This document shows positions 1-64,000 of a stretch of 64,000 nucleotides of DNA, piece after piece. Made by a program: the position numbers and the translations under genes. Source of the stretch: Methylobacterium nodulans ORS 2060 (lineage in GTDB: Bacteria > Pseudomonadota > Alphaproteobacteria > Rhizobiales > Beijerinckiaceae); contig NC_011894.1 in NCBI RefSeq assembly GCF_000022085.1, forward strand, positions 3,561,501 to 3,625,500, read 5' to 3'. Under the pieces are notes generated by a model that did no database searches, was not told the origin of the DNA, and saw only the letters and a program-made list of their open reading frames with translations. Positions within the stretch are counted from its first letter, which is position 1; each line of letters opens with the position of its first letter.

Positions 1-432
1 GTGCTCGCCCGGATTGAGGTAGACCGAGCCCGGCTCGGCCCGCGCCGCCTCGTCGAAGGTCGCGAGGTTGATGGAGCCCGGATCGACCACCGCCCATTCG
101 AGGAGGCCGCGCCGGCCGAGGCTCTCGATGGCAGCGAAGCGCATCTCCACGGCGCCGGGCCGGAAGGCATCCGCGGATTGGACGAACGGGATGGTGGGAT
201 AGACGATCACGTCCTCCACGCCGCGGATTCCCTCGATGATCGCCGCATAGGTGTCAGGGTCGTCGATCTGACGTCCCGTGGCAGGATCATAGGCGTGCAC
301 GTGAATGATCGCGGCCCCCGCCCGCGCGCAGGCGATGCCATCCGCCACGATCTCGTCCACCGCGAGCGGCATGCGCGGCTGACGTGCCCGTGTCCAGGGC
401 CCGTTCAGCGCGGCCTCGATCCAGACCTGCAT
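1..432 (-). CDS. Beta-keto acid cleavage enzyme (BKACE, DUF849), 3' part outside window
   Basis: The frame is open from the ATG at 432 to the window edge (144 codons, no stop), so the C-terminal half is missing. The product begins MQVWIEAALNGPW and has the family's early IIHVHAYDPATG segment, whose HxH pair binds the catalytic metal in BKACE enzymes. Further on come YPTIPF and a VDPGSINL stretch near the cut. A GGGAGGAG Shine-Dalgarno about 6 bases upstream decides the start. BKACE enzymes condense a beta-keto acid with acetyl-CoA to give acetoacetate and a CoA ester; the founding member, Kce, acts in lysine fermentation. The substrate here cannot be read from the sequence. Confidence 0.85.
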   Translation of the reverse strand, partial: MQVWIEAALNGPWTRARQPRMPLAVDEIVADGIACARAGAAIIHVHAYDPATGRQIDDPDTYAAIIEGIRGVEDVIVYPTIPFVQSADAFRPGAVEMRFAAIESLGRRGLLEWAVVDPGSINLATFDEAARAEPGSVYLNPGEH

Positions 433-813
433 GGCGCTCCTCCCGTTCCGCAGCGACGAATGCCACAGGATCCGATCCCGACGGCCCGAGATGCTGCCGC
501 ATCAGGCCGCCACCCCCTCTCGAAGGGTCGATGCCAAGCCAGAGGCTGTGCGACCGAAACCGGAACCAACGGTCACCAGCACCTGCATGCGTTTCAGCTG
601 CGCACCGAGACAAGATAGACTGAGCGTGACCGGGTGGCAGCATCCCGTCTGGATTATGCGTCCGCGGTTGCGGAGGCCATCGTCCGCCGGCTCGGCTTGA
701 GAGCGAGCAGCCCTGCCCGGCATGACGCTTGGGCCCGCGCTCGTCACAGCGTCGCGCATCGCTCCTCGTGCGGCGCAGCCGATCAGATCTCACGCCGCCC
801 GAATGGATCCGCT
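433..813. other. Intergenic, no gene seen
   Basis: This 381-base stretch lies upstream of the BKACE gene and downstream of the Rieske gene. Short open frames occur on both strands but none has a convincing ribosome binding site or a recognisable product. I see no repeat or clear hairpin. Confidence 0.5.
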
Positions 814-2613
814 TCAGGCGGACGAGCAGTCATTACCGACGCACTGATGGAGTTCGCCGCCCCGCAGCAGCCGCTGCGCGATGTCGGCGGTCTGAAACGC
901 TGCGCGCTCAGTCGGCGAATGAGCCGCAAGGTAACGCGCCACGGCAACCAGGATGTGCCGGCCCGGATCGGTGTTGCCCCATTCCCCGAACTGCCGCACA
1001 CCCGCCTCCAGCATCTGGTAGGCATGGAAGCCCGCGTCCTCACGCAGCAGCCCTTGCGCGAGGGTCGCGATCAGCGCCTCCGGCGGGTGGCCGAGCGTGA
1101 GGTGGCGCGCGACCAACCGGCCTACCCTGTCGACCTGCCGATGGTGGTCGAACGTCTCCAGCAATGCCGCGCGGATCTCCCCGATGGTGTCGGGCAACTC
1201 GTCCAGCCGGTCGCCGTCCTCTCCGGGCAGCCGCGCTGGCGGCACGTTGAGGTAGCGGGCGAGGTAGACGGCCATGGCCCCGTGAAGCACCCCGCGCGCC
1301 GCCACGATCCCGCCGTCCTGCGCGGCAGCGTCGGCCCCCAGTCGCTTCAGCGCCTGGTGAATGGCGTTGGCGTAGGTGAAGACGTGCAGGACCGTCTCCC
1401 AGTCGGCATGCTCGTTCGAGGTGCCGAAATGCGCCACGCGGAGGGCTGCCGCATAGGCCAGGGAACGGCCGAGATCGGCCGGTGACGCGCCTGCGAGGAT
1501 CGCCGCCTCGAGTGCCTCGAGAATGGCCCTCGCATCGTCACCTAGCAGGGCGGCGGAGAGCTCCGCATGATCGGACCAGGGCTCGGAGCGGCGGGCACGG
1601 GTGAACAGGTCGGGCAGGTCCGCAGCGGTTTTCTCGCACAGGGTGACGAGGTCGACCGGATGGCGCCAAGTGGTCGATTCGTCTGCTCCTCGCGCCGCCA
1701 CCATCTGGCCGACCACGCTCGGCAGCACGGCCGACGCGTGCTCCCAGCCGATCAGATCCAGGCACTCGCAGGCCTTGTTGACGAAGTCGAGCGCGTGTCC
1801 GCTGCCCGCGAAGGCGCGATCGGTCGCCGCCGCGAACAGCAGGCTCGCGAGCGCCGCCGGCGGAGCGTCGCTGGCAATGGCGGTGAGCAGGGTGCGTTCG
1901 GCGGCCTCGCGGTGGCGCACGCCGCTCCAGTGCCGCAGCCACCGCTGCAGGGTGGCGAGGTCGGGTCGGCTCGCGAGCGGCACGCTCTCGCGGCGCGGCG
2001 CCTCACCGTCGCAATCCGCGGCGACCCGTCGGGCCCCGTGGAACAAGGCCAGGTAGGTCTCTTCCTCCGGCAGGAGCGGCAGCAGGTTGCCGAGGGCGAC
2101 GAGGATGGTCGCGCCCACCCCCCAGCCATCGCGGTTGCCCACCGCAAACAGCGCGGCCTGCCGCAGGATCTCGCGCGGGGGCACCTCGGCGACGAGTTGC
2201 CCCCGGACGGCCTTGGCGATGACCAGCCCGAGGTTGTGGCGCAAGCCGTCGTCGAGCCGGCGACGCCAGTGTTGCGCCGGATCCCCGTGGCCGAAGGAGG
2301 GCCTGATCCAGACCTCGCCGTCGCGCAGCTCGACCGGACAGGTCGGCACGTCATCGGCCCACAGGTCGAACGTGCAGCCGCTCGCGAGATCGAAGTCGGC
2401 ATGATGCCAATGACAGGTCAGGATGCCGTCCGCGACGCTGCCCCGGTCGAGAGGGAAGCCCATATGCGGGCAGCGATTGTCGAGCGCGAACACGCGTCCG
2501 CCGTCGTAGATCACCAGGATCGGCGAATGCCGGCCATGCACCACGAGCCGCCCCTTGGCCTTCAGCTCGGCGAGGCTGCCCGCATGCACAAAGTCCGATG
2601 ACGGCACATCCAT
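814..2613 (-). CDS. Rieske [2Fe-2S] domain protein with long helical C-terminal region
   Basis: The protein has 599 residues from the ATG at 2613, which follows a GAGGACGA Shine-Dalgarno; an upstream open extension begins with low-complexity sequence and is unlikely to be translated. Residues about 5-105 form a ferredoxin-type Rieske domain with both cluster ligand pairs visible (CPHMG and CHWHH), as in dioxygenase ferredoxin components and NirD. The remaining 490 or so residues are Ala/Leu/Arg rich, predicted helical, and I do not recognise them. Rieske domains pass electrons to a partner oxidase, but no oxygenase subunit lies next to it. It stands alone between BKACE and a GNAT gene. The Rieske call is firm; the overall role is unknown. 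Confidence 0.8.
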   Translation of the reverse strand: MDVPSSDFVHAGSLAELKAKGRLVVHGRHSPILVIYDGGRVFALDNRCPHMGFPLDRGSVADGILTCHWHHADFDLASGCTFDLWADDVPTCPVELRDGEVWIRPSFGHGDPAQHWRRRLDDGLRHNLGLVIAKAVRGQLVAEVPPREILRQAALFAVGNRDGWGVGATILVALGNLLPLLPEEETYLALFHGARRVAADCDGEAPRRESVPLASRPDLATLQRWLRHWSGVRHREAAERTLLTAIASDAPPAALASLLFAAATDRAFAGSGHALDFVNKACECLDLIGWEHASAVLPSVVGQMVAARGADESTTWRHPVDLVTLCEKTAADLPDLFTRARRSEPWSDHAELSAALLGDDARAILEALEAAILAGASPADLGRSLAYAAALRVAHFGTSNEHADWETVLHVFTYANAIHQALKRLGADAAAQDGGIVAARGVLHGAMAVYLARYLNVPPARLPGEDGDRLDELPDTIGEIRAALLETFDHHRQVDRVGRLVARHLTLGHPPEALIATLAQGLLREDAGFHAYQMLEAGVRQFGEWGNTDPGRHILVAVARYLAAHSPTERAAFQTADIAQRLLRGGELHQCVGNDCSSA

Positions 2614-3429
2614 CGGCGTCGTCCTCGACCTCAGTATAGCGCAATTCGGCGGCGCAGGCGGTTTCCCTGACACTCGAGAGCGCGTGCCACCCCGAAAACC
2701 CGCGCGACTCCGATTCACCCGAGAGCGTGCAGGAGAGGCGTCGCGGGCAGCGAGGGCCTGCACAGCAGCGTCTCTCAGCTCACGAGCCGGATCGGGCCCC
2801 GCTCGGTGCGGGGTGCAGCACCGGTCATGATCGGTCGCGCCGATGACTGCAGTACCCTCAAGGGTCCCTGGAGCCCGGAAGAGAGGCCCGGCCTCAAGGA
2901 TCTGTTCAACCGCCTGCTCCTCGTGCTTCCCGGGTCACGGTTGAGACGCACGTCGCGCGGCACGACTTCCTGTACCGACGCGAGGGCGTCGCCCATATCG
3001 ACGTGCGGCACGCTGATCCGGCCGACATCCCGAGGGCATGCCGGCAGGTCTTCCGGAGCGTGCTCGACGGGTGGATCCCCATGAGCACGGGGCCCCTTGT
3101 CCTAGAGCCGTGCTTGTTTCGGTTGAGACGGCCACGTCTCCCAAGTCTTGCAGTCACGCTCTCCCTTGCGCCGAACCGGCCTCCACTTCGGCGGGGAGCG
3201 CTCTCGCGCGACCACCGGTCTCGGACATGATCGCCTTCATCGACGAGCACCGTCACCAGGCGTGAGGACCTCCACGTCGTTCTCAACACGGTCCCCCAGC
3301 GCCCTCGCCTGCCTCAAAAGGACTAGGAAATTTCACCCCAAATACCCCCAATTTTCCACCTTCTGGCTGTTTATTACAGTTCAGAAACATGGGCATTCTC
3401 AGAGTAAATTCGATTTGGCTCGCCTCGAC
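2614..3429. other. Intergenic with possible gene remnant and a dispersed repeat
   Basis: No complete gene is convincing in these 816 bases. From about 2934 to 3110 the plus strand reads as a plausible protein fragment (VETHVARHDFLYRREG, then DPADIPRACRQVF) without a start or a clean end, so it may be a gene remnant. A dispersed repeat sits at 3102-3202. The AT-richer 3320-3425 probably holds the promoter of the next gene. Confidence 0.4.
3102..3202 (+). repeat. Dispersed intergenic repeat, copy A
   Basis: It begins CTAGAGCCGTGC and ends with the segment CCACTTCGGCGGGGAGCGCT. Other copies are at 8773-8866, 16052-16131 (inverted) and 57459-57562. Copies A and 57459 align over their whole length of about 100 bases. 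The core GAACCGGC-N5-CTTCGGCGGGGAGCGCTC can form a stem. All copies lie between genes. Confidence 0.8.
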
Positions 3430-4572
3430 ATGCACGATGCTCTCTCCATATCCGAATTTTCTTTCCCGTCAGCGGCCATTATCCCGGGGAACTGGCGCGC
3501 CGAGATCACCCACGATCTTGCGTATTTGGAGGAGCCATGGACCGATCTCGAAGCACGTGCCGATGGAACTCTCTTCCAAAGCCATGCGTGGTGCCGGTCA
3601 TGGATTGAAGCCAATCGTCATGCCGGCTGCCGTGTAGATTTACACGTCTTGAGCATCTGGAGCAGCGGCCGTCTCGTGCTGCTTTGGCCGTTGGTTCGGC
3701 GTCGCCTCGGTCCTTATGTCGTCCTACAAACTCTGGGCGATCCGGCCACGCAATACAGCGACGCGTTGGTCGAGCGGTGCGCAAATCGCGAGCCATGGAT
3801 TGAAGCGGCCTGGAATGCTCTGACGTCCCTCGCCGGCATCGATGCCGTCCTGCTCAGGGGGGTGCGCGCCGATGCGGCCGTCGCGCCTGTGCTGGCCGCC
3901 CGGTGCGGCCACTTCGTCACGCGACGGGAGGAAGCGCCCTTCTGCGATTTCCGGCCAGATGCGCGGGGCGGCCCGGTCCGACGCCGGTCCGGGCGAACGC
4001 TCAACACGCTCCGGCGTCATCGACGCGACCTCGCCGAGCATGGCGCCGTCGTCTTCGAGATCATCGGCGACCCGGCGGGGCGCGTTGCGGCCATGCGCGA
4101 GGCATTGCGGCTCAAGCAGGCATGGCTCAGCCGCACGAACCGGATCAGCGCAGGCTATGCTCATCCTGCGAACCAATTCTTCCTCGAGACGCTCGCCACG
4201 GACCCGGACTTCTTCGCCGCCCGCATCACCGTCGGCGGTGAGACGGCTGCCGTGGAGGCCGGCATCGTCAGGAACGGCATCTACGCGTCGCTGGTCCAGA
4301 GCTACGACAGCCGCTTTGCCGAGCACGGGCCCGGCCGTCTGCTGTTCTGGCACATGGTCGAGCATGCCGCCGAGATCGGCATCGAGGTGCTCGACTTTCT
4401 CGCACCGTCGTATCCCCACAAGCGCGAATGGGCGAACGACGCGATGCCGGTCAGCGACTACGCAATCCCGCTGCGGATCTGGGGCCGGGGCGTCGTCACA
4501 TACATCAAGCACATCCGGCCGCGCGCGAAAACGTGCGTAGAGCGGCTGCGCAGGTTGCGGCGCTCTCCTTGA
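3430..4572 (+). CDS. GNAT-family acetyltransferase, CelD/BcsL type
   Basis: This 380-residue protein has the layout of the CelD/BcsL-like acetyltransferases (Acetyltransf_6): an N-terminal TLFQSHAWCRSWIEAN segment, a basic middle region with RTLNTLRRHRRDL, and a C-terminal GPGRLLFWHMVEHAAEIG acetyl-CoA fold segment followed by FLAPSYPHKREW. Family members are linked to exopolysaccharide or cellulose modification. The ATG at 3430 is chosen because homology-like sequence starts just after it; no strong Shine-Dalgarno is visible and the frame stays open upstream. No polysaccharide gene lies beside it, so substrate and pathway are open. Confidence 0.8.
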   Translation: MHDALSISEFSFPSAAIIPGNWRAEITHDLAYLEEPWTDLEARADGTLFQSHAWCRSWIEANRHAGCRVDLHVLSIWSSGRLVLLWPLVRRRLGPYVVLQTLGDPATQYSDALVERCANREPWIEAAWNALTSLAGIDAVLLRGVRADAAVAPVLAARCGHFVTRREEAPFCDFRPDARGGPVRRRSGRTLNTLRRHRRDLAEHGAVVFEIIGDPAGRVAAMREALRLKQAWLSRTNRISAGYAHPANQFFLETLATDPDFFAARITVGGETAAVEAGIVRNGIYASLVQSYDSRFAEHGPGRLLFWHMVEHAAEIGIEVLDFLAPSYPHKREWANDAMPVSDYAIPLRIWGRGVVTYIKHIRPRAKTCVERLRRLRRSP

Positions 4573-4793
4573 TTTCATGCGCGAGGCCGGCCCAGGCGAT
4601 CGAATCGCCGCCGACCAACCGCGAAAAGAACACGACCAGTCATGCTGGCAACGTCAAGAATTATCTCAAGTTGAACTTGACGAGCCGAGCATCCGATGAT
4701 TAGCCGAACCCAGCAACTTGGATGCGCGGCGCAGCTCGACTGCGCATCCGGACCTTTGCTTGCAGCTTCTGCGCTGCGCGCAGAAGGTCTGAG

Positions 4794-5075
4794 ATGCCGC
4801 CAGTCTTCGTGGGCGTAGCCAACATGCAGTGCCGGCGACCGGGCGCACCTCTCTATTGGGACGTATCTTTCTGCGTTTCTGGCCACGATGTGACTGGCCG
4901 GCTCGTCGTTCCCGTTCCGCATGGCGTCCTCTGCGGCGAGAACATCCTGAAAGTTGCACGGAATCGCCTCCTGTTCGCAGGATCCCTTGCTGATGCGACG
5001 GCTGCGTATGCCCTGACGGACGAGCAGGTTCTCAAACTGAGAAAAGATTTTCAGCCAGATCCGCTCCTGCGGTGA
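4794..5075 (+). CDS. Hypothetical protein, 93 aa
   Basis: I do not recognise this gene. From the ATG at 4794 it encodes 93 residues, beginning MPPVFVGVANMQC, with a central GRLVVPVPHGVLCGENILK stretch and an acidic/basic C-terminal end. The composition looks like a small globular cytoplasmic protein, with no signal peptide or membrane segment. The frame extends to 4722, but the upstream residues look random. It is a single gene between the GNAT and CHRD genes. Confidence 0.45.
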   Translation: MPPVFVGVANMQCRRPGAPLYWDVSFCVSGHDVTGRLVVPVPHGVLCGENILKVARNRLLFAGSLADATAAYALTDEQVLKLRKDFQPDPLLR

Positions 5076-5439
5076 CGCGCTCCCGCCGACCCAATCGGGA
5101 GGGCGCAGAGGATGGATCCAGGTCGCCTCCGCGCGCTCCGGACACCGCGAGGCCGGTGCGCACTCCTAAGGCCAAGCCTGCTCAATCCCCCGCTCCGGCC
5201 CCCTCTCACAAGCCCGCACGGCCCACCGTTCCGCGTCATCTTCCCCATCGCCGTCTCGCCGAAATACGGAGTTGATCCGGCCGGCGCGCTCGTTGGAGCA
5301 TTCTGATAAACTGGAGCCCTCAGCAGGCTTGCGTTGGCGTGCCAACCCTTCGCCTGCTTAGGGTTTCGACATGTCGCAGGTTCTTGCCGGAAAACCGCAG
5401 GGCACCTGTCCGAAACCGGCCTAGATTGAGGAGGCGAGC

Positions 5440-5883
5440 ATGACCCGTGTCATCCCCTGCGGCGTCGCCGCGCTGGTTCTGTCCCTCGCGCTTGGTATTG
5501 CGGGTGCCGCGGATGCTGCGGGCGAGAAGCAGACCTTCAGGGCCACCCTGAACGGGACGAGCGAGGTGCCACCCAACCAGACCAAGGGCACGGGCGAGAT
5601 CACGGCCACCTATGATCCGGCGACCAGGATGCTCACCTGGAAAGGCAACTACAGCGGGCTCACCGGTCCTGTCACGGCCGCGCACTTTCACGGCCCGGCC
5701 GAGCCGGGCCAGAACGCGGGCGTGCTCATCCCGGTGACGGCGACCACGAGCCCGTTCGAAGGCTCGACGCCTCTGGACGACGCGAAGGCGGCGGATCTGA
5801 CGGCAGGCAAGCTCTACCTCAACATCCACACACGCGAACACCCGCAAGGTGAGATCCGCGGGCAGGTCGAAAGGGCGCCCTGA
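5440..5883 (+). CDS. Secreted CHRD-domain protein
   Basis: The product has 147 residues with a classical signal peptide (residues 1-26, cleavage near AAGAADAAG). One CHRD domain fills the rest: FRATLNGTSEVPP at the start, AAHFHGPAEPGQNAGV in the middle and LYLNIHTREHPQGEIRGQV at the end, all hallmarks of this chordin-derived fold. A GAGGAGGCGAGC Shine-Dalgarno fixes the ATG. Bacterial CHRD proteins are extracytoplasmic with no agreed function. It has its own short upstream region and no operon partner. Confidence 0.9.
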   Translation: MTRVIPCGVAALVLSLALGIAGAADAAGEKQTFRATLNGTSEVPPNQTKGTGEITATYDPATRMLTWKGNYSGLTGPVTAAHFHGPAEPGQNAGVLIPVTATTSPFEGSTPLDDAKAADLTAGKLYLNIHTREHPQGEIRGQVERAP

Positions 5884-5890
5884 ATCCCGG

Positions 5891-5922
5891 ATTGCAATTC
5901 GAGCACATTGCAATTCGAGCAC
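5891..5922 (+). repeat. Perfect 16-bp tandem direct repeat
   Basis: The unit ATTGCAATTCGAGCAC occurs twice without a gap, eight bases after the CHRD stop codon and just before an IS5-type remnant. It may be a footprint of rearrangement at the edge of that remnant. Confidence 0.85.
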
Positions 5923-6023
5923 TTGGAGCGCGTCGCGGCGGCGGCCGAGATGCGGGCTCGTCCACGCGCAGCAGACCGGCCACAGCATCGATCCCGCTTT
6001 GGCTCGTCGTGACGACCTCCCAT

Positions 6024-6272
6024 GGCCGCCCGCCGGGCTGGACGATGCGCGAGGTCCTGAAGGCAATCTTCTCCGTCCTGCGCGGCGGCATCGCATGGCG
6101 CCTGACCCCCGAGGACCTACGGCCGCGCTCAACCACCTGCGGCTCCTTCAGCCGCCGGCGGGATGAGAGGCTGACTGCCCGGATCAACCACCGCCTCGTC
6201 ATGGCCGACTGCAACCGCGTCGGCCGGGACGCCTCGCCCACGGCGGCCATGCTCGACAGTCAAAGCATCGAC
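6024..6272 (+). pseudogene. IS5-family transposase remnant
   Basis: The translation GRPPGWTMREVLKAIFSVLR, then GGIAWRL, INHRLVMAD, VGRDASPTAAMLDSQS matches the N-terminal part of IS5-type transposases, including the conserved DSQS around the first catalytic Asp. After 6272 homology stops, and neither the start region nor the second and third catalytic residues are present. The remnant may begin slightly further upstream (about 5960) in another frame. Confidence 0.75.
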
Positions 6273-6444
6273 GCCAGCCAGCGCTCGCTCAAGGCCGCGC
6301 GCCCGGCTCGCCGGCGCGACGAGTTCGGTCGCCGGGGATGTCTACGACCGGAGGTCGATCAGGCTGGCGGGCCTCTGTCGCACCCGCTGCCGCGTCAGCA
6401 GCATCCGGCTCGGCCCAATGCATGCCGCTGCCGCTCTTCCACTC

Positions 6445-6918
6445 TCATTGTGTTTTCTGGCGAGGGTCGTCCTTCGGGTTCACGTAAGTGAGACCCCAGG
6501 GCCCATCGGTCGTGATTTGCAACACCGTCTCTTCGTCCGTGTAGGCGAAGTGGGGCCTGCCCGGCGCAAACTCGAAGAAACTACCGGCGGGCATGTCCTG
6601 TGCCTTGCTCTTATCTGCCTCCGACCCCATCCCCAGCTTGAAGTTGCCCGAGATGACAGTGACCACCTCGTTCACCGGGTGTGTATGGGGCGGCACTTGG
6701 TATCCGGCCGGGAGTTTGATACGCATGACGAAGAACCCCTGACGCGTGGGATCGCCATGGAGGACAGAGGATTCCGCGCCCTTTGGTAAGATGGGTGGCG
6801 CCGGTGACCACTTGATGTCCTTCGGCGTGATCATCTTGTGATCATCTGCGGCGACCACGGGCGAGAAGAATCCAACCGTTGCAAGCGCCAAGGCTGCCAT
6901 CGGAATTGTCCGTTTCAT
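6445..6918 (-). CDS. Secreted cupin-domain protein
   Basis: The protein has 157 residues and starts at the ATG at 6918 behind an AGGGAGG Shine-Dalgarno. A signal peptide covers residues 1-24 (cleavage after VVAAD). It has a single small cupin fold: motif 1 PPHTHPVNEVVTVISG supplies two His and a Glu, and motif 2 PAGSFFEFAPGRPHFAY supplies the last His, so a metal site is likely. Proteins of this kind are often annotated as cupins of unknown function in the periplasm. It is a single gene facing the IS5 remnant. Confidence 0.88.
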   Translation of the reverse strand: MKRTIPMAALALATVGFFSPVVAADDHKMITPKDIKWSPAPPILPKGAESSVLHGDPTRQGFFVMRIKLPAGYQVPPHTHPVNEVVTVISGNFKLGMGSEADKSKAQDMPAGSFFEFAPGRPHFAYTDEETVLQITTDGPWGLTYVNPKDDPRQKTQ

Positions 6919-6979
6919 AACGAACCTCCCTTCGCGGATACTGCCGGGCGTCGGAATACTAGCGCAATCGCTGTTTCGA

Positions 6980-7396
6980 TTAAACACGATGCTGCTGTCG
7001 CTCTCCCATACCCGGGAGCTCGTCGAGCGACGCCGTGATCTCGTCCGCTCTGCGGCCGGTGAGCTTCGGCCCGGTCTCGCCGTCCCCGCCGCCGGCCCGG
7101 TTCCAGCGCTCCACGGCGGCCCCGAACCGGAACGGCGACGGGCGCCGGACCGCATCCGGCGCCATGCCCATCACGGCACCGGAGCCGTGGGAGCCTCGGA
7201 AATCGAGGCAGTGATCGGCAGGGCAGAAGCGGATCGTCTCGCGCAGGGCGATCTCCATCCGGTCCCACGCCTGGCTGAGGCTGGACCCGCGGCGGATCAT
7301 GCCCACGACATCTCCTGCCGGGAAGCCCGCCGAGAAGCCCGCCATGTGCGGCAGCGAGGAACCCGTGGTCGCCGAAGCCACCGATGCCGGTTTCAC
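6980..7396 (-). CDS. Doubtful hypothetical protein
   Basis: A 138-codon frame with no recognisable domain. Part of it (RMEIALRETIRFCPADHCLD) looks protein-like, the rest could be non-coding GC-rich sequence. No good Shine-Dalgarno is seen at the first Met; an internal start near MIRRGSSLSQAW is possible. It is listed because nothing else explains the 700 bases between the cupin gene and 7617. Confidence 0.25.
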   Translation of the reverse strand: MKPASVASATTGSSLPHMAGFSAGFPAGDVVGMIRRGSSLSQAWDRMEIALRETIRFCPADHCLDFRGSHGSGAVMGMAPDAVRRPSPFRFGAAVERWNRAGGGDGETGPKLTGRRADEITASLDELPGMGERQQHRV

Positions 7397-7616
7397 CGAA
7401 TCTCAGCCATCCGCGGCTCTGGCCGCGTAGCCTTCAAATCGGTGTCTCACAAACCGCGGGCGGTACAATGCCGGCCAAAGGGCATCACCAACGGAGATCA
7501 CGGGCGGGATCGGCCCAACAGCGCCGAGCCATCATCGCCAGCCCATAGGACGGTCGGAATACCCCGGAAGATCAGCGGCGGATGGTTCCGCGGCCGGCAA
7601 TAGTGTCGATCAAAAA

Positions 7617-7904
7617 ATGGAGCGCACGATGCCGCTACGCACCGATGATTGCTGGCATTACGAAGGCGATGCCGCCACGCGCGAGAAGCGGGTCTACCGC
7701 GATGAAGCGCTGATCGGCAGAGTTCGGCGCTGGCACATGGTGGAGCCGGACGGCCGATACTGCGCATGGTTCGCGACTGAGCAATGGCAGGGCGGCAGGT
7801 TTCACTCCGTCGGCGAACTGCAGGCCACCTTCGACGAAGCTCTCATCTGCCTCGTCTCGTGCCTCGTCCCGATGGCAGGGCCAGCACCGAAACCTTGGCA
7901 ATAG
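7617..7904 (+). CDS. Hypothetical protein, 95 aa
   Basis: I do not recognise this gene. It encodes 95 residues with many aromatics ([36 protein letters not shown]), which suggests a small beta-rich domain. The last 20 residues are hydrophobic and end in PKPWQ. Two possible starts lie four codons apart (7617 and 7629). It is a single gene upstream of the collagen-like gene. Confidence 0.45.
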
Positions 7905-8014
7905 GATCCGGTCCCTCCGCGCCTTGCGGAGAAGGAACCGGGCCTTTCTCGGTCGGCAAGCCGTTCTTCGACACGATTCCCAGCTGTAACAGCCAACGAT
8001 ACGGATGGCATGGC

Positions 8015-8776
8015 ATGACTCGGCACCTGGTTTTGTCGGCGGCCTTTGCATCACTGCTGGCCTCGGGCGCGTCTGCAGAGATCGTCATCGAGCAATCGAT
8101 GATTACCAATGGGGAGCTCCGCGTCGTCGGCAGATTAACCCCTGCTCGCCAAACAAAGCTGATACTCGATGACAGCTATCAATCAACCGCCGAGAAAGAC
8201 GGACGCTTCACATTCCGGCTCGTCTATCATCCTGCAAATTGCTTGGTGACCGTGAAAGCGGACACCGAAAGCCGTCAGGCCGTCGTCGGCTTCTGCGGAC
8301 AGCGAGGCCCCGAGGGACGAGAGGGCATCGCAGGCAAATCGGCCCAGGTTCTTCCAGCAGCTGCCCATTCGGAAAAGGCCGTGATCGGGCCGAGGGGACC
8401 GCAAGGGGTTGCAGGGCCGCAAGGGCCGGAAGGACCGCAAGGTGTCAGGGGCGAGAAGGGCGAGCCCGGAAGCATTGGGCCGGCCGGTCCCCCTGGGCCG
8501 AAGGGAGAGCGGGGTGAGAGCGGCCCTCCCGGTCCTGCCGGCCCCCCGGGCCCCGAAGGGAAGATTGCGGCCGCCGCGTCGATCCTCCGCGTGCAGGTGG
8601 AGGAGTGCAGCGCCGGCGGGCGATGCGTCGCAACCTGTGCTCGGGACGAGTTTGCCGTGAATGGTACATGCAGTGGTGGCGAAAGGCCGGCCATGGATGA
8701 GAGCAGCATCTACTGCTTCGCGTTGGGCACGACGCCAACGCCGCTGAAGGCCCGCGCGATCTGCGCCAAACACTAG
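8015..8776 (+). CDS. Secreted collagen-like (Gly-X-Y repeat) protein
   Basis: The product has 253 residues. A signal peptide covers residues 1-22 (ASGASA cleavage site). An N-terminal beta-rich region (about 23-120) resembles an extracellular carboxypeptidase-regulatory-like or Ig-like fold and ends in a short [13 protein letters not shown] run. From residue 125 to about 182 there are 19 unbroken Gly-X-Y triplets rich in Pro and charged pairs ([15 protein letters not shown]), which is enough for a triple helix. A C-terminal Cys-rich domain (six Cys) could trimerise or cap it. Bacterial collagen-like proteins are usually surface fibres or phage-derived. The first 77 codons of the open frame are not used because the signal peptide begins at 8015. 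Confidence 0.85.
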
Positions 8777-8866
8777 AGCCGTGCCCGACCGGTCGGCGGC
8801 TCTCAAGCCTTGATGTGACGCGCTCCCTTGCGCCGAACCGGTGTCCACTTCGGCGGGGAGCGCTCC
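8773..8866 (+). repeat. Dispersed intergenic repeat, copy B
   Basis: It begins at the stop codon of the collagen-like gene (CTAGAGCCGTGCCCGACC) and ends CACTTCGGCGGGGAGCGCTC. The middle part with CTCAAGCCTTGATGTGACG is shared in inverse orientation with the copy at 16052-16131 rather than with the copies at 3102 and 57459, so two subtypes exist. Confidence 0.8.
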
Positions 8867-9108
8867 CGCTCGCATGGTCGCGAGCCCCACGGCCGGCACA
8901 GCCTCATCGGCGCGCCGGCGGCGCGACCCGAGCGCCTTTCCTTCAGGCCGACCATCCGGCGCGACAATGCGTCAGGGCGCAGCCTGATGCGACCGACAGA
9001 AATGAGCCCGCACAGCAGGGCTGGCGGGCTCAGTCGTTGGGGCTTCAAGATGAATGAAGCCCCGCACTGTCAGCACATTGGCTGCGGCAGGGCATTAACT
9101 TTCGTTTA

Positions 9109-9252
9109 ATACCAACGGGCATTTCCAATGACCGGTGGTTCCGCTCTCGGATTTTCGCCAAGCCGGAGGCTCGACGAGGAGGCTTGGCGAGAATTGGAGA
9201 CCGGAACCAACAACGGTCATTTTCAAGGCCCGTTGGCAAGGCCCGTTGGGAT
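9109..9252. repeat. MITE-like inverted-repeat element, copy 1
   Basis: The element is 144 bases with ends ATACCAACGGGC and GCCCGTTGGGAT. The whole left half is an imperfect inverted copy of the right half: TCGGATTTTCGCCAAGCC on the left faces GGCTTGGCGAGAATTGGA on the right, around a loop near 9166-9180. It has no coding capacity. A second copy lies at 43361-43498. Within this copy the segment AAGGCCCGTTGG is duplicated at the right end. Confidence 0.7.
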
Positions 9253-9339
9253 GAGGCTCCGCCGGTCCCGACGTCCGGCCTCAGGAACCTCGGCATTGCT
9301 CCGGCTGCTCAGAACGGTCGCGCGCTCGCACAGGCGCGG

Positions 9340-11298
9340 TCATCTCTCCGGCAGGCCAGCCATTCTCAGCCCTTCGACGATCCTCTGGTACTCGGCAAGG
9401 AATTGTGGATTGTCGGAAAATCCGGCATTCGCCCATTTTTCGACAGTGTAGTTCGGCATCAGCTTGAGAAGCTCGGCAACCGCATTATGGGCTTCTGCTG
9501 CCTGCCCGGTCCAGGCATAACCCGCAGCCAGATCGACATAGGACAGCCAGAGTGGAGCCACCGCGTTGGACTTGAGGCACCACGGGATCGCTTCGCTGTA
9601 GCGGGCCATGTGCGTATATGCGTGGCACATGTGAAAGAGCCAAAGGTTCAACGCCGGGTCGTGCGGGCTCAGGAGAAGAGCTTTCTCGATGGGGACGAGC
9701 GCGTCGGTCGATCGTCCGAGCAGGATTTTGGCGTGCCCAAGCGCCTCATAGGCGAGAGCCAGGTTTCGGTCGTTCGCGATCGCCGTCTCCAACTCGGGAA
9801 TGGCCAGATCAGGTTTTTTCCTTGCTTTCAGAATGTCGCCTCTGACGAAATGTGCCATCGCGTGATCAGGCATGTCCGAGAGGACCTGCGCGATGGCGGC
9901 CTCCGCTGCAGCCAAGTCCTTCTCTGGCGTCTCGCTCCAGCGGAGCCAAGCCAGATAGGTCAGGGATCGCGCTTTGCCGACCAGGGCCGAGACGAGGCGC
10001 GGATCATGCTGAAGGGCTTCGTCGAACAGCCTGAGCGCCTCACGGAGATGCGCCGGATTGCGAGGGCGATTGAGAGCCGCCCAGCCCCGCATGGCGAGGT
10101 CGCCCGCATCCGGATCGTTCGGCCGTTCGCGCAGGGAGCGCAGGCTCTCAGCCTGGGTCAGCTGCACGTCGAGCGAGCGGGCAAGGCGCGCCACGAACTC
10201 TGCCTGCAGCTCGCCGAGCTTGCTCCGGTCCCCCTCCAGTCGGTCGGCCCAGATCTGCGCCCCCGTATCGGCAGAGATCAGTTTGGCATTCAGCAGAACC
10301 CGCTCCTCGACCCGCCGTACGCTGCCTTCCAGGACGTAGCGCACGCCCAGGTCGCGGCCGACCTGCCGCACATCGGTCGGCTTGCCCTTGTACGTGAAGG
10401 CGGTGTTCCGGGCGATGACGAAGCTGCCGTCCAGGTGCGAGAGATCCGTCGTCAGGTCTTCCGTGATCCCGTCTGCGAAATATTCCTGCTCCGGATCATG
10501 GTTGAGATTGGCGAAGGGCAGGACAACGAGGGAGAGCGGCGGGGCGTTTGCGCTGCTGGCCGCCGGGATCGCGCCCGGCTGGCCCGGTGCGGGCGCCCGC
10601 AAGGCCGACCAGGACCACCAGCCGATTCCGCCTGCCAGGAGCAGCACGGCGGCACAGGCTGCCAGCGCAGCAGGCTTGCGCGGATGCGAGCGAGAGGGAA
10701 ACGGCTCCTCTGCAGCCTCATCGCTGATGCAGAGCGAGCCGATCGCGGAGGCCGACAGCGCAAAGACGCCGATGGGCCGTGCGATGTTCTTCAACTCCCG
10801 CTTGCCGAGATCCTCGAACCGATACGGCAGCTTGTCCCGAACCTGATCGTGGACCGGACGGGAGATGCACAAGCCGCCCGGCTCGGCCAGGGGCTCAAGG
10901 CGAGCGGCCACGTTGACGCCGTCGCCGTACACATCCCCGTCCGGTTCTTCCACGACATCGCCGAGGTTGATGCCGACGCGCAGCCGGAACTGCTGATCCG
11001 GCGCACGGCCAGCCTCGCGGATCAGCATGGCGCGTTGGATCCGGACCGCGCATGCGACGGCGCGCAGGGGGCTCGGGAACGCGGCAAGGAGCCCGTCGCC
11101 CATCGCCTTGACGATCCGCCCGCGAGCCGCCGCGATGCTGGGGTCGATGACCTCCCGGCGCAGGGCCTTCAGGCGACGGAGGGTGCCGGCCTCGTCGGCC
11201 CCCATCAGCCGGCTATAGCCCACGATGTCGGCGACCATGATGGCCGCCAGATGGCGTTCTGCGGTTGCTCTGTTCACGCCTCCGCTCTGAACGGCCAT
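9340..11298 (-). CDS. Class III adenylate cyclase with TolB-like and TPR domains
   Basis: The protein has 652 residues from the ATG at 11298 (GGAGG nine bases upstream; an in-frame TTG six bases earlier is the alternative). Residues about 15-180 are the cyclase catalytic domain: metal-binding Asp in IMVADIVGYSRLM and KAMGDGLLAAF, and NVAARLE with the transition-state Asn and Arg. One transmembrane helix follows (ACAAVLLLAGGIGWWSW), then a TolB/FlgO-like domain (LVVLPFANLNHD to IWADRLEGD) and four or five TPR repeats to the C-terminus. It makes cAMP. The domain order is common in rhizobia and Methylobacterium, with the C-terminal part outside the membrane as probable sensor. A duplicated promoter sequence lies just upstream. 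Confidence 0.92.
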   Translation of the reverse strand: MAVQSGGVNRATAERHLAAIMVADIVGYSRLMGADEAGTLRRLKALRREVIDPSIAAARGRIVKAMGDGLLAAFPSPLRAVACAVRIQRAMLIREAGRAPDQQFRLRVGINLGDVVEEPDGDVYGDGVNVAARLEPLAEPGGLCISRPVHDQVRDKLPYRFEDLGKRELKNIARPIGVFALSASAIGSLCISDEAAEEPFPSRSHPRKPAALAACAAVLLLAGGIGWWSWSALRAPAPGQPGAIPAASSANAPPLSLVVLPFANLNHDPEQEYFADGITEDLTTDLSHLDGSFVIARNTAFTYKGKPTDVRQVGRDLGVRYVLEGSVRRVEERVLLNAKLISADTGAQIWADRLEGDRSKLGELQAEFVARLARSLDVQLTQAESLRSLRERPNDPDAGDLAMRGWAALNRPRNPAHLREALRLFDEALQHDPRLVSALVGKARSLTYLAWLRWSETPEKDLAAAEAAIAQVLSDMPDHAMAHFVRGDILKARKKPDLAIPELETAIANDRNLALAYEALGHAKILLGRSTDALVPIEKALLLSPHDPALNLWLFHMCHAYTHMARYSEAIPWCLKSNAVAPLWLSYVDLAAGYAWTGQAAEAHNAVAELLKLMPNYTVEKWANAGFSDNPQFLAEYQRIVEGLRMAGLPER

Positions 11299-11335
11299 CG
11301 GCAACCGCCTCCGCCATTTAATCTTCCTGCACTTA

Positions 11336-11365
11336 TAACATGTCCAAGTTTAACATGTCCAAGTT
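11336..11365 (-). promoter_or_regulatory. Duplicated 15-bp unit overlapping probable adenylate cyclase promoter
   Basis: TAACATGTCCAAGTT occurs twice back to back. Read on the minus strand it gives AACTTGGACATGTTA twice followed by TATAAG. A TTGGAC -35 like hexamer in the first unit is 18-19 bases from TTATAA/TATAAG, a usable sigma70 spacing, and the second unit falls between the two. The placement, 38 bases before the adenylate cyclase start, suggests a promoter with a repeated regulator site. Confidence 0.5.
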
Positions 11366-11543
11366 GGGCAGCAGAGCGGGCCACCGGGACATCAGCAGCT
11401 GCGCGACCGAGTTCAGATTTCCGCCTGCCGGTCAGACACCCTCATGCAGAACATTGGTTTGGGAGGGCGACTTACGCGCGGCGCGGTCGCGTCGGGGTTC
11501 GGGCCCGGCCGGGCCAATGCCAGATGCGGCGCTGGAAACCCAG

Positions 11544-11768
11544 CTATCCGTCCTGAGCGCGGAGGTCGCGCAAGCTCGCGCACGCCTGGCGGAGGTCGTG
11601 ACGCGCTCCGACATGCTGCACGACCTCCAGCGGTCCGGCACCCTCGAGCTTGCGATCGGTGGAGGGCGGCTTGGAGGAGGTGCGCGAGGTCTTGTCCGGG
11701 CGCTGCAGCCGCAGCACCAGCTCGATCATCTCCTCCTTGCTCAAGCGTTCAAGCTCGCGGCGGCCCAT
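11544..11768 (-). pseudogene. IS66-like transposase N-terminal fragment, copy 1
   Basis: The frame begins MGRRELERLSKEEMIELVL and continues with KTSRTSSKPPSTDRK, a Ser/Thr-rich signature of the N-terminal region of IS66-type transposases. Homology ends after about 40 residues, and no catalytic domain is present. The DNA from about 11683 to 11876 is closely similar to 58735-58866, and both copies end in GTGGGTAATT. Confidence 0.6.
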
Positions 11769-11959
11769 CCCACGAGGGAATCAGCGAAATCGGCGCCCGG
11801 CAAGAGGCATGGCTCCAAGGCACGGGCGCCCGGCGCGCGTCAGCGCGCGGCCAAGCACACCCCGTGGGTAATTACATGGCACCATTGCGCATCCGGACGA
11901 GTTCGTCGGCAGGCGCAGCGATTGACACCCGGTCGATCCTGCCATCGGAGGAGCTGCTG

Positions 11960-12751
11960 TTGGACAGACACGACGGACCCCAGGTGACGCAGCGATGGCA
12001 TTCCATACGCTGCTATCTGCTGCTGTGCCTGATCCTCGCTCCTGCGGCGGCAGCGACCGAGCCCACCAGGAATCTGCTCTGGGTCACTCTGCAGACTTGC
12101 ATCCTGACCAAGAGGATGACAGGACGCGCGCTCCCCTGCTTGGCCGTGGATCTCGGCGACAAGGATCGCCCTGGCACGGCCGTGCTGCGCGCGCCGGGTC
12201 AGGCAACACACGTCGTCGTCATGCCAACCGAGCGGGTGGTCGGGCTGGAGGATCCGCAGCTGCAGCAGCGACCTGGGACAGCGTACTGGCAGGCTGCCCT
12301 CGCGGCCCGTCACTACGTGACCGAGGCGCTGGGCGGGCGCCTGACTGCGTATGATGTCGGCTTGGCGGTCAACTCGATCGGTGGACGCAGCCAGGACCAG
12401 TTGCACATCCACCTCGATTGCGTACAGCCGAGTGTGCAGGCCGCTCTGCAGCACTATGCAAGCACCATCGGCAGCACCTGGGCCGCAATGCCGATCGCGC
12501 TGCAGGGCAGCCGCTTCTTTGCCCTGCGGGTCGGGGCGGATCAGATGCGCGACCTCAACCCGTTTGCCGCGTTGGGGCATTTGCCCGGGCGCCGGACCGA
12601 ATTGCGCGACACGAGCCTTGCGATGATCAGTGTATCCGGGGAGAGCGGCACGAGAGACTTTGTCCTCCTCGCTTACCGTGATCCGGAGGCGCATGCGGAG
12701 AAGCTGCTCGATCATGCATGCACAGCCCTCGCAAAGGCAGCCGCGAAATGA
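11960..12751 (+). CDS. cdh: CDP-diacylglycerol pyrophosphatase
   Basis: The product has 263 residues (E. coli Cdh has 251). The start is a TTG at 11960 because a strong GGAGGAG lies seven bases upstream and a signal peptide or anchor (CYLLLCLILAPAAAA) follows; an in-frame GTG at 11984 is weaker. Family hallmarks are NLLWVTLQTCI near the N-terminus, AVNSIGGRSQDQLHIHLDC with the HIT-like HxH catalytic motif, and WAAMPIALQGSRFFALRV. It hydrolyses CDP-diacylglycerol to phosphatidate and CMP at the membrane. It is a single gene behind IS debris. Confidence 0.88.
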   Translation: MDRHDGPQVTQRWHSIRCYLLLCLILAPAAAATEPTRNLLWVTLQTCILTKRMTGRALPCLAVDLGDKDRPGTAVLRAPGQATHVVVMPTERVVGLEDPQLQQRPGTAYWQAALAARHYVTEALGGRLTAYDVGLAVNSIGGRSQDQLHIHLDCVQPSVQAALQHYASTIGSTWAAMPIALQGSRFFALRVGADQMRDLNPFAALGHLPGRRTELRDTSLAMISVSGESGTRDFVLLAYRDPEAHAEKLLDHACTALAKAAAK

Positions 12752-12942
12752 GCCCTTGATGTTGACTCGCTCTCGTGGGGCAACATCACGCTCGCGGCGA
12801 CGGCTGGCGCGGAAGGGACCGGATACCAGAGATGCCGGACGGCTACGCCATCGCCGCCGAATAGCTGAGCGCCAGGAGGGGCGACGGCCTCAGGCAGGCG
12901 TCTGAAGCCGTCCCGGCCGAGCTGCTCGGGTGCCGGAAGCGC

Positions 12943-13956
12943 TCAGCCGATCTCGATCACGAGCTTGCCGAAGGGACCGCGATCGAGATGGTCGAGCGCC
13001 TTCGGCAACTCCTCCAGGGTGTAGCGCTGGCCGATGACCGGCTTCAGGCCCGTCGCGTCGACGGCCGCGACGAGGTCCTCCAGCGCCCGGCGGTGTCCGA
13101 CGCTGACGCCTTGGACCACCGGCGACTTGCGCAGGAGATGGGGCGCCGGGCCGGACACCTCGTAACCCTCGAGAACGCCGATCACCGAGATGCGGCCATG
13201 GACGGCGACGGCCTCCAGCGAGCGGGCGAGATGCGCCCCCCCGACGATCTCCAGGATGTGGTCGATGCCGCGATCCCCGGTCAGCCGATAGACGGCCTCC
13301 ACCCAATCCCCGGCCGTCCGGTCGATCGCCTGGTCGGCGCCGAGCGCCCGCACGCGGTCCAGCTTGTCCGTCTTGCCGGAGGTGACGAACACCTCGGCGC
13401 CGTGGAGCTTCGCGATCTGCAACCCGAACAGGGCGACGCCGCCCGTGCCCTGGACCAGCACGGTCTCGCCAGCCTTCAGGCGCCCGCGCTCGACGAGGGC
13501 GAACCAAGCCGTGAGACCAGCGCAGGGAAGCGTGCTCGCTGCGGCCAGGTCGAGGCTCTGCGGTGCGGCGACGAACCAGCCTTCCGGGAACGAGACGTAC
13601 TCGGCGAGGACGCCGGGATAGGCGCCGCCGAGCGTGCGGAACGGCGGCGTTCGGGCACTGCCGGGCGGACGGCCCTCGACCCAGTCCGGGCTGAAGGTCG
13701 AGATCACGCGGTCCCCCATCTTGAACCGGCTGACGCCCTCGCCGAGCGCCATCACGGTTCCGGCCAGGTCGGAGGCTGGCGTGAACGGATGGTCGAGCGC
13801 CAGCCCCATGCCGTTCTCGATCACCAGCTTGTCGCGATAATTCAGCGATACCGCCGCGACCCTCACGAGCACCTCGCCGGCGCGCGGCTCCGGTACGGGA
13901 ACATCCACCAGCCGCAGCTGCTCGCGGCCCACCGCCGTCATCTCCCAACGCTTCAT
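12943..13956 (-). CDS. Zinc-less quinone oxidoreductase-like MDR dehydrogenase
   Basis: The protein has 337 residues, full length for the medium-chain dehydrogenase/reductase family. The N-terminal GroES-like domain has SLNYRDKLVIENG and the Rossmann domain has VLVQGTGGVALFGLQIAK, typical of NAD(P)H:quinone oxidoreductase-like members. The structural-zinc Cys cluster is absent. Cofactor is probably NADPH. It is transcribed away from a LysR regulator across 105 bases, so that regulator probably controls it. Substrate unknown. Confidence 0.88.
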   Translation of the reverse strand: MKRWEMTAVGREQLRLVDVPVPEPRAGEVLVRVAAVSLNYRDKLVIENGMGLALDHPFTPASDLAGTVMALGEGVSRFKMGDRVISTFSPDWVEGRPPGSARTPPFRTLGGAYPGVLAEYVSFPEGWFVAAPQSLDLAAASTLPCAGLTAWFALVERGRLKAGETVLVQGTGGVALFGLQIAKLHGAEVFVTSGKTDKLDRVRALGADQAIDRTAGDWVEAVYRLTGDRGIDHILEIVGGAHLARSLEAVAVHGRISVIGVLEGYEVSGPAPHLLRKSPVVQGVSVGHRRALEDLVAAVDATGLKPVIGQRYTLEELPKALDHLDRGPFGKLVIEIG

Positions 13957-14061
13957 GCCGAGTCTCCCTCTCCGGATGCTTCGAGACGGCACGGTCGTAG
14001 CGTTGCGCGACACGCGTCGGTGACGATAGTTCGGCGCCGGATCGGTTCCTCGCGGGCGACA

Positions 14062-14994
14062 ATGATGCATCACGGTGACCTGCTGGTGGATCTGCCCGCC
14101 TTCGTCGCGGCCGTGGAGGCGGGGAGCTTCGCCAGCGCGGCGGCGAAGCTGAACCTGTCGCGCTCGGCGGTCGGCAAGGCGGTCACGCGGCTCGAAGGGC
14201 GGCTCGGCACCCGGCTCTTCCATCGCACGACCCGGTCGCTCGCCCTCACCGAGGATGGCCAGGCGTTCTTCGAGTCCTGCCGGCGCGCCCTGGGCGATCT
14301 GCAGGCGGCCCGGGCGATGCTGGAGTCGGGCCGCCGGGACGTGGCCGGGCGCCTGCGCGTCTCGGTCCCCGTCCTGTTCGGGCGTCGCTGCATCGCGCCG
14401 GTGCTGGTCCAGCTCGTGGAGGCTCATCCGCGGCTCGAGCTCGATCTCAACTTCAACGACCGGCTGGTGGACGTCGTGGAGGACGGGTTCGACCTCGTTG
14501 TCCGCAACGGCCCCCTGAGGGACTGGCCCGGGCTCATGGCGCGCCGCATCGCGCGCCAGCACATGCGGGTCTGCGCCTCGCCGGCCTATCTCGCAGCTCA
14601 CGGCATTCCCCACGCGCTGACCGACCTCGCCCGCCATCGGGCCGTTCTCTACGGCCGTCCCGGACGGGTCCGCTCCTGGCTCTTTCCTCAGCCGGGTGCC
14701 GCACCGGCCGAGGTCACACCGCCGAGCCGGATGCGGTTCGACGATCTCGGTGCGATCCTCGACGCAGCGGTGGACGGGCTCGGTCTCGCGTGGCTGCCCT
14801 GCTGGCTGATCGGAGCCGATGTCAGGGCGGGCCGGCTCGCAACGGTCCTCGACCACCTGCCGTCACACGTCTTCGACAGCCATGCCCTCTGGCCGCAGAC
14901 CTCCCATCTGCCGGTGCGGGTCCGGCTTGCCATTGATGCGCTCGCAGCCAGCCTGCCCCAGGCAACGACGCTGCCGTCGGATTGCCGGGTCTAG
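14062..14994 (+). CDS. LysR-family transcriptional regulator
   Basis: The protein has 310 residues with an N-terminal winged helix-turn-helix (FASAAAKLNLSRSAVGKAVTRLE) and a substrate-binding domain that starts RLRVSVPVLFGRR, as in the PtxR/DmlR-like group. It is divergent from the quinone oxidoreductase-like gene and is its likely regulator. Its stop codon TAG at 14992-14994 is formed by the TA target of the IS630-type element plus the first base of that element, so the last residues may differ from the pre-insertion protein. Total length is normal, so function is probably kept. Confidence 0.9.
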   Translation: MMHHGDLLVDLPAFVAAVEAGSFASAAAKLNLSRSAVGKAVTRLEGRLGTRLFHRTTRSLALTEDGQAFFESCRRALGDLQAARAMLESGRRDVAGRLRVSVPVLFGRRCIAPVLVQLVEAHPRLELDLNFNDRLVDVVEDGFDLVVRNGPLRDWPGLMARRIARQHMRVCASPAYLAAHGIPHALTDLARHRAVLYGRPGRVRSWLFPQPGAAPAEVTPPSRMRFDDLGAILDAAVDGLGLAWLPCWLIGADVRAGRLATVLDHLPSHVFDSHALWPQTSHLPVRVRLAIDALAASLPQATTLPSDCRV

Positions 14995-16051
14995 AGCCGC
15001 TCCCGATCAGGTTGAAGCGTAAGCATCATCCTCGTATCCAGCAGCTGTGAAGTAGTTGCGGCACTCAGCCGGCGAGAAGCATTTGAAGGCTTGGTGGATC
15101 GCCGCCCAGAGTTCACTGACACTGCGGGCCGCCGCCCTGCGCAACAGCGCTTTCAGCTTGGCGAAGGCCTGCTCAATCGGGTTGAACTCAGGTGAGTACG
15201 GAGGAAGATAAAGCAGCCGGGCCCCGGTTGCCGCGATCGCCTCGCGCACGCCGGCCACCTTGTGAGCGCCCAGATTGTCCAGGATCACGGTGTCGCCGGG
15301 TCTCAGGGTGGGGACCAGGGTGTCGGTCACGTAGGCGCGGAAGCGTTCGCCCGTCACAGGGCCGTCCAGCAGAGCGATCGCGTCAGGCCCGCTCGTGCGC
15401 AGCCCGGCAATCACAGTGGTGGTTTTCCAGTGCCCTGCGGGTGCCGCGAGGCGGCAACGCTCGCCGCGCGGGGCCCAGCCGTAGCGGCGGACCATGCTGG
15501 TGGTGGCGGCGGTCTCATCCAGGAACACCAGTCGCTCCGGATCCAGCTCAAGCTGGCCGGCAAACCACGCCTCACGAGCCGCCTTTACATCCTCCCGCTC
15601 CTGCTCAGCTGCGTACGTCGCCCTTTTTTCCGCGTGATGCGGTGCCGGGCGAAGAAGCGCGACAGGCTACTGCGGCTGACCGGAACGCCTTGCTCCTGGA
15701 GCGTCTCGCAGAGCTCATGCAGGAAGCTCTGCGGGTGGGCTTGGTAGGTCTGCAGGATGAGCTCGGCATGAGCCTCGATGCGCTGCGAGCGCTGGTCGCC
15801 GCCCATGGGCTTGGGCGTGACATCTCCCTGGCCCTCCTGCTGCCTGGACCAGCGGCTGACGCTGGCCACGCTGACCCCGAAGCGCGCGGCGGCCTGATGG
15901 CAGGAGGCGCCTTCTGCAACGGCCGAGACGACGCGCTGGCGCAGGTCGACAGACAAAGCTGAGGGCATGGGCCACCTCCGTTGAGCCGCCCCCCCGGGGA
16001 CCGGCCAACGCGTTGCCATCACCACGGTTTCAACCCGCTCGGACCCCGCTC
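14994..16051 (-). mobile_element. IS630-family insertion sequence, almost intact
   Basis: The element is about 1058 bases, flanked by TA on both sides (14992-14993 and 16052-16053), the usual IS630/Tc1-mariner target duplication. The ends are imperfect inverted repeats: GAGCCGCTCCCGATCAGGTTGAA on the left and, inverted, GAGCGGGGTCCGAGCGGGTTGAA on the right, 17 of 23 identical. It lies directly between the lysR stop codon and a dispersed repeat whose end also reads TAGAGC. Confidence 0.85.
15007..15968 (-). CDS. IS630-family transposase made by programmed -1 frameshift
   Basis: Two overlapping frames make one transposase. The first starts MPSALSVDLRQRVV at 15968 and carries the helix-turn-helix (HQAAARFGVSVASVSRW). 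At 15623-15629 the minus strand has A6G (AAA AAA G). Slipping back one base there joins ITRKK to RATYAAEQEREDVKAAREAW and then LVFLDETAATTSM, TVILDNLGAHK and YSPEFNPIEQ, the three acidic residues of the DDE site. Without slipping, the first frame ends soon after as a 127-residue product, a probable inhibitor or inactive form. Every catalytic residue is present, so it may be active. Confidence 0.85.
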
Positions 16052-16155
16052 TAGAGCGCTCCCCGCCGAAGTGGAGGCCGGTTCGGCGTCAGCGAGCGTG
16101 TCACATCAAAGGCTTGAGAGCCATGCCCGACCCAACGGGGTCGGGCATGGCTCTC
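16052..16155 (-). repeat. Dispersed repeat copy C followed by a perfect 18-bp hairpin
   Basis: Bases 16052-16131 are an inverted copy of the dispersed repeat (closest to the copy at 8773). Its outer part runs into a perfect inverted repeat, 16116-16133 with 16138-16155, stem GAGAGCCATGCCCGACCC with loop AACG. The two arms look like two copies of the GAGAGCCATGCCCGAC end of the repeat facing each other. Confidence 0.8.
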
Positions 16156-16288
16156 AGCGTGCCGCACAGGCCGAGCAGCAGCGGCGCCAAGCTGAAGCGG
16201 CCCGACAGATGCAGAACCAGGTGCCCGGATCGGAGCCGAAGCCGGCATCCAAGCGGCCCGAGAAGTCCGCACGGCCCTACATGCCGGC

Positions 16289-16357
16289 ATGCCCGACACC
16301 CCGGCCGCCGGCGAGCAGTACAAGCTCAGGTTCCCGATCCAAGCCATGCTATTCTGA
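16289..16357 (+). pseudogene. Fragment of a small repeated Methylobacterium-type gene
   Basis: The 22-residue frame MPDTPAAGEQYKLRF resembles the start of the genes at 30760 (MPDT...TIGELYKLKH) and 61073 (MPDTRTIGEFYKLKH). Homology ends after YKL and the frame stops soon after. It is best seen as a truncated copy. Confidence 0.35.
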
Positions 16358-16389
16358 CTGCGGCGATCTCATCCCGGCGGGAGGCGACC

Positions 16390-16677
16390 ATGAGTGGTGA
16401 ACCCGAAACTGTTGCGACGCGCCTGTGGCGCGACCGGGTACAGGCTCGGGAGCAAGAGCGGAACGAGGCGCTGGCGCGCGCCCGGATCGCCGAGGAAAAG
16501 GTGGCGCTGCTCAATGCCGAGAACGAGCGCCTGGCCGGCGAGGTCGCCCGCCTGCGGGCCCTCCTGGCGCCGGATGAGAGCCGGGCTCGCGCCGAGACAG
16601 AGGAGCAGATGGAAGCCCTCCGGCTGGCGCTATTGCCGATGCTGACCCCTCTGGGGCGAGAACGGACAAGAGCCTGA
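16390..16677 (+). CDS. Small coiled-coil hypothetical protein, 95 aa
   Basis: Residues 10-70 are a continuous heptad-rich helix (RDRVQAREQERNEALARARI, then EKVALLNAENERLAGEVARL), predicted to form a coiled-coil dimer. The start at 16390 has GGGAGGCGACC just upstream. No known domain. It is the first of three small plus-strand genes between the IS630 element and the parA region. Confidence 0.6.
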   Translation: MSGEPETVATRLWRDRVQAREQERNEALARARIAEEKVALLNAENERLAGEVARLRALLAPDESRARAETEEQMEALRLALLPMLTPLGRERTRA

Positions 16678-16696
16678 ACCCGCCCTCTCCTGTTTT

Positions 16697-16882
16697 ATGA
16701 TCCGATCTCGCCCGAACGGATCACGGGCGGGGAAGGTCTCGCCGGAGGTCCGCCGGGACATCCTGGCGCATGACGCGCGGATCCACGCTGAGAGCGGCTG
16801 GGGCATGAGCGGATCCGGGCCGCCGCGGGCGCACTACCAGGTGGTCGGGCGGGACGTACCGTGGCCGGACAAGGAGGCCTGA
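16697..16882 (+). CDS. Small hypothetical protein, 61 aa
   Basis: I do not recognise it. It is basic at the N-terminus and ends HYQVVGRDVPWPDKEA. The DNA of this C-terminal end recurs in a degraded form at 34517-34579, so it belongs to a small repeated gene family. It starts 19 bases after the coiled-coil gene. The terminator-like hairpin at 16893 follows immediately. Confidence 0.45.
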   Translation: MIRSRPNGSRAGKVSPEVRRDILAHDARIHAESGWGMSGSGPPRAHYQVVGRDVPWPDKEA

Positions 16883-16892
16883 GGCGAAAAAG

Positions 16893-16916
16893 GCCCGGCT
16901 GCGGGGGCAGCCGGGC
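16893..16916 (-). terminator. Strong GC hairpin with T-run on minus strand
   Basis: The perfect 10-base stem GCCCGGCTGC / GCAGCCGGGC has a GGGG loop. On the minus strand it is followed by CTTTTTCG, the form of an intrinsic terminator. It lies 10 bases after a plus-strand gene, so on that strand it acts at most as a hairpin without a T-run. Between here and 17175 I see only an 11-codon frame at 16954 (MSPATKQSAAR) with an AGGAGAG Shine-Dalgarno. Confidence 0.55.
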
Positions 16917-17174
16917 GTGGAGCGACCTCGAAGAAGAGAGCGCAGGAGAGCACAATGTCCCCGGCAACGAAACAGTCTGCTGCGCGTTAAGAACCCCACC
17001 GCGGCGGGGGCGGGCTCGGTACGGGAGAGGTTGCGGACCGCTCACGGATGGGATCAACGTCGGCGCGGCCGTCGCAGGACACGCGTGGGCAAATCGGATC
17101 GCGACCGACTCGGCCATGAGCGAGGACGCGCGGCGCCATGCAGTACGAACCGCGAACCTGCTGGCGAGGGCAGC

Positions 17175-17399
17175 ATGAAGAATCACACACCAAAGCTGAC
17201 AGCCTTCACCGTAGCGGTCGGTTCGGGTGACGGTGCCGAGCTGCGGGTCTACGCAGTGCTCGCGGAGGGTGGCCCTCAAGCCCTGGAAGTCGTCATCTCC
17301 ACGGTTGCAGATGGGTCCACTGTTGAGCTGTGCGGTCACCTCTCCGACAATCTCGCGTCTCGTCTGAAGCTCAGTCCCGGAGAGGTCAGGCCGCTCTGA
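17175..17399 (+). CDS. Small hypothetical protein, 74 aa
   Basis: I do not recognise it. The sequence alternates hydrophobic and polar residues (TAFTVAVGSGDGAELRVYAV, ALEVVISTVADG), suggesting a small beta-sheet domain, and ends SPGEVRPL. Its ATG overlaps the stop of a 20-codon frame (MSEDARRHAVRTANLLARAA, 17116-17178) that may be a leader peptide or a real tiny gene. Confidence 0.5.
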   Translation: MKNHTPKLTAFTVAVGSGDGAELRVYAVLAEGGPQALEVVISTVADGSTVELCGHLSDNLASRLKLSPGEVRPL

Positions 17400-17602
17400 T
17401 CGTGACCGGCCCCGTCCGTGCCGATGCTGTCTCGGTGAAGGGGCCGGACCGGCTCGCTCACCTCAAGGCCAAGCCGCTTCGCGGCGGCGCGTGTCCCGCG
17501 CCAGCGTGACGGGCTTCCGCCGCGGCCATCCACCGATCCACCGGCCGAGGGCGCACGCGCTCGCCAGCACACCGCGTCCGGGGACGTCGCCGCGACATCG
17601 CC

Positions 17603-18079
17603 TCACCGGAGGCGCTGGCAGCCCTCGCTGCCCCACATTGCCGCCAGGGGCAAGGTCACGGCCTGATGCCAGTACCAGGCTCCCATCAGGATAGGCCAGA
17701 CCAGAGGCCGAAGCGAAGCGTGGACCATCAGGGTGAGATCGGACGCGACCTCCTGACCCGGCGCTCTGGCCTCCACAACCGGCGGTCTCTGATGCTTCAG
17801 CAGCACATCGTTGAACGCCTCGGCCATCAGATCACGGAGCGGCGTCCCGAGATCCTGCGCCAGCCGGCTCATCTCCGACCAGCCGGCTCGGTTCAGATGA
17901 AGCTGCGCAGCGTCCGGCTCGGGCAAGGGCTCCTGAGGCTCTGCAACAAGGCTGCCGGCATTCGCGTCGATCACGTGACCCTGGTGGAGGTCTGTTGCGG
18001 AGACTCCCACGATCGGCTGCTGCTTTGAGCCCTCCTGTGGTGAGAGGCTCATCAACGATGGGCGCATCGGCTTTGCCAT
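17603..18079 (-). CDS. Ribbon-helix-helix-like partner of ParA with hydrophobic tail
   Basis: The product has 158 residues. Residues about 60-95 (MSRLAQDLGTPLRDLMAEAF then NDVLLKHQRPPVV) fit the antitoxin-like ribbon-helix-helix pattern found in small partners of ParA ATPases. Residues 1-55 are polar and probably disordered. The C-terminal 40 residues hold a hydrophobic stretch, PLVWPILMGAWYWHQAVTLP, unusual for a DNA-binding partition protein. It begins 12 bases after parA on the same strand, so the two are co-transcribed. Likely role: DNA- or cargo-binding adaptor for the ATPase. The family call is moderate. Confidence 0.6.
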   Translation of the reverse strand: MAKPMRPSLMSLSPQEGSKQQPIVGVSATDLHQGHVIDANAGSLVAEPQEPLPEPDAAQLHLNRAGWSEMSRLAQDLGTPLRDLMAEAFNDVLLKHQRPPVVEARAPGQEVASDLTLMVHASLRPLVWPILMGAWYWHQAVTLPLAAMWGSEGCQRLR

Positions 18080-18091
18080 AGGGATGGAGCC

Positions 18092-18742
18092 TCAAGCATG
18101 ACGGGGAAGAGAGCGGGCGAGTTCAGACACCGTTGACCACATCGCAGCAATCTCCGCTGTTGCGCGCCCATGCGGGTCGTACTCGTCGACGGACTGGCCG
18201 GTGATGAGGGCGTGCGACAGGCTTGCACGCTGGGACACCTGTCCAGGCAGAACAGGCGCCCCCATGCTGGCCAGGACGGCCCGGGTTTCCGCGACGGCGC
18301 TCGTCTGCCGCTCGCCGCGCGTGGTTGGTGGAGCGGCGTTGATGATGCAGGCCATGGGTGCCTTGAGGCTGCGGGCCATCGCGAGTGTCGCGCCTACCGC
18401 ATCAAGATCGAATGGGCCGGGCCGCACGGGGATCAGGGTCAGAGTTGCTCGGCTCATGAGAGTCGAGATCAGGGAGGTATTGTGAGGCGGGCTGTCAATC
18501 ACAGCCCAGGCGACGCCCTCTCGCCGGGCCGTGCTGAGAACCTCCGGCACAGCCTGAGCACTGGCACGGGTGAGGCAGGGTGTTTCGGCTGTGCGCCGTC
18601 CGTGCCACATGGACAGCGAACCCTGCGGGTCGGTATCGACGAGGAGCGTCTTGCCGTCACGATCAGCGAGGGCGCTCAAGTGCACGGCGAGTGTGCTCTT
18701 GCCAGCCCCGCCCTTCTGAGCTGCGATCAGGATCACATGCAC
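18092..18742 (-). CDS. parA: ParA-family ATPase, short type
   Basis: The protein has 216 residues without the N-terminal HTH extension of plasmid type Ia ParA, so it belongs to the short ParF/MinD-like group. It has the deviant Walker A AQKGGAGKSTL, a Walker A' VDTDPQGSLSMW and Walker B WAVIDSPPH. The start is a GTG at 18742 with GAGGAG seven bases upstream. Such ATPases position plasmids, chemoreceptor clusters or other cargo on the nucleoid. No ParB, origin or iterons are seen, so this is an orphan partition pair, perhaps left from an integrated plasmid. Confidence 0.88.
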   Translation of the reverse strand: MHVILIAAQKGGAGKSTLAVHLSALADRDGKTLLVDTDPQGSLSMWHGRRTAETPCLTRASAQAVPEVLSTARREGVAWAVIDSPPHNTSLISTLMSRATLTLIPVRPGPFDLDAVGATLAMARSLKAPMACIINAAPPTTRGERQTSAVAETRAVLASMGAPVLPGQVSQRASLSHALITGQSVDEYDPHGRATAEIAAMWSTVSELARSLPRHA

Positions 18743-19209
18743 AGCCGTTCTCCTCAGGAGCGCTGAGTCTTCATGGATTCAAGGCTGTGGCGCTATCGCG
18801 AGCATGCTGCACAAGCGGCTCTGTGCGACCACCTCCGAACTGGCAGGAAGAGCAAAGCGAGAGCGAGACGCCGCTTAGCCTCCGGCAGCAATGGACAGGG
18901 CGCTCGCTATGGCTTTGCCGCCCATTGCCTTCAGTATTCATTATAGATGCCGATGCTTAACGACGAGTTAAAGCTATCGCCAAATGCAATATGCGGGCAG
19001 GATTCCTAGAAGAGCCATCGAGCCATTCATGCGCATTGGCAAGGCGAATGCCGCAGTGCAACATGAAGCTGAGGTTTCTACCGTCGGCTGGGGCGGCCTG
19101 CGGCCATTTCGACGCTCACTTGGTCGTTGAAAGTGCGAAGGGCGCCTGCCCCGCTGGTCGGCTCCTGGCACGTGAAAGCCACTCCCGTGACAACGCCGCC
19201 GAGATGGAT
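18743..19209. other. Intergenic between parA and adenylate cyclase
   Basis: The first 200 bases are upstream of parA and include a 58-codon frame from 18774 (MDSRLWRYREHAAQ) that is probably chance. Around 18930-18990 there is AT-richer sequence with TTAACGACGAGTTAA, a small inverted repeat (TTAAC/GTTAA). No gene is supported. Confidence 0.4.
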
Positions 19210-20589
19210 TCACCCATCCCCGCTCGTTGTGATGGAAGCCGCAGGGGCAAAGATCACGATGGGTTCCTTGCGTCCGGCGAGAGGTTCGTGGCCGATCTCC
19301 CGCCACGAGGCATGATCCGATGAGCCTTCGACGGCAGCCCCAGAGGCTAGGATCATCTCGCCATATCGCTTCGTTGCTTGCTCGAGACGCGAGGCGACGT
19401 TCACCGCATCGCCCAACACCGTGAACTCCATCCGCTCCTCGTCGCCGACGATGCCGCAGAACACCTCGCCGACATGGATCCCGATCCCGATCCGCACGGT
19501 ATGAGGCAGTTCGCGTGTGGCGTTCCAAGCCTCGACGATCCGGACGAGGTCATGCGCGAAGGCAAGAGCGCGAGCTGCGTCGTCACCGCCCTCATCCGGC
19601 ACCCCGAACAGGATCAGCGCTCCGTCGCCGATGAATTTGTCGACGAATCCGCGATGCGTGCGCACGCAGCCCAGGATCCGAGTCCTGAAGGCGGTGAAAA
19701 ATTGCGACAGGCGCTCCGGATCCATGCCTTCGGCCATGCCCGTCGAGTCGCGGATATCGACAAAGACGATGACGGCCCTCTGACGGCGCCCGCGGCGGAG
19801 ATCGGCGTCGCCCGCCGCCACCCGGGGCGCGATTTCGGCCGGAAGAAAGCGCGAGAGGCTGGCTCGTCCGACGGCGTCCTTGACTGCGGAGGACAGGAGC
19901 CGTCGCGAGCGGATGATTCCGAAGGCCGTGGCTGCTCCGGCCAGGAGGATCAGCTCGAGCCGCATCACATTGATCGGCATCGAAAATAGCCGGCGCCAAG
20001 CCGGGACCCCGGTGCCGGCGGTATCCAGGACCAGGCGATGATCGAGCCCGATGGCGATCGCAATGAGGCCGAGCGCCAGGAGAGCGATGGCAGAAAGCTG
20101 AACCCTGACGTCGTAGCGCAAGGCGCCGACCGCCAGAACCAGAGGCACCGCCCAGACGATAGGAGCGGAGGGCAGGGCGTTGCCGGGCAACTCGCGCTCG
20201 CCAATGGCCAGAAATGCGATGACGAGCACGAGCCCGACATCCAGCACCATGAACAGGTAGGCGAAACCATGATGCCAGCGCTGCGGTTCGGCGAGAACGA
20301 TGCTGGCCGCGCCAATAAGCAGGAATCCAAGTGAGGCAATCCAGGCATTGCGCTCGAACGAATCGAGAGACACGTCCACCAAGTGGCGCAGTACGTGATC
20401 GGCGGCGATCACCGTCACAAAGATGCAAATACCGATCGCCACGCGCAGCCACCCGATCAGTCGCTCCGCCGCAACCTCATGGCGGCTCATCAGTGCAGCG
20501 ACGAGATTGCCTTCCAGGGGGCGACTAGGGATGCTGATAAAAGGCTCTGCCTCTTGCGGCGTATCATCCGCGCGCAGATCTGGCCGCAT
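19210..20589 (-). CDS. Membrane-bound class III adenylate/guanylate cyclase
   Basis: The product has 459 residues from the ATG at 20589, which has AGGAGG six bases upstream; the frame remains open for 37 more codons. About six transmembrane helices lie between residues 45 and 240. The cytoplasmic catalytic domain has VFVDIRDSTGMAEGM, KFIGDGALILFG and VLGDAVNVASRLE, giving both metal Asp and the Asn/Arg of the transition state. The arrangement resembles the CyaA-like membrane cyclases of rhizobia. It is one of two cyclases in the window and stands alone. Confidence 0.9.
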   Translation of the reverse strand: MRPDLRADDTPQEAEPFISIPSRPLEGNLVAALMSRHEVAAERLIGWLRVAIGICIFVTVIAADHVLRHLVDVSLDSFERNAWIASLGFLLIGAASIVLAEPQRWHHGFAYLFMVLDVGLVLVIAFLAIGERELPGNALPSAPIVWAVPLVLAVGALRYDVRVQLSAIALLALGLIAIAIGLDHRLVLDTAGTGVPAWRRLFSMPINVMRLELILLAGAATAFGIIRSRRLLSSAVKDAVGRASLSRFLPAEIAPRVAAGDADLRRGRRQRAVIVFVDIRDSTGMAEGMDPERLSQFFTAFRTRILGCVRTHRGFVDKFIGDGALILFGVPDEGGDDAARALAFAHDLVRIVEAWNATRELPHTVRIGIGIHVGEVFCGIVGDEERMEFTVLGDAVNVASRLEQATKRYGEMILASGAAVEGSSDHASWREIGHEPLAGRKEPIVIFAPAASITTSGDG

Positions 20590-20943
20590 GACGGCCTCCT
20601 GGCTCCTCGGCTCGGCAGGGCGGGCCATTGCCGGATTAGAGCATGGCCGCCCCCCTGCGGCTAGCCGGTGCATGAGCACCGTTGCTTCGCCCTCCTCCAC
20701 CGTCTTCGCATGGAGCCGCGGGCCCGCCTGATCGCCTGGGCGATTCGCGCACCACCCGGGACGGTCAAGCCGGATCGGCAGCCGAGCATGCGGTGCGCCG
20801 GCTATCAGGTGTGAATCACGGGGATGACTCGCCAGAACCGCGGACAGAACAGCGCAGTCGCGTGCGGCAAGCCACCGGGCAGCGCGACCTCCTCCACCTC
20901 AGCGCGCATACTTCGCCCAAACGGAACGGCAGTGGAGGCGGCA
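20590..20943. other. Intergenic with a degraded small-gene fragment
   Basis: Bases about 20684-20790 (CCTCCTCCACCGTCTTCGCATGGAGCCGCGGGCCCGCC) resemble the start of the degraded small gene found at 27701 and 52323, so a third, shorter relic is likely. The rest is upstream sequence for the next gene. Confidence 0.4.
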
Positions 20944-21183
20944 ATGCAATTCCTCGTCGAGCAGGATGAGCCCGGCCAATGGCGATGGCGGCTGATCGGT
21001 CGCAAGGGTGAAACGTTGATGTTGTCTGACGAGATCTACGATACCAAGCCGGAGGCTGCCGACGCGGCCTGCTTGCACGCGCACTTGATCGAGGCTGCCT
21101 CACGCCGGATGGTGGCGCCCGTTTCGCCGCCGAAGCGTGCACCGCGGCTGGTCCCCCGTCGCCCGATCTTCACTCCGCACTGA
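20944..21183 (+). CDS. Small hypothetical protein, DUF1508-like
   Basis: The product has 79 residues. The segment WRWRLIGRKGETLMLSDEIY followed by a helix with EAADAACLHAH resembles the YegP/DUF1508 fold, in which a short beta hairpin (W-R-W-x-L) precedes a helix. The C-terminal 20 residues are basic and Pro-rich. The start at 20944 has GGAGGCGGCA upstream. Function unknown. Confidence 0.6.
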   Translation: MQFLVEQDEPGQWRWRLIGRKGETLMLSDEIYDTKPEAADAACLHAHLIEAASRRMVAPVSPPKRAPRLVPRRPIFTPH

Positions 21184-21692
21184 TCCCGCAGCGGGGGGTC
21201 AGCTCCGCTCCGGCATCGCGGGGCAGCACGAGGGCATGAGCGCTGCCCTCGCCTCGGTCGCGCGGCGTCAGCGCACCGGCTCCCACCGCTTCCACCTGCA
21301 CGTCGTGATGCCGCCGGCGGTGATGACGGTGTGCTGCGCGAAACCGCCGGCCGTCCGGCACCGGACCTCATTCGGGAGGATGTCCGGCACGGCGCGCTGA
21401 CGGTGCATCGGAACGAGGAGGCGGGCCGCGTCGTTCTGCCGCTCATGATCGGGCTGTTCTGCTTGGCGGCCCTCGATGCCGTGATCCCGAACGAGACCGG
21501 AGCCTCGTCGCGGTCGCCACGGCCTTGCCGTTCCGGGTTCGCACTCCGCTCCGTTTGTTCGCACAAGGGGCAGGTTTCACCCTGACCCCGAAGTCGATCG
21601 GATTGTCCGCTTAGCGAAAGCCGAAGGCTTGGATCCCCTGGGAACCCGCCAATCCTGGGTGCCGTTGAACCGAAAACTGGAGGAGACGAGCT
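21184..21692. other. Intergenic, no supported gene
   Basis: Several short overlapping frames exist on both strands but none has a recognisable domain. The last 60 bases before 21693 hold the Shine-Dalgarno of the PRC-barrel gene. This may be decayed coding sequence. Confidence 0.4.
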
Positions 21693-22061
21693 ATGGCAGA
21701 GATGGATACGTCATCGGCTCCGAGCCACCCGCTCATCGAGAGTGATCATATCGAGGGCACCGCTGTCTACGCCGTGGATGGGAAGCGGATCGGAACCATC
21801 AAGCGTCTCGTGATCGAAAAGATCAGCGGCCATGTCGTTTATGCCGTCACCACGTTCGGTGGTTTCCTGGGCTTGGGTTCCGAGACCCATACGATCCCGT
21901 GGGAACTGCTGCATTACGAGCCGACGCTCGGCGGCTACAAAACGAACATCACGGAGGAGCAGCTGCGCAAAGCACCCGAATTCTCCCGTGGCGACGAGTC
22001 TCTCCTGTCTGGGCACGAGAGGAAGCAACTCGTCGACTTCTATGGAGGATACCCCTTGTAA
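21693..22061 (+). CDS. PRC-barrel domain protein
   Basis: The protein has 122 residues. A PRC-barrel domain covers about 15-85: HIEGTAVYAVDGKRIGTIKR, then ISGHVVYAVTTFGGFLGLGS and HTIPWELLHYEP. These are the two beta-barrel halves known from photosynthetic reaction centre H subunits, RimM and many small stress-related alphaproteobacterial proteins. A GGAGGAGACGAGCT ribosome site fixes the ATG. It is soluble, with no membrane segment, and is a single gene. Confidence 0.88.
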   Translation: MAEMDTSSAPSHPLIESDHIEGTAVYAVDGKRIGTIKRLVIEKISGHVVYAVTTFGGFLGLGSETHTIPWELLHYEPTLGGYKTNITEEQLRKAPEFSRGDESLLSGHERKQLVDFYGGYPL

Positions 22062-22209
22062 GATCGCCCCGCGCTCGGTCCTCTGATGACGTGAGACTCA
22101 CGCCCGAGGTGATTCGCGCCCGGGCGACCAAGCTGTCTACGGGAACGGCGCGGGCATCGGGATCCTCGTGACGATCGCCGCGTATTGCTGCCTGGGCCGG
22201 TGCCGACCG

Positions 22210-22466
22210 CGGCAACGCGCTCGGCACCGGCCGTGATCTTGGTCATCTCCACTGCGACGCTGGCCTCCCCCGTGCCCGCGAGGCGCTCGCACGCGAGAAT
22301 GCACCCGAGGCGCAGCGGCGATCAGGATCCTGGCCGACAATGAGACCGGCGAGCTGGAGAACGTCGCGATCCTCGGGCGATGCGCCGCGGCCGATCGTCT
22401 TGTTGGTGCCGCCCGCCAGCAGGCCCTCCAGCACCTCTGCAATAACCCCTTTTGCCTGATGCGGCC
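22210..22466. pseudogene. Mosaic of fragments from two small genes
   Basis: Bases about 22283-22315 (GCACGCGAGAATGCACCCGA) match the 3' part of the broken gene at 30760 (CGGGAGAATGCGCCCGAAGC). Bases 22320-22385 (CTGGCCGACAATGAGACCGG, then GAGAACGTCGCGATCCTCGG) match the 3' part of the intact gene at 33809 (IRADNETGELESVVILG). The two fragments are joined without a usable frame. This accounts for most of the gap before the UPF0182 gene. Confidence 0.6.
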
Positions 22467-25166
22467 CTATTGCTTGTCGGCATGGTCAAGAAGAGATCGC
22501 ATCGCATCGAACTCCTTGCCGAAGTTAGCCCAATCCCCGCGTTTCAAATGCTCTACAGCTCGCACGTAGTGGCCACGAAGGAGCTCCCGAATGCCGCCAC
22601 CAGCCAATTGTGCCGCCGTCGCTTCCGGTGATGGAGCGCCAGCCCGCTGCCGGAACAGGACTGCCAATGCATCCGCAAGCGTCTCCTCCATCACGACCTG
22701 CTCGCCATAGGCCGCGATCACCCGCTTGAGCTCAGGTATTTGTCCCTCCTCCGCGCGCAGGTAGAGAGGAGACACGTAGAGGAGTGAATTCTCAATCGGA
22801 ATCACATGCACGTTGCCCCGGATGACCCGTGACCCACGCTGATTCCAAAGTGTGATCTGTTGCGAAATGGCCGTGTTCTGGTTGATTCGCGCCTCGATCT
22901 GAAACGGCCCGAACACCAGTTTGTCCTTCGGAAACTCGTACACGATCAATTCGCCATAATGGGCCGGGTCGCAGCGGGCAGCGATCCAGGCGATCATATT
23001 GTCCCGCCGAATCGGGACCATCGGAGCCATGAGAATGAACTCTGCCTCCGCCTCGCCGGGCAAGCGAATAATCATGTAGTAAGGAGCCATTGTTCCCCCG
23101 TTGCCGTCCAGCTGACGCGGCAACTCCCAAACGTCCTCCCGATTATAGAACACCTCCGGAGTGCCCATGTGGTACGTGCGGTAAACCTGAACCTGAGCGA
23201 TGAACAGATCCTGCGGATATCTTAGATGTCGCTGCAGGTCAGCCGGCATGCGTGACAGCGGCGTGAACAGTTCCGGGAAAATACGGCCATACGTTCTAGC
23301 AATTGGATCCGAGGGAGCAGCCAAGTAGAACTTGATCGATCCGTCATATCCGTCAATGACAACCTTCGCCGCGTTGCGGATGTAGTCGAGCTCGCCCCTG
23401 GAGACCGTCTGGGCATACGGGAAATAGTTGCTCGTCGTATAAGCATCTTGGATCCAGACTATGCGCCCATCCGTGATGACTGGATATGGATTGCCGTCCA
23501 GGCGAAGGAACGGCGCAATGGTGTGCACGCGCTCCTTGACAGCGCGGCGGAACAGAAGGCGGCTCTCCTGCGTGATATAGTCGGTGAGCACAACGCTTGG
23601 GTCCTTGAAGTACCAGGCGAACAGCATCCGCCACGCAGTGCTGCCGATGGGTATGCCCCGGGCTCCACCATACCTGGCGAAGACGTTTGCATTGCCTTTA
23701 GGATAATCGAACTCGGGAACACTGCTATTGACAATCACATAGGGCGAATTCACTTCTCCAAAATAGATGCGTGGCTCGCTGATCGGTGGCCCGCCGTCCG
23801 CGACTGGCGGAATATCCCTGAGGTAGAAAAGCGGCAGACCTTCGGCACTCTTGCGGTTGACGGGGCTCATTACGACGCCGCTTCCATGGGTGAACAAGAT
23901 ATGGCGGTTGACCCAAGTCTGCGCGCTGGAGGGTAATCGGGACGTATCGATCTCGCGAGCTGCCAATGTCACCTGTCGGTAAATCCCGCTCAGCCAGTAG
24001 CGGTCCACATCGGCGGTATGAAACCTGTAGTAGGTTCTGATCTCTTGAAGCTGCCGGTAGGTGTCGATCAATGGCCCACCGTCCCACAGCCGGATATTAT
24101 CGATGGTGGGCTGATTGGCCTCCAGAAGCATCGGGGTGAGACCCTGCTCGGCTGCAAACGGCCGTACGGCAACGTTCTGAAGCCCATATGCTGCGCGCGT
24201 CAGGTTGATGCTTCTCTGGATGTACGGTCGTTCGAGGTCCAGTTCATTGGGTTTCACCACCAGGCTTTGGAACACGGTGGGAACCACTTCGCCAAAGACA
24301 AGGGAGCCCCCGAAGACCAGTACGACGGCCGCGACGGGGAGCCTGCGGCTGCAGATCCGCACATTCGCGAAGGACAACATGGCTCCGATCAGCGCGAGGG
24401 CGACAAGAACCGAAATCAAGGGCAATGTAACGTTAACATCGGTATAGCCCGCCCCCACGAGAATGTCGTTATTGGAATAGAGCAGAAGGTAACGGTCCAG
24501 AGCGTAGGACCCAGCCTTTACCGTCAGAAGCGCGCCCAGCAGCGCCGAACCGTGGGCAATGGCCGCCCGGGAAACGACGGTGCGCGGGCCCAGTTGGACG
24601 CTTCCGAGTGCCGCATAGACGGCAAGTGCAGTGGCTGCGCTGAGAATGATAAGAGTGAGCGCCCAATCCTTAAGTGTGACATAGGCCGGCAGCGAAAAGA
24701 GAAAGAAGCCAAGATCTGCTCCGAACACAGGATCGGCATCTCCATATGGCACCTGGTACAGGAACCGCAGGAAGAGATCCCACTGGCTCGCTTGGTACAA
24801 GGCGACGAGAAGGCTCGCAAAAGAGGCCGCCGCAGCCAGGATCAAACGGAGGTATGGCGGGCCAGGGTCTGCTCCGCTGGATATCCGAAGTCGAGCGACA
24901 TCGCTGCCGAGGACCAGCGCTCCAGACTGTGCCCGCATTCCGAGCCGGAATGCTAGCCATTCATTCACCCAAAGGGCAGCGATGCTCATCGAGAACACGC
25001 CCAGGAACACGGCTGCCTTTGTGGCCAGGGCCATCTGGAATACACTCAGGTAGCCAAGATCGGAAAACCACGCCCAATCGATTATAACATCGGCCGCAAT
25101 GCTCAGGACCAGCAAACAGAAGATGGCGGAGATGGCGGTCGCCACGATGCGTACCATGGTCGTCAT
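22467..25166 (-). CDS. UPF0182-family large membrane protein
   Basis: The product has 899 residues, the family's usual size. The N-terminal third has about seven transmembrane helices (first IVATAISAIFCLLVLSIAAD). The large extracytoplasmic part has family segments such as TVFQSLVVKPNELDLERPYI, GLTPMLLEANQPTIDNIRLW and TNRDNMIAW-like blocks (PIRRDNMIAWIAARCDP). The ATG at 25166 has AGAGGCGC upstream. The biochemical function of the family is unknown. It is single, and no neighbour hints at its role. Confidence 0.93.
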   Translation of the reverse strand: MTTMVRIVATAISAIFCLLVLSIAADVIIDWAWFSDLGYLSVFQMALATKAAVFLGVFSMSIAALWVNEWLAFRLGMRAQSGALVLGSDVARLRISSGADPGPPYLRLILAAAASFASLLVALYQASQWDLFLRFLYQVPYGDADPVFGADLGFFLFSLPAYVTLKDWALTLIILSAATALAVYAALGSVQLGPRTVVSRAAIAHGSALLGALLTVKAGSYALDRYLLLYSNNDILVGAGYTDVNVTLPLISVLVALALIGAMLSFANVRICSRRLPVAAVVLVFGGSLVFGEVVPTVFQSLVVKPNELDLERPYIQRSINLTRAAYGLQNVAVRPFAAEQGLTPMLLEANQPTIDNIRLWDGGPLIDTYRQLQEIRTYYRFHTADVDRYWLSGIYRQVTLAAREIDTSRLPSSAQTWVNRHILFTHGSGVVMSPVNRKSAEGLPLFYLRDIPPVADGGPPISEPRIYFGEVNSPYVIVNSSVPEFDYPKGNANVFARYGGARGIPIGSTAWRMLFAWYFKDPSVVLTDYITQESRLLFRRAVKERVHTIAPFLRLDGNPYPVITDGRIVWIQDAYTTSNYFPYAQTVSRGELDYIRNAAKVVIDGYDGSIKFYLAAPSDPIARTYGRIFPELFTPLSRMPADLQRHLRYPQDLFIAQVQVYRTYHMGTPEVFYNREDVWELPRQLDGNGGTMAPYYMIIRLPGEAEAEFILMAPMVPIRRDNMIAWIAARCDPAHYGELIVYEFPKDKLVFGPFQIEARINQNTAISQQITLWNQRGSRVIRGNVHVIPIENSLLYVSPLYLRAEEGQIPELKRVIAAYGEQVVMEETLADALAVLFRQRAGAPSPEATAAQLAGGGIRELLRGHYVRAVEHLKRGDWANFGKEFDAMRSLLDHADKQ

Positions 25167-25311
25167 GCGCCTCTGTCAGGTGCGCTCTCGTCCCACAGCC
25201 ACGAAAGGCTTGCACAGCGGGAGCGTTATCTTCGCTCAACCCAAAAGACAGCCCATCTCGAAAGATATTACAACTTTGCGGTTTCTTTGGCTATGGCCCG
25301 CTCTCGATCCT

Positions 25312-25445
25312 TGATGACGTTGCCCCCACGGGAGTGGTCCGCCCTGAAGCATGGTTTTGAGCCAACGGAGGGCGGACCTGATGGGAACCAACAAGCACGA
25401 GCCTGCGGCGGTCGTGGCCAGGCTGCGCCAGTGGACGTGCTGGTC
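25312..25445 (+). pseudogene. IS3-family left end with start of orfA
   Basis: The sequence TGATGACGTTGCCCCCACGG, with AGTGGTCCG following, resembles the inverted right end at 59862-59886. Downstream, at 25381, a frame begins MGTNKHEPAAVVARLRQ. After one base is restored it continues VDVLV, the start of IS3-type OrfA (typically KxxPEEIVAKLRQVDVLV). Homology ends near 25445. The rest of 25167-25655 shows nothing else but the hairpin at 25561. Confidence 0.55.
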
Positions 25446-25560
25446 TGAGCTGAGGCCCAGCGTGCCTGATCGCTTACCCCTCGTCGGCGGGTCGCACCGC
25501 GCAACCGGGGCACCGGCGTTGGAGCCGCCGGGGCTGACGCGCGCGACGCGGGAACGAAGA

Positions 25561-25588
25561 AGCCCGCCGCGGCGGGGCCGGGCGGGCT
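25561..25588 (-). terminator. Probable terminator of the alpha/beta hydrolase gene
   Basis: The stem AGCCCGCC / GGCGGGCT lies 68 bases beyond the stop codon of the minus-strand hydrolase gene. On that strand it is followed by TCTTCGTT, a short T-rich tail. The GC-rich loop can also pair internally. Confidence 0.4.
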
Positions 25589-25655
25589 CGATGCCATCCG
25601 GATGTCGTGGTTGTCGGCTGCGTGGGGCGGCTGGTGCAGGTCGCCCGCAAACCTG

Positions 25656-26828
25656 CTAACGCGTGCCTCGTAGGACCGCCCAGATCTGTGAGGCTGGACC
25701 TGACCTGACCGGCTGGTCGCAGGCGGAGCCGACCTGCGCCCGAGTTTGCTTCAAGCCCGAACAGCCCTTTACCTTCCATTGCAGTCTTTTGCCATCTGCT
25801 GCCAGGATGGTGTCCACCGCCCGCGCGATCTGAGCCTTGGCGCTGTAGTGGATCATGTGACCAAGACCCGGCAATAGAGTCAGCATGCTCCCTGCCACCT
25901 CTTCGTGAAGGCGGCAGGATTGCCCGGCAGGGTCTACGATCGCGTCTGCGTCTCCGCTGAGGATCGCCAGCGGCACCCGCAACCCACGGTAATGCGGTCG
26001 GAGCAGGGCCGCCGCCGCGTTCATGCTCGCCGTGTCCTCCGCGCTCGCGCGGGCCTGGGTCGGGTGAATCGAAAGGCCGACGGGGAAGCGGGCCTGGAAG
26101 CAGGCCGGGACGGCCTGCGGCCTGAAAACGCGCTGGAACACCTGCGGGGCAAGCAGGTGAACGAGCGCGGGCGGCATCAGTGAGCGGGCCGCGTCCCCGA
26201 TGCCCGGGACGGCCAGGGGTGTGATCAGCGCAACGTCAGCCCGCCGGACCGCATAGTAATAGCCGGACAGGAGAACGAGGCCCCGCACTGCATCCGGCGC
26301 CTGGACCGCGAGGGCCAGCGACACGAGGGTGCCCCAGGAATGCCCCACGATGATGGGGCGCTCGACGCCGAGGCGCTCCAGCACGCGATGCACGAGCCGT
26401 GCTTGGGCCGATGCCGTCCAGATGCGGTGGCGCGGCCGCTCGGTGTGGCCGAAGCCGGGCCGGTCGATGGCGATCACTCGGTAGCGTTTGGCTAAGCGAT
26501 CGACGAGGCCGGAGATGACGAAATCCTCCGCCATGGTGCCGTTGCCGTGGATCAGGACCACAGGACGGCCCTTGCCGCGTGCGATGTAGTGAACCTGCAG
26601 CCCGTCCACCTCGACGAATTGCCCTGCAGGCCTTGTTGCCTCGTCACCCCGCGCTCTCGTGAGCGTCATAGCCCGCCCGGCCTGCCGCGCAGCCTTATGG
26701 CTCTGGCGGGCTGCGGCCCCGGTGAGCTTGGCGCCCGATTTCAACAGCTTGGCGACCGCCTCGGTAACGCCGGAGGAGACGCGGCGGGAAGCCCGCTTGG
26801 AGGCGCGCCACTTGGCAGTTGAGAGCAC
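25656..26828 (-). CDS. Alpha/beta hydrolase
   Basis: The product has 390 residues from the GTG at 26828 (GGAG about 11 bases upstream); a TTG at 26888 is an alternative. Residues 1-70 are basic with hydrophobic patches and may anchor or disorder. The hydrolase fold begins at FVEVDGLQVHYIARG, with the oxyanion HGNG, the nucleophile elbow GHSWG, an acid in SGDADAIVDPAG and the His in LPGLGHMIHYS. It resembles the haloperoxidase/epoxide hydrolase branch of small-molecule hydrolases. The last 40 residues after AVDTILAADG look unlike the family and may be read-through into non-homologous sequence. Confidence 0.85.
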   Translation of the reverse strand: MLSTAKWRASKRASRRVSSGVTEAVAKLLKSGAKLTGAAARQSHKAARQAGRAMTLTRARGDEATRPAGQFVEVDGLQVHYIARGKGRPVVLIHGNGTMAEDFVISGLVDRLAKRYRVIAIDRPGFGHTERPRHRIWTASAQARLVHRVLERLGVERPIIVGHSWGTLVSLALAVQAPDAVRGLVLLSGYYYAVRRADVALITPLAVPGIGDAARSLMPPALVHLLAPQVFQRVFRPQAVPACFQARFPVGLSIHPTQARASAEDTASMNAAAALLRPHYRGLRVPLAILSGDADAIVDPAGQSCRLHEEVAGSMLTLLPGLGHMIHYSAKAQIARAVDTILAADGKRLQWKVKGCSGLKQTRAQVGSACDQPVRSGPASQIWAVLRGTR

Positions 26829-27498
26829 GACAGATGATTCTCCGAGCTGCTGCCCTGCTGAGGGCAGACCGTTGCGGCGGAGGCGCAACAGCTGAACGGC
26901 ACCTATGGCTGGCGGGGCATGTCCAGCGCCCTCAAGGACCCTCCGCGCCCTCCTGCGTGCGAAGCTTCTTCGGTGTCACCGTGACGCTAGGTTGTTCAAA
27001 TCGGCTAGCAAGCTCCCCCGGTCGGACGGCTCCCTCTCTACAGGGCGAACACGAACTCACGCTCCGACCGTGGCAGCCGAACCGACAACCATTGCACCAA
27101 TGGCTGCAATGCGAGAGTGCCGAGCCAGATTTATACGGACCAGTTGAACGGCTCAGCAGTTAACGACCCGTGAATGCCGAGCGCAGAACAGGGCTCCTCG
27201 GCGCGAGGCCACGCTGCCATGAGCCTGGAGAAGTCGCCCGCCCGTTCGTCTGCGACGACGCGATCAAAGACCTGAGACAGGGCTCAGTGCTCTCGGCTGG
27301 CGCGTCCTGCACGGCCTGCTCGCGCTCGATCCGGTCCAGGATCTCGGTCTGGCGGCGGCTCTCCTCGCGGAGGATCCGCACGCCCTCAGACACACCCGGC
27401 CGTGTTGGACGTTGCGTTGGACGCAATCGTGCCCTGCGGGCGTTTCGTTGAGGGTCCCGGCTATCTATCTGTAAGCAAAGGGGAAATGTTGAAAACAG

Positions 27499-27522
27499 CT
27501 GGCGGAGAGAGAGGGATTGAAA
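27499..27522 (-). other. tRNA-Ser 3'-end fragment, possible attachment site
   Basis: Read on the minus strand this is TTTCAATCCCTCTCTCTCC followed by GCCAG. That matches the 3' end of a tRNA-Ser: T-loop TTCRAT, 3' side of the T stem, acceptor strand TCTCTCC, discriminator G and CCA. The 5' part of the tRNA is absent. Integrases of islands and phages often use tRNA 3' ends and leave such partial copies. The AT-rich genes start 700 bases further on. No integrase gene is in the window and I found no second copy. Confidence 0.5.
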
Positions 27523-27630
27523 CTGCACTGATAAATAATGACTTTTTGGCGCGATTGCCTCCCCGCCCCACCATCAGCCCCACCAACTGGTTCGCGTTGC
27601 GTCATGGACACATGCGCCCGGGATCGGGCC

Positions 27631-27835
27631 GTGAGGATCGGAGGAGAGTGAGGCTTGGCGGCTCTCGTGCGCCGCCTCGCCCGCGGGTAGCGTCCCGCCA
27701 TGGCCGACTCACCCGCCCTCGATGCCCCCTCCCCCGCCGTCCTCGAATGGAGCCGCGGGCTCGCCAGCCTGTCGCCGGGCCGGCCGCCATGCCCGGGCTT
27801 CCGGCCTGATGAGTAGGTCGAGACGCTCGCGAACT
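27631..27835 (+). pseudogene. Degraded small repeated gene, copy 1
   Basis: The frame MADSPALDAPSPAVLEWSR, continuing GLASLSPGRPPCPGFRPDE, runs from 27701 to a TAG at 27815-27817, where the same frame continues VETLANCRR and then diverges. Upstream DNA from 27631 (GTGAGGATCGGAGGAGAGTG) is shared with 52254-52322. The same TAG is at the matching place in the copy at 52323. Confidence 0.6.
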
Positions 27836-28192
27836 GTCGGAGGTTATGTACCGGTTCGGCGTCGACTACGGACAGGCCTTCCGCAGCCAACGTGCGGGCA
27901 CAGCGGGCCCATGAAGCCCCGGGGCGCCAGCTCGCCGGCCGATGATAATACCGTCGTGCGGCGCCGCGCCCGCCTATGAGCCTCCCTGCGCCCTCCAGGG
28001 CCATCTCAGCGGCTCAACTCGCTTATAATCAAAGCTCACCGGGAACCGGTCTGATTATGAGTGGGCAGACACAGTCAGTGCCGGAATCCGATCTTGAAGC
28101 CGATCCAGTGCGACTCCGTCGGGCGAGAGGGTTCTGATATGTAGAGCTTGGCGGAACCGTCGCGAAGGCTACCGAGAAGGTAGATAGGATCA

Positions 28193-29110
28193 ATGAAGTA
28201 TGTTCTTCGTGATTTAGCATTAGGAACTGAAAGTGAGGTCGAAATCGGCAAAACCGAGTTTGACAGCATAGTATCTGCTACGAAAATGTTTTCGGCTGCA
28301 ACCGATATCGAAGAATTATATGACTCAGTTATTGAAAATTACTATGAATACGAGCATGAGCTAATCACAATATTGCAACGTAATATGATATTTAAAGGGG
28401 AGGAGTTTATTTACTGGAAGTTTTCAGGAATAACCAGTAGGCGTTTGATGAATTTTATGTCTTCCGCACGCTCTTATATCGATCAAGTTCCCCAACATCT
28501 TGATACAATATTCGGTAAAATTTCTGATGAAACTCGATCATTCAATGAAGAGAAATCAATACAGTACGACTCGATGCTCGGATACCGTGTGCTTGAAGCG
28601 CTTCGTAATTATAGCCAACATCATGGATATCCAATCCATAACGTATCGATTGGTATGAATTGGCACGGAGATCGCAATCCAGCTGTATGGAAGCATTATA
28701 TTAACCCGACCATATTTGTCCCTGCTCTAGCTCGTGATCCAAAATTCAAGCGCTCTGTACTTAAAGAACTAGAGCAGCTCGGAGAGCATGTTCCAATAAA
28801 CCCCTTTGTCCGAGAATATATCGAAGGTATAGCTAATATTCACTCTAAAGCAAGGCATTTGTTAGATCCTATGATTCATGGAGCTAGATCTTTGCTCGAT
28901 ATACATGTAAAATCTTTTAAAGATTCGTTGCTAAATGAGGATAGAAGTGATTTGGACTTCATAGTAGCAGAAAAGTACGACAACGAGTCTGGAGCTTCAG
29001 AGCAAATATTTTTACCAGAATATGCATTGAAATTTCACGATTATTTTAGAAAAAAGAATAACTCTCATGAAAACATATCGCGACGCTATCTAACAAGCGA
29101 GCAGTGTTAG
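28193..29110 (+). CDS. AT-rich hypothetical protein with HEPN-like motif
   Basis: The product has 305 residues and is mostly helical. DNA and codon use are far more AT-rich than the surrounding genes (many AAT, ATA, TTA and GAA codons), a sign of recent transfer. Residues about 137-147 read LEALRNYSQHHG, which contains R-N-Y-S-Q-H, the R-X4-6-H motif of HEPN ribonucleases, at the end of a helix and followed by a YPIHNVSIGMNW strand. Its size and single-gene setting resemble Cthe_2314-like HEPN proteins. I do not recognise the whole family. It could be an RNase effector of a defence or toxin system, but no clear partner lies downstream on the same strand. Confidence 0.75.
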   Translation: MKYVLRDLALGTESEVEIGKTEFDSIVSATKMFSAATDIEELYDSVIENYYEYEHELITILQRNMIFKGEEFIYWKFSGITSRRLMNFMSSARSYIDQVPQHLDTIFGKISDETRSFNEEKSIQYDSMLGYRVLEALRNYSQHHGYPIHNVSIGMNWHGDRNPAVWKHYINPTIFVPALARDPKFKRSVLKELEQLGEHVPINPFVREYIEGIANIHSKARHLLDPMIHGARSLLDIHVKSFKDSLLNEDRSDLDFIVAEKYDNESGASEQIFLPEYALKFHDYFRKKNNSHENISRRYLTSEQC

Positions 29111-29247
29111 CCATCGATAACATAGGCCGACCGCCTGAAGAAGCACTCTGGACGATCCCGCGGCACAAGCCGGGGCGGTATCGGGGGATTCCGGTGTGGG
29201 AGTTCGGGCGGTAGTAGTGACGGTAGCGGCTATCCGTAAAATGCTCC

Positions 29248-29661
29248 TCAGGCGCCCAATTGTGGCACTGGAATATCAGCTTTTGCAACGTTCCAAATTC
29301 CGACAGATTTCCATTCGCCCTCTTCAAAGCACTCGACCCTAAAGGATCCTTCTGAAGAAAACGGAATAGCAAATCCAATTGTCGGTATCACCTGAGTCGT
29401 TCGAGGCTTTTCCACTTCCAATTCGGCATCAAATTTTGCAAATTCGTCCCCAGATGGCCCTAACAGTCTGACTTTAAGTTCATATTTCTTATGATCGCCA
29501 AATTCTATGACTAGGATCAGCCTAAAACGCAACCCGGCCGGAAACTGAGGCACACCTATATCGGAACCATAAGTTCCTATAATGATGTGCTTGCCAGTAA
29601 CTTCGGTTCTAACGTCATCGGCCAATAGAGCCGCGCGCACAAATGGGCCTGTGGTGCTCAT
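29248..29661 (-). CDS. DUF6941-like protein, third gene of TA-like operon
   Basis: The product has 137 residues beginning FVRAALLADDVRTEVTGKHI followed by IIGTYGSDIGVP, the usual opening of DUF6941-type proteins (ADDVR...GK...IGxYG). The remainder is beta-rich (FRLILVIEFGDHKKYELKVR) and probably forms a C2- or Ig-like sandwich. Its start overlaps the stop of the XRE gene by four bases (ATGA), so it is translationally coupled to it. Function unknown; in this setting it may be a third component or an accessory of the toxin-antitoxin-like pair. Confidence 0.72.
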   Translation of the reverse strand: MSTTGPFVRAALLADDVRTEVTGKHIIIGTYGSDIGVPQFPAGLRFRLILVIEFGDHKKYELKVRLLGPSGDEFAKFDAELEVEKPRTTQVIPTIGFAIPFSSEGSFRVECFEEGEWKSVGIWNVAKADIPVPQLGA

Positions 29662-30146
29662 CGTGCATCCTCTAGAAACTTGAATTTGACGCCGCCAGAC
29701 AGTTGAATAGATTGCTCATTAGTGCCGCTGATCGCATCATAATCTACATGCCAATCAGTTTTCGACAACATTTTCGCCGAACTGGTCGAAACTGCTTGGT
29801 TGGTATCAAGGCTAAATTTAACACCTGTTGGTCTGGCGTCAAAATTAACCTTCCTGCCTTTTAGCTCTTCATACGATATCGGATCGAGAGGAAGGTGATA
29901 CCCGAGCGCCTCCAAAAAGACAAACAGCGTCTCGAAATCAATAGAGCCGCTGGTGCCGTTCAGGACTCGCGAAACGTATCCCTTGTCCTTGCCCAAAGCT
30001 TCGGCAAGGTCCTTCGCTTTCAAGTTATATTCCTCGGCCCGCGCCTTAAAAGCCGATCGAAGCGCAAAAAACATCGCCGTACGCGCCTCTGCTCTGAGGT
30101 CGTCCTCATGTTCTTTGCTAATTTCGGTCGGCTTAAACTGTGTCAT
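29658..30146 (-). CDS. XRE-family DNA-binding protein, probable antitoxin
   Basis: The protein has 162 residues from the ATG at 30146. A Cro/CI helix-turn-helix lies at about 38-85: YNLKAKDLAEALGKDKGYVS, then RVLNGTSGSIDFETL. The C-terminal 70 residues are beta-rich and unlike common antitoxin tails. The start overlaps the previous gene by ATGA and the end overlaps the next gene by ATGA. Its place directly downstream of a HigB/RelE-like gene matches the toxin-first order of higBA. It probably autoregulates the operon. Confidence 0.8.
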   Translation of the reverse strand: MTQFKPTEISKEHEDDLRAEARTAMFFALRSAFKARAEEYNLKAKDLAEALGKDKGYVSRVLNGTSGSIDFETLFVFLEALGYHLPLDPISYEELKGRKVNFDARPTGVKFSLDTNQAVSTSSAKMLSKTDWHVDYDAISGTNEQSIQLSGGVKFKFLEDAR

Positions 30147-30535
30147 AGAACGAAGTCCGTCAGTAGGCTTGAGCGAGCGGTGATCAGACGCGAATGATTG
30201 GGGAAGAGGGTGTCCCACTCCGATTTAGCCCTCGTCCGTGTAGGCATCCAACCTCGACCTTCTTGTTCAAGAAGACTGCGCGCTTTTTGTGCGATTGCCA
30301 CAAACTCTCCGGGCCGCAGAAACCCACCCAATATCCTGTGATGCGGATTAAAGACGACTCTGAATGCATACAGTCCCTCAAAGGGCGGCTTGAGAGGTTT
30401 GAGCTTTACATCGTCGTCGAAGTCTTCTCCTATCACAAATCTCTTTAGGAACATCCTAACGTCCGATCGATAGTCTCGGTCTCTTTGGTCTATATCCTCT
30501 CGGTACAGCACCCAGTCGCGGACCTCTGGTGTCAT
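30143..30535 (-). CDS. Putative RelE/HigB-like toxin, first gene of operon
   Basis: The product has 130 residues from the ATG at 30535; the open frame goes further but enters repeat-derived sequence after about 30640, and LREEKRLYLYNPHRRP may be part of a longer N-terminus. The segment PPFEGLYAFRVVFNPHHRIL, followed by GGFLRP and FVAIAQKAR, has the layout of HigB/RelE toxins (compact beta sheet with basic residues after L-Y/W-E-L-R). Its C-terminus WDTLFPNHSRLI is longer than usual. The fold assignment is inference from pattern and position, not certain. Confidence 0.6.
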   Translation of the reverse strand: MTPEVRDWVLYREDIDQRDRDYRSDVRMFLKRFVIGEDFDDDVKLKPLKPPFEGLYAFRVVFNPHHRILGGFLRPGEFVAIAQKARSLLEQEGRGWMPTRTRAKSEWDTLFPNHSRLITARSSLLTDFVL

Positions 30536-30759
30536 CCAAAGCCTACGCTTGTACGCCTCGTGCGGGCGACGGTGCGGGTTGTATAGGTAAAGGCGCTTCT
30601 CCTCCCTAAGCCCGTCTATATGGGCTTCGGTTGACCTCGAAGTCAACTGGGACCCCCCCGGGAATTGCGAGCGCCACGGCGTGGCGCATCGCGTGTGATC
30701 GTAAGGGGTGGAAGACCACACTCTTGCAGTCGGCTCAAACGCTAGGCCCCCACCCCTCC

Positions 30760-31009
30760 ATGCCCGACACCCCCCACCATCGGCGAGCTGTACAAGCTCA
30801 AGCACATCACGGACGAGCAGCTCGACGCGGCCGTCCGCGACTACCTGAACGACCCCACGCCCGGCATGCGGCTGATCGCGGAGGGCGTCGCCCTCGACGT
30901 CGCCGCGGTCGTGCTGGCCCACCCGTATGTCCGCGACGTGCTCGCACGGGAGAATGCGCCCGAAGCGCAGCGGTGCGTGGCGGTCAGAACTGCGATCCTA
31001 CTGGACTAA
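30760..31009 (+). pseudogene. Frameshifted small repeated gene
   Basis: The start MPDT is followed by one extra C (ACCCCCCACC). Removing it gives TIGELYKLKHITDEQLDAAV, RDYLNDPTPGMRLIAEGVAL, DVAAVVLAHPYVRDVLAREN and on to a TAA at 31009, about 83 residues. It is the most complete of the copies at 61073 and 16289. The intact protein would be mainly helical. Function unknown. Confidence 0.65.
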
Positions 31010-31068
31010 GAATTCCTGCAAAGGGCAGATATACTTTGATCCCCCCTCCCGCATGAGAAGAGGAAGGC

Positions 31069-31356
31069 TTATCTGTTTGTGGAACGCAAAATATCGGCTC
31101 CATGGCTCGTAATATAGTCAGATACACGCTTAACAAGCATATAATCTGGAATGCATCGCAGCTCTTGAAACGATATTTTGTCTATTTTGTCCTGATATCT
31201 TTTATCTAGGCTAGTTATAAGTAGCCCATCTTGCTCTATGAACACAGCGACTTTTAACCAAGATTGCTTAGTATCTGCAACGAGCCTGCCGATGCGCTTC
31301 AATGTAGAGAGCGCTTCTTCCGCGCAAGGGGGCCTGTAATCATTTAAATCACTCAT
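31069..31356 (-). CDS. Hypothetical protein, 95 aa, AT-rich
   Basis: I do not recognise it. The composition is AT-rich like the HEPN-like gene. The sequence is protein-like: an amphipathic N-terminal helix (CAEEALSTLKRIGRLVADTK), a central VAVFIEQDGLLITSLDKRYQ strand pair and a C-terminal helix. It is soluble and stands alone. It probably arrived with the same island material as 28.2-30.5 kb. Confidence 0.6.
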   Translation of the reverse strand: MSDLNDYRPPCAEEALSTLKRIGRLVADTKQSWLKVAVFIEQDGLLITSLDKRYQDKIDKISFQELRCIPDYMLVKRVSDYITSHGADILRSTNR

Positions 31357-31690
31357 ATGGTCTTGCCTTGCCCGTAGGTTATCCGCGCGATTGATAGCTG
31401 AAAAAATCTCTAACTACAACATCATTGGCGATTTCAAATGTGAGGCTCACGCGATGTGCCGCAACCCGCGCCGCGCCTACGATGAGCATGGCGCGGCCTG
31501 CGTGCTCGCCCTCGATGCGCGCCTGGAGCCGTGGCGGGGGACGGCGGCGCTAATGGTGGCGGCGCTGGTGACGTAGGAGAGATTTTCTCGCGATCCGCGC
31601 ATTGACCCGCTTGACCCGCAGCCAAGCGTGTCCTAAATTGCGGACATCGGATGGGGGTTGGCCCCGCCGGAACCGGGTAGGAGACCCGCC
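31357..31690. other. Intergenic upstream of the 31.7-33.5 kb operon
   Basis: A short plus-strand frame from 31454 (MCRNPRRAYDEHGAACVLAL) reaches a TAG at 31574 and is probably a remnant. TTGACC occurs twice near 31600, so the operon promoter may lie at 31595-31650. AGGAGACCCGCC at 31679 is the Shine-Dalgarno for 31691. Confidence 0.4.
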
Positions 31691-31924
31691 ATGCCCGCCA
31701 TGAACGCCCACTGCATGCTGACCGCCATCGCCGCCACCCTCGCCGAGGGCGAGCAGGTCGAGGTCCGTGTCACCTACGCTCGCGGGCGTACTTTCGTCGT
31801 CCATTATCGCCTGACGCGCAACAGCATCAGCCAGACCGGTCGCTCTTGGAATGGGCACGGCACTCTGCGCGCCGAATACGCTCGTCGCGTCGTCGCCTCG
31901 CGCAAGCTCGCGAAGGCGGCGTGA
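31691..31924 (+). CDS. Small hypothetical protein, 77 aa, first gene of compact operon
   Basis: I do not recognise it. The N-terminal half is helical, followed by a beta pair (VEVRVTYARGRTFVVHYRLT) and a basic tail. GTAGGAGACCCGCC supports the ATG at 31691. Its stop codon overlaps the start of the next gene, so translation is coupled. The local arrangement (four tiny packed genes, two with HTH) resembles prophage or integrative-element accessory modules. Confidence 0.6.
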   Translation: MPAMNAHCMLTAIAATLAEGEQVEVRVTYARGRTFVVHYRLTRNSISQTGRSWNGHGTLRAEYARRVVASRKLAKAA

Positions 31925-32628
31925 TGGTCGACCTGGTCGCCCGCATCGATGAGGCCGCCGCGAGCGCGGCGGTCATCGGTCACTGGCTCGACGCCGTGCA
32001 CGTCAGCCTCCCGCTCGGATCGGACACCGCTTGCCTTGGATTGGGCTGGAAGCTACGCGGGGGCGGCTTGGAGCCTCACCGCGCGCCCGCACCGGGTGTA
32101 ACCATGCGCGGCTATTCCAAGCCCGCCGACACCCTCATCGGTATCCCGCGTCCAGGCGAGCGCGAGGTCATCGCGGCGGCGTGGCGGTTTGGGGCGCCCG
32201 ACCTCGTCCGCACCGAGCGTCGGCCGCTCCCGCCGAACAGCGACCCGCGCGAGGATAAGTGGGGCCTGACACGCACGTTCGGCGGCTTCGGTGGCCTCTC
32301 CAATGCGTTTGGATATCATCCGCTGGAGATCAACGACGGCACGACGGGATGGATGGTGGAGGCCGCCGCGGCGCAAGGCTTCGTGAGCTACCTGTTCCGG
32401 CCGGGCCGGGGCTGGATTGCAGGGAGAGAGACCCGCACCGAGGATCCCTCTCTCGACGCGGACGGGCACCGCTGCGCTCCCGTGCCTGCCTGGGCTACCC
32501 CGGAACCCTTGGGAATTGCTGACGCCACCGCCGACGGCCATCAGGCGGTATGGACGTTCTCGCGCGGCCACAAGTTCATCAGCCTGGAGCGCTGGCGCGA
32601 GCGGTTTGGCGGACAGGATCAGACGTGA
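31924..32628 (+). CDS. Hypothetical protein, 234 aa
   Basis: I recognise no domain. It has no signal peptide or membrane helix. A Gly/aromatic-rich centre (LTRTFGGFGGLSNAFGYHPL) and EAAAAQGFVSYLFRPGRGW suggest a globular beta-rich fold, and the C-terminal end WTFSRGHKFISLERWRERF is basic. The start overlaps the previous stop by one base and its TGA overlaps the GTG of the next gene. It is the largest protein of the module. Confidence 0.65.
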   Translation: MVDLVARIDEAAASAAVIGHWLDAVHVSLPLGSDTACLGLGWKLRGGGLEPHRAPAPGVTMRGYSKPADTLIGIPRPGEREVIAAAWRFGAPDLVRTERRPLPPNSDPREDKWGLTRTFGGFGGLSNAFGYHPLEINDGTTGWMVEAAAAQGFVSYLFRPGRGWIAGRETRTEDPSLDADGHRCAPVPAWATPEPLGIADATADGHQAVWTFSRGHKFISLERWRERFGGQDQT

Positions 32629-32876
32629 ACCACCTGCTCAAAGACACGGGAGAGGCGCTGTATGGGCCTCGCTGGCAGACCGACCTCTCTCACGATCTGA
32701 AGGTCAGCGACCGCACCATGCGTCGCTGGGCGGCAGAGTCGGCGGACCTGCCGCCCAGCGTCACGGACGACCTCGTGCAGCTGTGCGAGGAGAGGATTGT
32801 GCGCCTTCAGTATCTCGTCGAGCGGCTGAAGGCAGCCGCAGCACATCGGGCAACCAGCGAAGGACCTCCCCCCTGA
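32625..32876 (+). CDS. Small HTH-like protein, 83 aa
   Basis: It starts with GTG inside the stop of the previous gene (GTGA overlap). Residues 18-45 (TDLSHDLKVSDRTMRRWAAE) form a helix-turn-helix pattern of the kind found in short phage and plasmid regulators that recognise DNA by a DRTMRRW helix. A second helix (EERIVRLQYLVERLKAAAAH) may dimerise it. It probably regulates its own operon. Confidence 0.65.
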   Translation: MNHLLKDTGEALYGPRWQTDLSHDLKVSDRTMRRWAAESADLPPSVTDDLVQLCEERIVRLQYLVERLKAAAAHRATSEGPPP

Positions 32877-32877
32877 C

Positions 32878-33453
32878 ATGGCCCGCGTCGCCGCCATTCT
32901 GCGCTGCATTGCCGATATCTGGGGCGACCTCTGGGACGTGCGCGAGGAGCGGCCGACCCCGCACGGCTTCCCGGTCTGCCTTGGCTGGCCGCACGGGATG
33001 CCGCGCGGTCAAGGCGCCGGCGGTCCGCGCGTCGTGGTGACGACCGAGCTCGCCCGGCACATGGAGTGGTGGCGCGCCGCCGGCGGCGCTCGCAGCGGCG
33101 CGGTGCTGGGCCTGCCGATCGGCGCCTCCACGATCAAGCGCATCCGGCGGCTGCTCGGGCATCACTACATCGCCGACCAGGCCGCATGGTGGGAGGCGCG
33201 GGCCGAGGATCTGGCGGACCTCACGATCGAGGCCTTCGCGGCGCGTCACGGCTGCTCGGTCGGCGGCGCCTCGCAGGCGCGGGCTGCCCTCTTCGGTCCA
33301 TCGCTGCGCCCGGCCGGCTGGTGGCGGGCGCCGGACGTGGCGGCGGTGATCCTGGCGGACCGGCCACGGGCGGATATCGCGGATGACCTCGGCATCTCGG
33401 TCGGGACGGTCGGGCGGCTGCGGTGGATGCTGCAGCAGGACCGTCACAGATAG
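32878..33453 (+). CDS. Hypothetical protein with two HTH-like segments, 191 aa
   Basis: The ATG follows the previous stop by one base. Residues about 115-135 (TIEAFAARHGCSVGGASQAR) and 160-185 (RADIADDLGISVGTVGRLRW) each look like a helix-turn-helix, the second a good match to short sigma/homeodomain-like motifs. The N-terminal third contains WPHGMPRGQGAGGPRVVVTT and no known domain. Tandem HTHs suggest a DNA-binding protein. It overlaps the convergent gene at 33444 by 10 bases. Confidence 0.6.
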   Translation: MARVAAILRCIADIWGDLWDVREERPTPHGFPVCLGWPHGMPRGQGAGGPRVVVTTELARHMEWWRAAGGARSGAVLGLPIGASTIKRIRRLLGHHYIADQAAWWEARAEDLADLTIEAFAARHGCSVGGASQARAALFGPSLRPAGWWRAPDVAAVILADRPRADIADDLGISVGTVGRLRWMLQQDRHR

Positions 33454-33710
33454 CGCTTGCCCCGACAGTCCCGCAGCTCGTAGCAGCCGACAAGCGCCCG
33501 CACCTCCGCGGCCGTGAGGCGGTAGACGACGCGGCTCCCTCGCATCACCGCCGCCGTCCAGGTCTGCGCGCCGCCAACCGGATCGTAGGTCACGTCGATC
33601 TGGTCCCCCGCAACCTCGTACCGGCCGTCGTAGGGCAGCGCCCAGGTCCGCACCTCCCCTTTGTGGTCGCACGCCCAGACGGTCTGCAGGGTGGCATCCG
33701 CATTGGCCAT
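33444..33710 (-). CDS. Small hypothetical protein, 88 aa
   Basis: I do not recognise it. GGAGGGGAGCCG directly upstream supports the ATG at 33710, six codons inside the open frame. The sequence is beta-rich (VWACDHKGEVRTWALPYDGR, IDVTYDPVGGAQTWTAAV) and ends with a Cys pair in LVGCYELRDCRGKRYL. It converges on the HTH gene with a short overlap. Confidence 0.55.
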   Translation of the reverse strand: MANADATLQTVWACDHKGEVRTWALPYDGRYEVAGDQIDVTYDPVGGAQTWTAAVMRGSRVVYRLTAAEVRALVGCYELRDCRGKRYL

Positions 33711-33808
33711 CGGCTCCCCTCCATCCACGCGAGACTAGCGCGGGCGCCGATGATAGAACAAAATCAGAACATGCAAGCTGCCCAGATGGAGCAGCGCGGA
33801 GGCGAGCC

Positions 33809-34063
33809 ATGGCGACGGCGACCACCTACCTGATCCAGACCTTCGAGCTTAAGCGGAAGCGCCTCGTGCCGGGCACTCGCGATGTGGCGCCAACCGGGAG
33901 CGGCGCGCTCAAGCGGGCCGAGGCGATTGCGACCCGCAAGCCGGGCGCCGCAGCTCTCCAGATCCGGGCCGACAACGAGACCGGCGAGTTGGAGAGCGTC
34001 GTGATCCTCGGCCGCTTCGGCGAGGTGCCGGAGGACTTCGTCGAGATGGTCGCGGGCGGTTGA
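33809..34063 (+). CDS. Small hypothetical protein, 84 aa
   Basis: It looks like a single small alpha-beta domain: TYLIQTFELKRKRLVPGTRD, then a helix GALKRAEAIATRK and a beta hairpin IRADNETGELESVVILGRFG. A piece of a related gene is embedded in the mosaic at 22320. GGAGGCGAGCC precedes the ATG. Members of this type are frequent orphan genes in Methylobacterium; the function is unknown. Confidence 0.6.
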   Translation: MATATTYLIQTFELKRKRLVPGTRDVAPTGSGALKRAEAIATRKPGAAALQIRADNETGELESVVILGRFGEVPEDFVEMVAGG

Positions 34064-34117
34064 GGGCCCTGCCCTGCCCACGAGAGTACCTGGCTGACAC
34101 TTACATCGGAGGCGCCC

Positions 34118-34369
34118 ATGTCCCGCAACGGTATCCGCATCCCACCCGAGCACGTCGAGGCCATCAAGGCCGCCCGGGAGTTGCGCGAGGCCCTGACCAG
34201 CAACATGCACAAGCTACCGTACCGCTCGGTCAGCCGCGGCGCCTACAAGGTGCTCATCGAGAACATCGACGAGCTCGGCCTCTTCGTGACCGGCGAGCCC
34301 GACTACTTCGTTCGGAAGATGCACTCGTCCGCGGACTTGGGGATGCCCTTACTTAAGGACCGGAAGTGA
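34118..34369 (+). CDS. Small hypothetical protein, 83 aa
   Basis: I do not recognise it. The N-terminal half is a charged helix (PPEHVEAIKAARELREALTS). The C-terminal half has YRSVSRGAYKVLIENIDELG. The ATG is preceded by ATCGGAGGCGCCC, a fair ribosome site. It lies 54 bases after the previous gene on the same strand and may be co-transcribed. Confidence 0.55.
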   Translation: MSRNGIRIPPEHVEAIKAARELREALTSNMHKLPYRSVSRGAYKVLIENIDELGLFVTGEPDYFVRKMHSSADLGMPLLKDRK

Positions 34370-34375
34370 GTCCCT

Positions 34376-34579
34376 GTGACCGCCCGTGAGTACCACATGG
34401 CGCTCGCGGCGCTCGGCCTCACGCAGACCGCCGCCGCGAAGCTTCTCAGGTGAGGAGGCGATCCGGCTCGCACTGCCGCCGGCCGAGTGAACGGACGGGG
34501 CGGGCCAGCCCGCTGCCGGCGCACTATAAGGGGTGGTCGGGCGGGACGTGCGATGGCCCGATGAGAACGCCCGAAAACT
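34376..34579 (+). pseudogene. Truncated HTH gene and degraded small-gene tail
   Basis: A GTG frame at 34376 reads TAREYHMALAALGLTQTAAA and then KLLR before a stop at 34451. This is the first half of a Cro-type helix-turn-helix whose recognition helix is lost. Bases 34517-34579 (GCACTATAAGGGGTGGTCGG) are a damaged copy of the 3' end of the gene at 16697. The rest of 34580-34877 shows no gene. Confidence 0.55.
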
Positions 34580-34877
34580 AGATTCTGCTATGGACCCGCA
34601 GCCTTAAATCGACTTTGGAGGTACTGGATGATATCCGGCCGGTGACTCGGGCCGCGTTGCAGGGCATAGGCTCTGGCGAGCCCTGGCCGCTGAACGCAGC
34701 CTCAGCCAGTCCCGCAAAAGCTCCACCACGCTCTTTAGTATCGATCGGCAAAGTGCTCGTGGGCTGCCAAGTTCATAGCATCCTCTTAGAGTGCGATCAG
34801 GGCTCGATCAGCTGGCGAGACACGGAACAGAGCTTTGGCCAATCGCGTTTCCAATACGTTCGCTTCAGGAGCTTTCT

Positions 34878-35405
34878 ATGGGGCGGTTCCACCGGCACGG
34901 GGTTGAGAGCACGGCGGCCATTGCCGGGCATCCTCTTCATCACATGCTTGTGGTTTTTCCGATCGCCTTCCTTATCGGGGCGTTCGCGACCGACCTGGCC
35001 TTCTGGGGCACCAAGAACCCGTTCTGGGCCCAGGCCTCCTATTGGCTATTGATTGCCGGCATCCTCACCGCGCTCGTCGCTGCGCTTCCGGGATTCCTCG
35101 ACTTCTTCACGATCGACAAAGTGCGCGACCTTTGGATCGCGTGGACCCACATGATCGGTAACCTCATCGTCGTGGTGCTCGCGATCGTTAACGTCTGGCT
35201 GCGTTGGACGGATGCAGCCGAAGGCGCCCAGGGCTGGGGCCTCACTTTATCGTTCCTCTCGACCGCCCTGCTCTTCTTCAATGGCTGGCTTGGCGGCGAA
35301 CTCGCCTACCGCTACGGAATCGGCGCGATCCCGGACGACAGCCCCGAAGTCGAGCAGTTCCATACGCCGGAACCGCATCGTGCCGACCGCAGCACCTTAG
35401 GGTAA
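34878..35405 (+). CDS. DUF2231-family membrane protein
   Basis: The product has 175 residues with four transmembrane helices and the DUF2231 pattern: AGHPLHHMLVVFPIAFLIGA at the first helix, a GFLDFFTID loop, the pair HMIGNLIVVVLAIVN, and GWLGGELAYRYGIG at the last helix. The His in HPLHHM is typical of the family and may bind a cofactor. AGGAG seven bases before the ATG at 34878 fixes the start. It is an inner-membrane protein of unknown function, often found with redox genes; no partner here. Confidence 0.88.
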   Translation: MGRFHRHGVESTAAIAGHPLHHMLVVFPIAFLIGAFATDLAFWGTKNPFWAQASYWLLIAGILTALVAALPGFLDFFTIDKVRDLWIAWTHMIGNLIVVVLAIVNVWLRWTDAAEGAQGWGLTLSFLSTALLFFNGWLGGELAYRYGIGAIPDDSPEVEQFHTPEPHRADRSTLG

Positions 35406-35459
35406 CACCGCGGTCTCATGACGCCGTCCGGGTTGGCTGTTTTGCTCTCTAGTGCTTTG

Positions 35460-35570
35460 TCAGGCTCCAACTGATGGGTAGAGACTGCGCAGCTTGTCGC
35501 GGGCCTGAATGGCAGTGAAATGCCCCGTCACCTTGGCCTGTGCGATACGCTGGTCCAAGCACTGGCGGAG
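35460..35570 (-). pseudogene. IS630-family transposase C-terminal relic
   Basis: The minus strand reads LRQCLDQRIAQAKVTGHFTA then IQARDKLRSLYPSVGA and a stop. This matches the C-terminal end of IS630-type transposases, in which QCL(D/N)RRI and (F)TTxDARIKLRxLYP are separated by about 20 residues that are deleted here. Confidence 0.5.
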
Positions 35571-35664
35571 CTATGCGGGAGATTGGGTGACGCGGGAGGC
35601 GTGAAGGTGGCGTATCGAGGCGGGTGTCGAGCCTGCCAGAGCCTCTCAGCGAGAGCGATACGCC

Positions 35665-35913
35665 GTGACAACACCTACCAACATCGTGCCGCCTGCGTCA
35701 GCCCGAGGAGAGCTGCGCACGGGCGCCCGCCGCCTGCTCGCCCAGGCATCACTGGCTGTGGAGGTACTTGGAAACTTGGCGTTGTCACGGGAACGCTTTT
35801 TACTTACCAGTGGCGGGCTGGCGGGACAGGGCACCCTCCGCACTTTCAACGACTTAGCGGACGCCGAGATCGCCGCGGACGGCGTCAAAACGCGCTTTAC
35901 TTGCAAGATGTGA
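35665..35913 (+). CDS. Doubtful hypothetical protein, 82 aa
   Basis: A GTG-started frame with a protein-like helical middle (GARRLLAQASLAVEVLGNLA) and an acidic segment (TFNDLADAEIAADGV). There is no known domain and no strong Shine-Dalgarno. It lies between an IS relic and a broken dehydrogenase gene, so it may itself be a fragment. Confidence 0.3.
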   Translation: MTTPTNIVPPASARGELRTGARRLLAQASLAVEVLGNLALSRERFLLTSGGLAGQGTLRTFNDLADAEIAADGVKTRFTCKM

Positions 35914-35918
35914 CAATG

Positions 35919-36154
35919 CCGCCCGAACGGCGTCCAGATCGATGTTGTCGTATCCGGCACCGTACCAGATCACGCCGCGGAGCTTCGGATATCGATCGAG
36001 GAAAACGTCATCGACGCGCTGGCGCCAAACCAGCGCTACCAGAGCGTCGGCATGGGGTTTCTCGGCCAGGGCCGGGCCGAGGATCGCCCGTTCGACGCCG
36101 GGGTCACGGATATGTGTCAGTGATGAAAACGCTTGCGGTCGGAAGGCTCTTCAT
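35919..36154 (-). pseudogene. D-2-hydroxyacid dehydrogenase, frameshifted N-terminal fragment
   Basis: From the ATG at 36154 the frame MKSLPTASVFITD shifts and continues RDPGVERAILGPALAEKPHA, DALVALVWRQRVDDVFLDRY and PKLRGVIWYGAGYDNIDLDA. This is the N-terminal catalytic-domain half of a D-isomer 2-hydroxyacid dehydrogenase (GYDNIDLDA is the usual hinge). The Rossmann domain and catalytic Arg, Glu and His are missing. It lies just downstream of the CoA-transferase operon and may once have belonged to it. Confidence 0.7.
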
Positions 36155-36284
36155 GGGTTCAGGATGGCGTGACGGCGGCCGATATCGAATTCCTGCTCGC
36201 TATCTCGGCCAGTGCCGGTGGATATGGGCCGGCCCTCCGGTCGACGACGGGTGAGCGTGGCTGGGATGGATCCCGGCCCACACC

Positions 36285-37505
36285 CTACCCCCTGCAGGTG
36301 TCCGCCAGCGCCGGGAGTTTTGGCAGTGGCCCCTCGTTCAGGAGCGAATTGTGCTCGCCCAGCCGCGGGGGCGGCCGGCGCGCGGCCATGGAGCGGCCGC
36401 CTATCGCGAAGCCTGGCATGACGATATGGCCTGCCGCGGGGTGGTGGACCGTCGTCAGCACTCCGCTCTCGGCCAGCAGTGGCAGGCTTGCCACGTCGTC
36501 GTAATCCGAGACGGCGGCGCAGATGATGTCGGCTCCTTCGAGCCTCGCGACCCATTCGCCCGTGGGTCGGTGGCGAAACGCGCCGGTCAGCTCCGCCGTC
36601 AGCGCGTCGCGATTGGCCATGCGCTCGGACAGCGTGCCGAAGCGTGGGTCATCAGCGAGATCGGGGCGGTCGAGGGCGACGCAGAGTCGGCGCCAGCGCT
36701 CCGGCTGATAGGCAGCGACCAGAACATAGCCGTCCGCGGTCTGGTATGCCTCGTTCGGCGTGGCGTAAGGCGCGCCGCTTCCGCACCGCACCGGCAGCTC
36801 CCCGGTGGTTAGATAGCTGGACAGCGTCACCTGCTGGAGCATCACCGCGCTCGTGAACATGTTGACATCGAGATGGCCGGGGACCGAGCCGGCAGCGCGC
36901 TGGTTGACGGCGGCGAGGATCGCCAGGGCGGCATGGTAGCCCGTCACCATGTCGATGATGGGGGCCTGGACCTTGGAAGGCGGCTCGCCCTCATGGCCGA
37001 TCACGCTCATGAGGCCAGATACGGCCTGGACGACGCCATCGACGCCGGGCTTGTGGGACCAGGAACCATGCTGGCCGTAGGCCGAGATCGAGCAGTAGAT
37101 CAACCGCGGGTTGATGGCCCGCGCCGCCTGGAAGCCGATACCGAGCCGGTCCGCAACACCGGGCCGGAAGCTCTCGACGAGGATGTCGGCCGTCGCGATC
37201 AGGGCGCGGGCGCGCGCCCGCCCCTCCTCGCACTTCAGATCGAGCGTGACGCTGCGCTTATTCCGGTTGAGCGAGAGGAAGACCGTGCTCTCGCCTTCGA
37301 TGAAGGGCGGCCCGAGCGTCCGGCCGATATCGCCGGTTGGCGGCTCGATCTTGATGACATCCGCGCCCAGATCCGCGAGAATCATCGTCGATAGGGGCCC
37401 GGCGGCGACCTGCGAGAAATCGATGACGCGAAGGCCATCGAGCGTCCGCTCAAGTGGATGGGCGGCAGGAGCCGCGGCCTGGGCAGCAGTCGGGGTCGTA
37501 GTCAT
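36285..37505 (-). CDS. CaiB/BaiF-family CoA-transferase
   Basis: The product has 406 residues, full length for class III CoA-transferases. It shows LRVIDFSQVAAGPLSTMILA, DLGADVIKIEPP, NRNKRSVTLDLK and SISAYGQHG, and the catalytic Asp in KPGVDGVVQAVSG. It moves CoA between carboxylic acids. Its ATG overlaps the stop of the enoyl-CoA hydratase gene by four bases, making it the last gene of the operon. It probably activates the acid degraded by the other enzymes, drawing on succinyl-CoA or acetyl-CoA. Confidence 0.92.
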   Translation of the reverse strand: MTTTPTAAQAAAPAAHPLERTLDGLRVIDFSQVAAGPLSTMILADLGADVIKIEPPTGDIGRTLGPPFIEGESTVFLSLNRNKRSVTLDLKCEEGRARARALIATADILVESFRPGVADRLGIGFQAARAINPRLIYCSISAYGQHGSWSHKPGVDGVVQAVSGLMSVIGHEGEPPSKVQAPIIDMVTGYHAALAILAAVNQRAAGSVPGHLDVNMFTSAVMLQQVTLSSYLTTGELPVRCGSGAPYATPNEAYQTADGYVLVAAYQPERWRRLCVALDRPDLADDPRFGTLSERMANRDALTAELTGAFRHRPTGEWVARLEGADIICAAVSDYDDVASLPLLAESGVLTTVHHPAAGHIVMPGFAIGGRSMAARRPPPRLGEHNSLLNEGPLPKLPALADTCRG

Positions 37506-38302
37506 CGTCCAGAAAACCTCGGTTTGCGTTTCTCTGCAAAGGCGCGGCGGCCCTCCGCACGGTCCTCGGTGTCCTTCATGATGCCGAAGACCATCTCGGT
37601 CAGATCCATCAGAGCGGCGCGCGGCAGGACTTCGCATTCGCGAGTCATCCGCTTCGTGGCCATGAGGGAGAGCGGCGCGTTCTCGGCGATCGTCCCGGCG
37701 AGCTCCGCGGCCCGCCGGCCGAGTTCTGCCGCCGGCCAGACGTCACTGACGAGGCCGATCCGGAGGGCTTCGGCAGCATCGATGCGGGCACCGGTCAGCA
37801 GCATCTTCATGGCATGCGCCGCAGGGATCGTGCGCAGCAGGAGCGGACCGCAGACGCCGGCGACGCTGCCGACCTTGACTTCCGGCAGGGCGAAGCTCGC
37901 TGTGTCGGAGGCCACCCTGAGGTCGCATTGCAGCGCGAGCTCCATGCCCCCGCCGAGGCAATGCCCGTTCACTGCCGCGATGAGCGGCTTCCAAATCCGC
38001 AGCCGCTCCAGGTTCATGAAGCGCACGTAGGCGCCCCGCTCCGTCGCGATGGGATCGGAGGCGGTCCAGGCCTGGGCGTAGGAGTTCGCGCTCGGCGGCG
38101 TGCGCTTGAGGTCCGCACCGGCACAGAAGGCCCGCTCGCCGGCGCCGGTCAGCACGATGACGCGCACGTCCTCGTCGTCCCGAGCTGCCAGAAGGGCCTC
38201 CCGAAGCTCGGCCTGGGCTGCGACGTCGAGGGCATTCAGGGCCTCCGGCCGGTCGATCGTGACCGTGGCGACCGCACCCTCTCGTGAGATCCGGATCGCC
38301 AT
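37502..38302 (-). CDS. Enoyl-CoA hydratase/isomerase family protein
   Basis: The product has 266 residues from the ATG at 38302, one base after the upstream stop; a GTG at 38311 overlapping the SDR gene is an alternative start. The crotonase fold is clear: LNALDVAAQAELREAL, AFCAGADLK (first oxyanion strand), GHCLGGGMELALQCDLRVAS and a Glu in FALPEVKVG. The first catalytic Glu is in the GGGMELA region. It probably hydrates an enoyl-CoA in the operon's pathway. Confidence 0.92.
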   Translation of the reverse strand: MAIRISREGAVATVTIDRPEALNALDVAAQAELREALLAARDDEDVRVIVLTGAGERAFCAGADLKRTPPSANSYAQAWTASDPIATERGAYVRFMNLERLRIWKPLIAAVNGHCLGGGMELALQCDLRVASDTASFALPEVKVGSVAGVCGPLLLRTIPAAHAMKMLLTGARIDAAEALRIGLVSDVWPAAELGRRAAELAGTIAENAPLSLMATKRMTRECEVLPRAALMDLTEMVFGIMKDTEDRAEGRRAFAEKRKPRFSGR

Positions 38303-38303
38303 G

Positions 38304-39056
38304 TCAGACACTCGGGCTCGACAGGCTGCGGCCGCCGCAGACGTAGATGAGCTGGCCGGTGATGTAGCTGCTCGCCCGGCCTGCGAAGAACACGGCCGCC
38401 TGCGCGATGTCCTTCGGCGTGCCGATCCGCTGCATCGGCACGCTCTTCTTGAGGCGCTCCTGCACCTCGGGTTCGAAATTCTGGAAGAGCGGCGTCTCGA
38501 CGATGCCGGGCGCGATGGCGTTCACCGTGATGCCGTTTCGGGCGAGCTCGATCGCGAGGCTGCGCGTCAGGCTGACGACACCGCCCTTCGCGGCCGAGTA
38601 GTTCGCTTGGCCGAAGCCGCCGAGCCAAGCCCGGGACGAGATGTTGACGATGCGGCCGTAGGCCCGCTCGATCATCCCCGGAACCACGGCCTTGCACATG
38701 AGGAATTGCGACTTCAGGTTCACGGCGATGACCGCGTCCCAGTCGCTCTCGTCCATCTTCACGAGCCTGCGGTCGCGGACGATCCCGGCGTTGTTCACGA
38801 GCACGTCGATCCGACCGAAGGCGGCGTGAACGGCCGCAACCGCCGCCTCGACCTCAGTCCGGTTCGTCACGTCAGCGGTCGTCGCCACGACCCGTCCACC
38901 GCCGAGGTCGCCGATTTGCCGAGCGGCGCCCTCGACTGCCGCCCGGTCGAGGTCGAGGAGCGCGATGTCGTAACCCGCCCGCGCGAGACTTTCGGCGATG
39001 CCGAAGCCGATGCCGCGGGCCGCGCCGGTGATCAGCGCGACGTCCTTCTCTGCCAT
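38304..39056 (-). CDS. Short-chain dehydrogenase/reductase, 3-hydroxyacyl-CoA type
   Basis: The product has 250 residues. It carries TGAARGIGFGIA (dinucleotide loop), LVNNAGIVRD, the catalytic Ser in NISSRAWLGGFGQANYSAAK together with the Tyr and Lys, and a closing ITGQLIYVCGGRS. Asp after the second strand (LLDLDRA) suggests NAD(H) rather than NADP(H). Close to FabG and 3-hydroxyacyl-CoA dehydrogenases. It starts three bases after the thiolase stop. Predicted step: oxidation of a 3-hydroxyacyl-CoA. Confidence 0.92.
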   Translation of the reverse strand: MAEKDVALITGAARGIGFGIAESLARAGYDIALLDLDRAAVEGAARQIGDLGGGRVVATTADVTNRTEVEAAVAAVHAAFGRIDVLVNNAGIVRDRRLVKMDESDWDAVIAVNLKSQFLMCKAVVPGMIERAYGRIVNISSRAWLGGFGQANYSAAKGGVVSLTRSLAIELARNGITVNAIAPGIVETPLFQNFEPEVQERLKKSVPMQRIGTPKDIAQAAVFFAGRASSYITGQLIYVCGGRSLSSPSV

Positions 39057-39059
39057 AGC

Positions 39060-40211
39060 TCAGACTCCGAGGATGTGGACCGACGAAGCCGCGTGGTCGA
39101 CGCCCGCGATCCCGCCGCCCGTGCATTGCGTGAGGCCGATCCGCGCGCCCTCGACCTGCCGGCCCTCCGCGCGCTCCTGAAGCTGCCAGGCGATCTCGAC
39201 CATCTGGGCGACGCCTGTCGCACCGAGCGGATGCCCCTTCGCGAGCAGCCCTCCGCTCGGATTGACCGGGACGCGGCCGCCGAGCTGCGTCTCACCCCGC
39301 CGGAGCAGGTCCCCGGCCTCCCCCGGCCTCGCGAGTCCGAGCGCCTCGTAGTAGAGGAGTTCCGCGATCGTGAACGCGTCGTGCAGTTCTACGACGTCGA
39401 CATCCTCCGGCCCAAGGCCGGCCTGCTCATATGCGAGCCGCGCCGTGCGGGCGGTGATCTCGGCGTCCAGGATATTGTCGCAGCCCGCCTCGATATGCCC
39501 CGACTGAACGGCCGAGCCGAGGATGCGGACCTTCGGGCGGCCGTCTGCGAGCGGCTTCGTGGTCAGCACCACGGCGGCCGCCCCGTCGACCAAGGACGGG
39601 CAGCATTGAAGGAGCGTCAGCGGCTCCGCCACGGGCCGGGAGGACAGCACTTCCTCCACCGTCACGGGCTTGCGCTGCTGGGCCAGGGGATTGCGGGCGC
39701 CGTGACGACGGTTTTTGACAGCAATCTGCGCCAGCAGCTCAGGGCCTTCGTTGCGCTCGTGAAGGTATCGCATGCCGCGCATCGCGTAGACCGTCGGCAG
39801 CGTCATGCCCTGCCTGGCGTAGCGGTCGGTCTTGTAGTCGTTGCGCTGCAGCGGGATCGTGCCGCCACCGAGCTTGGTCAGTTGCTCGACGCCCCAGACC
39901 AGGACTGTCTCGTAGAGGCCGAGCCGCAAGGCTTGGCAGGCGAGGTGGACGGCCGTGGCTCCGCTCGCGCAGGCGTTCTCGACGTTATAGAGGGCGGGAC
40001 CGGTGATGCCGAGGTCGCGCATGAGCACTTGGCCGAGCACCATGCCGCCATAGACGTTAGCCGCGTACATGGCGTCGATCTCGTCAAGCGCGACGCCGGC
40101 ATCCCGGAGCGCACCCAGCGCGGCGGATTGCGTGAGATCCTGCATCGACTGGTCGTCGTGCCGGGCGAAGGGCGTCATGGCGGCGCCGGTGAGAAAAACG
40201 TCGGGCTTCAT
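39060..40211 (-). CDS. Thiolase of the SCP2/lipid-transfer type
   Basis: The product has 383 residues. It has the nucleophilic Cys in VENACASGATAVHLAC, VVELHDAFTIAELLYYEALG and the NPSGGLLAKGHPLGATG signature. The second catalytic Cys of classical thiolases is replaced by LTQCTGGGIAG context as in SCP2-thiolase-like proteins, which act on bulky or steroid-like substrates together with a DUF35 OB-fold protein. The gene overlaps the upstream OB-fold gene by four bases. It probably performs the thiolytic or retro-aldol cleavage in the operon. Confidence 0.92.
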   Translation of the reverse strand: MKPDVFLTGAAMTPFARHDDQSMQDLTQSAALGALRDAGVALDEIDAMYAANVYGGMVLGQVLMRDLGITGPALYNVENACASGATAVHLACQALRLGLYETVLVWGVEQLTKLGGGTIPLQRNDYKTDRYARQGMTLPTVYAMRGMRYLHERNEGPELLAQIAVKNRRHGARNPLAQQRKPVTVEEVLSSRPVAEPLTLLQCCPSLVDGAAAVVLTTKPLADGRPKVRILGSAVQSGHIEAGCDNILDAEITARTARLAYEQAGLGPEDVDVVELHDAFTIAELLYYEALGLARPGEAGDLLRRGETQLGGRVPVNPSGGLLAKGHPLGATGVAQMVEIAWQLQERAEGRQVEGARIGLTQCTGGGIAGVDHAASSVHILGV

Positions 40212-40609
40212 CGGGTAACCTCGTCAGCAGGCACGAAAACGTATTCCTCGGCCCCCGCCCCCTCGTCGGAGGGCGAAGGCGCTACGGCGCGGACCGTCAT
40301 GCCGATCCGCGGCCGCTCGCCGTTTGGCAGTTCGAGCCGGCCGAAGACCCTCACCTCTTCAGGAAAGTCGGCGTAGATCAGAAAGAATGGCGGATGACCA
40401 GTCTTCGGGTTGGGGTGGATAACGGTGAAGCTGTAGACAGACGCAGTCTCCGAGAGGGTGATTGTTTCGTAGAGCGGCCGAGCCGGTGAAGTCTCCGGCA
40501 CCTCCGGAAACACACCGCGACCCGTTCTCTTGTCACGAGAACCGCTCAACCAGAGTGTTTCCGGCTCCAGTCGTCCTCCCTGTACCCGCGATTGCACTGA
40601 ACTATGCAT
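40208..40609 (-). CDS. DUF35-type OB-fold protein lacking zinc-ribbon cysteines
   Basis: The product has 133 residues. The C-terminal OB fold is clear (ASVYSFTVIHPNPKTGHPPF, FLIYADFPEEVRVFGRLEL). The N-terminal rubredoxin-like ribbon, normally with two CxxC pairs, is present by position (LSGSRDKRTGRGVFPEVPET) but has no Cys at all. DUF35 proteins are essential partners of SCP2-type thiolases and hydratases. It is the first gene of the operon, overlaps the thiolase start, and faces the LysR gene. Confidence 0.85.
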   Translation of the reverse strand: MHSSVQSRVQGGRLEPETLWLSGSRDKRTGRGVFPEVPETSPARPLYETITLSETASVYSFTVIHPNPKTGHPPFFLIYADFPEEVRVFGRLELPNGERPRIGMTVRAVAPSPSDEGAGAEEYVFVPADEVTR

Positions 40610-40691
40610 CTTGTTCTCCGCTCGCCTCCGTTTTCGAGACGGAAGCTAACCGGAATGTCCGGACCTGCAGAGCGAGATTGCGGCGGGCGAT

Positions 40692-40710
40692 CGTTGACGA
40701 AAAAACAACG
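40692..40710. promoter_or_regulatory. Probable LysR operator
   Basis: CGTTG ACGAAAAAA CAACG is an inverted repeat containing T-N11-A (T at 40695, A at 40707), the core of LysR-family binding sites. It lies in the 118-base divergent region, 17 bases before the LysR start, so it fits autoregulation and control of the minus-strand operon. Confidence 0.5.
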
Positions 40711-40727
40711 ACACCCTAGCGTGCTGC

Positions 40728-41645
40728 ATGGACCGTCTGCCGCCGCTCAATCCGTTACGTGCCTTCGAGGCCGCAGGCCGCCTGCAGAGCATCCGCCGCG
40801 CCGCTGAGGAATTGTCGGTGACGCCGGGAGCGGTGAGCCGCCATGTGCAGAGCCTGGAGATGTTTCTCGGCGTACGGCTGTTCCGGCGTCATGCTCGCGA
40901 GATTGTGCTCACGGCCGAGGGTGAGCAGTACCTTGCGAAGGTGAGCGAGCATCTGGATGGTATCCGCGAGGCGACCCGGGCGCTGACCGGCCGCCGCGGC
41001 AAGGACATCCTGCGCATCCGCGCCTACACGACCTTCGCGATGAAGTGGCTGATCCCGCGGCTCAGCAGCTTTCACGCGGGCAACCAGACCACGGAGGTCC
41101 GGCTGACGACCTCCAACGAAACGGTCGATTTCGACCGGGAGAACCTGGACGGGGCTATCCGGCTCGGCGACGGGCGCTGGCCTGGCGTCGAACTCGACCG
41201 GCTCATGCCGAACGAGCTGGTGCCGCTCTGCACGCCTGAATACGGGCGGCGGCACGGCCTGCAGAACCCGGAGGACTTGCAGGGGACCCTTCTCCTGCAT
41301 TCGCTGGTGCGATCTGATGATTGGCAATATTGGCTGAAGGCGGCCGGGGTCAGCGGAATCGATCCGTATTCCGGCGACAAGTACGCCAGCTCGACGCTCG
41401 CCTATCAGGCGACGCTCGAAGGCCACGGCATCATGATCGCCCAGAAGGCCCTGTTTCTCGACGACCTGCGGGCCGGGCGCCTCGTCCAGCCCATCCCGTT
41501 CTCGCTCGATCGCGGCGCATTCACCTACTACCTCATCTATCCGCGCCGCAGCTCACGCAATCCGGCCTTCCGCCGGTTCCGGGAGTGGCTTCTCGACGAG
41601 GTCGAGAGGATCGAGCAGCCCGCCGCCCTTCGCTCCGAGAGCTGA
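40728..41645 (+). CDS. LysR-family regulator of the divergent operon, GcvA-like
   Basis: The product has 305 residues. The HTH is at residues about 18-48 (SIRRAAEELSVTPGAVSRHV) with the opening LPPLNPLRAFEAAGR characteristic of the GcvA/AmpR subgroup. The effector domain starts ILRIRAYTTFAMKWLIPRL. It is divergent from the OB-fold/thiolase operon and is followed on its own strand by an MHS transporter, so it probably senses the substrate or a CoA intermediate of that pathway. Confidence 0.9.
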   Translation: MDRLPPLNPLRAFEAAGRLQSIRRAAEELSVTPGAVSRHVQSLEMFLGVRLFRRHAREIVLTAEGEQYLAKVSEHLDGIREATRALTGRRGKDILRIRAYTTFAMKWLIPRLSSFHAGNQTTEVRLTTSNETVDFDRENLDGAIRLGDGRWPGVELDRLMPNELVPLCTPEYGRRHGLQNPEDLQGTLLLHSLVRSDDWQYWLKAAGVSGIDPYSGDKYASSTLAYQATLEGHGIMIAQKALFLDDLRAGRLVQPIPFSLDRGAFTYYLIYPRRSSRNPAFRRFREWLLDEVERIEQPAALRSES

Positions 41646-41811
41646 CCTCCTGAGCGCGCTGCGCGCCCTCGGCCGCCAGCATGATTGAGCAAAACTCACG
41701 CTCAGCCTGCCGAATAGTCGATTGTCGCTGCACTCCGGCACTCTCACATTCGCCCCGCGATTTTGACCGGCCTCGCGACGGCCGGGACGCAAGCACAACA
41801 TGGAGGAAACT

Positions 41812-43131
41812 ATGGATGCGACCCATGCCGGAGGTGCGACCATTGTCGCGCTCGACCCGGCGCCGGCGGCACTCACCGCCGACCAGAAGCGGGCAATCGC
41901 GGCCGCCACGCTCGGCACCGTCGTCGAATGGACCGACTGGCTGATTTACGCAACGTTCGCCCCGCTGATCGCCGCACAGTTCTTTCCGCCCGGCGACCCG
42001 GTCGCCTCCCTGCTCTCGACCTTCGCGATCTTCGCCGTGGGTTTCGTGATGCGCCCGATCGGCGGAGCGGTGCTGGGGGCCTTCGCGGACCGTTACGGGC
42101 GCAAGCGCGGTCTCACCCTGTCGATCTCGCTGATGGCCCTGGCCTCCTGCGTCATCGGCCTCTGCCCAGGCTACGCCTCGATCGGCATCCTGGCGCCAGC
42201 CATCCTGATCCTCGCTCGACTCATCCAGGGCTTCTCGGCCGGCGGCGAATTCGGCTCCGCTTCGGCTTTCCTGATTGAGTCGGCGCCGCCGAACCGTCGC
42301 GCCTTCGCCGGATCATGGCAGCATCTCGCCATCAATGCGGGCGTCCTCGTCGCGTCGTGCCTCGGCTTCGCTCTCACGTTTGTCGCCGATGATCGGGGGA
42401 TGTCAGATTGGGGCTGGCGGATCGGCTTCATCGTCGCCGGCTGCATGGGTTTCATCACGCTGTGGATTCGCAATGCGGTCCGTGAGACGGAGGTCTTCGA
42501 GCGCCGCGCGGCCACCCGGACCCTGGTGCGTCATCCCTTCCGCGCACTCATCCGGGACCATCAGGGCGCGGCGCTGCGGGTGATCGGTATCGCGATGGCC
42601 GGAAATCTCGTTAACTATATCTGGATGGTTAGCTATCCGAGTTACGTTCATATCACAACCGGCATGCCGTTGCGGCAGAGTTTCGTGGCGAGCATCGTCT
42701 CAGTAGGGGCATCGCTCCTGGTTATCCCATTCGTAGGGCTGCTCGCCGACCGGATCGGACGCCGGCCTGTCCTGATTACCTTCGCGTTCGGGTCCGCCCT
42801 CTACGCGTGGCCGAGCCTGATGCTAATCACGAACGATCTACCAAGCGCTATCGTGATCGAGACCATTGCTCTCGTGCTGAGCAGCGGCTTCGCGGCGACC
42901 TGCGCGGCGGTGATGGCGGAGCAATTCCCGTCCGAGATCAGAGCCACCGGTGTCGCGCTTCCCTACGCCATCTCAGTCACGCTGTTCGGTGGAACTGCGC
43001 CATACATTGTCACAGCGATGAAGGGATGGGGCTATGGCGATATGATTTGGCTTTATGTCGCCGCAGTGTGCATCATTGGTGGCTTTGTGTACGTCGGTAT
43101 GCGGGAAACTAAGGGAGAGGTGCTGCGCTAA
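41812..43131 (+). CDS. MFS transporter, metabolite:H+ symporter (MHS) type
   Basis: The product has 439 residues from the ATG at 41812, with GGAGGAAACT directly upstream. Twelve membrane helices are evident. The MHS signature pattern is present: TVVEWTDWLIYATFAPLIA in helix 1, GAFADRYGRKRGLTLSISLM in loop 2-3, RLIQGFSAGGEFGSASAFL in helix 4 and GLLADRIGRRPVLI in loop 8-9. Relatives import dicarboxylates, aromatic acids or betaines with protons. Position suggests it imports the acid broken down by the 36.3-40.6 kb operon. Confidence 0.9.
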   Translation: MDATHAGGATIVALDPAPAALTADQKRAIAAATLGTVVEWTDWLIYATFAPLIAAQFFPPGDPVASLLSTFAIFAVGFVMRPIGGAVLGAFADRYGRKRGLTLSISLMALASCVIGLCPGYASIGILAPAILILARLIQGFSAGGEFGSASAFLIESAPPNRRAFAGSWQHLAINAGVLVASCLGFALTFVADDRGMSDWGWRIGFIVAGCMGFITLWIRNAVRETEVFERRAATRTLVRHPFRALIRDHQGAALRVIGIAMAGNLVNYIWMVSYPSYVHITTGMPLRQSFVASIVSVGASLLVIPFVGLLADRIGRRPVLITFAFGSALYAWPSLMLITNDLPSAIVIETIALVLSSGFAATCAAVMAEQFPSEIRATGVALPYAISVTLFGGTAPYIVTAMKGWGYGDMIWLYVAAVCIIGGFVYVGMRETKGEVLR

Positions 43132-43360
43132 AACCTTCTTTCTGCTGGGGTGAGGCGCGGGCAGGAGGTGTGAGCGGCAGGCTCCAAGGGCGTTGGGGGG
43201 AGTGTCTGACCCTCACCCGGAACGCCGACGTGGACGTCCGCCGCTCGCGCACAGCTTGCGCGCGCTAGCCTGCCCCATTTCACAAATATTGACAGGGAGC
43301 TGAGGCACACCCAGTTGGCGACGACCGTCCAAACGGCGTTGAGGGCGGCCCGAACGTTTC

Positions 43361-43498
43361 ATACCAACAGCCCAAGATGCTGACGCATCGGGCTGTTGAT
43401 CCATCTCGAATTGTCGACACCACGCTAAAGGCTTTATGGAAAGGCTTGGCGAAAATTCGAGAACCAAACCAACGGTCCATTTCAAGGCCCGTTGGGAT
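43361..43498. repeat. MITE-like inverted-repeat element, copy 2
   Basis: Ends ATACCAACAGCCC and GGCCCGTTGGGAT match the ends of the element at 9109-9252. The right half (GGCTTGGCGAAAATTCGAGA, then AACCAAACCAACGG) is closely similar in both; the left half is more diverged and contains its own short hairpin (AGCCC...GGGCT). The rest of 43132-43881 holds no gene I can support. Confidence 0.65.
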
Positions 43499-43881
43499 CA
43501 GTCAGCAACTCGATCTGATTGAGGTCACGCCGATTTTCTCGCGCTGAGGCGCACGCTTGGAGGCGTTGTCACGGGAAGTGGAGTGCGGTCACAGGAACAG
43601 CAGGTCGTGTCTTTTCTCAGGCCGCTGTGGTCGCCATCTGCCACGCGTCCAACGCCTCAGCCCTAAATTGGCGCAGTGTGCGGCGGGAAATTAGATGACG
43701 TTGAATGTAGAACGCGTTCTGCACTGCGGCATGCATTGCGAGAAGTCGCTGGGCGTGGAGCCGGAGCATAAGGCCAAGCACATGGGCATCCGTGTCCTGT
43801 GACGTGCCCCGCCGTCCCCTCGGGACACGGTCCGGGGCGACTGGTTGCCCACGGAGTCGACGACCGTTTCAGGAGGCTTCG

Positions 43882-43980
43882 TTGGCCAAGGTGTTGGTTC
43901 CCTCCTACTCCAGCTACAGCCATATCGAGCAGATGGCCTACGCCGTCGCCGAGGGCGCCCGGTCCGTGGGTGCCTCGACG
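43882..43980 (+). pseudogene. wrbA: wrbA 5' fragment
   Basis: A TTG frame behind an AGGAGG ribosome site reads [20 protein letters not shown] then [12 protein letters not shown]. This is the flavodoxin-fold start of the NAD(P)H:quinone oxidoreductase WrbA (typically AKVLVLYYSSYGHIE). It breaks off within 33 residues, where antisense selD sequence begins, so a recombination or deletion has removed the rest. Confidence 0.75.
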
Positions 43981-45017
43981 CGAAGCCCCGCCGGCCCCGC
44001 CTCGACCCGTCCGACGATCGCCGCGGCCGGGTAGCCGACGGTACGGATCCGGTCGCGGATCGCCGCGGCGCTTCGCTCCGCGCAGGCGATCAGCAGGCCG
44101 CCCGATGTCTGAGGGTCGGTGAGCAGGTGCCGGCGCCAGTCGGGGAAGCCCTCCGGCAGGGAGACGTCGCCGCCGAAGGCGCTCCAGTTGCGGTGCGAGG
44201 CCCCGGTCACAAAACCGTCGCGCGCCAGCGTCTCGGCCTGGGTCAGCAGGGGGACCACCCCAGCCTCGATCACCACCCGCAGGCCGGCGCCCCGGGCGAG
44301 TTCGAGACCGTGGCCGATGATCCCGAACCCGGTGACATCGGTCATGGCATGAATGTCCGCGTCCGCTGCCAGATCGGCGCCGACCCGGTTCAGCAGCGTC
44401 GTCGTCGCGACAAACTCGGCGTAGCCGTCCTCACCGAGACCGCTCCGCTTGATCGCCGCCGAGTAGACGCCGACGCCCACCGGCTTCGTGAGGATCAGGC
44501 GATCGCCGGCGCGCGCGTCGCTGTTGCGGCGCACCTGCTCCCGCCGGCAGGTGCCGATCACTGCGAGCCCGTAGATCGGCTCGGGTGTGTCGATCGAGTG
44601 CCCGCCCGCGATCGGGATGCCGGCCTCGGCGCAGAGGCTCGCCCCGCCGTCGAGGATCCGGGCGACGATCTCGGGCGGAAGCTTGCCCACCGGCACGCCG
44701 AGAATGGCAAGCGCCAAGAGGGGGCGTCCGCCCATCGCATAGACGTCCGAGATCGCGTTCGTCGCGGCGATGCGCCCAAAATCGTACGGATCGTCCACCA
44801 TCGGGGTGAAGAAATCAGTGGTGGCGATGAGGCAGGTGCCATCGTCGAGCGCCCAGACGGCGGCGTCGTCGGCGGTCTCGTTGCCGACGAGGAGCCGGTC
44901 GAATGCGCCGGAAGCGGGCTGGCGCGCGAGTAGGCTGCGCAGGATCGCCGGATCGAGCTTGCAGCCGCAGCCGCCCCCGTGGGCGAGGCTGGTAAGGCGG
45001 ACCGGTTCGGCGTTCAT
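43938..45017 (-). CDS. selD: Selenophosphate synthetase (selenide, water dikinase)
   Basis: The product has 359 residues. The N-terminal [13 protein letters not shown] carries the catalytic Cys and Lys of SelD (Cys rather than selenocysteine). [20 protein letters not shown] then [20 protein letters not shown] are the ATP and metal sites, and [13 protein letters not shown] and [13 protein letters not shown] are further hallmarks. It makes monoselenophosphate from selenide and ATP. Its start overlaps the HAD gene by ATGA. The last 15 or so residues ([11 protein letters not shown]) run into the wrbA relic and may not be original. No selA, selB, mnmH or senAB is in the window. Confidence 0.95.
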
Positions 45018-45859
45018 GGTTCCTCCGCTTGCATGCTGTGATCGAGCGCGGCCTCCCAGCGCAGGGTGGGCAGGCTGTAGAGACGTCCCGGCGCGTCGGG
45101 CAGCGGAAACGCGCCGTCCGGATCGGGCCCCACGTGGAGCGCCGCAAACCCCTGCGAGAGCGCCCCGGCGAGGTCGAGGGCCGGCGTGTCGCCGAGCCCG
45201 AGGACCTCGTCGGACCGGAACGAGCGCCCGGCTGTCTCGGCGGCGACCGCGAGGGCGTGCCGGTAGATGAAGGCGCCGGGCTTTCCGGTCTCGACCGCGA
45301 CACCGCCGAGGGCGCGGTAGCGCGCGGCGACGAGGCCGGCGAAGCGCAGGGTCCTGGCGCCGACCGTGGCCTGCAGGTCGGGATTCGTGCACAACAGGAG
45401 CAGGCCGCGGGAAACCGCGTCGCGCAGGCACGCGTCGAGTTCGTGGTCCTCGTCCGGATAGCCGGTGCAGGCGATGAGGTCCGGTTCCTCGCCGCCGGTC
45501 GCGAGCCGGCAGGGCAGTCCCTCGAACAGGATGCGGTCCGACTCCGTCCCGAGATGAAGCACGGTCCCGGGCTCCTGCTCGCGCAGGAAAGCGCGGGCGA
45601 CATCGCCCGCGCTGACAATCCCGTCGCAGACCTCCGCGATGCCCTTCGCGGCGAGACGCCGGGCGAGGTGCGGTCCTGGATCGGGCGCGTTCGAGGCCAG
45701 GATCACGGTTCCGCCTGCAGCCCGATGGGCCCGCAGGGCCGCGAGCGCCTCAGGGAAGACGCGCGTCGCGTCGTGCAGCACGCCGAACACGTCGCAGAGC
45801 AGGAGCGGGTAGCGGTCCGACAGGCCGCGCAGACCGGGAACCGGCACCAGCCCACCCAT
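45014..45859 (-). CDS. HAD-superfamily phosphatase-like protein, class IIA
   Basis: The product has 281 residues. Motif [15 protein letters not shown] has the nucleophilic Asp, with Phe-Gly in place of the usual second Asp region, as in the DVWGVLHDG type of class IIA HAD hydrolases (NagD-like). Motif II is [10 protein letters not shown], and motif III/IV is [16 protein letters not shown]. It sits between the radical SAM gene (2 bases) and selD (4-base overlap), so the three are one operon. It could dephosphorylate a metabolite of the selenium pathway; that is inference. Confidence 0.85.
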
Positions 45860-45861
45860 CG

Positions 45862-46902
45862 TCAGACCCGCGCCTGGACGATGGTGGTGCAGGCGCTCTC
45901 GAGCTTCGGCAGGTCGCGGGAGGCCGCCATCGTGACGGCGAGCGTCCGATCCTCCCCCCGCACGACGGGGCAGTAGGGATCGACCTGATCGAGCTTCCCC
46001 ATCAGCCGGCGGCGCCCAGCGCAGCCGCCGTGGCAGGTGGCCTCGTGGACGCAGCCGCGGCAGGGCTCCGGCAGCGCGCGGGCCGCCACGAAAGGATCGG
46101 TCGCCGTGATGGCGGGACCCACGTCGAGGAGCGCGTCGAGCCCCTGCCCGGCCCCGCCCCAGTAGACGCAGGGCTGCACGGTGCCCCGGGGCGTCACCCG
46201 CACAGTGCCGGCGCCACAGCCGCCGCGGCGGGGCGGCAGCCCGGCCATGGCTCGTACGAGCGGCTCGCCGATTGCGATCACGTCGGTCTCGGCGAAGAGC
46301 TGCGCGAAGCCGTCCCAGTACTCCTCGTAGGTGAGCGCGAAGGCGTCGCTGCGCACGGCCTGGTAGACGTTGATCCGCAGCGGCGCGTCGAAGCGCGCAG
46401 CGATCGCCGCGATCTCGTGCAGGCGGTCGTAGTTCGTGCGCATCATCACCGCAATGAAGGTCACGCCGACCCCGAGCCGACGGCAGCGGGCCGCCTGCTC
46501 CATCACGAGGTCCCAGTTGCCGGGTCCCCGCTGCGCGTCCTGCTCCTCACGCGTCGGATAATCGATCGAGAACTCGACATCCGCGAAGGCCTGGACTGCT
46601 TGATCGTCACTCACCGCGATGGAATGGCCGTTCGACGTGATGGTGAGCTTGAGGGGCTGGTCCCGCAGGAGATCCACGAACTCCGCGAAGCGCGGATGCA
46701 TACCGTTCTCGCCCGTGCCGAGATTGACCGAGCGCACCGGCAGGCGGTCGAGCACGGCGCGGACCTGCGCCACGTCGAGCCGGTCGACGCGGCTCGGATC
46801 GCGGTAGCAGAAGCTGCAGGCGAGATTGCACTCGTTCGTCAACCCGAGGCCGAGCGCGAAGCCCGCGTCGGGAGCGGAGGGACTTGCCGGAACAGCCGCC
46901 AT
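45862..46902 (-). CDS. Radical SAM enzyme with SPASM-like C-terminal cysteines
   Basis: The product has 346 residues. TNECNLACSFCYRDPSR supplies the CxxxCxxC ligands of the 4Fe-4S cluster, and VNLGTGENGMHPRFAEF is the GGE-like SAM-binding region. The C-terminal part has many Cys (GGCGAGTV, QPCVYWGG, PEPCRGCVHEATCHGGC, DPYCPV), like the auxiliary clusters of SPASM/twitch enzymes. It is the first gene of the operon with HAD and selD and is divergent from the methyltransferase. Substrate unknown. SPASM enzymes often act on peptides, but no precursor peptide gene is evident beside it. Confidence 0.9.
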   Translation of the reverse strand: MAAVPASPSAPDAGFALGLGLTNECNLACSFCYRDPSRVDRLDVAQVRAVLDRLPVRSVNLGTGENGMHPRFAEFVDLLRDQPLKLTITSNGHSIAVSDDQAVQAFADVEFSIDYPTREEQDAQRGPGNWDLVMEQAARCRRLGVGVTFIAVMMRTNYDRLHEIAAIAARFDAPLRINVYQAVRSDAFALTYEEYWDGFAQLFAETDVIAIGEPLVRAMAGLPPRRGGCGAGTVRVTPRGTVQPCVYWGGAGQGLDALLDVGPAITATDPFVAARALPEPCRGCVHEATCHGGCAGRRRLMGKLDQVDPYCPVVRGEDRTLAVTMAASRDLPKLESACTTIVQARV

Positions 46903-46997
46903 TCGGTCCTTCTCGTGCGCTTGAGGCCGGCAGGCGTCCGCGACGTCCGCCGCGTGTCAGCCTAGCATTGTCTCCCTTCGCGCGGAGGACCCTTCCG

Positions 46998-47819
46998 GTG
47001 ACAGCCGATCTCGAGCCGGACCAGCAGGCGGCCCGCTGGAACGATCACGTTTGCGTGTATGAGAGCGTGTTCGAGCCCTTCACGAACCGCTTCGCGGAGC
47101 GTGCGATCGAGGCACTCCTGCCAACACCCGGGACGCGCTGCCTCGACGTCGCAGCCGGAACGGGTGGCGCAGCCCTCCGGCTGGCGGCGAGGGGCGCCGA
47201 GGTCCTTGCCGTCGACGCGGCGCCCGCCATGTGCGCACGCATCTGCACCCGGGCCGCCTCGCTCGGCCTGCCTGTTACCGCCGCTGCCATGGACGCCGAG
47301 AGGCTGGCGCTGCCCGACCATATCGCCTCGGCGGCGCTGTCGATCTTCGGCATCATCCTGTGCCCAGACCCGGCCCGGGCGCTGCGCGAGATGGCCCGCG
47401 TCGTCCGGCCAGGGGGACAAATCGCCCTCGTCACCTGGACGGAGCCGCAGCACTACGAACTCGCGGCGCGCCTGATCGCCGCGAGCGCCGCTGTGCGCGG
47501 CACCCCGGCCCGGCCGGCCTCCCTCCCCGCCCAGCTGCGCTTCCGTGAGGAAGCCGCGTTCCGGGGCCTGTTCGCGGCGGCCGGCCTCACCGGCGAGCGG
47601 GTCGAGCGGATCGAGGCGCCGCTGCAGGCCCCGTCCGCACGCTGGCTTGCCGCGCGCCTCGCCTTCGCGCCCGGTATGGCGGCGATGCTCGCTGGCCAAG
47701 GCGAGGAGCGGGAGGCGGTCCTGGCCCGCTTCGTTGCGGAGCTCGAACGCGATTCCGGCACCGGCCCGGTCGCCTTGCGCGCGGTCGCCTTCCTGGGGGC
47801 GGCGCGGTGTCCCGGCTGA
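46998..47819 (+). CDS. Class I SAM-dependent methyltransferase
   Basis: The product has 273 residues. It starts with GTG at 46998, supported by GGAGGACCC upstream. The Rossmann-like SAM domain has CLDVAAGTGGAALRLAARG (motif I), VLAVDAAPAM (motif II Asp) and REMARVVRPGGQIALVTW. It resembles UbiE/Coq5-like small-molecule methyltransferases. It is divergent from the radical SAM-HAD-selD operon by 95 bases and precedes the selenate-type transporter. A selenol or related metabolite is a plausible substrate, but nothing in the sequence shows it. Confidence 0.88.
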   Translation: MTADLEPDQQAARWNDHVCVYESVFEPFTNRFAERAIEALLPTPGTRCLDVAAGTGGAALRLAARGAEVLAVDAAPAMCARICTRAASLGLPVTAAAMDAERLALPDHIASAALSIFGIILCPDPARALREMARVVRPGGQIALVTWTEPQHYELAARLIAASAAVRGTPARPASLPAQLRFREEAAFRGLFAAAGLTGERVERIEAPLQAPSARWLAARLAFAPGMAAMLAGQGEEREAVLARFVAELERDSGTGPVALRAVAFLGAARCPG

Positions 47820-47963
47820 ACCGATGCGCCCGCGTGTAACCGGAGGTGCGGACCCGCCGAATGAAGGGCGACGCGGCCGAAGCCTCGCAGGAACGCCCGA
47901 TGGCATCGCCCGGGATTTCCGCTACGCTCGGAAGCGGACGGCGCGTCAGGCGGAGGGCGTCGG

Positions 47964-48851
47964 ATGGTCGGGACGGCAAGCAGACGCTCGGTTCTGATCG
48001 GCCTTGGGTCGAGCCTCGCGGCGGGACACGCGCGTGCGCAAGCGAGCACGAAACCGCCCTTTGTGTTCACCGGCATTCCGGATCAGGACGAGAGCCGGCT
48101 GGTCGAGCGCTTCGGCAAGGTCGCGACCTACCTTGAGGACACGCTCGGCACGCCGGTGCGCTACATCCCGGTGAAGAGCTACCCGGCGGCGGTCACCGCC
48201 TTCACCAATGGGCAGGTGCAGCTCGCGTGGTTCGGCGGCTTCACGGGCGTGCAGGCGCGCAAGGCCAATCCGGGTGCGCAGGCGATCGCCCAGGGCGCCG
48301 AGGACGCCGCGTTCAAGACCTACTTCATCGCCAATGCCCAGGCTGGCTTGACCCGATCCAATGCCTTTCCCAAGGGAATCGAAGGCAAGACCTTCACCTT
48401 CGGCTCGCGGGCCTCGACATCCGGACGGCTGATGCCGGAGCACTTCATCCGCGAGGCCTTCCCCGGCAAGACGCCGGAGGAGATCTTCGCCCGGGTTGGA
48501 TTCTCGGGCGACCACAGCCGCACGATCCAGCTCGTGCAGTCCGGCGCCTTCGAGGTCGGCGCCCTCGACTACGCAGTCTTCGACCTCGACAGCAAGGCCG
48601 GCAAGGTCGACCCGAAGCGTGTGCAGGTCATCTGGGAGAGCCCGCCCTATCCGGACTACCAGTGGACCGTGCGCGGCAACATCGACGCGATCTACGGTGC
48701 GGGCTTCACCGAGCGGCTCCGGGCGGCGCTCCTCGGCATCACGGATCCGGCCATCCTCGCACCCTTCGGGCGCTCGCGCTTCATCCCGGTGTCGAACGAC
48801 GCCTACCTCCCCATCGAGCGGGTGGGGAAGTCGACTGGCCTCCTCGACTGA
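47964..48851 (+). CDS. PhnD-like substrate-binding protein, putative selenate/selenium transporter
   Basis: The product has 295 residues with a twin-arginine-like signal (ASRRSVLIGLGSSLAAGHAR). The periplasmic-binding fold of the phosphonate/phosphite PhnD family follows: FTGIPDQDESRLVERFGKVA, LGTPVRYIPVKSYPAAVTAF and VQLAWFGGFTGVQARKANPG. The FTGIPDQDE start and YPAAVTAF match the group annotated as putative selenate ABC transporter binding proteins, which usually sit near selD. The transported oxyanion has not been proven here. Confidence 0.85.
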   Translation: MVGTASRRSVLIGLGSSLAAGHARAQASTKPPFVFTGIPDQDESRLVERFGKVATYLEDTLGTPVRYIPVKSYPAAVTAFTNGQVQLAWFGGFTGVQARKANPGAQAIAQGAEDAAFKTYFIANAQAGLTRSNAFPKGIEGKTFTFGSRASTSGRLMPEHFIREAFPGKTPEEIFARVGFSGDHSRTIQLVQSGAFEVGALDYAVFDLDSKAGKVDPKRVQVIWESPPYPDYQWTVRGNIDAIYGAGFTERLRAALLGITDPAILAPFGRSRFIPVSNDAYLPIERVGKSTGLLD

Positions 48852-48862
48852 CCGCGGGCGAG

Positions 48863-49543
48863 ATGCGCGGCGCGGCGGAACCCGAGATCGTGCTGTCGGG
48901 CGCGACCGCGGCCTACGAGGGACGGCCGGTCCTGTTCGGCATCGATCTCACCATCCGGGCCGGCGAGCGGATCGCCGTGCTGGGTCGGTCGGGCGCCGGC
49001 AAGTCCACGCTGCTCGGGCTGCTCCACGCCGCCGCCCGAGACCGTGTCGCGCTGATCCCGCAGGCGAGCGCGCTCGTGCGCACGCTCTCGGTGTTCCACA
49101 ACGTCTACATGGGCCGGCTCGACCGGCGCACGACCTTTCACAACCTGCGCACCCTCGCGCTGCCCGCCCGGGCCGACCTGGACGAGGTCGCGGAGGTGCT
49201 GGGGCGTGTTGGACTCGCCGACAAGCTGCGGGCCAAGGCGGGCGAATTGTCGGGTGGGCAGCAGCAGCGCGTCTCCGTGGCGCGGGCGCTTTATAATGGG
49301 CGGCCGATCCTGATCGGGGACGAGCCGGTCTCCGCCCTCGACCGCACGCAGGGCGCGCGCATCCTCGACCACCTCGCCGCGCAGCACGGGACCCTGGTGC
49401 TGGCGCTGCACGACGTGGCGCTGGCCCTGCGGCACACGGACCGGATCCTGGTGCTCGATGCGGGCCACCTCGTGCTCGACGCGGCCGCCCGTGACCTCGA
49501 CGAGGCGGCACTCCGGCCCTTCTACGCGGCGGCGCCCCGATGA
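48863..49543 (+). CDS. ABC transporter ATP-binding protein, PhnC-like
   Basis: The product has 226 residues. Walker A is GRSGAGKSTL, the signature is ELSGGQQQRVSVARAL, Walker B is ILIGDEPVSALD, and the switch His is in LVLALHDVAL. NVYMGRLDRRTT fits the phosphonate-type PhnC subfamily. It starts 11 bases after the binding-protein gene and overlaps the permease start by four bases (ATGA). It energises uptake through the downstream permease. Confidence 0.92.
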   Translation: MRGAAEPEIVLSGATAAYEGRPVLFGIDLTIRAGERIAVLGRSGAGKSTLLGLLHAAARDRVALIPQASALVRTLSVFHNVYMGRLDRRTTFHNLRTLALPARADLDEVAEVLGRVGLADKLRAKAGELSGGQQQRVSVARALYNGRPILIGDEPVSALDRTQGARILDHLAAQHGTLVLALHDVALALRHTDRILVLDAGHLVLDAAARDLDEAALRPFYAAAPR

Positions 49544-51159
49544 TCGCGCGCCGGCGCTCGACCTGGGGCTACGCCGCGGTGAGCCGCTGGTTCCTGCTCC
49601 TCGCCGCCGCTGCGCTGCTGACCGCGGATCTCGGGGTGGCGAGCCTCCACCCCTGGGCCGACCTCCGGCGGCTCGTAAGCGGGCTCGTCCGTCCCGACTT
49701 CCTGACCGTCGAGATCCGGAGCATCGCGTACACGGTCGCCTTCGGCTTCCTCGGGATCGCGCTCGGCGCCGGGCTCGGCTTCGTGCTGGCGATCCCGTAT
49801 CCGCGCTTCCGCCTCGTGCGCCTCGCCTGCGCGGGCGTGCGTGCCGTGCACGAACTGTTTTGGGCGCTCCTGTTGATGCAGGTCTTCGGCCTCTCGGCCA
49901 CGACCGGCATCCTGGCGATCGGGCTGCCCTATGCGGGCATCTGCGCGAAGGTCTACGCTGAGATCCTCGAAGAGGCCGACCTCTCGGCCCTGCGCGTCTT
50001 GCCGCGCGGCACGGGCGCGGTGTCGGCCTTCGCCTATGCGCGGCTCCCGGAGGTCGCGGCGGCGTTCCGGCACTACACCCTCTACCGTTTCGAATGCGCC
50101 CTGCGCTCGACGCTGGTGCTCGGCTTCATCGGCCTGCCGACACTCGGCTTCTACCTCGATTCGGCGTTCCGCCAGGGCCGCTACGCGGAAGCGGGCGCGC
50201 TCTTGCTGATCGTCTACGCGCTCGTCGGCACGCGGCGCCTGTGGGTGCGGCCCGCGACGGTGCCGGTCCTCCTCGTCGGCAGCCTGCTCGTGCTTCCGAG
50301 CACGGTCGGTTCCACGGAGGTCTCGGCTAATCTCGTGCGCTTCCTCACGCACGACATCGTGCCGGCACCGCTGCGCGGCGCGGATCTCGCCGATCCGCAG
50401 ACCTGGACGCGTCTCGCCACCTGGCTCGAGCCGATCGTGCTGCGCCAGATCCTTCCCGGTGCGGCGCAGACCTTGGTGCTCGCCCAGATCGCCCTCGTCG
50501 CGACGGGGCTTGGGGCGCTCCTGCTCTTTCCCCTCGTCTCACGCCGGTTCGCCGGACGGATGGGGCAACCGCTCGGCCGCGCGCTCCTCGTCGTGGTCCG
50601 CTCCACCCCTGAATACATGCTGGCCTATCTGCTCCTGCAGGTCCTCGGCCCGTCGATGCTGCCGGCGATCCTGGCCCTGACGATCCACAATGCCGGGATC
50701 ATCGGGTACCTGATGGGACGCCACGCCGACGCGCTCCCCTACCGGGCTGACGCCCCCTCGGGGCTCAACCTCTACGCCTACGAGACGGTGCCGCGTCTCT
50801 ACGGCCAGTTCCTCGCCTACCTGCTCTACCGCTGGGAATTGATCCTGCGCGAGAGCGCGATCTTCGGCATCCTCGGCGTCGCGACGCTCGGCTTCTATGT
50901 CGACGCGGCGATCGCGGAACTGCGCCTTGACGTGGCTGTGGTCCTGATCCTGGCCTCGGCGCTGCTGGCGATGGCCGTCGACGCCCTGTCGCGCGGGCTG
51001 CGCCGATCGCTGCGCCTCACCTCGCTGCCGACCCGGCTCTCCGAACCGGTGCGCTCCCTCCAGACTGGGACCACCTGCCCGGCACCCGACGAAGCCCCCT
51101 GGACGCAAGGACGAGGACGATGCGGACCGATCCCTTCTCCGACACGTGGCAGTTCCTGA
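49540..51159 (+). CDS. Fused double PhnE-like ABC permease
   Basis: The product has 539 residues, twice the size of a normal PhnE. Two permease modules are fused. The first spans about 50-265 with LPRGTGAVSAFAYARLPEVA and a following FIGLPTLGFYLDSAFRQGRY. The second spans about 310-510 with YAYETVPRLYGQFLAYLLYR and ILGVATLGFYVDAAIAELRL. Each carries the cytoplasmic coupling loop. One polypeptide can therefore form the complete membrane channel for the ATPase. The C-terminal tail overlaps the next gene by 40 bases. Confidence 0.9.
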   Translation: MIARRRSTWGYAAVSRWFLLLAAAALLTADLGVASLHPWADLRRLVSGLVRPDFLTVEIRSIAYTVAFGFLGIALGAGLGFVLAIPYPRFRLVRLACAGVRAVHELFWALLLMQVFGLSATTGILAIGLPYAGICAKVYAEILEEADLSALRVLPRGTGAVSAFAYARLPEVAAAFRHYTLYRFECALRSTLVLGFIGLPTLGFYLDSAFRQGRYAEAGALLLIVYALVGTRRLWVRPATVPVLLVGSLLVLPSTVGSTEVSANLVRFLTHDIVPAPLRGADLADPQTWTRLATWLEPIVLRQILPGAAQTLVLAQIALVATGLGALLLFPLVSRRFAGRMGQPLGRALLVVVRSTPEYMLAYLLLQVLGPSMLPAILALTIHNAGIIGYLMGRHADALPYRADAPSGLNLYAYETVPRLYGQFLAYLLYRWELILRESAIFGILGVATLGFYVDAAIAELRLDVAVVLILASALLAMAVDALSRGLRRSLRLTSLPTRLSEPVRSLQTGTTCPAPDEAPWTQGRGRCGPIPSPTRGSS

Positions 51160-51782
51160 TCGCCGCGCAGGACGACCAACTCGCCCTCGGCCCGTGGCGC
51201 TGGATCCTGGTCGGCCTATTCGTGCTCCTGCTGCTTGGCAGCCTGATGGTCGCGGCACGCGAGTGGATCGTCGATCCCGCCCAGCGCACCGGCCGCGACC
51301 TTGTCATGTGGCTGGTTCGCACCGCCGTCGGCGGCATGTGGTTCCAGGCCATCTTCTGGAAGCTCCCACTCTTCACTACCAACAACGGACTCCACTACTG
51401 GACGTCACAGGAGGTGAAGTACGCCGCCTTCCAGATCCATCGGGATCTCGTGGCGCAGGTGCTGCTGCCGACGCCACAGTTCTACGTCCTGAACGTGGTG
51501 GTGTTCGCGACCGAGCTGGCCTTCGCGATCTCGCTGATGCTCGGAATCGGGGTCCGCGTGGCCGGTGCCATCGGCGTGCTGTTCCTGGCCCAGCTCTGGC
51601 TTGGCCTGTACCAACACCCGCAGGAATGGCCGTGGACCTACATCTTCCTCGGCGGCCTGATGGGCCTGTTCAGTGTCTGCGGTGCGGGACGCAGCCTCGG
51701 CCTCGACGCCGCGCTTCGCCGAGAGTATCCGCTTACAATGACGAATGACGTAATGAGGGCTTTCGTTCGACTCGCCACCTGA
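51120..51782 (+). CDS. DoxX-like/TQO-small-subunit-like membrane protein
   Basis: The product has 220 residues with four to five membrane helices (WILVGLFVLLLLGSLMVAAR; LMWLVRT to FQAIFWKLP; VLNVVVFATELAFAISLMLG; VLFLAQLWLGLYQHPQEWPW). The pattern R-x2-G-x-M-W-F-Q-A-x-F-W-K-L-P and GLYQHPQEWPWTYIFL resembles DoxX/DoxD-type quinol-linked proteins. It overlaps the permease gene end by 40 bases, so it is co-transcribed with the transporter. A redox role in handling the imported oxyanion is possible but unproven. Confidence 0.8.
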   Translation: MRTDPFSDTWQFLIAAQDDQLALGPWRWILVGLFVLLLLGSLMVAAREWIVDPAQRTGRDLVMWLVRTAVGGMWFQAIFWKLPLFTTNNGLHYWTSQEVKYAAFQIHRDLVAQVLLPTPQFYVLNVVVFATELAFAISLMLGIGVRVAGAIGVLFLAQLWLGLYQHPQEWPWTYIFLGGLMGLFSVCGAGRSLGLDAALRREYPLTMTNDVMRAFVRLAT

Positions 51783-52253
51783 CAGCATTCGATGAGTGTC
51801 TCACCTTCAGATTGGCCCAGAGAACAATGGGACGAGCTTCGTACGGCAGGATCGACTCGAAAATTCGCCCACAATCGACCGCCATCGCAGCGTTCGGAGG
51901 TCGCAATAGTGCAGACTATTGTTTTATCTCTCGACAGAAACAAGCCGGTTTCGAGTGCCGGCCCGAGCGGGACGGATCTGACGCGGCGGAGGGCCAGCTT
52001 CGGAAGCCTCCAAGGAAGGAAACCGCGGGACGACGTGCTGCGCGTGCCGATCACTCCATCTGCATTGCCAAGCGCCCCTACCGCGGAATCGATTTACTTC
52101 TGTGACACAATGCGGCCGTCGGCTCAGCGCCCGAAGAGGGTCGACATCGGACCGCTCGACAGGTTCCGCCCAAAAGAGAAGCCCGTGGCCGCGGCGGCGG
52201 GCGAGTGCGGAACGGCAGACCGTATCCGAGAATCTGAGGCGGCCGGAATCCCT
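51783..52253. other. Intergenic after the transporter operon
   Basis: A 160-codon plus-strand frame from 51792 (MSVSPSDWPREQWDELRTAG) exists but its composition is unlike a real protein and it has no ribosome site, so I do not call it. No hairpin with T-run is obvious. Confidence 0.4.
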
Positions 52254-52570
52254 GTGAGGATCGGCGGAGGGTGAGGCTTGGCGGCTCTCGTGCGCGGACT
52301 CGCGCGCGGGTAGCGTCCCGGCATGGCCGACTCACCAACTCTTGACGCCCCTCCCCCACCGTCCTGGAATGGAGCCGCGGGCTCGCCAGGCTGTCACCGG
52401 GCCAGCCGCCATGCCCCGGGTTCAGGCCGGACGAATAGGTCGAGACCCTCGCGACCTGCCGGCGCTTCGTGGACGACTTCGGGCCTGAGGCCGATCGGCT
52501 CGGCTGGGTCGATGATGCTGTACGGCGTGGACCCAACAACGAGAGCGAGCCGCGAGCAACGCTGCCTTGA
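52254..52570 (+). pseudogene. Degraded small repeated gene, copy 2
   Basis: Upstream DNA from 52254 and the frame from 52323 (MADSPTLDAPPP) match the copy at 27631-27835. One base is lost in the CCTCCCCCACCG run. In the restored frame GLAR...PGFRPDE leads to the same in-frame TAG, then VETLATCRRFVDDFGPEADR and LGWVDDAVRRGPNNE to a TGA at 52568. Confidence 0.6.
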
Positions 52571-52634
52571 GCCGTTGAGCGGCTTGGCCATCGAGCCTAA
52601 CCGGGGCAGGGTGCGGATCTTCGCCAAGAGGACC

Positions 52635-54107
52635 TCAGGCCGCGCGCACGGTGGCCAGGAAGCGAGAGACCTCGGCAGACAGATATCCGGACTGGCGCGA
52701 GAGCTCACCGGCTGCACCCAGCACTTGGGTTGCGGCCGCGCCCGCCTCCTCCGCCGCACTCGCCACGCCCGCGATGTTGCTCGTCACTTCGCTGGTGCCG
52801 GTCGAGGCTTGAGAGATGTTGCGCACGATCTCCTGCGTGGCAGCACCCTGCTGCTCCACCGCCGCCGCGATTGCGGTTGCTACCGTGCTGATCTCCTGTA
52901 TGCGCGCCGTAATGCCGTCGATGGCCGCCACCGCCTGACCGGTCGAGCCCTGGACGCGGCCGATCTGGCCGGTGATCTCCTGGGTGGCCCGGGCGGTCTG
53001 GTTGGCGAGTTCCTTCACCTCGGCCGCCACCACCGCGAAGCCGCGCCCCGCCTCGCCGGCCCGCGCTGCCTCGATCGTCGCGTTGAGCGCGAGCAGGTTC
53101 GTCTGGCCGGCGATCGAGGAGATCAGGCCCACCACGTCGCCGATTTTCGCGACGGCCTCGTTCAGTTCGCGCACAAGACCGCTGGTCTGATCGGCTTCCG
53201 CCACGGCCCGCTGCGCCAGGCTGGCGGAGCCCGCGACTTGGCGTCCGATCTCCTGGACGGAGGCGCCGAGCTCCTCCGCCGCGGCTGCGACCGCCCCGAC
53301 GTTCCCGGCTGCCTCGCCCGCTGCTGCCGCCACCGTGGCGGAGCGGTCGGCGGTGTGGCCGGCGGTCCCGGACATGGCCTGGGCCGCGGTCTGAAGCTCG
53401 GCAGCCGCTGCCGTGACCTTGTCGACAATGCCACCCACCGCCCCCTCGAACATCTCCGCCATCCGCAGGATGCCCTGCCGACGAGCGAGGTCCGCGCTGG
53501 TGCGCGCCGCAGCGGTCTCCTGCTCCAGGTCGCGCATGCGCACCATCCGCGCCTGCGCCTCGCGCTCCGAGGCCGCTAACACTGCGAACGTCTGCGCGAT
53601 GGTGCGGCAGATCCAGATCAGGACACCGGCCTCGATCGCCACGATCACGGCATGCAGCACCACTCGCCCAAGCTCGCTGCCGGCGCTGCCGCTCGGGAAC
53701 ACCAAGGCCGGGAGGACGACGTCGAGGACGAGATGATGCGCCGCCGTCGCGCCGGCGGCGATCAGGATGATGCGCCAGTCGCACCAGCCCGCCAGCACCG
53801 CCAGGCAGGCGAAGAAGTACATGTGGAGGTCGAGCTGCCAGGGATGGCCAGCGCTCGCGTAGAGCAGCACCGCAGCCATTCCAACGAGAGCGACCCCGCT
53901 TGCGGCTCGGGTCGCGGGTCCGATCGGGTCTCGCCACCAGAACAGGGTAGCGGCGCATGCCAGGAGCGCGGTAGCCGCCACGGGCCCACCAGCGAGGCCG
54001 CCGGAGCCGGCGAGGAGCGGCACCGCTGCGGCGACCGGCAGGTGGGCCCACAGCAGGCAGACGAGGAACCGGGCGAAGGAGCGGCGAAAGGCGTCGAGGT
54101 CGGTCAT
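52635..54107 (-). CDS. Methyl-accepting chemotaxis protein without HAMP domain
   Basis: The product has 490 residues. Several N-terminal helices (about 10-185; [40 protein letters not shown]) form a multi-pass membrane sensor instead of a periplasmic domain. A linker helix ([20 protein letters not shown]) follows, and the signalling domain has the hairpin tip [32 protein letters not shown]. It probably couples to CheW/CheA. It is followed upstream by a small periplasmic protein gene whose end overlaps its start by four bases. Confidence 0.92.
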
Positions 54108-54457
54108 CGGGGATCTGCTGCCAGAGAGAGGGACGGCGCGGAGCGTTTTGTCGGATCAGGGATGGAAGGGCCGCAGCCGCCAGCCACGATCGGGTCGAGA
54201 ACCAGCCAAGCGCCGGCCCCGTAGAGCCGCTGAACAAAACCCGCCTCGTCGGAGCGCGCGACGATCAGGCCAGCTGCGCTTGCCCGTATGATCTCGCCCC
54301 TCGCAGCCGCGACGATCCGGGTGGTCTCGGCGGTGCTGCCGCCGGGCCGGCCCAGCACCGCGACTGCCTCGGAGCGCGGAGCGGCGAGAACCAGCAAGGG
54401 TGCCACGAGCATCAGGATAAGGCCGGCGGCGCACGGAAGACGAGCAGTGATGCCCAT
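54104..54457 (-). CDS. Small exported hypothetical protein, 117 aa
   Basis: A signal peptide covers about 1-26 ([20 protein letters not shown]). The mature part [20 protein letters not shown], then [20 protein letters not shown] and [18 protein letters not shown], follows a pattern seen in small alphaproteobacterial exported proteins of unknown function. Its stop overlaps the MCP start (ATGA), so the two are co-translated and the product may be a periplasmic partner of the receptor. Confidence 0.7.
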
Positions 54458-54747
54458 GGCAGGTGGAAGCCCGAGTGGACCGGTTCTCTGATTGTCATAG
54501 GAAGGATGAAGCTTCCAAGTCGTAAATGCGCTGAGATGAAGTTCTGGTATGACCTGTCACTGTGCGCATCCATCTCGCTGAGAGCTAGTTGACCGATTTT
54601 GGATCTGGTAGCGCTTCGAGGTGGACCGGTTAGCGGGTCCGAATGGAACGCCGAACCCGCCAGATGCCGGTTGCACCGCTACATCTATCTCAAGGGGCTG
54701 GCCTTACGCTCGGACCGGCTGGCGCATGGGCGGCGCGAAGCCCACGG

Positions 54748-57132
54748 TTACGCCACCAATCCTGGCTTGCCGGGTTCATCCTGGATGCCGTGCGTAAATT
54801 GCGAGAACCGCTCGATCGGGGCTGGCCGTCCCATCAGGTAGCCTTGGGCTGCGTCGCAGTTCTCGGCAGCGAGGAAGCGCAGCTCCGCATCCGTCTCCAC
54901 ACCTTCCGCAAGGACAGGCAGCCCAAGGCCACGGCCGAGGCCTAGGACGGAACGCACAATCGCTGCCGTCTGCTCGTTCGTGTCCACCGCCCGGATGAAA
55001 GAGGGATCGATCTTGATCTTGTCGAAGGGAAACGAGCGCAGATTCGACAGCGACGAATAGCCGGTGCCGAAATCATCCATGGCAATATGGACCCCGAGCG
55101 CCTTCACCTGACGCAGGGTCGACAGGGCACGGACGGGATCGCGGATCAAGGCCGTCTCGGTGATCTCGATCTCGAGCCGATCCGGCTTCAAACCGGTCTG
55201 GAGGAGCACCTCGTGCACGAGCTGCACGAAATGCGGCGCGTGGATCTGAACGGCCGAGACGTTGACCGCCACCGCGAGCGGGTTCGGCCAGCTTGCAGCG
55301 TCCCGACAGGCCTGGCGCAGGACCCATTCGCCGATCTGCAGGATCGCGCCGCTCTCCTCCGCGATCGGAATGAAGACAGCGGGCGAAACGGCACCGCGCT
55401 CGGGGTGGTGCCAGCGTAGGAGCACCTCGAAGCCGATGACTTCGCCCGTCTCGACCTGCGTCTGCGGCTGGTAGACGAGGTGCATTTCGCCCCGCGCGAC
55501 GGCGTGGCGCAGCTCGTGTTCCAGGATCCGCCGGTCGCGAACCTGGACACCCATCTTGTGCTCGAAGAACCGGTAGGTGCCCCGCCCTTCGGACTTTGCC
55601 CGATAGAGAGCCGTATCGGCGTGGCTCAGCAGGACGTCCCGCTCGCTCGCATCATCCGGATAGAGCGCGATGCCAATGCTGGTAGCGACGAGCGGGCCGG
55701 CTGCGTCCGCGTTCTCGCTGCGCAACGCCTCCAGGATGCGCTCGGCGAGATGTCCCGCAGTTATGGCGTGATCGCAGGCGGCCAGGACCGCAAACTCGTC
55801 CCCACCGAGACGGGCCATCATCTGCGTCTCGCCGAGGATACCTGTGACGACGCGTGCGACGTTCACCAACATCGCATCGCCAGCCGCATGGCCGAACAGG
55901 TCGTTGACTTCCTTGAAGCGATCGAGATCCAGGCAGAGCACGGCGAGCTTCCGACCGGTTGCCTCGGCGAGCTTCAGCTCCAGGTCGAGCCGCTGGGTGA
56001 AGCTCGTCCGGTTGGCCAGACCCGTGAGTGCATCGTGGTGGGCGAGAAACTGGATCCGGCCTTCGGCCTGCCGCCTGGCCCTGAGATCTCGCACGGCAAC
56101 GGCAAAGTGGGGGCGGCGACCGTAGGTAACCGGCCGCATGATCACCTCGACCGGGATCATTTCGCCCTCGGCTCCGCGCAACTCCGTTTCGATCAGCTGC
56201 TCCGATTGGCGGGTCAAAGCGAGACGCGTTGCTGGATCAGGCAGAAAGCGTGAAAGACTGGACTCGGCCACGGCGGTGGCCGCGATGCCGACGAGCCGGC
56301 CGAAGCTGTCATTGGCACTGACGATGATGTCATCCCGACACACAACGAGACCTTCGACGGCCGCGTTCGCGAGGCTGCGCAGGCGCTCGCTCTCCACGAT
56401 GGTTCTCCGGTCGCGGATGTCGAGGGCCAGGGCGCCGCCAGCGAGGAGCAGGATGGCACCACTTGCGAGCGCGACCGCCACAGCGAGCCAACGCGAGGGC
56501 ACGGCGGTCTCAGAGATCGCGATGCTCGGATCGGGCACGATCGTCAAGGCCCCCATCGCGATGAAGTGGAGGCTGCAGATGGCGCCGAGCAGCAACAGGG
56601 CGCCTGCGGTCTGGCTCCGGACGCCGTGTGGTCCCAGGGCGACCGGCAGAGCCGCGCCGCCAAGGAGCGCGCCGAGCACGAGCGAGGCGGCAACGAGGGT
56701 GGGATCCCAGATGATGCGGCCGGCGATCTCGAAAGCAGCCATGCCGGTGTAGTGCATGGCCGCGATGCCGCTTCCGAGGATCAGGCCTCCGAGCCCTGCC
56801 GTGAACGGGATTCTCCGCAGCAAGGTGACCGCAAGCCCGAGGCCGGTCAGCACGACTGCATAGGCAAGTGAGCGAACGGTGAGGCCGATATCGTAGCCGC
56901 TCGGCAGTCCCGGCTCGAAGGCCAGCATGGCAATGAAATGGGTCGCCCAGATACCAGAACCGCCTGCGACGGCCGCGACGCAGACCCAGGCAAACCGCAA
57001 CCACCGCGTGGTCCTGCATGCGTGGTGCAGAAGGCCGACGGTCGTGATCGCGGCGAGCGTGCAGATGGCGGCCGCGAGGGCAACCAGCCACAGATCATGT
57101 GCGCCGACGAAGCAACCAACGACCTTGAGCAT
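54748..57132 (-). CDS. MHYT-PAS-GGDEF-EAL cyclic-di-GMP signalling protein
   Basis: The product has 794 residues from the ATG at 57132 (a GTG at 57141 is possible). Residues 1-240 are an MHYT sensor with seven helices and repeated Met-His-x-x motifs (GIWATHFIAMLAF, GIAAMHYTGMAAFE, CSLHFIAMGAL), thought to bind copper. A PAS domain lies at about 255-370. The GGDEF domain keeps RLGGDEFAVLA, so cyclase activity is likely. The EAL domain keeps FEVLLRWHH, ITETALIRDP, MDDFGTGYSSLSNL and VLAEGVETDAEL. It probably makes or breaks c-di-GMP in response to redox or gas signals. Confidence 0.93.
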   Translation of the reverse strand: MLKVVGCFVGAHDLWLVALAAAICTLAAITTVGLLHHACRTTRWLRFAWVCVAAVAGGSGIWATHFIAMLAFEPGLPSGYDIGLTVRSLAYAVVLTGLGLAVTLLRRIPFTAGLGGLILGSGIAAMHYTGMAAFEIAGRIIWDPTLVAASLVLGALLGGAALPVALGPHGVRSQTAGALLLLGAICSLHFIAMGALTIVPDPSIAISETAVPSRWLAVAVALASGAILLLAGGALALDIRDRRTIVESERLRSLANAAVEGLVVCRDDIIVSANDSFGRLVGIAATAVAESSLSRFLPDPATRLALTRQSEQLIETELRGAEGEMIPVEVIMRPVTYGRRPHFAVAVRDLRARRQAEGRIQFLAHHDALTGLANRTSFTQRLDLELKLAEATGRKLAVLCLDLDRFKEVNDLFGHAAGDAMLVNVARVVTGILGETQMMARLGGDEFAVLAACDHAITAGHLAERILEALRSENADAAGPLVATSIGIALYPDDASERDVLLSHADTALYRAKSEGRGTYRFFEHKMGVQVRDRRILEHELRHAVARGEMHLVYQPQTQVETGEVIGFEVLLRWHHPERGAVSPAVFIPIAEESGAILQIGEWVLRQACRDAASWPNPLAVAVNVSAVQIHAPHFVQLVHEVLLQTGLKPDRLEIEITETALIRDPVRALSTLRQVKALGVHIAMDDFGTGYSSLSNLRSFPFDKIKIDPSFIRAVDTNEQTAAIVRSVLGLGRGLGLPVLAEGVETDAELRFLAAENCDAAQGYLMGRPAPIERFSQFTHGIQDEPGKPGLVA

Positions 57133-57458
57133 AGAACCCACCGATCAATGTGCCAGTGAATTCATCCTAAATCAGGCATCTCGGAATATATTCTTAATGC
57201 TGAGCTCGCTTCAGAAACGTAGTTATGGATTCGTAAAAAAATTATGTCGCGCCCAACTGGACTCTTATGAATAGAAGCCGCCGAATACTCCGCCGAACCG
57301 AGCTGCTGCTTACCCAGGTGGCTCGCGAGAATTAGGGGCCTCTCGCCCAGAAGCAGAGGGTTTAATCGCCTGAGAACCCAATACGCGCGTGGCCGTCATC
57401 TCAGGGTCGAAGCGGCGTCGGGACATCCTGATGGCGTTCGATGCCGGCGCTGTGTGCT

Positions 57459-57562
57459 CTAGAGCCGCGCCCGTTTCGATTGAAACAGCCACGGCCCCCA
57501 AGTCTTTGATTTTTCGCTCTCCCTTGCGCCGAACCGGCATCCACTTCGGCGGGGAGCGCTCC
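57459..57562 (+). repeat. Dispersed intergenic repeat, copy D
   Basis: It begins CTAGAGCCGCGCCCGTTTCG and ends CCACTTCGGCGGGGAGCGCTC, aligning end to end with the copy at 3102-3202. It forms the 5' side of the next small gene, only seven bases before its start codon. The rest of 57133-57458 is the AT-rich upstream region of the MHYT gene with no other feature. Confidence 0.8.
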
Positions 57563-57569
57563 AGTCGCC

Positions 57570-57830
57570 ATGCCCGGCCGCAACCCTCGCCCCGCTTACG
57601 ACGAGAACGGCGGGGAGATCCCGCCGGCAGTTGGGGAGCTGCGTGCGGAGGGCGACACCGCCGCGGCAATCACCTGCCACGGGTGCGGCCACTACGCGAT
57701 CATCAGCACCGAGCGCTTCCCGGCTGAGCTGCCGTTCCCTGACAACGCGCTCCCGCTGCGCTGCTCGGCCTGCGAATCTTCAAGACTTCCACGACGGCGA
57801 AGATGGCGACCAGTTCCAGCCAATGGTTAA
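57570..57830 (+). CDS. Small zinc-ribbon-like protein, probably C-terminally altered
   Basis: The product has 86 residues. MPGRNPRPAYDENGGEIPPA, then ITCHGCGHYAI and LPLRCSACESS, give two CxxC pairs about 35 residues apart, a likely zinc ribbon. After the second pair the sequence becomes basic and random (LPRRRRWRPVPANG), as if the original 3' end was lost at a junction near 57775. The frame ends inside the end of the convergent TPR gene. Confidence 0.5.
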   Translation: MPGRNPRPAYDENGGEIPPAVGELRAEGDTAAAITCHGCGHYAIISTERFPAELPFPDNALPLRCSACESSRLPRRRRWRPVPANG

Positions 57831-58591
57831 GAGCTATCGTCTCGAGTCTCGGCGCTCCACCCCGAGAACACCATGCACCCCCGATCTCTAACACAGTCGG
57901 ACACCGCCCCTCGAAACGTATTGTTGTCGATCCCGTCGGGCTCACCCCGGTACAATTTTTTGTCTCGCAAATTCCACTGCGTATTCTTGATGAATTGCGA
58001 GTCTGCCCGGTCAAACGCTGCATGATAATCCTGAAGCGCTCGATCTATGTCGCCTACCGCTCGCCAAACCTCGGCCCGCTGAATGTAAGCCGCCGGCCGA
58101 TGCGGCACCAGCCGGATCACCTCATCAAAATCACGCAGAGCCAAGTCGTTTTTCTGAGCTTTCCCGTACAGACGGCCCCGCCGAAAGAAAACATAGGGGT
58201 CCTGGGGGCTGAGGGTAATTGCCTGATCGAAGTAACTCATGGCCCGCCCCCAGTCTCGTTCGGCGACGATTTCTCCTAGCCTTACCAGGTAGAAGGGCTT
58301 GCATTGCGTGCTCAGTTGCACAGCATGCTCGTGATCGCGGACGGCCGCTGCCCATCCATCCGTGCTGGATTTCCAGAAATTTGATCGCTGGGCGTACGCA
58401 TACGCCAACGCCTCCGGGTCCGCCGTTCCGCGCTCGATCAGACGATTGGCTGCCCTGATAACATTGCCGACGCTCGCACTCAGCAGCATCTGCATGTAAT
58501 CATCGTCATCAACTTTGCTGGTAAAGCGTTTCTGGTGGATTGTGTTGATGTAATCGGCAATGTGCATTTCCTGGGCCACTGCACCGCTCAT
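57827..58591 (-). CDS. TPR-repeat protein
   Basis: The product has 254 residues from the ATG at 58591; MHIADYIN at 58567 is a second possible start. Three to four tetratricopeptide repeats span about 60-200 (WGRAMSYFDQAITLSPQDPY, KNDLALRDFDEVIRLVPHRP, DIDRALQDYHAAFDRADSQF). It is soluble, with no signal peptide. TPR proteins are scaffolds; partner unknown. The low-GC bias of the 3' end and the IS debris on both sides suggest it lies in a transferred segment. Confidence 0.8.
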   Translation of the reverse strand: MSGAVAQEMHIADYINTIHQKRFTSKVDDDDYMQMLLSASVGNVIRAANRLIERGTADPEALAYAYAQRSNFWKSSTDGWAAAVRDHEHAVQLSTQCKPFYLVRLGEIVAERDWGRAMSYFDQAITLSPQDPYVFFRRGRLYGKAQKNDLALRDFDEVIRLVPHRPAAYIQRAEVWRAVGDIDRALQDYHAAFDRADSQFIKNTQWNLRDKKLYRGEPDGIDNNTFRGAVSDCVRDRGCMVFSGWSAETRDDSS

Positions 58592-58734
58592 CTATGATGA
58601 CAGCACGAAGCCAAGCCACAAGCCTATAATTCCCCATCGACCCCGCCTCAGCATATCAGCTCCAGAACACTGTGAATCCAGCTGCCGCTACTGTGAGGAG
58701 AGCCGAGCACACCAAATTCATGGTCCAACTTGTG

Positions 58735-58866
58735 CGTGAGGTCTTCAGCGGGCGCTGCAGCCGCAGCACCAGCTCAATCAGCCTCCTCACTCAAGCGCTA
58801 AAGCTCGCTGCGGCCCATCCCCTGATAGAATCAGCGAAATCCGCTCCGCGCAAGGGCCGTGGGTAA
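58735..58866 (-). pseudogene. IS66-like transposase N-terminal fragment, copy 2
   Basis: This is a shorter and more damaged copy of the fragment at 11660-11876: GGGCGCTGCAGCCGCAGCAC is identical in both, and both end at GTGGGTAATT. On the minus strand the frame MGRSEL hits a stop at the eighth codon. 58592-58734 and 58867-59010 hold nothing I can name. Confidence 0.6.
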
Positions 58867-59010
58867 TTGCCTGGAACGTGAGTTCGATAGCGTTGCAGGT
58901 GCGATGGAGAGATGCCGATCAAGCAGCCAGTCCCGGCATGTCACTACTTACTCGGCCATGGCGAGCTTAGCGTTTGTAGCAGCACGCCGTATTTCCAAAT
59001 ATAAGCCACC

Positions 59011-59886
59011 TCTGCCTGCCGCGCGCTCGGTCAGCACCGCTCGAAGCAGCGCAAGGTGCCGCGGGGCCGCGCCGACGAGGCGGCGCTCGTCGCTGATCTC
59101 ATCGAGCTGGCCCGCCAGTACGGGCGTTACGGCTACCGCAAGATCGCCGCGCTGTTGCGGGCAGCCGGGTGGCTGGTCAACGACAAGCGGGTCGAGCGGA
59201 TCTGGCGGCAGGAGGGCCTGAAGGGGCCCGCCCGGCAGCCCAAAAAGGGCCGGCTGTGGGACAAAGACGGCTCCTGCCTGCGGCTGCGGCCCGAGCACCG
59301 CAACCACGTTTGGTCGGATGACTTCGTCGAGGCGCGCACCCACGATGGACGCAAGTTCCGCCTGCTCAACGTCCTCGACGAGTTCATGCACGAGAGCCTG
59401 GCCATCCGGGTGGCTCGCAAGCTCAAGGCAGCGGACGTGATCGACGTGCTCTCGGACCTGTTCATCCTGCGTGGCGTGCCCACGCATCTTCGGTCCGACA
59501 ATGGACCTGAGTTCGTCGCGAAGTCTGTCCAGAAATGGATCACGGCGGTGGGTGCCAAGACCGCGTACATCACGCCGGGCTCACCCTGGGAGAATGGTTA
59601 TATCGAGAGCTTCAACGCTCGCCTGAGGGACGAGCTACTGAATGGGGAGATCTTCTACACCTTACGCGAAGCCCAGATCATCATCGAGAGTTGGAGGAGA
59701 CATTACAACGGCGTGCGCCCGCATGCCTCATTGGGGTACCGGCCGCCGGCTCCAGAGGTGTTCGTGCCCGCCGTGACCGCTTGGCCGGCTGCGCTCGCCC
59801 GACCGGCTTCGCCGGCCAAGCTACCCGTGGTGGACAGGCCAACCGTCCACTAACATTCAAACCGGACCACCGCGTGGGGGCTGATC
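59011..59886 (+). pseudogene. IS3-family element remnant: orfB and right end
   Basis: From SACRALGQHRSKQRK at 59011 the frame gives nearly all of an IS3-type OrfB (IS2/IS407-like) up to the TAA at 59853. It has an HTH_21 region (YGRYGYRKIAALLRAAGW) and the DDE residues in VWSDDFVEAR, LRSDNGPEFVAKS and PWENGYIESFNARLRDELL. The right inverted repeat CCGGACCACCGCGTGGGGGC ends at 59886. The orfA part, the left end and the OrfB start are missing, so it cannot move by itself. A left end of the same general type is at 25312. Confidence 0.8.
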
Positions 59887-59970
59887 AACCTCGAGCCGCT
59901 CCGCAAGAGCGGCCTTCCTTTGCCTTACTGGATTGCCTCTCGCGCGCGTGAGGCGACGCGCTACGTAAGG

Positions 59971-60132
59971 CAGGGCTTGGCGCTCCAGCCCGACCAAGCG
60001 GGCCGCTTCAGCCCGGCTCAGGCCCTCCAGAGCATTGGCGATCGCCAGCATGCGCGTGGCGGTGCGCCGGTTGCGCTCGCGGCGCGCCAGGCGCCGCAGG
60101 TCGTCGCTACTCACCAGATCGCGCCGGATCAT
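59971..60132 (-). pseudogene. IS630-family transposase N-terminal relic
   Basis: The minus strand reads DDLRRLARRERNRRTATRML then AIANALEGLSRAEAARLVGL and ERQAL. This is the N-terminal helix-turn-helix of an IS630 subtype (usually GLERQALRDAVVRYN). Homology stops at ERQAL, beyond which the frame runs into the IS3 right end. Confidence 0.6.
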
Positions 60133-60330
60133 CAGGGCTGCGCCCATCGCGTCCTCCCGCCAGCCGCGGGCAGCAGGGAATCACAACCACGCTTCAGCCC
60201 ACAACCGGGAGAGTCCCTTCATCCGCTCGCCGGTATAAATCATTAACAATGTTTGTTGATGAGAAATATTTCAACATGCAAACGCGGGGAGCAGCTGCAT
60301 GCTGAAAAACACGGGAGGAATTGGTTGGCC

Positions 60331-60900
60331 ATGAAGCCCCATCTGAATCCAGACACCGTGCAATGTATGACGCCGCGCGGCGGCCTGCAGGCGGCCGAAT
60401 ATGAAGATCGCGGCTATGGCTATCTAAATATTTTAAGAAACTCAGTCTGCTATATTGATAGTGCGACCGGGGATTGTCTTACCAGTTTCTCGTATCCCAG
60501 CCATCGGGATGCCGAGCTACAGCTGAGCTTTTTCAGGCAGGCATGTCAGGACGCAAAACGCCGCCGATCCTCCGATCTCGTGCAGCCTGGGGCGGAGTTT
60601 TCAGAACAGAGGCCGGCGATGAGCGAGCCAAAGAACGAAAAGCCGGCTCCAGAGATGAATAAGGCCGAGAGTGTCTTCTTCCAGTTCGCCCACGCCCTCT
60701 TCACTGGGGCGGTGTCGGCCGACAGCCTCCAGGGTCAAGCCCCTCTTGCCCCCAAGCCCTGGCAGATCCTGGACATCAGCTTTCCCCGCCCGATCGTCCG
60801 GATGACCTTCTTCTCGGAGCGGCGGGCCCGCGCCACCTGCGAGACCATGAACGCCAAGGCCCGCCGCGAGCGGTTCAAGGTGGCGTGGATGGGCGCTTGA
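60331..60900 (+). CDS. Hypothetical protein, 189 aa, possibly two joined genes
   Basis: One open frame covers two different-looking halves. The first (MKPHLNPDTVQCMTPRGGLQ, GYLNILRNSVCYIDSATGDC) is of intermediate GC. The second begins at an internal ATG (60619, MSEPKNEKPAPEMNKAESVF) with AGAGG upstream and ends FKVAWMGA. The second half has the look of a complete 93-residue protein with DISFPRPIVRMTFFSERRAR. I recognise neither. The longer start at 60253 is also possible. Confidence 0.5.
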   Translation: MKPHLNPDTVQCMTPRGGLQAAEYEDRGYGYLNILRNSVCYIDSATGDCLTSFSYPSHRDAELQLSFFRQACQDAKRRRSSDLVQPGAEFSEQRPAMSEPKNEKPAPEMNKAESVFFQFAHALFTGAVSADSLQGQAPLAPKPWQILDISFPRPIVRMTFFSERRARATCETMNAKARRERFKVAWMGA

Positions 60901-61072
60901 GCCCTCTGAACCGTCCGAAGTGAAAGACAGCCGGCGCGGCCTGCGCCACACAGAGGCCGTGGCGCTGCCCGTCTCTCCTGTCAGGGACAGCGCCATCAGC
61001 GGGCCGGGTGCGAGCTACGGGCGCCCGGCCCGCTGCCATCCCCAAGCACGCGCGTCGTCCTCCAGCGTCGGC

Positions 61073-61213
61073 ATGCCCGACACCCGCACCATCGGCGAGT
61101 TCTACAAGCTCAAGCACGTCACGGACGAGCAGCTCGACGCGGCCGTCGCGGAGTACCTGAACGACCCCTGCCGGGCATGCGCGAGATCGCGGACGAGATC
61201 AGCCCAAACGTAG
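61073..61213 (+). pseudogene. Truncated small repeated gene
   Basis: MPDTRTIGEFYKLKHVTDEQ then LDAAVAEYLNDP matches the gene copy at 30760. One base is missing after NDP (GACCCCTGCCGGGC against GACCCCACGCCCGGC), which throws the frame off. Here the start is correct and the end is lost, the opposite of the copy at 30760. Confidence 0.65.
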
Positions 61214-61436
61214 TCACGGCCGTAGCACGGAAGAGGTCTAACCTGTGAGGCCAGAGGCCAGCGGAACCCTCGCAAGAGCTGCCGGAAGGTAGGGCGGCAG
61301 CGACCGAAGCGGCTTGCGAGAATCGAACCGGGTCGCGGAGGGTGACGCGGTACTGGAGAGGGGTATACCCCTCCCCTGAGAGTATCTATCGTTGCCGGCG
61401 ATGCAGTAATAGAATGCGATCCCTTGGAAACTATAA

Positions 61437-61445
61437 CAATTGACA
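61437..61445 (+). promoter_or_regulatory. Possible -35 element before mucR-like gene
   Basis: AACAATTGACA ends at 61445 and contains a perfect TTGACA. A CACGTA/TAGCGC region 17-18 bases later is a weak -10. The AT-rich 61370-61445 also holds T-rich steps of the type bound by MucR/Ros proteins. 60901-61072 and 61214-61436 show no other feature. Confidence 0.35.
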
Positions 61446-61506
61446 AAGCACCGTGACGCGCGCACGTAGCGCTGCCACCTCCCGTTACTTGCTCTACAGG
61501 GAAGCG

Positions 61507-61902
61507 ATGACAGAAGAATCTCGGACCAACCACATTGATCTGGCCAGCGCCATCGTATCGGCCTACGTGTCGAACAATTCCATGCCCGCTTCAGAGCTGC
61601 CGGGCCTGATCCAGTCCATTCACACGGCGGTCAATCGGCTGGCCCAGCCAGCCGTACCGGACCCCGAGAAGCCCGTCCCGCCGGTGCCGGTCAAGAAGAC
61701 GATCACGCCGGACGCCATTATCAGCCTGGAGGATGGCAAGCCCTACAAGTCGCTCAAGCGGCACCTGACGACCCGCGGCCTGACGCCCGAGCAGTATCGG
61801 CAGAAATGGGGCCTGCCGCCCGACTACCCGATGGTCGCCGCAAACTATGCGGTCCAGCGCTCCGAACTTGCCAAGTCTATAGGATTGGGCCGCAGAAAGT
61901 AG
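61507..61902 (+). CDS. MucR/Ros-family regulator without zinc ligands (first copy)
   Basis: The product has 131 residues from the ATG at 61507. An N-terminal helical oligomerisation region (DLASAIVSAYVSNNSMPASE) is followed by the Ros/MucR domain ITPDAIISLEDGKPYKSLKR, GLTPEQYRQKWGLPPDYPMV and RSELAKSIGLG. In zinc-binding members the ISLEDG stretch reads CLECG and a second His follows LKRHL. Here both Cys are Ser and Asp and the second His is absent (HLTTRG), as in the zinc-less Ml proteins of Mesorhizobium. It should bind AT-rich DNA and act as an H-NS-like silencer. Confidence 0.9.
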   Translation: MTEESRTNHIDLASAIVSAYVSNNSMPASELPGLIQSIHTAVNRLAQPAVPDPEKPVPPVPVKKTITPDAIISLEDGKPYKSLKRHLTTRGLTPEQYRQKWGLPPDYPMVAANYAVQRSELAKSIGLGRRK

Positions 61903-62106
61903 CAACCGACAATGGCAGGCGGCGGCAGTGTTGGCCGCAGCGGCTCAAGCGAGCCCATCGGAAACTACCTACGTAGTGATGGAATCGCCTCGATTGACAA
62001 CCCCAATTCGGCAACCGCCCGCAGATTCGGCTGTGGGTTGTCTCTTTGCGACGTTGACGGCCGGAGCCGCCGCCGCAAGACCTAAGTCGTTTAGGAGATT
62101 TTATCC

Positions 62107-62631
62107 ATGAATGACGAAGCAGGCGCTCCCACGTCGCAGTCTGAGGCAGGTACGATCGAATTGGTCGCCGACATTGTTGCGGCGTATGTCTCGAACAACG
62201 TCGTTCGTCCGGCCGACCTGCCGGACCTGATCGCGGCGGTGAGCCGGACGCTCGGCGAACTGGGCAAACCCTCCGCGCCTGCCGCGGAAGAGACGCCGAA
62301 GCCGACCGCCGCCCAGATCCGGAAGTCCGTCACGCCAGACCACATCGTCAGCTTCATCGACGGCAAGCCGTACAAGTCGATGAAGCGGCACTTGACCAAG
62401 AACGGCCTGACCCCTGCCGAGTACCGCCAGCAGTATGGCTTGCCGGCCAACTACCCGATGGTGGCGCCGAACTATGCAGCGCAGCGGTCGGAACTCGCCA
62501 AGAGCCTGGGCCTCGGCCAATTGCGCCGGAAGGCGGCCGAGAAGCGGGCGACGGACGAAGCCAGGGTGAATACGCCCGCCGAAACCAAGAAGGGACGCGG
62601 CCGGTCACGCAAGACTGACGCCTCGGAATAG
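62107..62631 (+). CDS. MucR/Ros-family regulator without zinc ligands (second copy)
   Basis: The product has 174 residues. It is a paralogue of the gene 205 bases upstream: TIELVADIVAAYVSNNVVRP at the N-terminus, SVTPDHIVSFIDGKPYKSMK in the degenerate finger, NGLTPAEYRQQYGLPANYPM and SELAKSLGLGQLRRK. Again the two Cys and one His are missing. It has an extra 35-residue basic, Lys/Arg-rich tail (KKGRGRSRKTDASE) that could add DNA contacts. Between the two genes (61903-62106) no other gene is seen. Confidence 0.92.
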   Translation: MNDEAGAPTSQSEAGTIELVADIVAAYVSNNVVRPADLPDLIAAVSRTLGELGKPSAPAAEETPKPTAAQIRKSVTPDHIVSFIDGKPYKSMKRHLTKNGLTPAEYRQQYGLPANYPMVAPNYAAQRSELAKSLGLGQLRRKAAEKRATDEARVNTPAETKKGRGRSRKTDASE

Positions 62632-63274
62632 GGCAGCAGGGAATCAACCTGCGCGAGCGCAGCCTGCTGCTAACGGCCTCCGGCGGCGCGCAGCGCCGGG
62701 CCGAGCTTTGCGCCCGCGGTTTGGCCGACGTGGCGATCACTCGCTGCAACCGCAGAAGCGGTCGCCTGCCAGGGCGCTGCCGCTTCAGCATTGTGGCCGC
62801 GATCACCGTCGCGGCGCGCACGGCCGGCAGCGCTTCCGACACGAAGCGCACCCTCGCGGTGAACGTGGAGCGCCTCGCTGTCCCACACAGGCTTCGCTTC
62901 AAGCTGGCGGAGGAGGGCGGCGCAAGGCCCAGCGGGCTCAAGGGGACTTCGCTCACGCCGCGCCCGGCAGCCCGCAGCGTCTCGGCCAGCAACTCGACCC
63001 GATTCAGGTCGCGCACAGCAGCGAACACGTGTGTGCCGTCTGTGCGCTGGCGACCGTGCGCCTTGAGGAGCCGTCTCGGCGTGCGGCACCTCGGCAGGTG
63101 GAATGCTGCCACGGTCGATGCCTCCACACGGTGCGTGCTTTTGCTGCAATGAGGTGGAGGAATTCGCCGACTAATAGCTGTGGCCGGAACCAGCCACTGG
63201 TTGGGGCGATTGGTCAGGCACGGCTTGGCCAGACCGCCCCCAGCCGTGGTCGGGTTGCGTGCAGAGGGGAGCGC
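62632..63274. other. Intergenic dominated by transposase debris
   Basis: Bases 62970-63105 hold the IS1182-like relic. The remaining GC-rich sequence has overlapping frames on both strands but no domain I can name. The final 15 bases (GCAGAGGGGAGCGC) are the ribosome site for the PAS gene. Confidence 0.4.
62970..63105 (-). pseudogene. IS1182-like transposase fragment
   Basis: The minus strand reads RRLLKAHGRQRTDGTHVFAA then VRDLNRVELLAETLRAA. IS1182-type transposases have GLLKARGRQRTDSTHVLAAV RxLNRLELVGETLRAAL at the first catalytic Asp, so the match is good over about 40 residues and then stops. Confidence 0.55.
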
Positions 63275-64000
63275 ATGGCATCCGAGAACCAGCCCACGCC
63301 CATCATCAGTGAGGAGCAGCGCTTCCGCCTCCTGATCCAGGCGGTCACCGATTACGCCATCTTCATGCTCGACCCCACCGGGATCGTGACCAGCTGGAAC
63401 CCAGGGGCCGAGCGCTTCAAGGGCTACAAGGAAGCCGAGATCATCGGGCAGCACTTCTCCCGCTTCTACACCGAAGAGGACCGCCAAACGGACCTGCCGA
63501 GGCGGGCTCTCGAAACCGCAGCCCGCGACGGGCGCTTCGAGCAGGAAGGCTGGCGGGTGCGCAAGGACGGCAGCCGCATGTGGGCGCACGTCATCATCGA
63601 CCCGATCCGCGATCCCTCAGGCACCCTCATCGGCTTTGCCAAGGTCACCCGCGACATCACGAAGCGACAGGCGGCCCAGCAGGCTCTGCGCGAGAGTGAG
63701 GAGCGCTTCCGGCTCCTCGTTCAGGGCGTGCGGGATTACGCCATCTTCATGCTCAGCCCGGAGGGGATCGTCAGGAATTGGAACTCCGGCGCGCAGCGCA
63801 TCAAGGGCTACAGTGAAGCCGAGATCGTCGGGCAGCACTTCTCCCGCTTCTACACCGAGGAGGACCGCGCCGCGGGCGTGCCCGCCAGGGCCCTGGAAAC
63901 GGCGGCTCGGGAGGGCAAGTTCGAAGCGGAAGGCTGGCGTGTTCGGCGGGATGGAACACGGTTCTGGGCCAGCGTGCTGATCGACGCCATCCGTGACGAG
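63275..64000 (+). CDS. Tandem-PAS sensor protein, N-terminal part
   Basis: The frame is open from the ATG at 63275 (AGAGGGGAGCGC upstream) to the window end, 242 codons. Two PAS domains of the same type follow each other: YAIFMLDPTGIVTSWNPGAE, then GYKEAEIIGQHFSRFYTEED at about 25-75, and YAIFMLSPEGIVRNWNSGAQ with the same GQHFSRFYTEED at about 150-205. Each is followed by a PAC segment (WAHVIIDPIRDPSGTLIGFA). There is no membrane segment. Such proteins usually end in a HWE or HisKA histidine kinase; that part lies outside the window. Confidence 0.88.
   Translation, partial: MASENQPTPIISEEQRFRLLIQAVTDYAIFMLDPTGIVTSWNPGAERFKGYKEAEIIGQHFSRFYTEEDRQTDLPRRALETAARDGRFEQEGWRVRKDGSRMWAHVIIDPIRDPSGTLIGFAKVTRDITKRQAAQQALRESEERFRLLVQGVRDYAIFMLSPEGIVRNWNSGAQRIKGYSEAEIVGQHFSRFYTEEDRAAGVPARALETAAREGKFEAEGWRVRRDGTRFWASVLIDAIRDE

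Follow-up and report, generated by a model that had tools for sequence, protein, structure and literature searches.

Arsenosugars are made by a methyltransferase (ArsM), a radical SAM enzyme (ArsS) that adds a 5'-deoxyadenosyl group, a nucleoside phosphorylase and glycosyltransferases of the DUF2064 and GT2 types (TIGR04282 and TIGR04283). The selenoneine pathway (SenA, SenB and SenC/SelD) is a SelD-headed small-molecule selenium cluster and, as summarised in PMC9814287, names no radical SAM enzyme. It was Haft and Self (2008) who first drew attention to orphan SelDs, and Methylobacterium nodulans is listed as 'orphan SelD' in two later surveys, the pathway not being given (Lin 2015; Peng 2016). 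The locus of M. nodulans ORS 2060 described here (genome of 8,839,022 bp, eight replicons) would also be a SelD-headed small-molecule selenium cluster. It differs from the selenoneine system in that no SenA or SenB reaches its cut-off in the genome and a radical SAM enzyme, rSAM1, is present in the cluster.

The genes lie in a stretch of 64,000 nucleotides, called the window below (Table 1). A tight rSAM-HAD-SelD operon, claimed in the preliminary description, is borne out by the coordinates and the profile matches: the HAD and SelD frames share 4 bp, and rSAM1 is separated from HAD by 2 bp. The divergent methyltransferase and the full PhnD/PhnC/PhnE-like transporter were likewise confirmed (PF08241, TIGR04553, PF00005 and a two-part PhnE). 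The methyltransferase frame is open from 46884, with the GTG at 46998 as its likely start.

Table 1. Genes of the selD locus, numbered from the first nucleotide of the window; scores are followed by the cut-off of the model.
Feature	Position	Strand	Profile match and remarks
selD, selenide water dikinase (selenophosphate synthetase)	43938..45017	-	359 aa; NF002098, TIGR00476
HAD class IIA hydrolase	45014..45859	-	TIGR01459 114.5 vs 103.75; accessory
Radical SAM/SPASM enzyme (rSAM1)	45862..46902	-	PF04055; SPASM TIGR04085 28.4 vs 27; centre of conserved cluster
Class I SAM methyltransferase	46998..47819	+	PF08241 62.7 vs 21.2
PhnD-like substrate-binding protein	47964..48851	+	TIGR04553 344.3 vs 250
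PhnC-like ABC ATPase	48863..49543	+	ATG at 48863; PF00005 80.4 vs 25; TIGR02315 147.4, under cut-off 266.1
PhnE-like permease	49540..51159	+	two joined halves; TIGR01097 186.9, cut-off 216.7, in two stretches
DoxX/DoxD-like membrane protein	51120..51782	+	from setting and relatives' Pfam matches

SelD exceeds the equivalog cut-offs of both its models (483.7 against 299 for NF002098, 414.2 against 125 for TIGR00476) and is the single match over the selD cut-off genome-wide. Near its N-terminus it carries a motif of the GCGCK type with the catalytic Cys/Sec and Lys, as in the E. coli enzyme. Selenophosphate synthesis is its putative activity. The frame is intact and constrained, with a dN/dS of 0.17-0.21 against three relatives, averaged over both branches.

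The preliminary description had found no gene for a known use of selenophosphate in the window, and the same now holds across the genome for intact selA and, over cut-off, for mnmH, senA and senB, the four genes covered by the search. Intact selA is absent from the genome, where a remnant of about 460 bp with shifting and broken frames is left, its pieces scoring 33.9 and 21.6 bits against the SelA cut-off of 267.9. For mnmH, 20 of 36 candidates were scored in the M. nodulans genome and gave no match, and none of the 99 genomes surveyed held one over cut-off. The best senB match in the genome reaches 43.8 against a cut-off of 300 (20 of 27 candidates scored); the best senA match reaches 333.6 against 420 and is probably EgtB. 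Each of the two genes was found over cut-off in 10 of the 99 genomes, M. nodulans not being one of them. An Rfam scan and a tRNA scan of the window found nothing.

Within the genus, 30 of 59 genomes encode SelD, and selA accompanies it in 28 of them. One of the two exceptions, G047, lacks selA over cut-off, yet has senAB and the rSAM cluster, with which its SelD is kept. The other is M. nodulans, the sole selD-positive genome of the genus without selA, mnmH and senA/senB; it too has the rSAM cluster.

The enzyme at the centre of this cluster belongs to an unnamed, strongly conserved SPASM family that spans several phyla. It shows the CX3CX2C motif and the seven-Cys pattern of radical SAM/SPASM enzymes. 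In an alignment of 65 sequences, Cys25, Cys29 and Cys32 as well as Cys229, 245, 284, 290, 294 and 311 are kept in all, and Cys281 in 64, with one X in the remaining sequence. In contrast to MftC, SuiB, anSME, PqqE and BlsE, rSAM1 reached none of the SPASM equivalog cut-offs in a profile search. Its best NCBIfam model is the mycofactocin maturase TIGR03962 (75.3 against 265), and it scores 31.5 bits with the ArsS model TIGR04167, the cut-off of which is 300; identity with MftC or ArsS was therefore rejected. A further difference from the same SPASM enzymes is that, at the 47 of 77 loci scanned, no small frame recurs across many phyla within 3 kb of rSAM1. Maturation of a RiPP was rejected on this non-exhaustive observation; the largest group of small frames comprises five loci from Rubrobacteraceae and Chloroflexia. 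Among the matches listed in a literature search, none tied the rSAM1 family to SelD by its title or the opening of its abstract; subscription journals were mostly outside the coverage.

rSAM1 is found in nine of the 59 genus genomes, all nine of which have selD, as do 21 of the 50 others (Fisher p 0.002, kinship ignored). Since selA is also present in seven of the nine (p 0.07), the link to SelD within the genus is not independent of selenocysteine. The two genes are adjacent or one gene apart in seven of the nine genomes (M. nodulans included; the exceptions are G026 and G056), and in six of these seven PhnDCE lies on the opposite side of rSAM1. Elsewhere, 50 of the 77 loci led to 49 rSAM1-positive genomes, and 43 of these have SelD over cut-off, against a background of about 30% of genomes (Haft and Self 2008). 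The loci of the six genomes without it are all titled MAG. SelD or a fused SelD lies within 10 kb of rSAM1 in 30 of the 77 loci, many of which are incomplete, and SelD or SenA is found within this distance on both deep branches of the rSAM1 tree, in Rubrobacter and in the Alphaproteobacteria. The loci from Acidobacteriota showed no SelD and no PhnD in the vicinity of rSAM1; the SelD of these genomes, whose gene frequently has an in-frame TGA, may be there for selenocysteine. Because rSAM1 occurs in one of 297 Acidobacteriota genomes, namely the centre genome itself, the phylum is unusable as a background contrast.

The preliminary description would have taken the cluster for a chance neighbourhood if selA/selB or mnmH lay elsewhere in the genome and the rSAM/HAD genes were not kept next to selD in relatives. 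As far as selA, mnmH and senA/senB are concerned, its proposal withstands this check, and of the rSAM-HAD-selD set rSAM1 does stay with SelD, unlike the HAD hydrolase. The latter is present in nine of the 77 loci, all of them Methylobacteriaceae by title, and was not seen next to the rSAM-SelD pair of G022 or G036. Because of the count of nine in 77, its role as a core enzyme was rejected. The neighbours on the other side of rSAM1 are more widespread: a DoxX-like protein is found in 58 of the 77 loci and a methyltransferase, of more than one family, in 50. The DoxX-like assignment is tentative. The window protein is a small membrane protein with no Pfam match at E 0.1; two of three relatives in the same setting exceed the DoxX or DoxD cut-offs (L063, DoxX 25.0 against 23.6 and DoxD 27.3 against 22.7; L106, DoxD 23.8 against 22.7), and the third falls just short (L054, DoxX 20.7 against 23.6).

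Of the 30 selD-positive genus genomes, 15 have PhnD no more than 5 kb from SelD. The preliminary description had taken the transporter to be of a putative selenate type, which is the NCBIfam label of the hypothetical equivalog TIGR04553 and not a demonstrated specificity. The marine picocyanobacterial phosphite/phosphate PhnD proteins (7s6g and 5lq5) likewise belong to TIGR04553 (337.7 and 295.2 against 250, over the aligned stretches), and two solved members of the family bind phosphite best (PMC10284923, PMC5700983). Selenate is for that reason no more than a label, and selenate specificity of the window PhnD is not supported. Nine of ten binding-site or cap residues named for the Prochlorococcus protein (PMC5700983) are identical in the window PhnD, where the position of Asn176 is occupied by Asp202. 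The setting is different: the window transporter lies near selD, and selenium is absent from the main texts of both picocyanobacterial papers. According to a 2026 review, a specific high-affinity system for the transport of selenium has yet to be identified in any prokaryote (PMC13188914). The PhnDCE of the rSAM1-SelD set is, from its gene context, a candidate selenium oxyanion importer.

Frequent neighbours of rSAM1 elsewhere are DUF2064, GT87, a second radical SAM enzyme (rSAM2) and GT2, and M. nodulans has a DUF2064-GT87-rSAM2-GT2 module 211 kb from the selD locus. rSAM2 is present in nine of nine rSAM1-positive genus genomes and in two of the 50 others (p 4e-9). By tblastn, DUF2064 is found in 45 and a purine/MTA-type phosphorylase in 27 of the 77 rSAM1 loci; the window contains nothing that matches the L039 phosphorylase. 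In 14 loci SenA, and in 12 SenB, is found at most 10 kb from rSAM1; some of these loci are from Methylobacterium, some from Rubrobacter and some from other organisms. The earlier reading, made from the window alone, could show neither this module nor senA/senB near rSAM1 elsewhere.

The logic of the cluster resembles that of arsenosugar biosynthesis, with a methyltransferase and a radical SAM enzyme at the M. nodulans locus and DUF2064, GT2 and a nucleoside phosphorylase at other genomic sites or in relatives. The DUF2064 proteins of L039 (162 against 134) and L106 exceed the cut-off of TIGR04282, a model labelled arsenosugar biosynthesis, and that of M. nodulans falls just under it (132.8). 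The differences are that rSAM1 is a SPASM enzyme far from ArsS, that the GT2 proteins miss the TIGR04283 cut-off of 182 (51.6, 45.9 and 58.3), and that selD adjoins rSAM1 in many loci.

What has been observed, and needs explaining, is a conserved set of genes that co-occurs with SelD in a genome lacking the tested selenium users. A chance neighbourhood was set aside as first choice because of the adjacency in seven of nine genus genomes and the co-occurrence in 43 of 49 genomes elsewhere. That SelD is a leftover of a lost selenocysteine system, in a neighbourhood without shared function, would agree with the selA remnant and with the grouping of the window SelD, in the tree, with the SelDs of the selA-positive genomes G036, G022 and G019. 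This is most improbable for a SelD that is intact and constrained and overlaps the HAD frame, the more so as SelD is retained with the same cluster in G047, where no selA reaches the cut-off either. Two genomes, G044 and G037, have two SelDs each, and the copy of the rSAM cluster falls into a different clade from the second copy.

rSAM1 and its neighbours might instead modify or glycosylate selenoneine supplied by SenA and SenB, which lie near rSAM1 in the loci mentioned above; senAB is present in five of nine rSAM1-positive and five of 50 other genus genomes (p 0.005, kinship ignored). The latter five have senAB without rSAM1, however, and the rSAM1-positive genomes G000, G022, G026 and G036 are without SenA or SenB over cut-off, which makes this a rather remote explanation. 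Less remote, though still unlikely, is a radical SAM/glycosyltransferase module unrelated to selenium, for example for a redox cofactor or an envelope glycan, with SelD co-travelling in a selenium island. It would accommodate the mycofactocin maturase as best model of rSAM1, the Acidobacteriota loci without SelD nearby, and rSAM2 with its glycosyltransferases in G012 and G020, which have no SelD over cut-off. Against it stand the intact selD that M. nodulans keeps with none of the tested uses, the presence of SelD in all rSAM1-positive genus genomes and most others, and the occurrence of selenium genes no further than 10 kb from rSAM1 on each of its two deep branches. A selenium link of the rSAM1 cluster is likely.

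The setting of this orphan SelD, a conserved cluster that also holds a radical SAM enzyme and a transporter, suggests a selenium pathway for which there appears to be no published description. We consider it fairly probable that a selenophosphate-dependent pathway is encoded in two halves, one at this locus and one in the module 211 kb away, and that it yields an organoselenium compound, either a small molecule or a glycoconjugate. Of the new selenium cluster of the preliminary description, the rSAM-selD conservation and the lack of tested users remain, and the HAD core and selenate have been dropped. We infer the chemical steps, their order and the product as follows. PhnDCE would bring in a small oxyanion, selenite being likelier than selenate, which would be reduced to selenide and converted into selenophosphate by SelD. 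rSAM1 and the methyltransferase might then build or rework a carbon-selenium product, and the glycosyltransferase module might join it to, or into, a sugar or a polyprenyl-linked glycan. The DoxX-like protein would act at the membrane, probably in a redox role.

By analogy with arsenosugar synthesis, this pathway may lead to selenosugars by a similarly organised route. A further bacterial use of selenophosphate, in which PhnDCE-fed selenium is methylated, the SPASM enzyme attaches it to a sugar derived from SAM or from another source, and glycosylation at the membrane gives a selenosugar or seleno-glycoconjugate, is a tentative and somewhat doubtful form of the proposal. If true, it would account for the orphan SelD of M. 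nodulans, and the route would span the Alphaproteobacteria and Rubrobacter, and the Acidobacteriota too if SelD serves it there. In any case, the tested rival uses of selenophosphate (selA, mnmH, senA/senB) were not found intact or over cut-off in M. nodulans, and the orphan SelD of this type strain can now be placed with a defined set of conserved genes.

The selD gene cluster of Methylobacterium nodulans ORS 2060 is best read as a SelD-dependent pathway, the product of which would be a selenometabolite or a seleno-glycoconjugate. The gene arrangement seen in the preliminary description is confirmed. The radical SAM/SPASM enzyme (rSAM1), a HAD hydrolase and SelD lie on one strand, with a gap of 2 bp between the first two genes and an overlap of 4 bp between the last two, and the methyltransferase, the PhnDCE transporter and a DoxX-like protein lie on the other. 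The window spans C7:3561501-3625500 of the genome. Near its C-terminus rSAM1 carries Cys-Thr-Thr at residues 338-340, a stretch that lies outside the SPASM pattern and is at least 97% invariant. Cys140 is present in 64 of 65 alignment rows; these residues are possible extra ligands or catalytic residues.

Genes of the selD cluster in the window
Feature	Position	Strand
SelD	43938-45017	minus
HAD hydrolase	45014-45859	minus
rSAM1	45862-46902	minus
Methyltransferase	ends 47819	plus
PhnD	47964-48851	plus
PhnC	48863-49543	plus
PhnE	49540-51159	plus
DoxX-like protein	51120-51782	plus

M. nodulans has been named as an organism with SelD but none of the selenium traits then known (Lin et al. 2015, PMC5322559; Peng et al. 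2016, PMC5029168). The candidates that have been proposed near orphan selD genes are an isochorismatase-like protein, an ABC ATPase and a cysteine desulfurase-like protein (PMC5029168), and the term 'radical SAM' is absent from the main texts of both papers, which allow that some orphan selD genes may be pseudogenes or unrelated to selenium. In M. nodulans selD is intact, with a dN/dS of 0.17-0.21, a pairwise value that averages both branches. The known users of selenophosphate were surveyed in 99 genomes (M. nodulans, 58 others of the genus and 40 of the order). SelD exceeds its cut-off in 32, of which 30 belong to the genus, and selA in 30, namely 28 of these 30 and two of the order. No genome has mnmH over the cut-off; three give weak matches and M. 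nodulans none (20 of 36 first-look candidates scored). SenA and senB occur over cut-off in the same ten genomes, all within the genus. The preliminary description had found none of these users in the window, and the M. nodulans genome (8,839,022 bp in 8 contigs, including C7 of 7,772,460 bp and C1 of 458,070 bp) has no selA, mnmH, senA or senB over cut-off. Two short selA fragments score 33.9 and 21.6 bits; in comparison with SelA of genome G022 they extend to a remnant of about 460 bp at C7:1181629-1182087 (fetched stretch L148:7630-8088), its pieces 38 to 71% identical to that SelA. Since selA persists only as short fragments in shifting frames, selenocysteine has probably been lost. The sole other selD-bearing genome of the genus without selA, G047, has senAB and the rSAM cluster.

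Within the genus SelD is found in all nine genomes with rSAM1 versus 21 of the 50 others (Fisher p 0.002, uncorrected for kinship). This link is not independent of selenocysteine use, because seven of the nine also have selA (p 0.07). Of the rSAM-HAD-selD set, for which the preliminary description had proposed a survey of other genomes, the pair of rSAM1 and SelD is conserved: SelD adjoins rSAM1 or lies one gene off in seven of the nine, and is located elsewhere in G026 and G056. RSAM1 was followed in 77 loci, and SelD was counted genome-wide for 50 of them (49 genomes), the other 27 being Alphaproteobacteria by title. SelD exceeds the cut-off in 43 of these 49 genomes and was not found over it in G100, G105, G114, G128, G138 and G141, whose loci are all titled MAG; G128 has a 116-bit SelD piece at a contig end. 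Many SelDs of the 49 genomes contain an in-frame TGA, so that selenocysteine is probably used in those genomes as well. G044 and G037 each encode a second SelD besides that of the cluster, and the two copies belong to different clades. The tree of rSAM1 splits into two deep branches, both of which include loci with selenium genes within 10 kb of rSAM1. The inference, first proposed from the sequence, that the cluster depends on SelD is strengthened by tests able to refute it.

The neighbours of rSAM1 in the 77 loci, many of which end early at contig ends, were counted by tblastn with score limits of our choosing: DoxX-like protein 58, GT2 55, methyltransferase 50, GT87-like 46, DUF2064 45, PhnD 33, PhnE 32, SelD 30, PhnC 28, nucleoside phosphorylase 27, second radical SAM enzyme (rSAM2) 25, an uncharacterised protein 21, FAD oxidoreductase adjoining SelD 18, SenA 14, SenB 12 and HAD 9. 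The place given to HAD in the original proposal is accordingly reduced. NCBIfam models identify DUF2064 of locus L039 as TIGR04282 (162 vs 134), its SenA as NF041186 (510 vs 420) and SenB of L049 as TIGR04348 (406 vs 300). In L054 (3509-5860) and 17 further loci of other Alphaproteobacteria, an FAD oxidoreductase stretch stands immediately ahead of SelD within the cluster; in 16 loci the two frames are joined and group as a single protein of about 800 residues. The fused protein of L054, the one example scanned, matches TIGR03169 (460 vs 310) and TIGR00476 (297 vs 125). A Rubrobacteraceae locus (L106) has the order SenB, SenA, two genes, PhnE-C-D, one gene, MTA-phosphorylase-like, methyltransferase, rSAM1, GT2, DUF2064, DoxX-like. 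Acidobacteriota loci in many cases keep methyltransferase, DoxX-like and glycosyltransferase genes with rSAM1, and tblastn on these loci found neither SelD nor PhnD nearby; SenA and SenB are present in L080 (Blastocatellia). In L151 of genome G036, DoxX-like protein, rSAM1 and SelD are kept, PhnD is a remnant (L151:7949-8223), and the 19 kb stretch retrieved showed no PhnC, PhnE or methyltransferase.

The DUF2064, GT87, rSAM2 and GT2 proteins of L039 have no match within the window. Their counterparts in M. nodulans are encoded in the same order 211 kb from the cluster, at C7:3390911-3394766 (L155:7912-11767), where DUF2064 scores 132.8, slightly below the TIGR04282 cut-off of 134. The models nearest to this rSAM2 are the tungsten-cofactor and Geo metal maturase radical SAM enzymes, below their cut-offs. 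A module of this type adjoins rSAM1 in G026 and G056. Across the genus rSAM2 occurs in all nine genomes with rSAM1 versus two of the 50 others, and neither of these two has SelD over cut-off.

In 15 of the 30 selD-bearing genomes of the genus, M. nodulans included, PhnDCE and SelD are no more than 5 kb apart (some stretches end at contig ends). Four of the 15 (G011, G014, G016 and G032) have neither rSAM1 nor senAB, which links the transporter, within these selD-bearing genomes, to the activation of selenium rather than to rSAM1. Its 'selenate' label is less secure than first supposed. The NCBIfam model TIGR04553, 'putative selenate', extends to Synechococcus PhnD1 and Prochlorococcus PhnD (PDB 7s6g, 5lq5), for which phosphite is the best ligand (PMC10284923; PMC5700983). 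The window PhnD is identical to Prochlorococcus PhnD at nine of ten named binding-site or cap residues, and differs in having Asp202 in place of Asn176. A pocket of this kind would accommodate an anion with three oxygens, so that selenite would fit the predicted site better than selenate. Selenium is unmentioned in the main texts of these two papers; a 2023 abstract calls the PhnD1 transporter paradoxical. The NCBIfam model named after Rv1681, a radical SAM enzyme, weakly matches 39 of the 52 members of set A1 (E 1e-5), and that named after the binding-protein-like Rv1680 weakly matches the window PhnD (44.9 of 400 bits). As Rv1680 and Rv1681 are neighbours by locus number, a binding protein beside a radical SAM enzyme may recur in mycobacteria.

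The chemistry of the proposed SelD-dependent route may be compared with that of arsenosugar synthesis, in which a methyltransferase, a radical SAM enzyme adding a 5'-deoxyadenosyl group, a nucleoside phosphorylase and glycosyltransferases take part. The same kinds of genes recur in the rSAM1 loci, although rSAM1 is not ArsS. The nucleoside phosphorylase may do nothing more than clear 5'-deoxyadenosine, a by-product of both radical SAM enzymes. Until its product is seen, the cluster is to be counted among the SelD-dependent small-molecule clusters, a kind already known.
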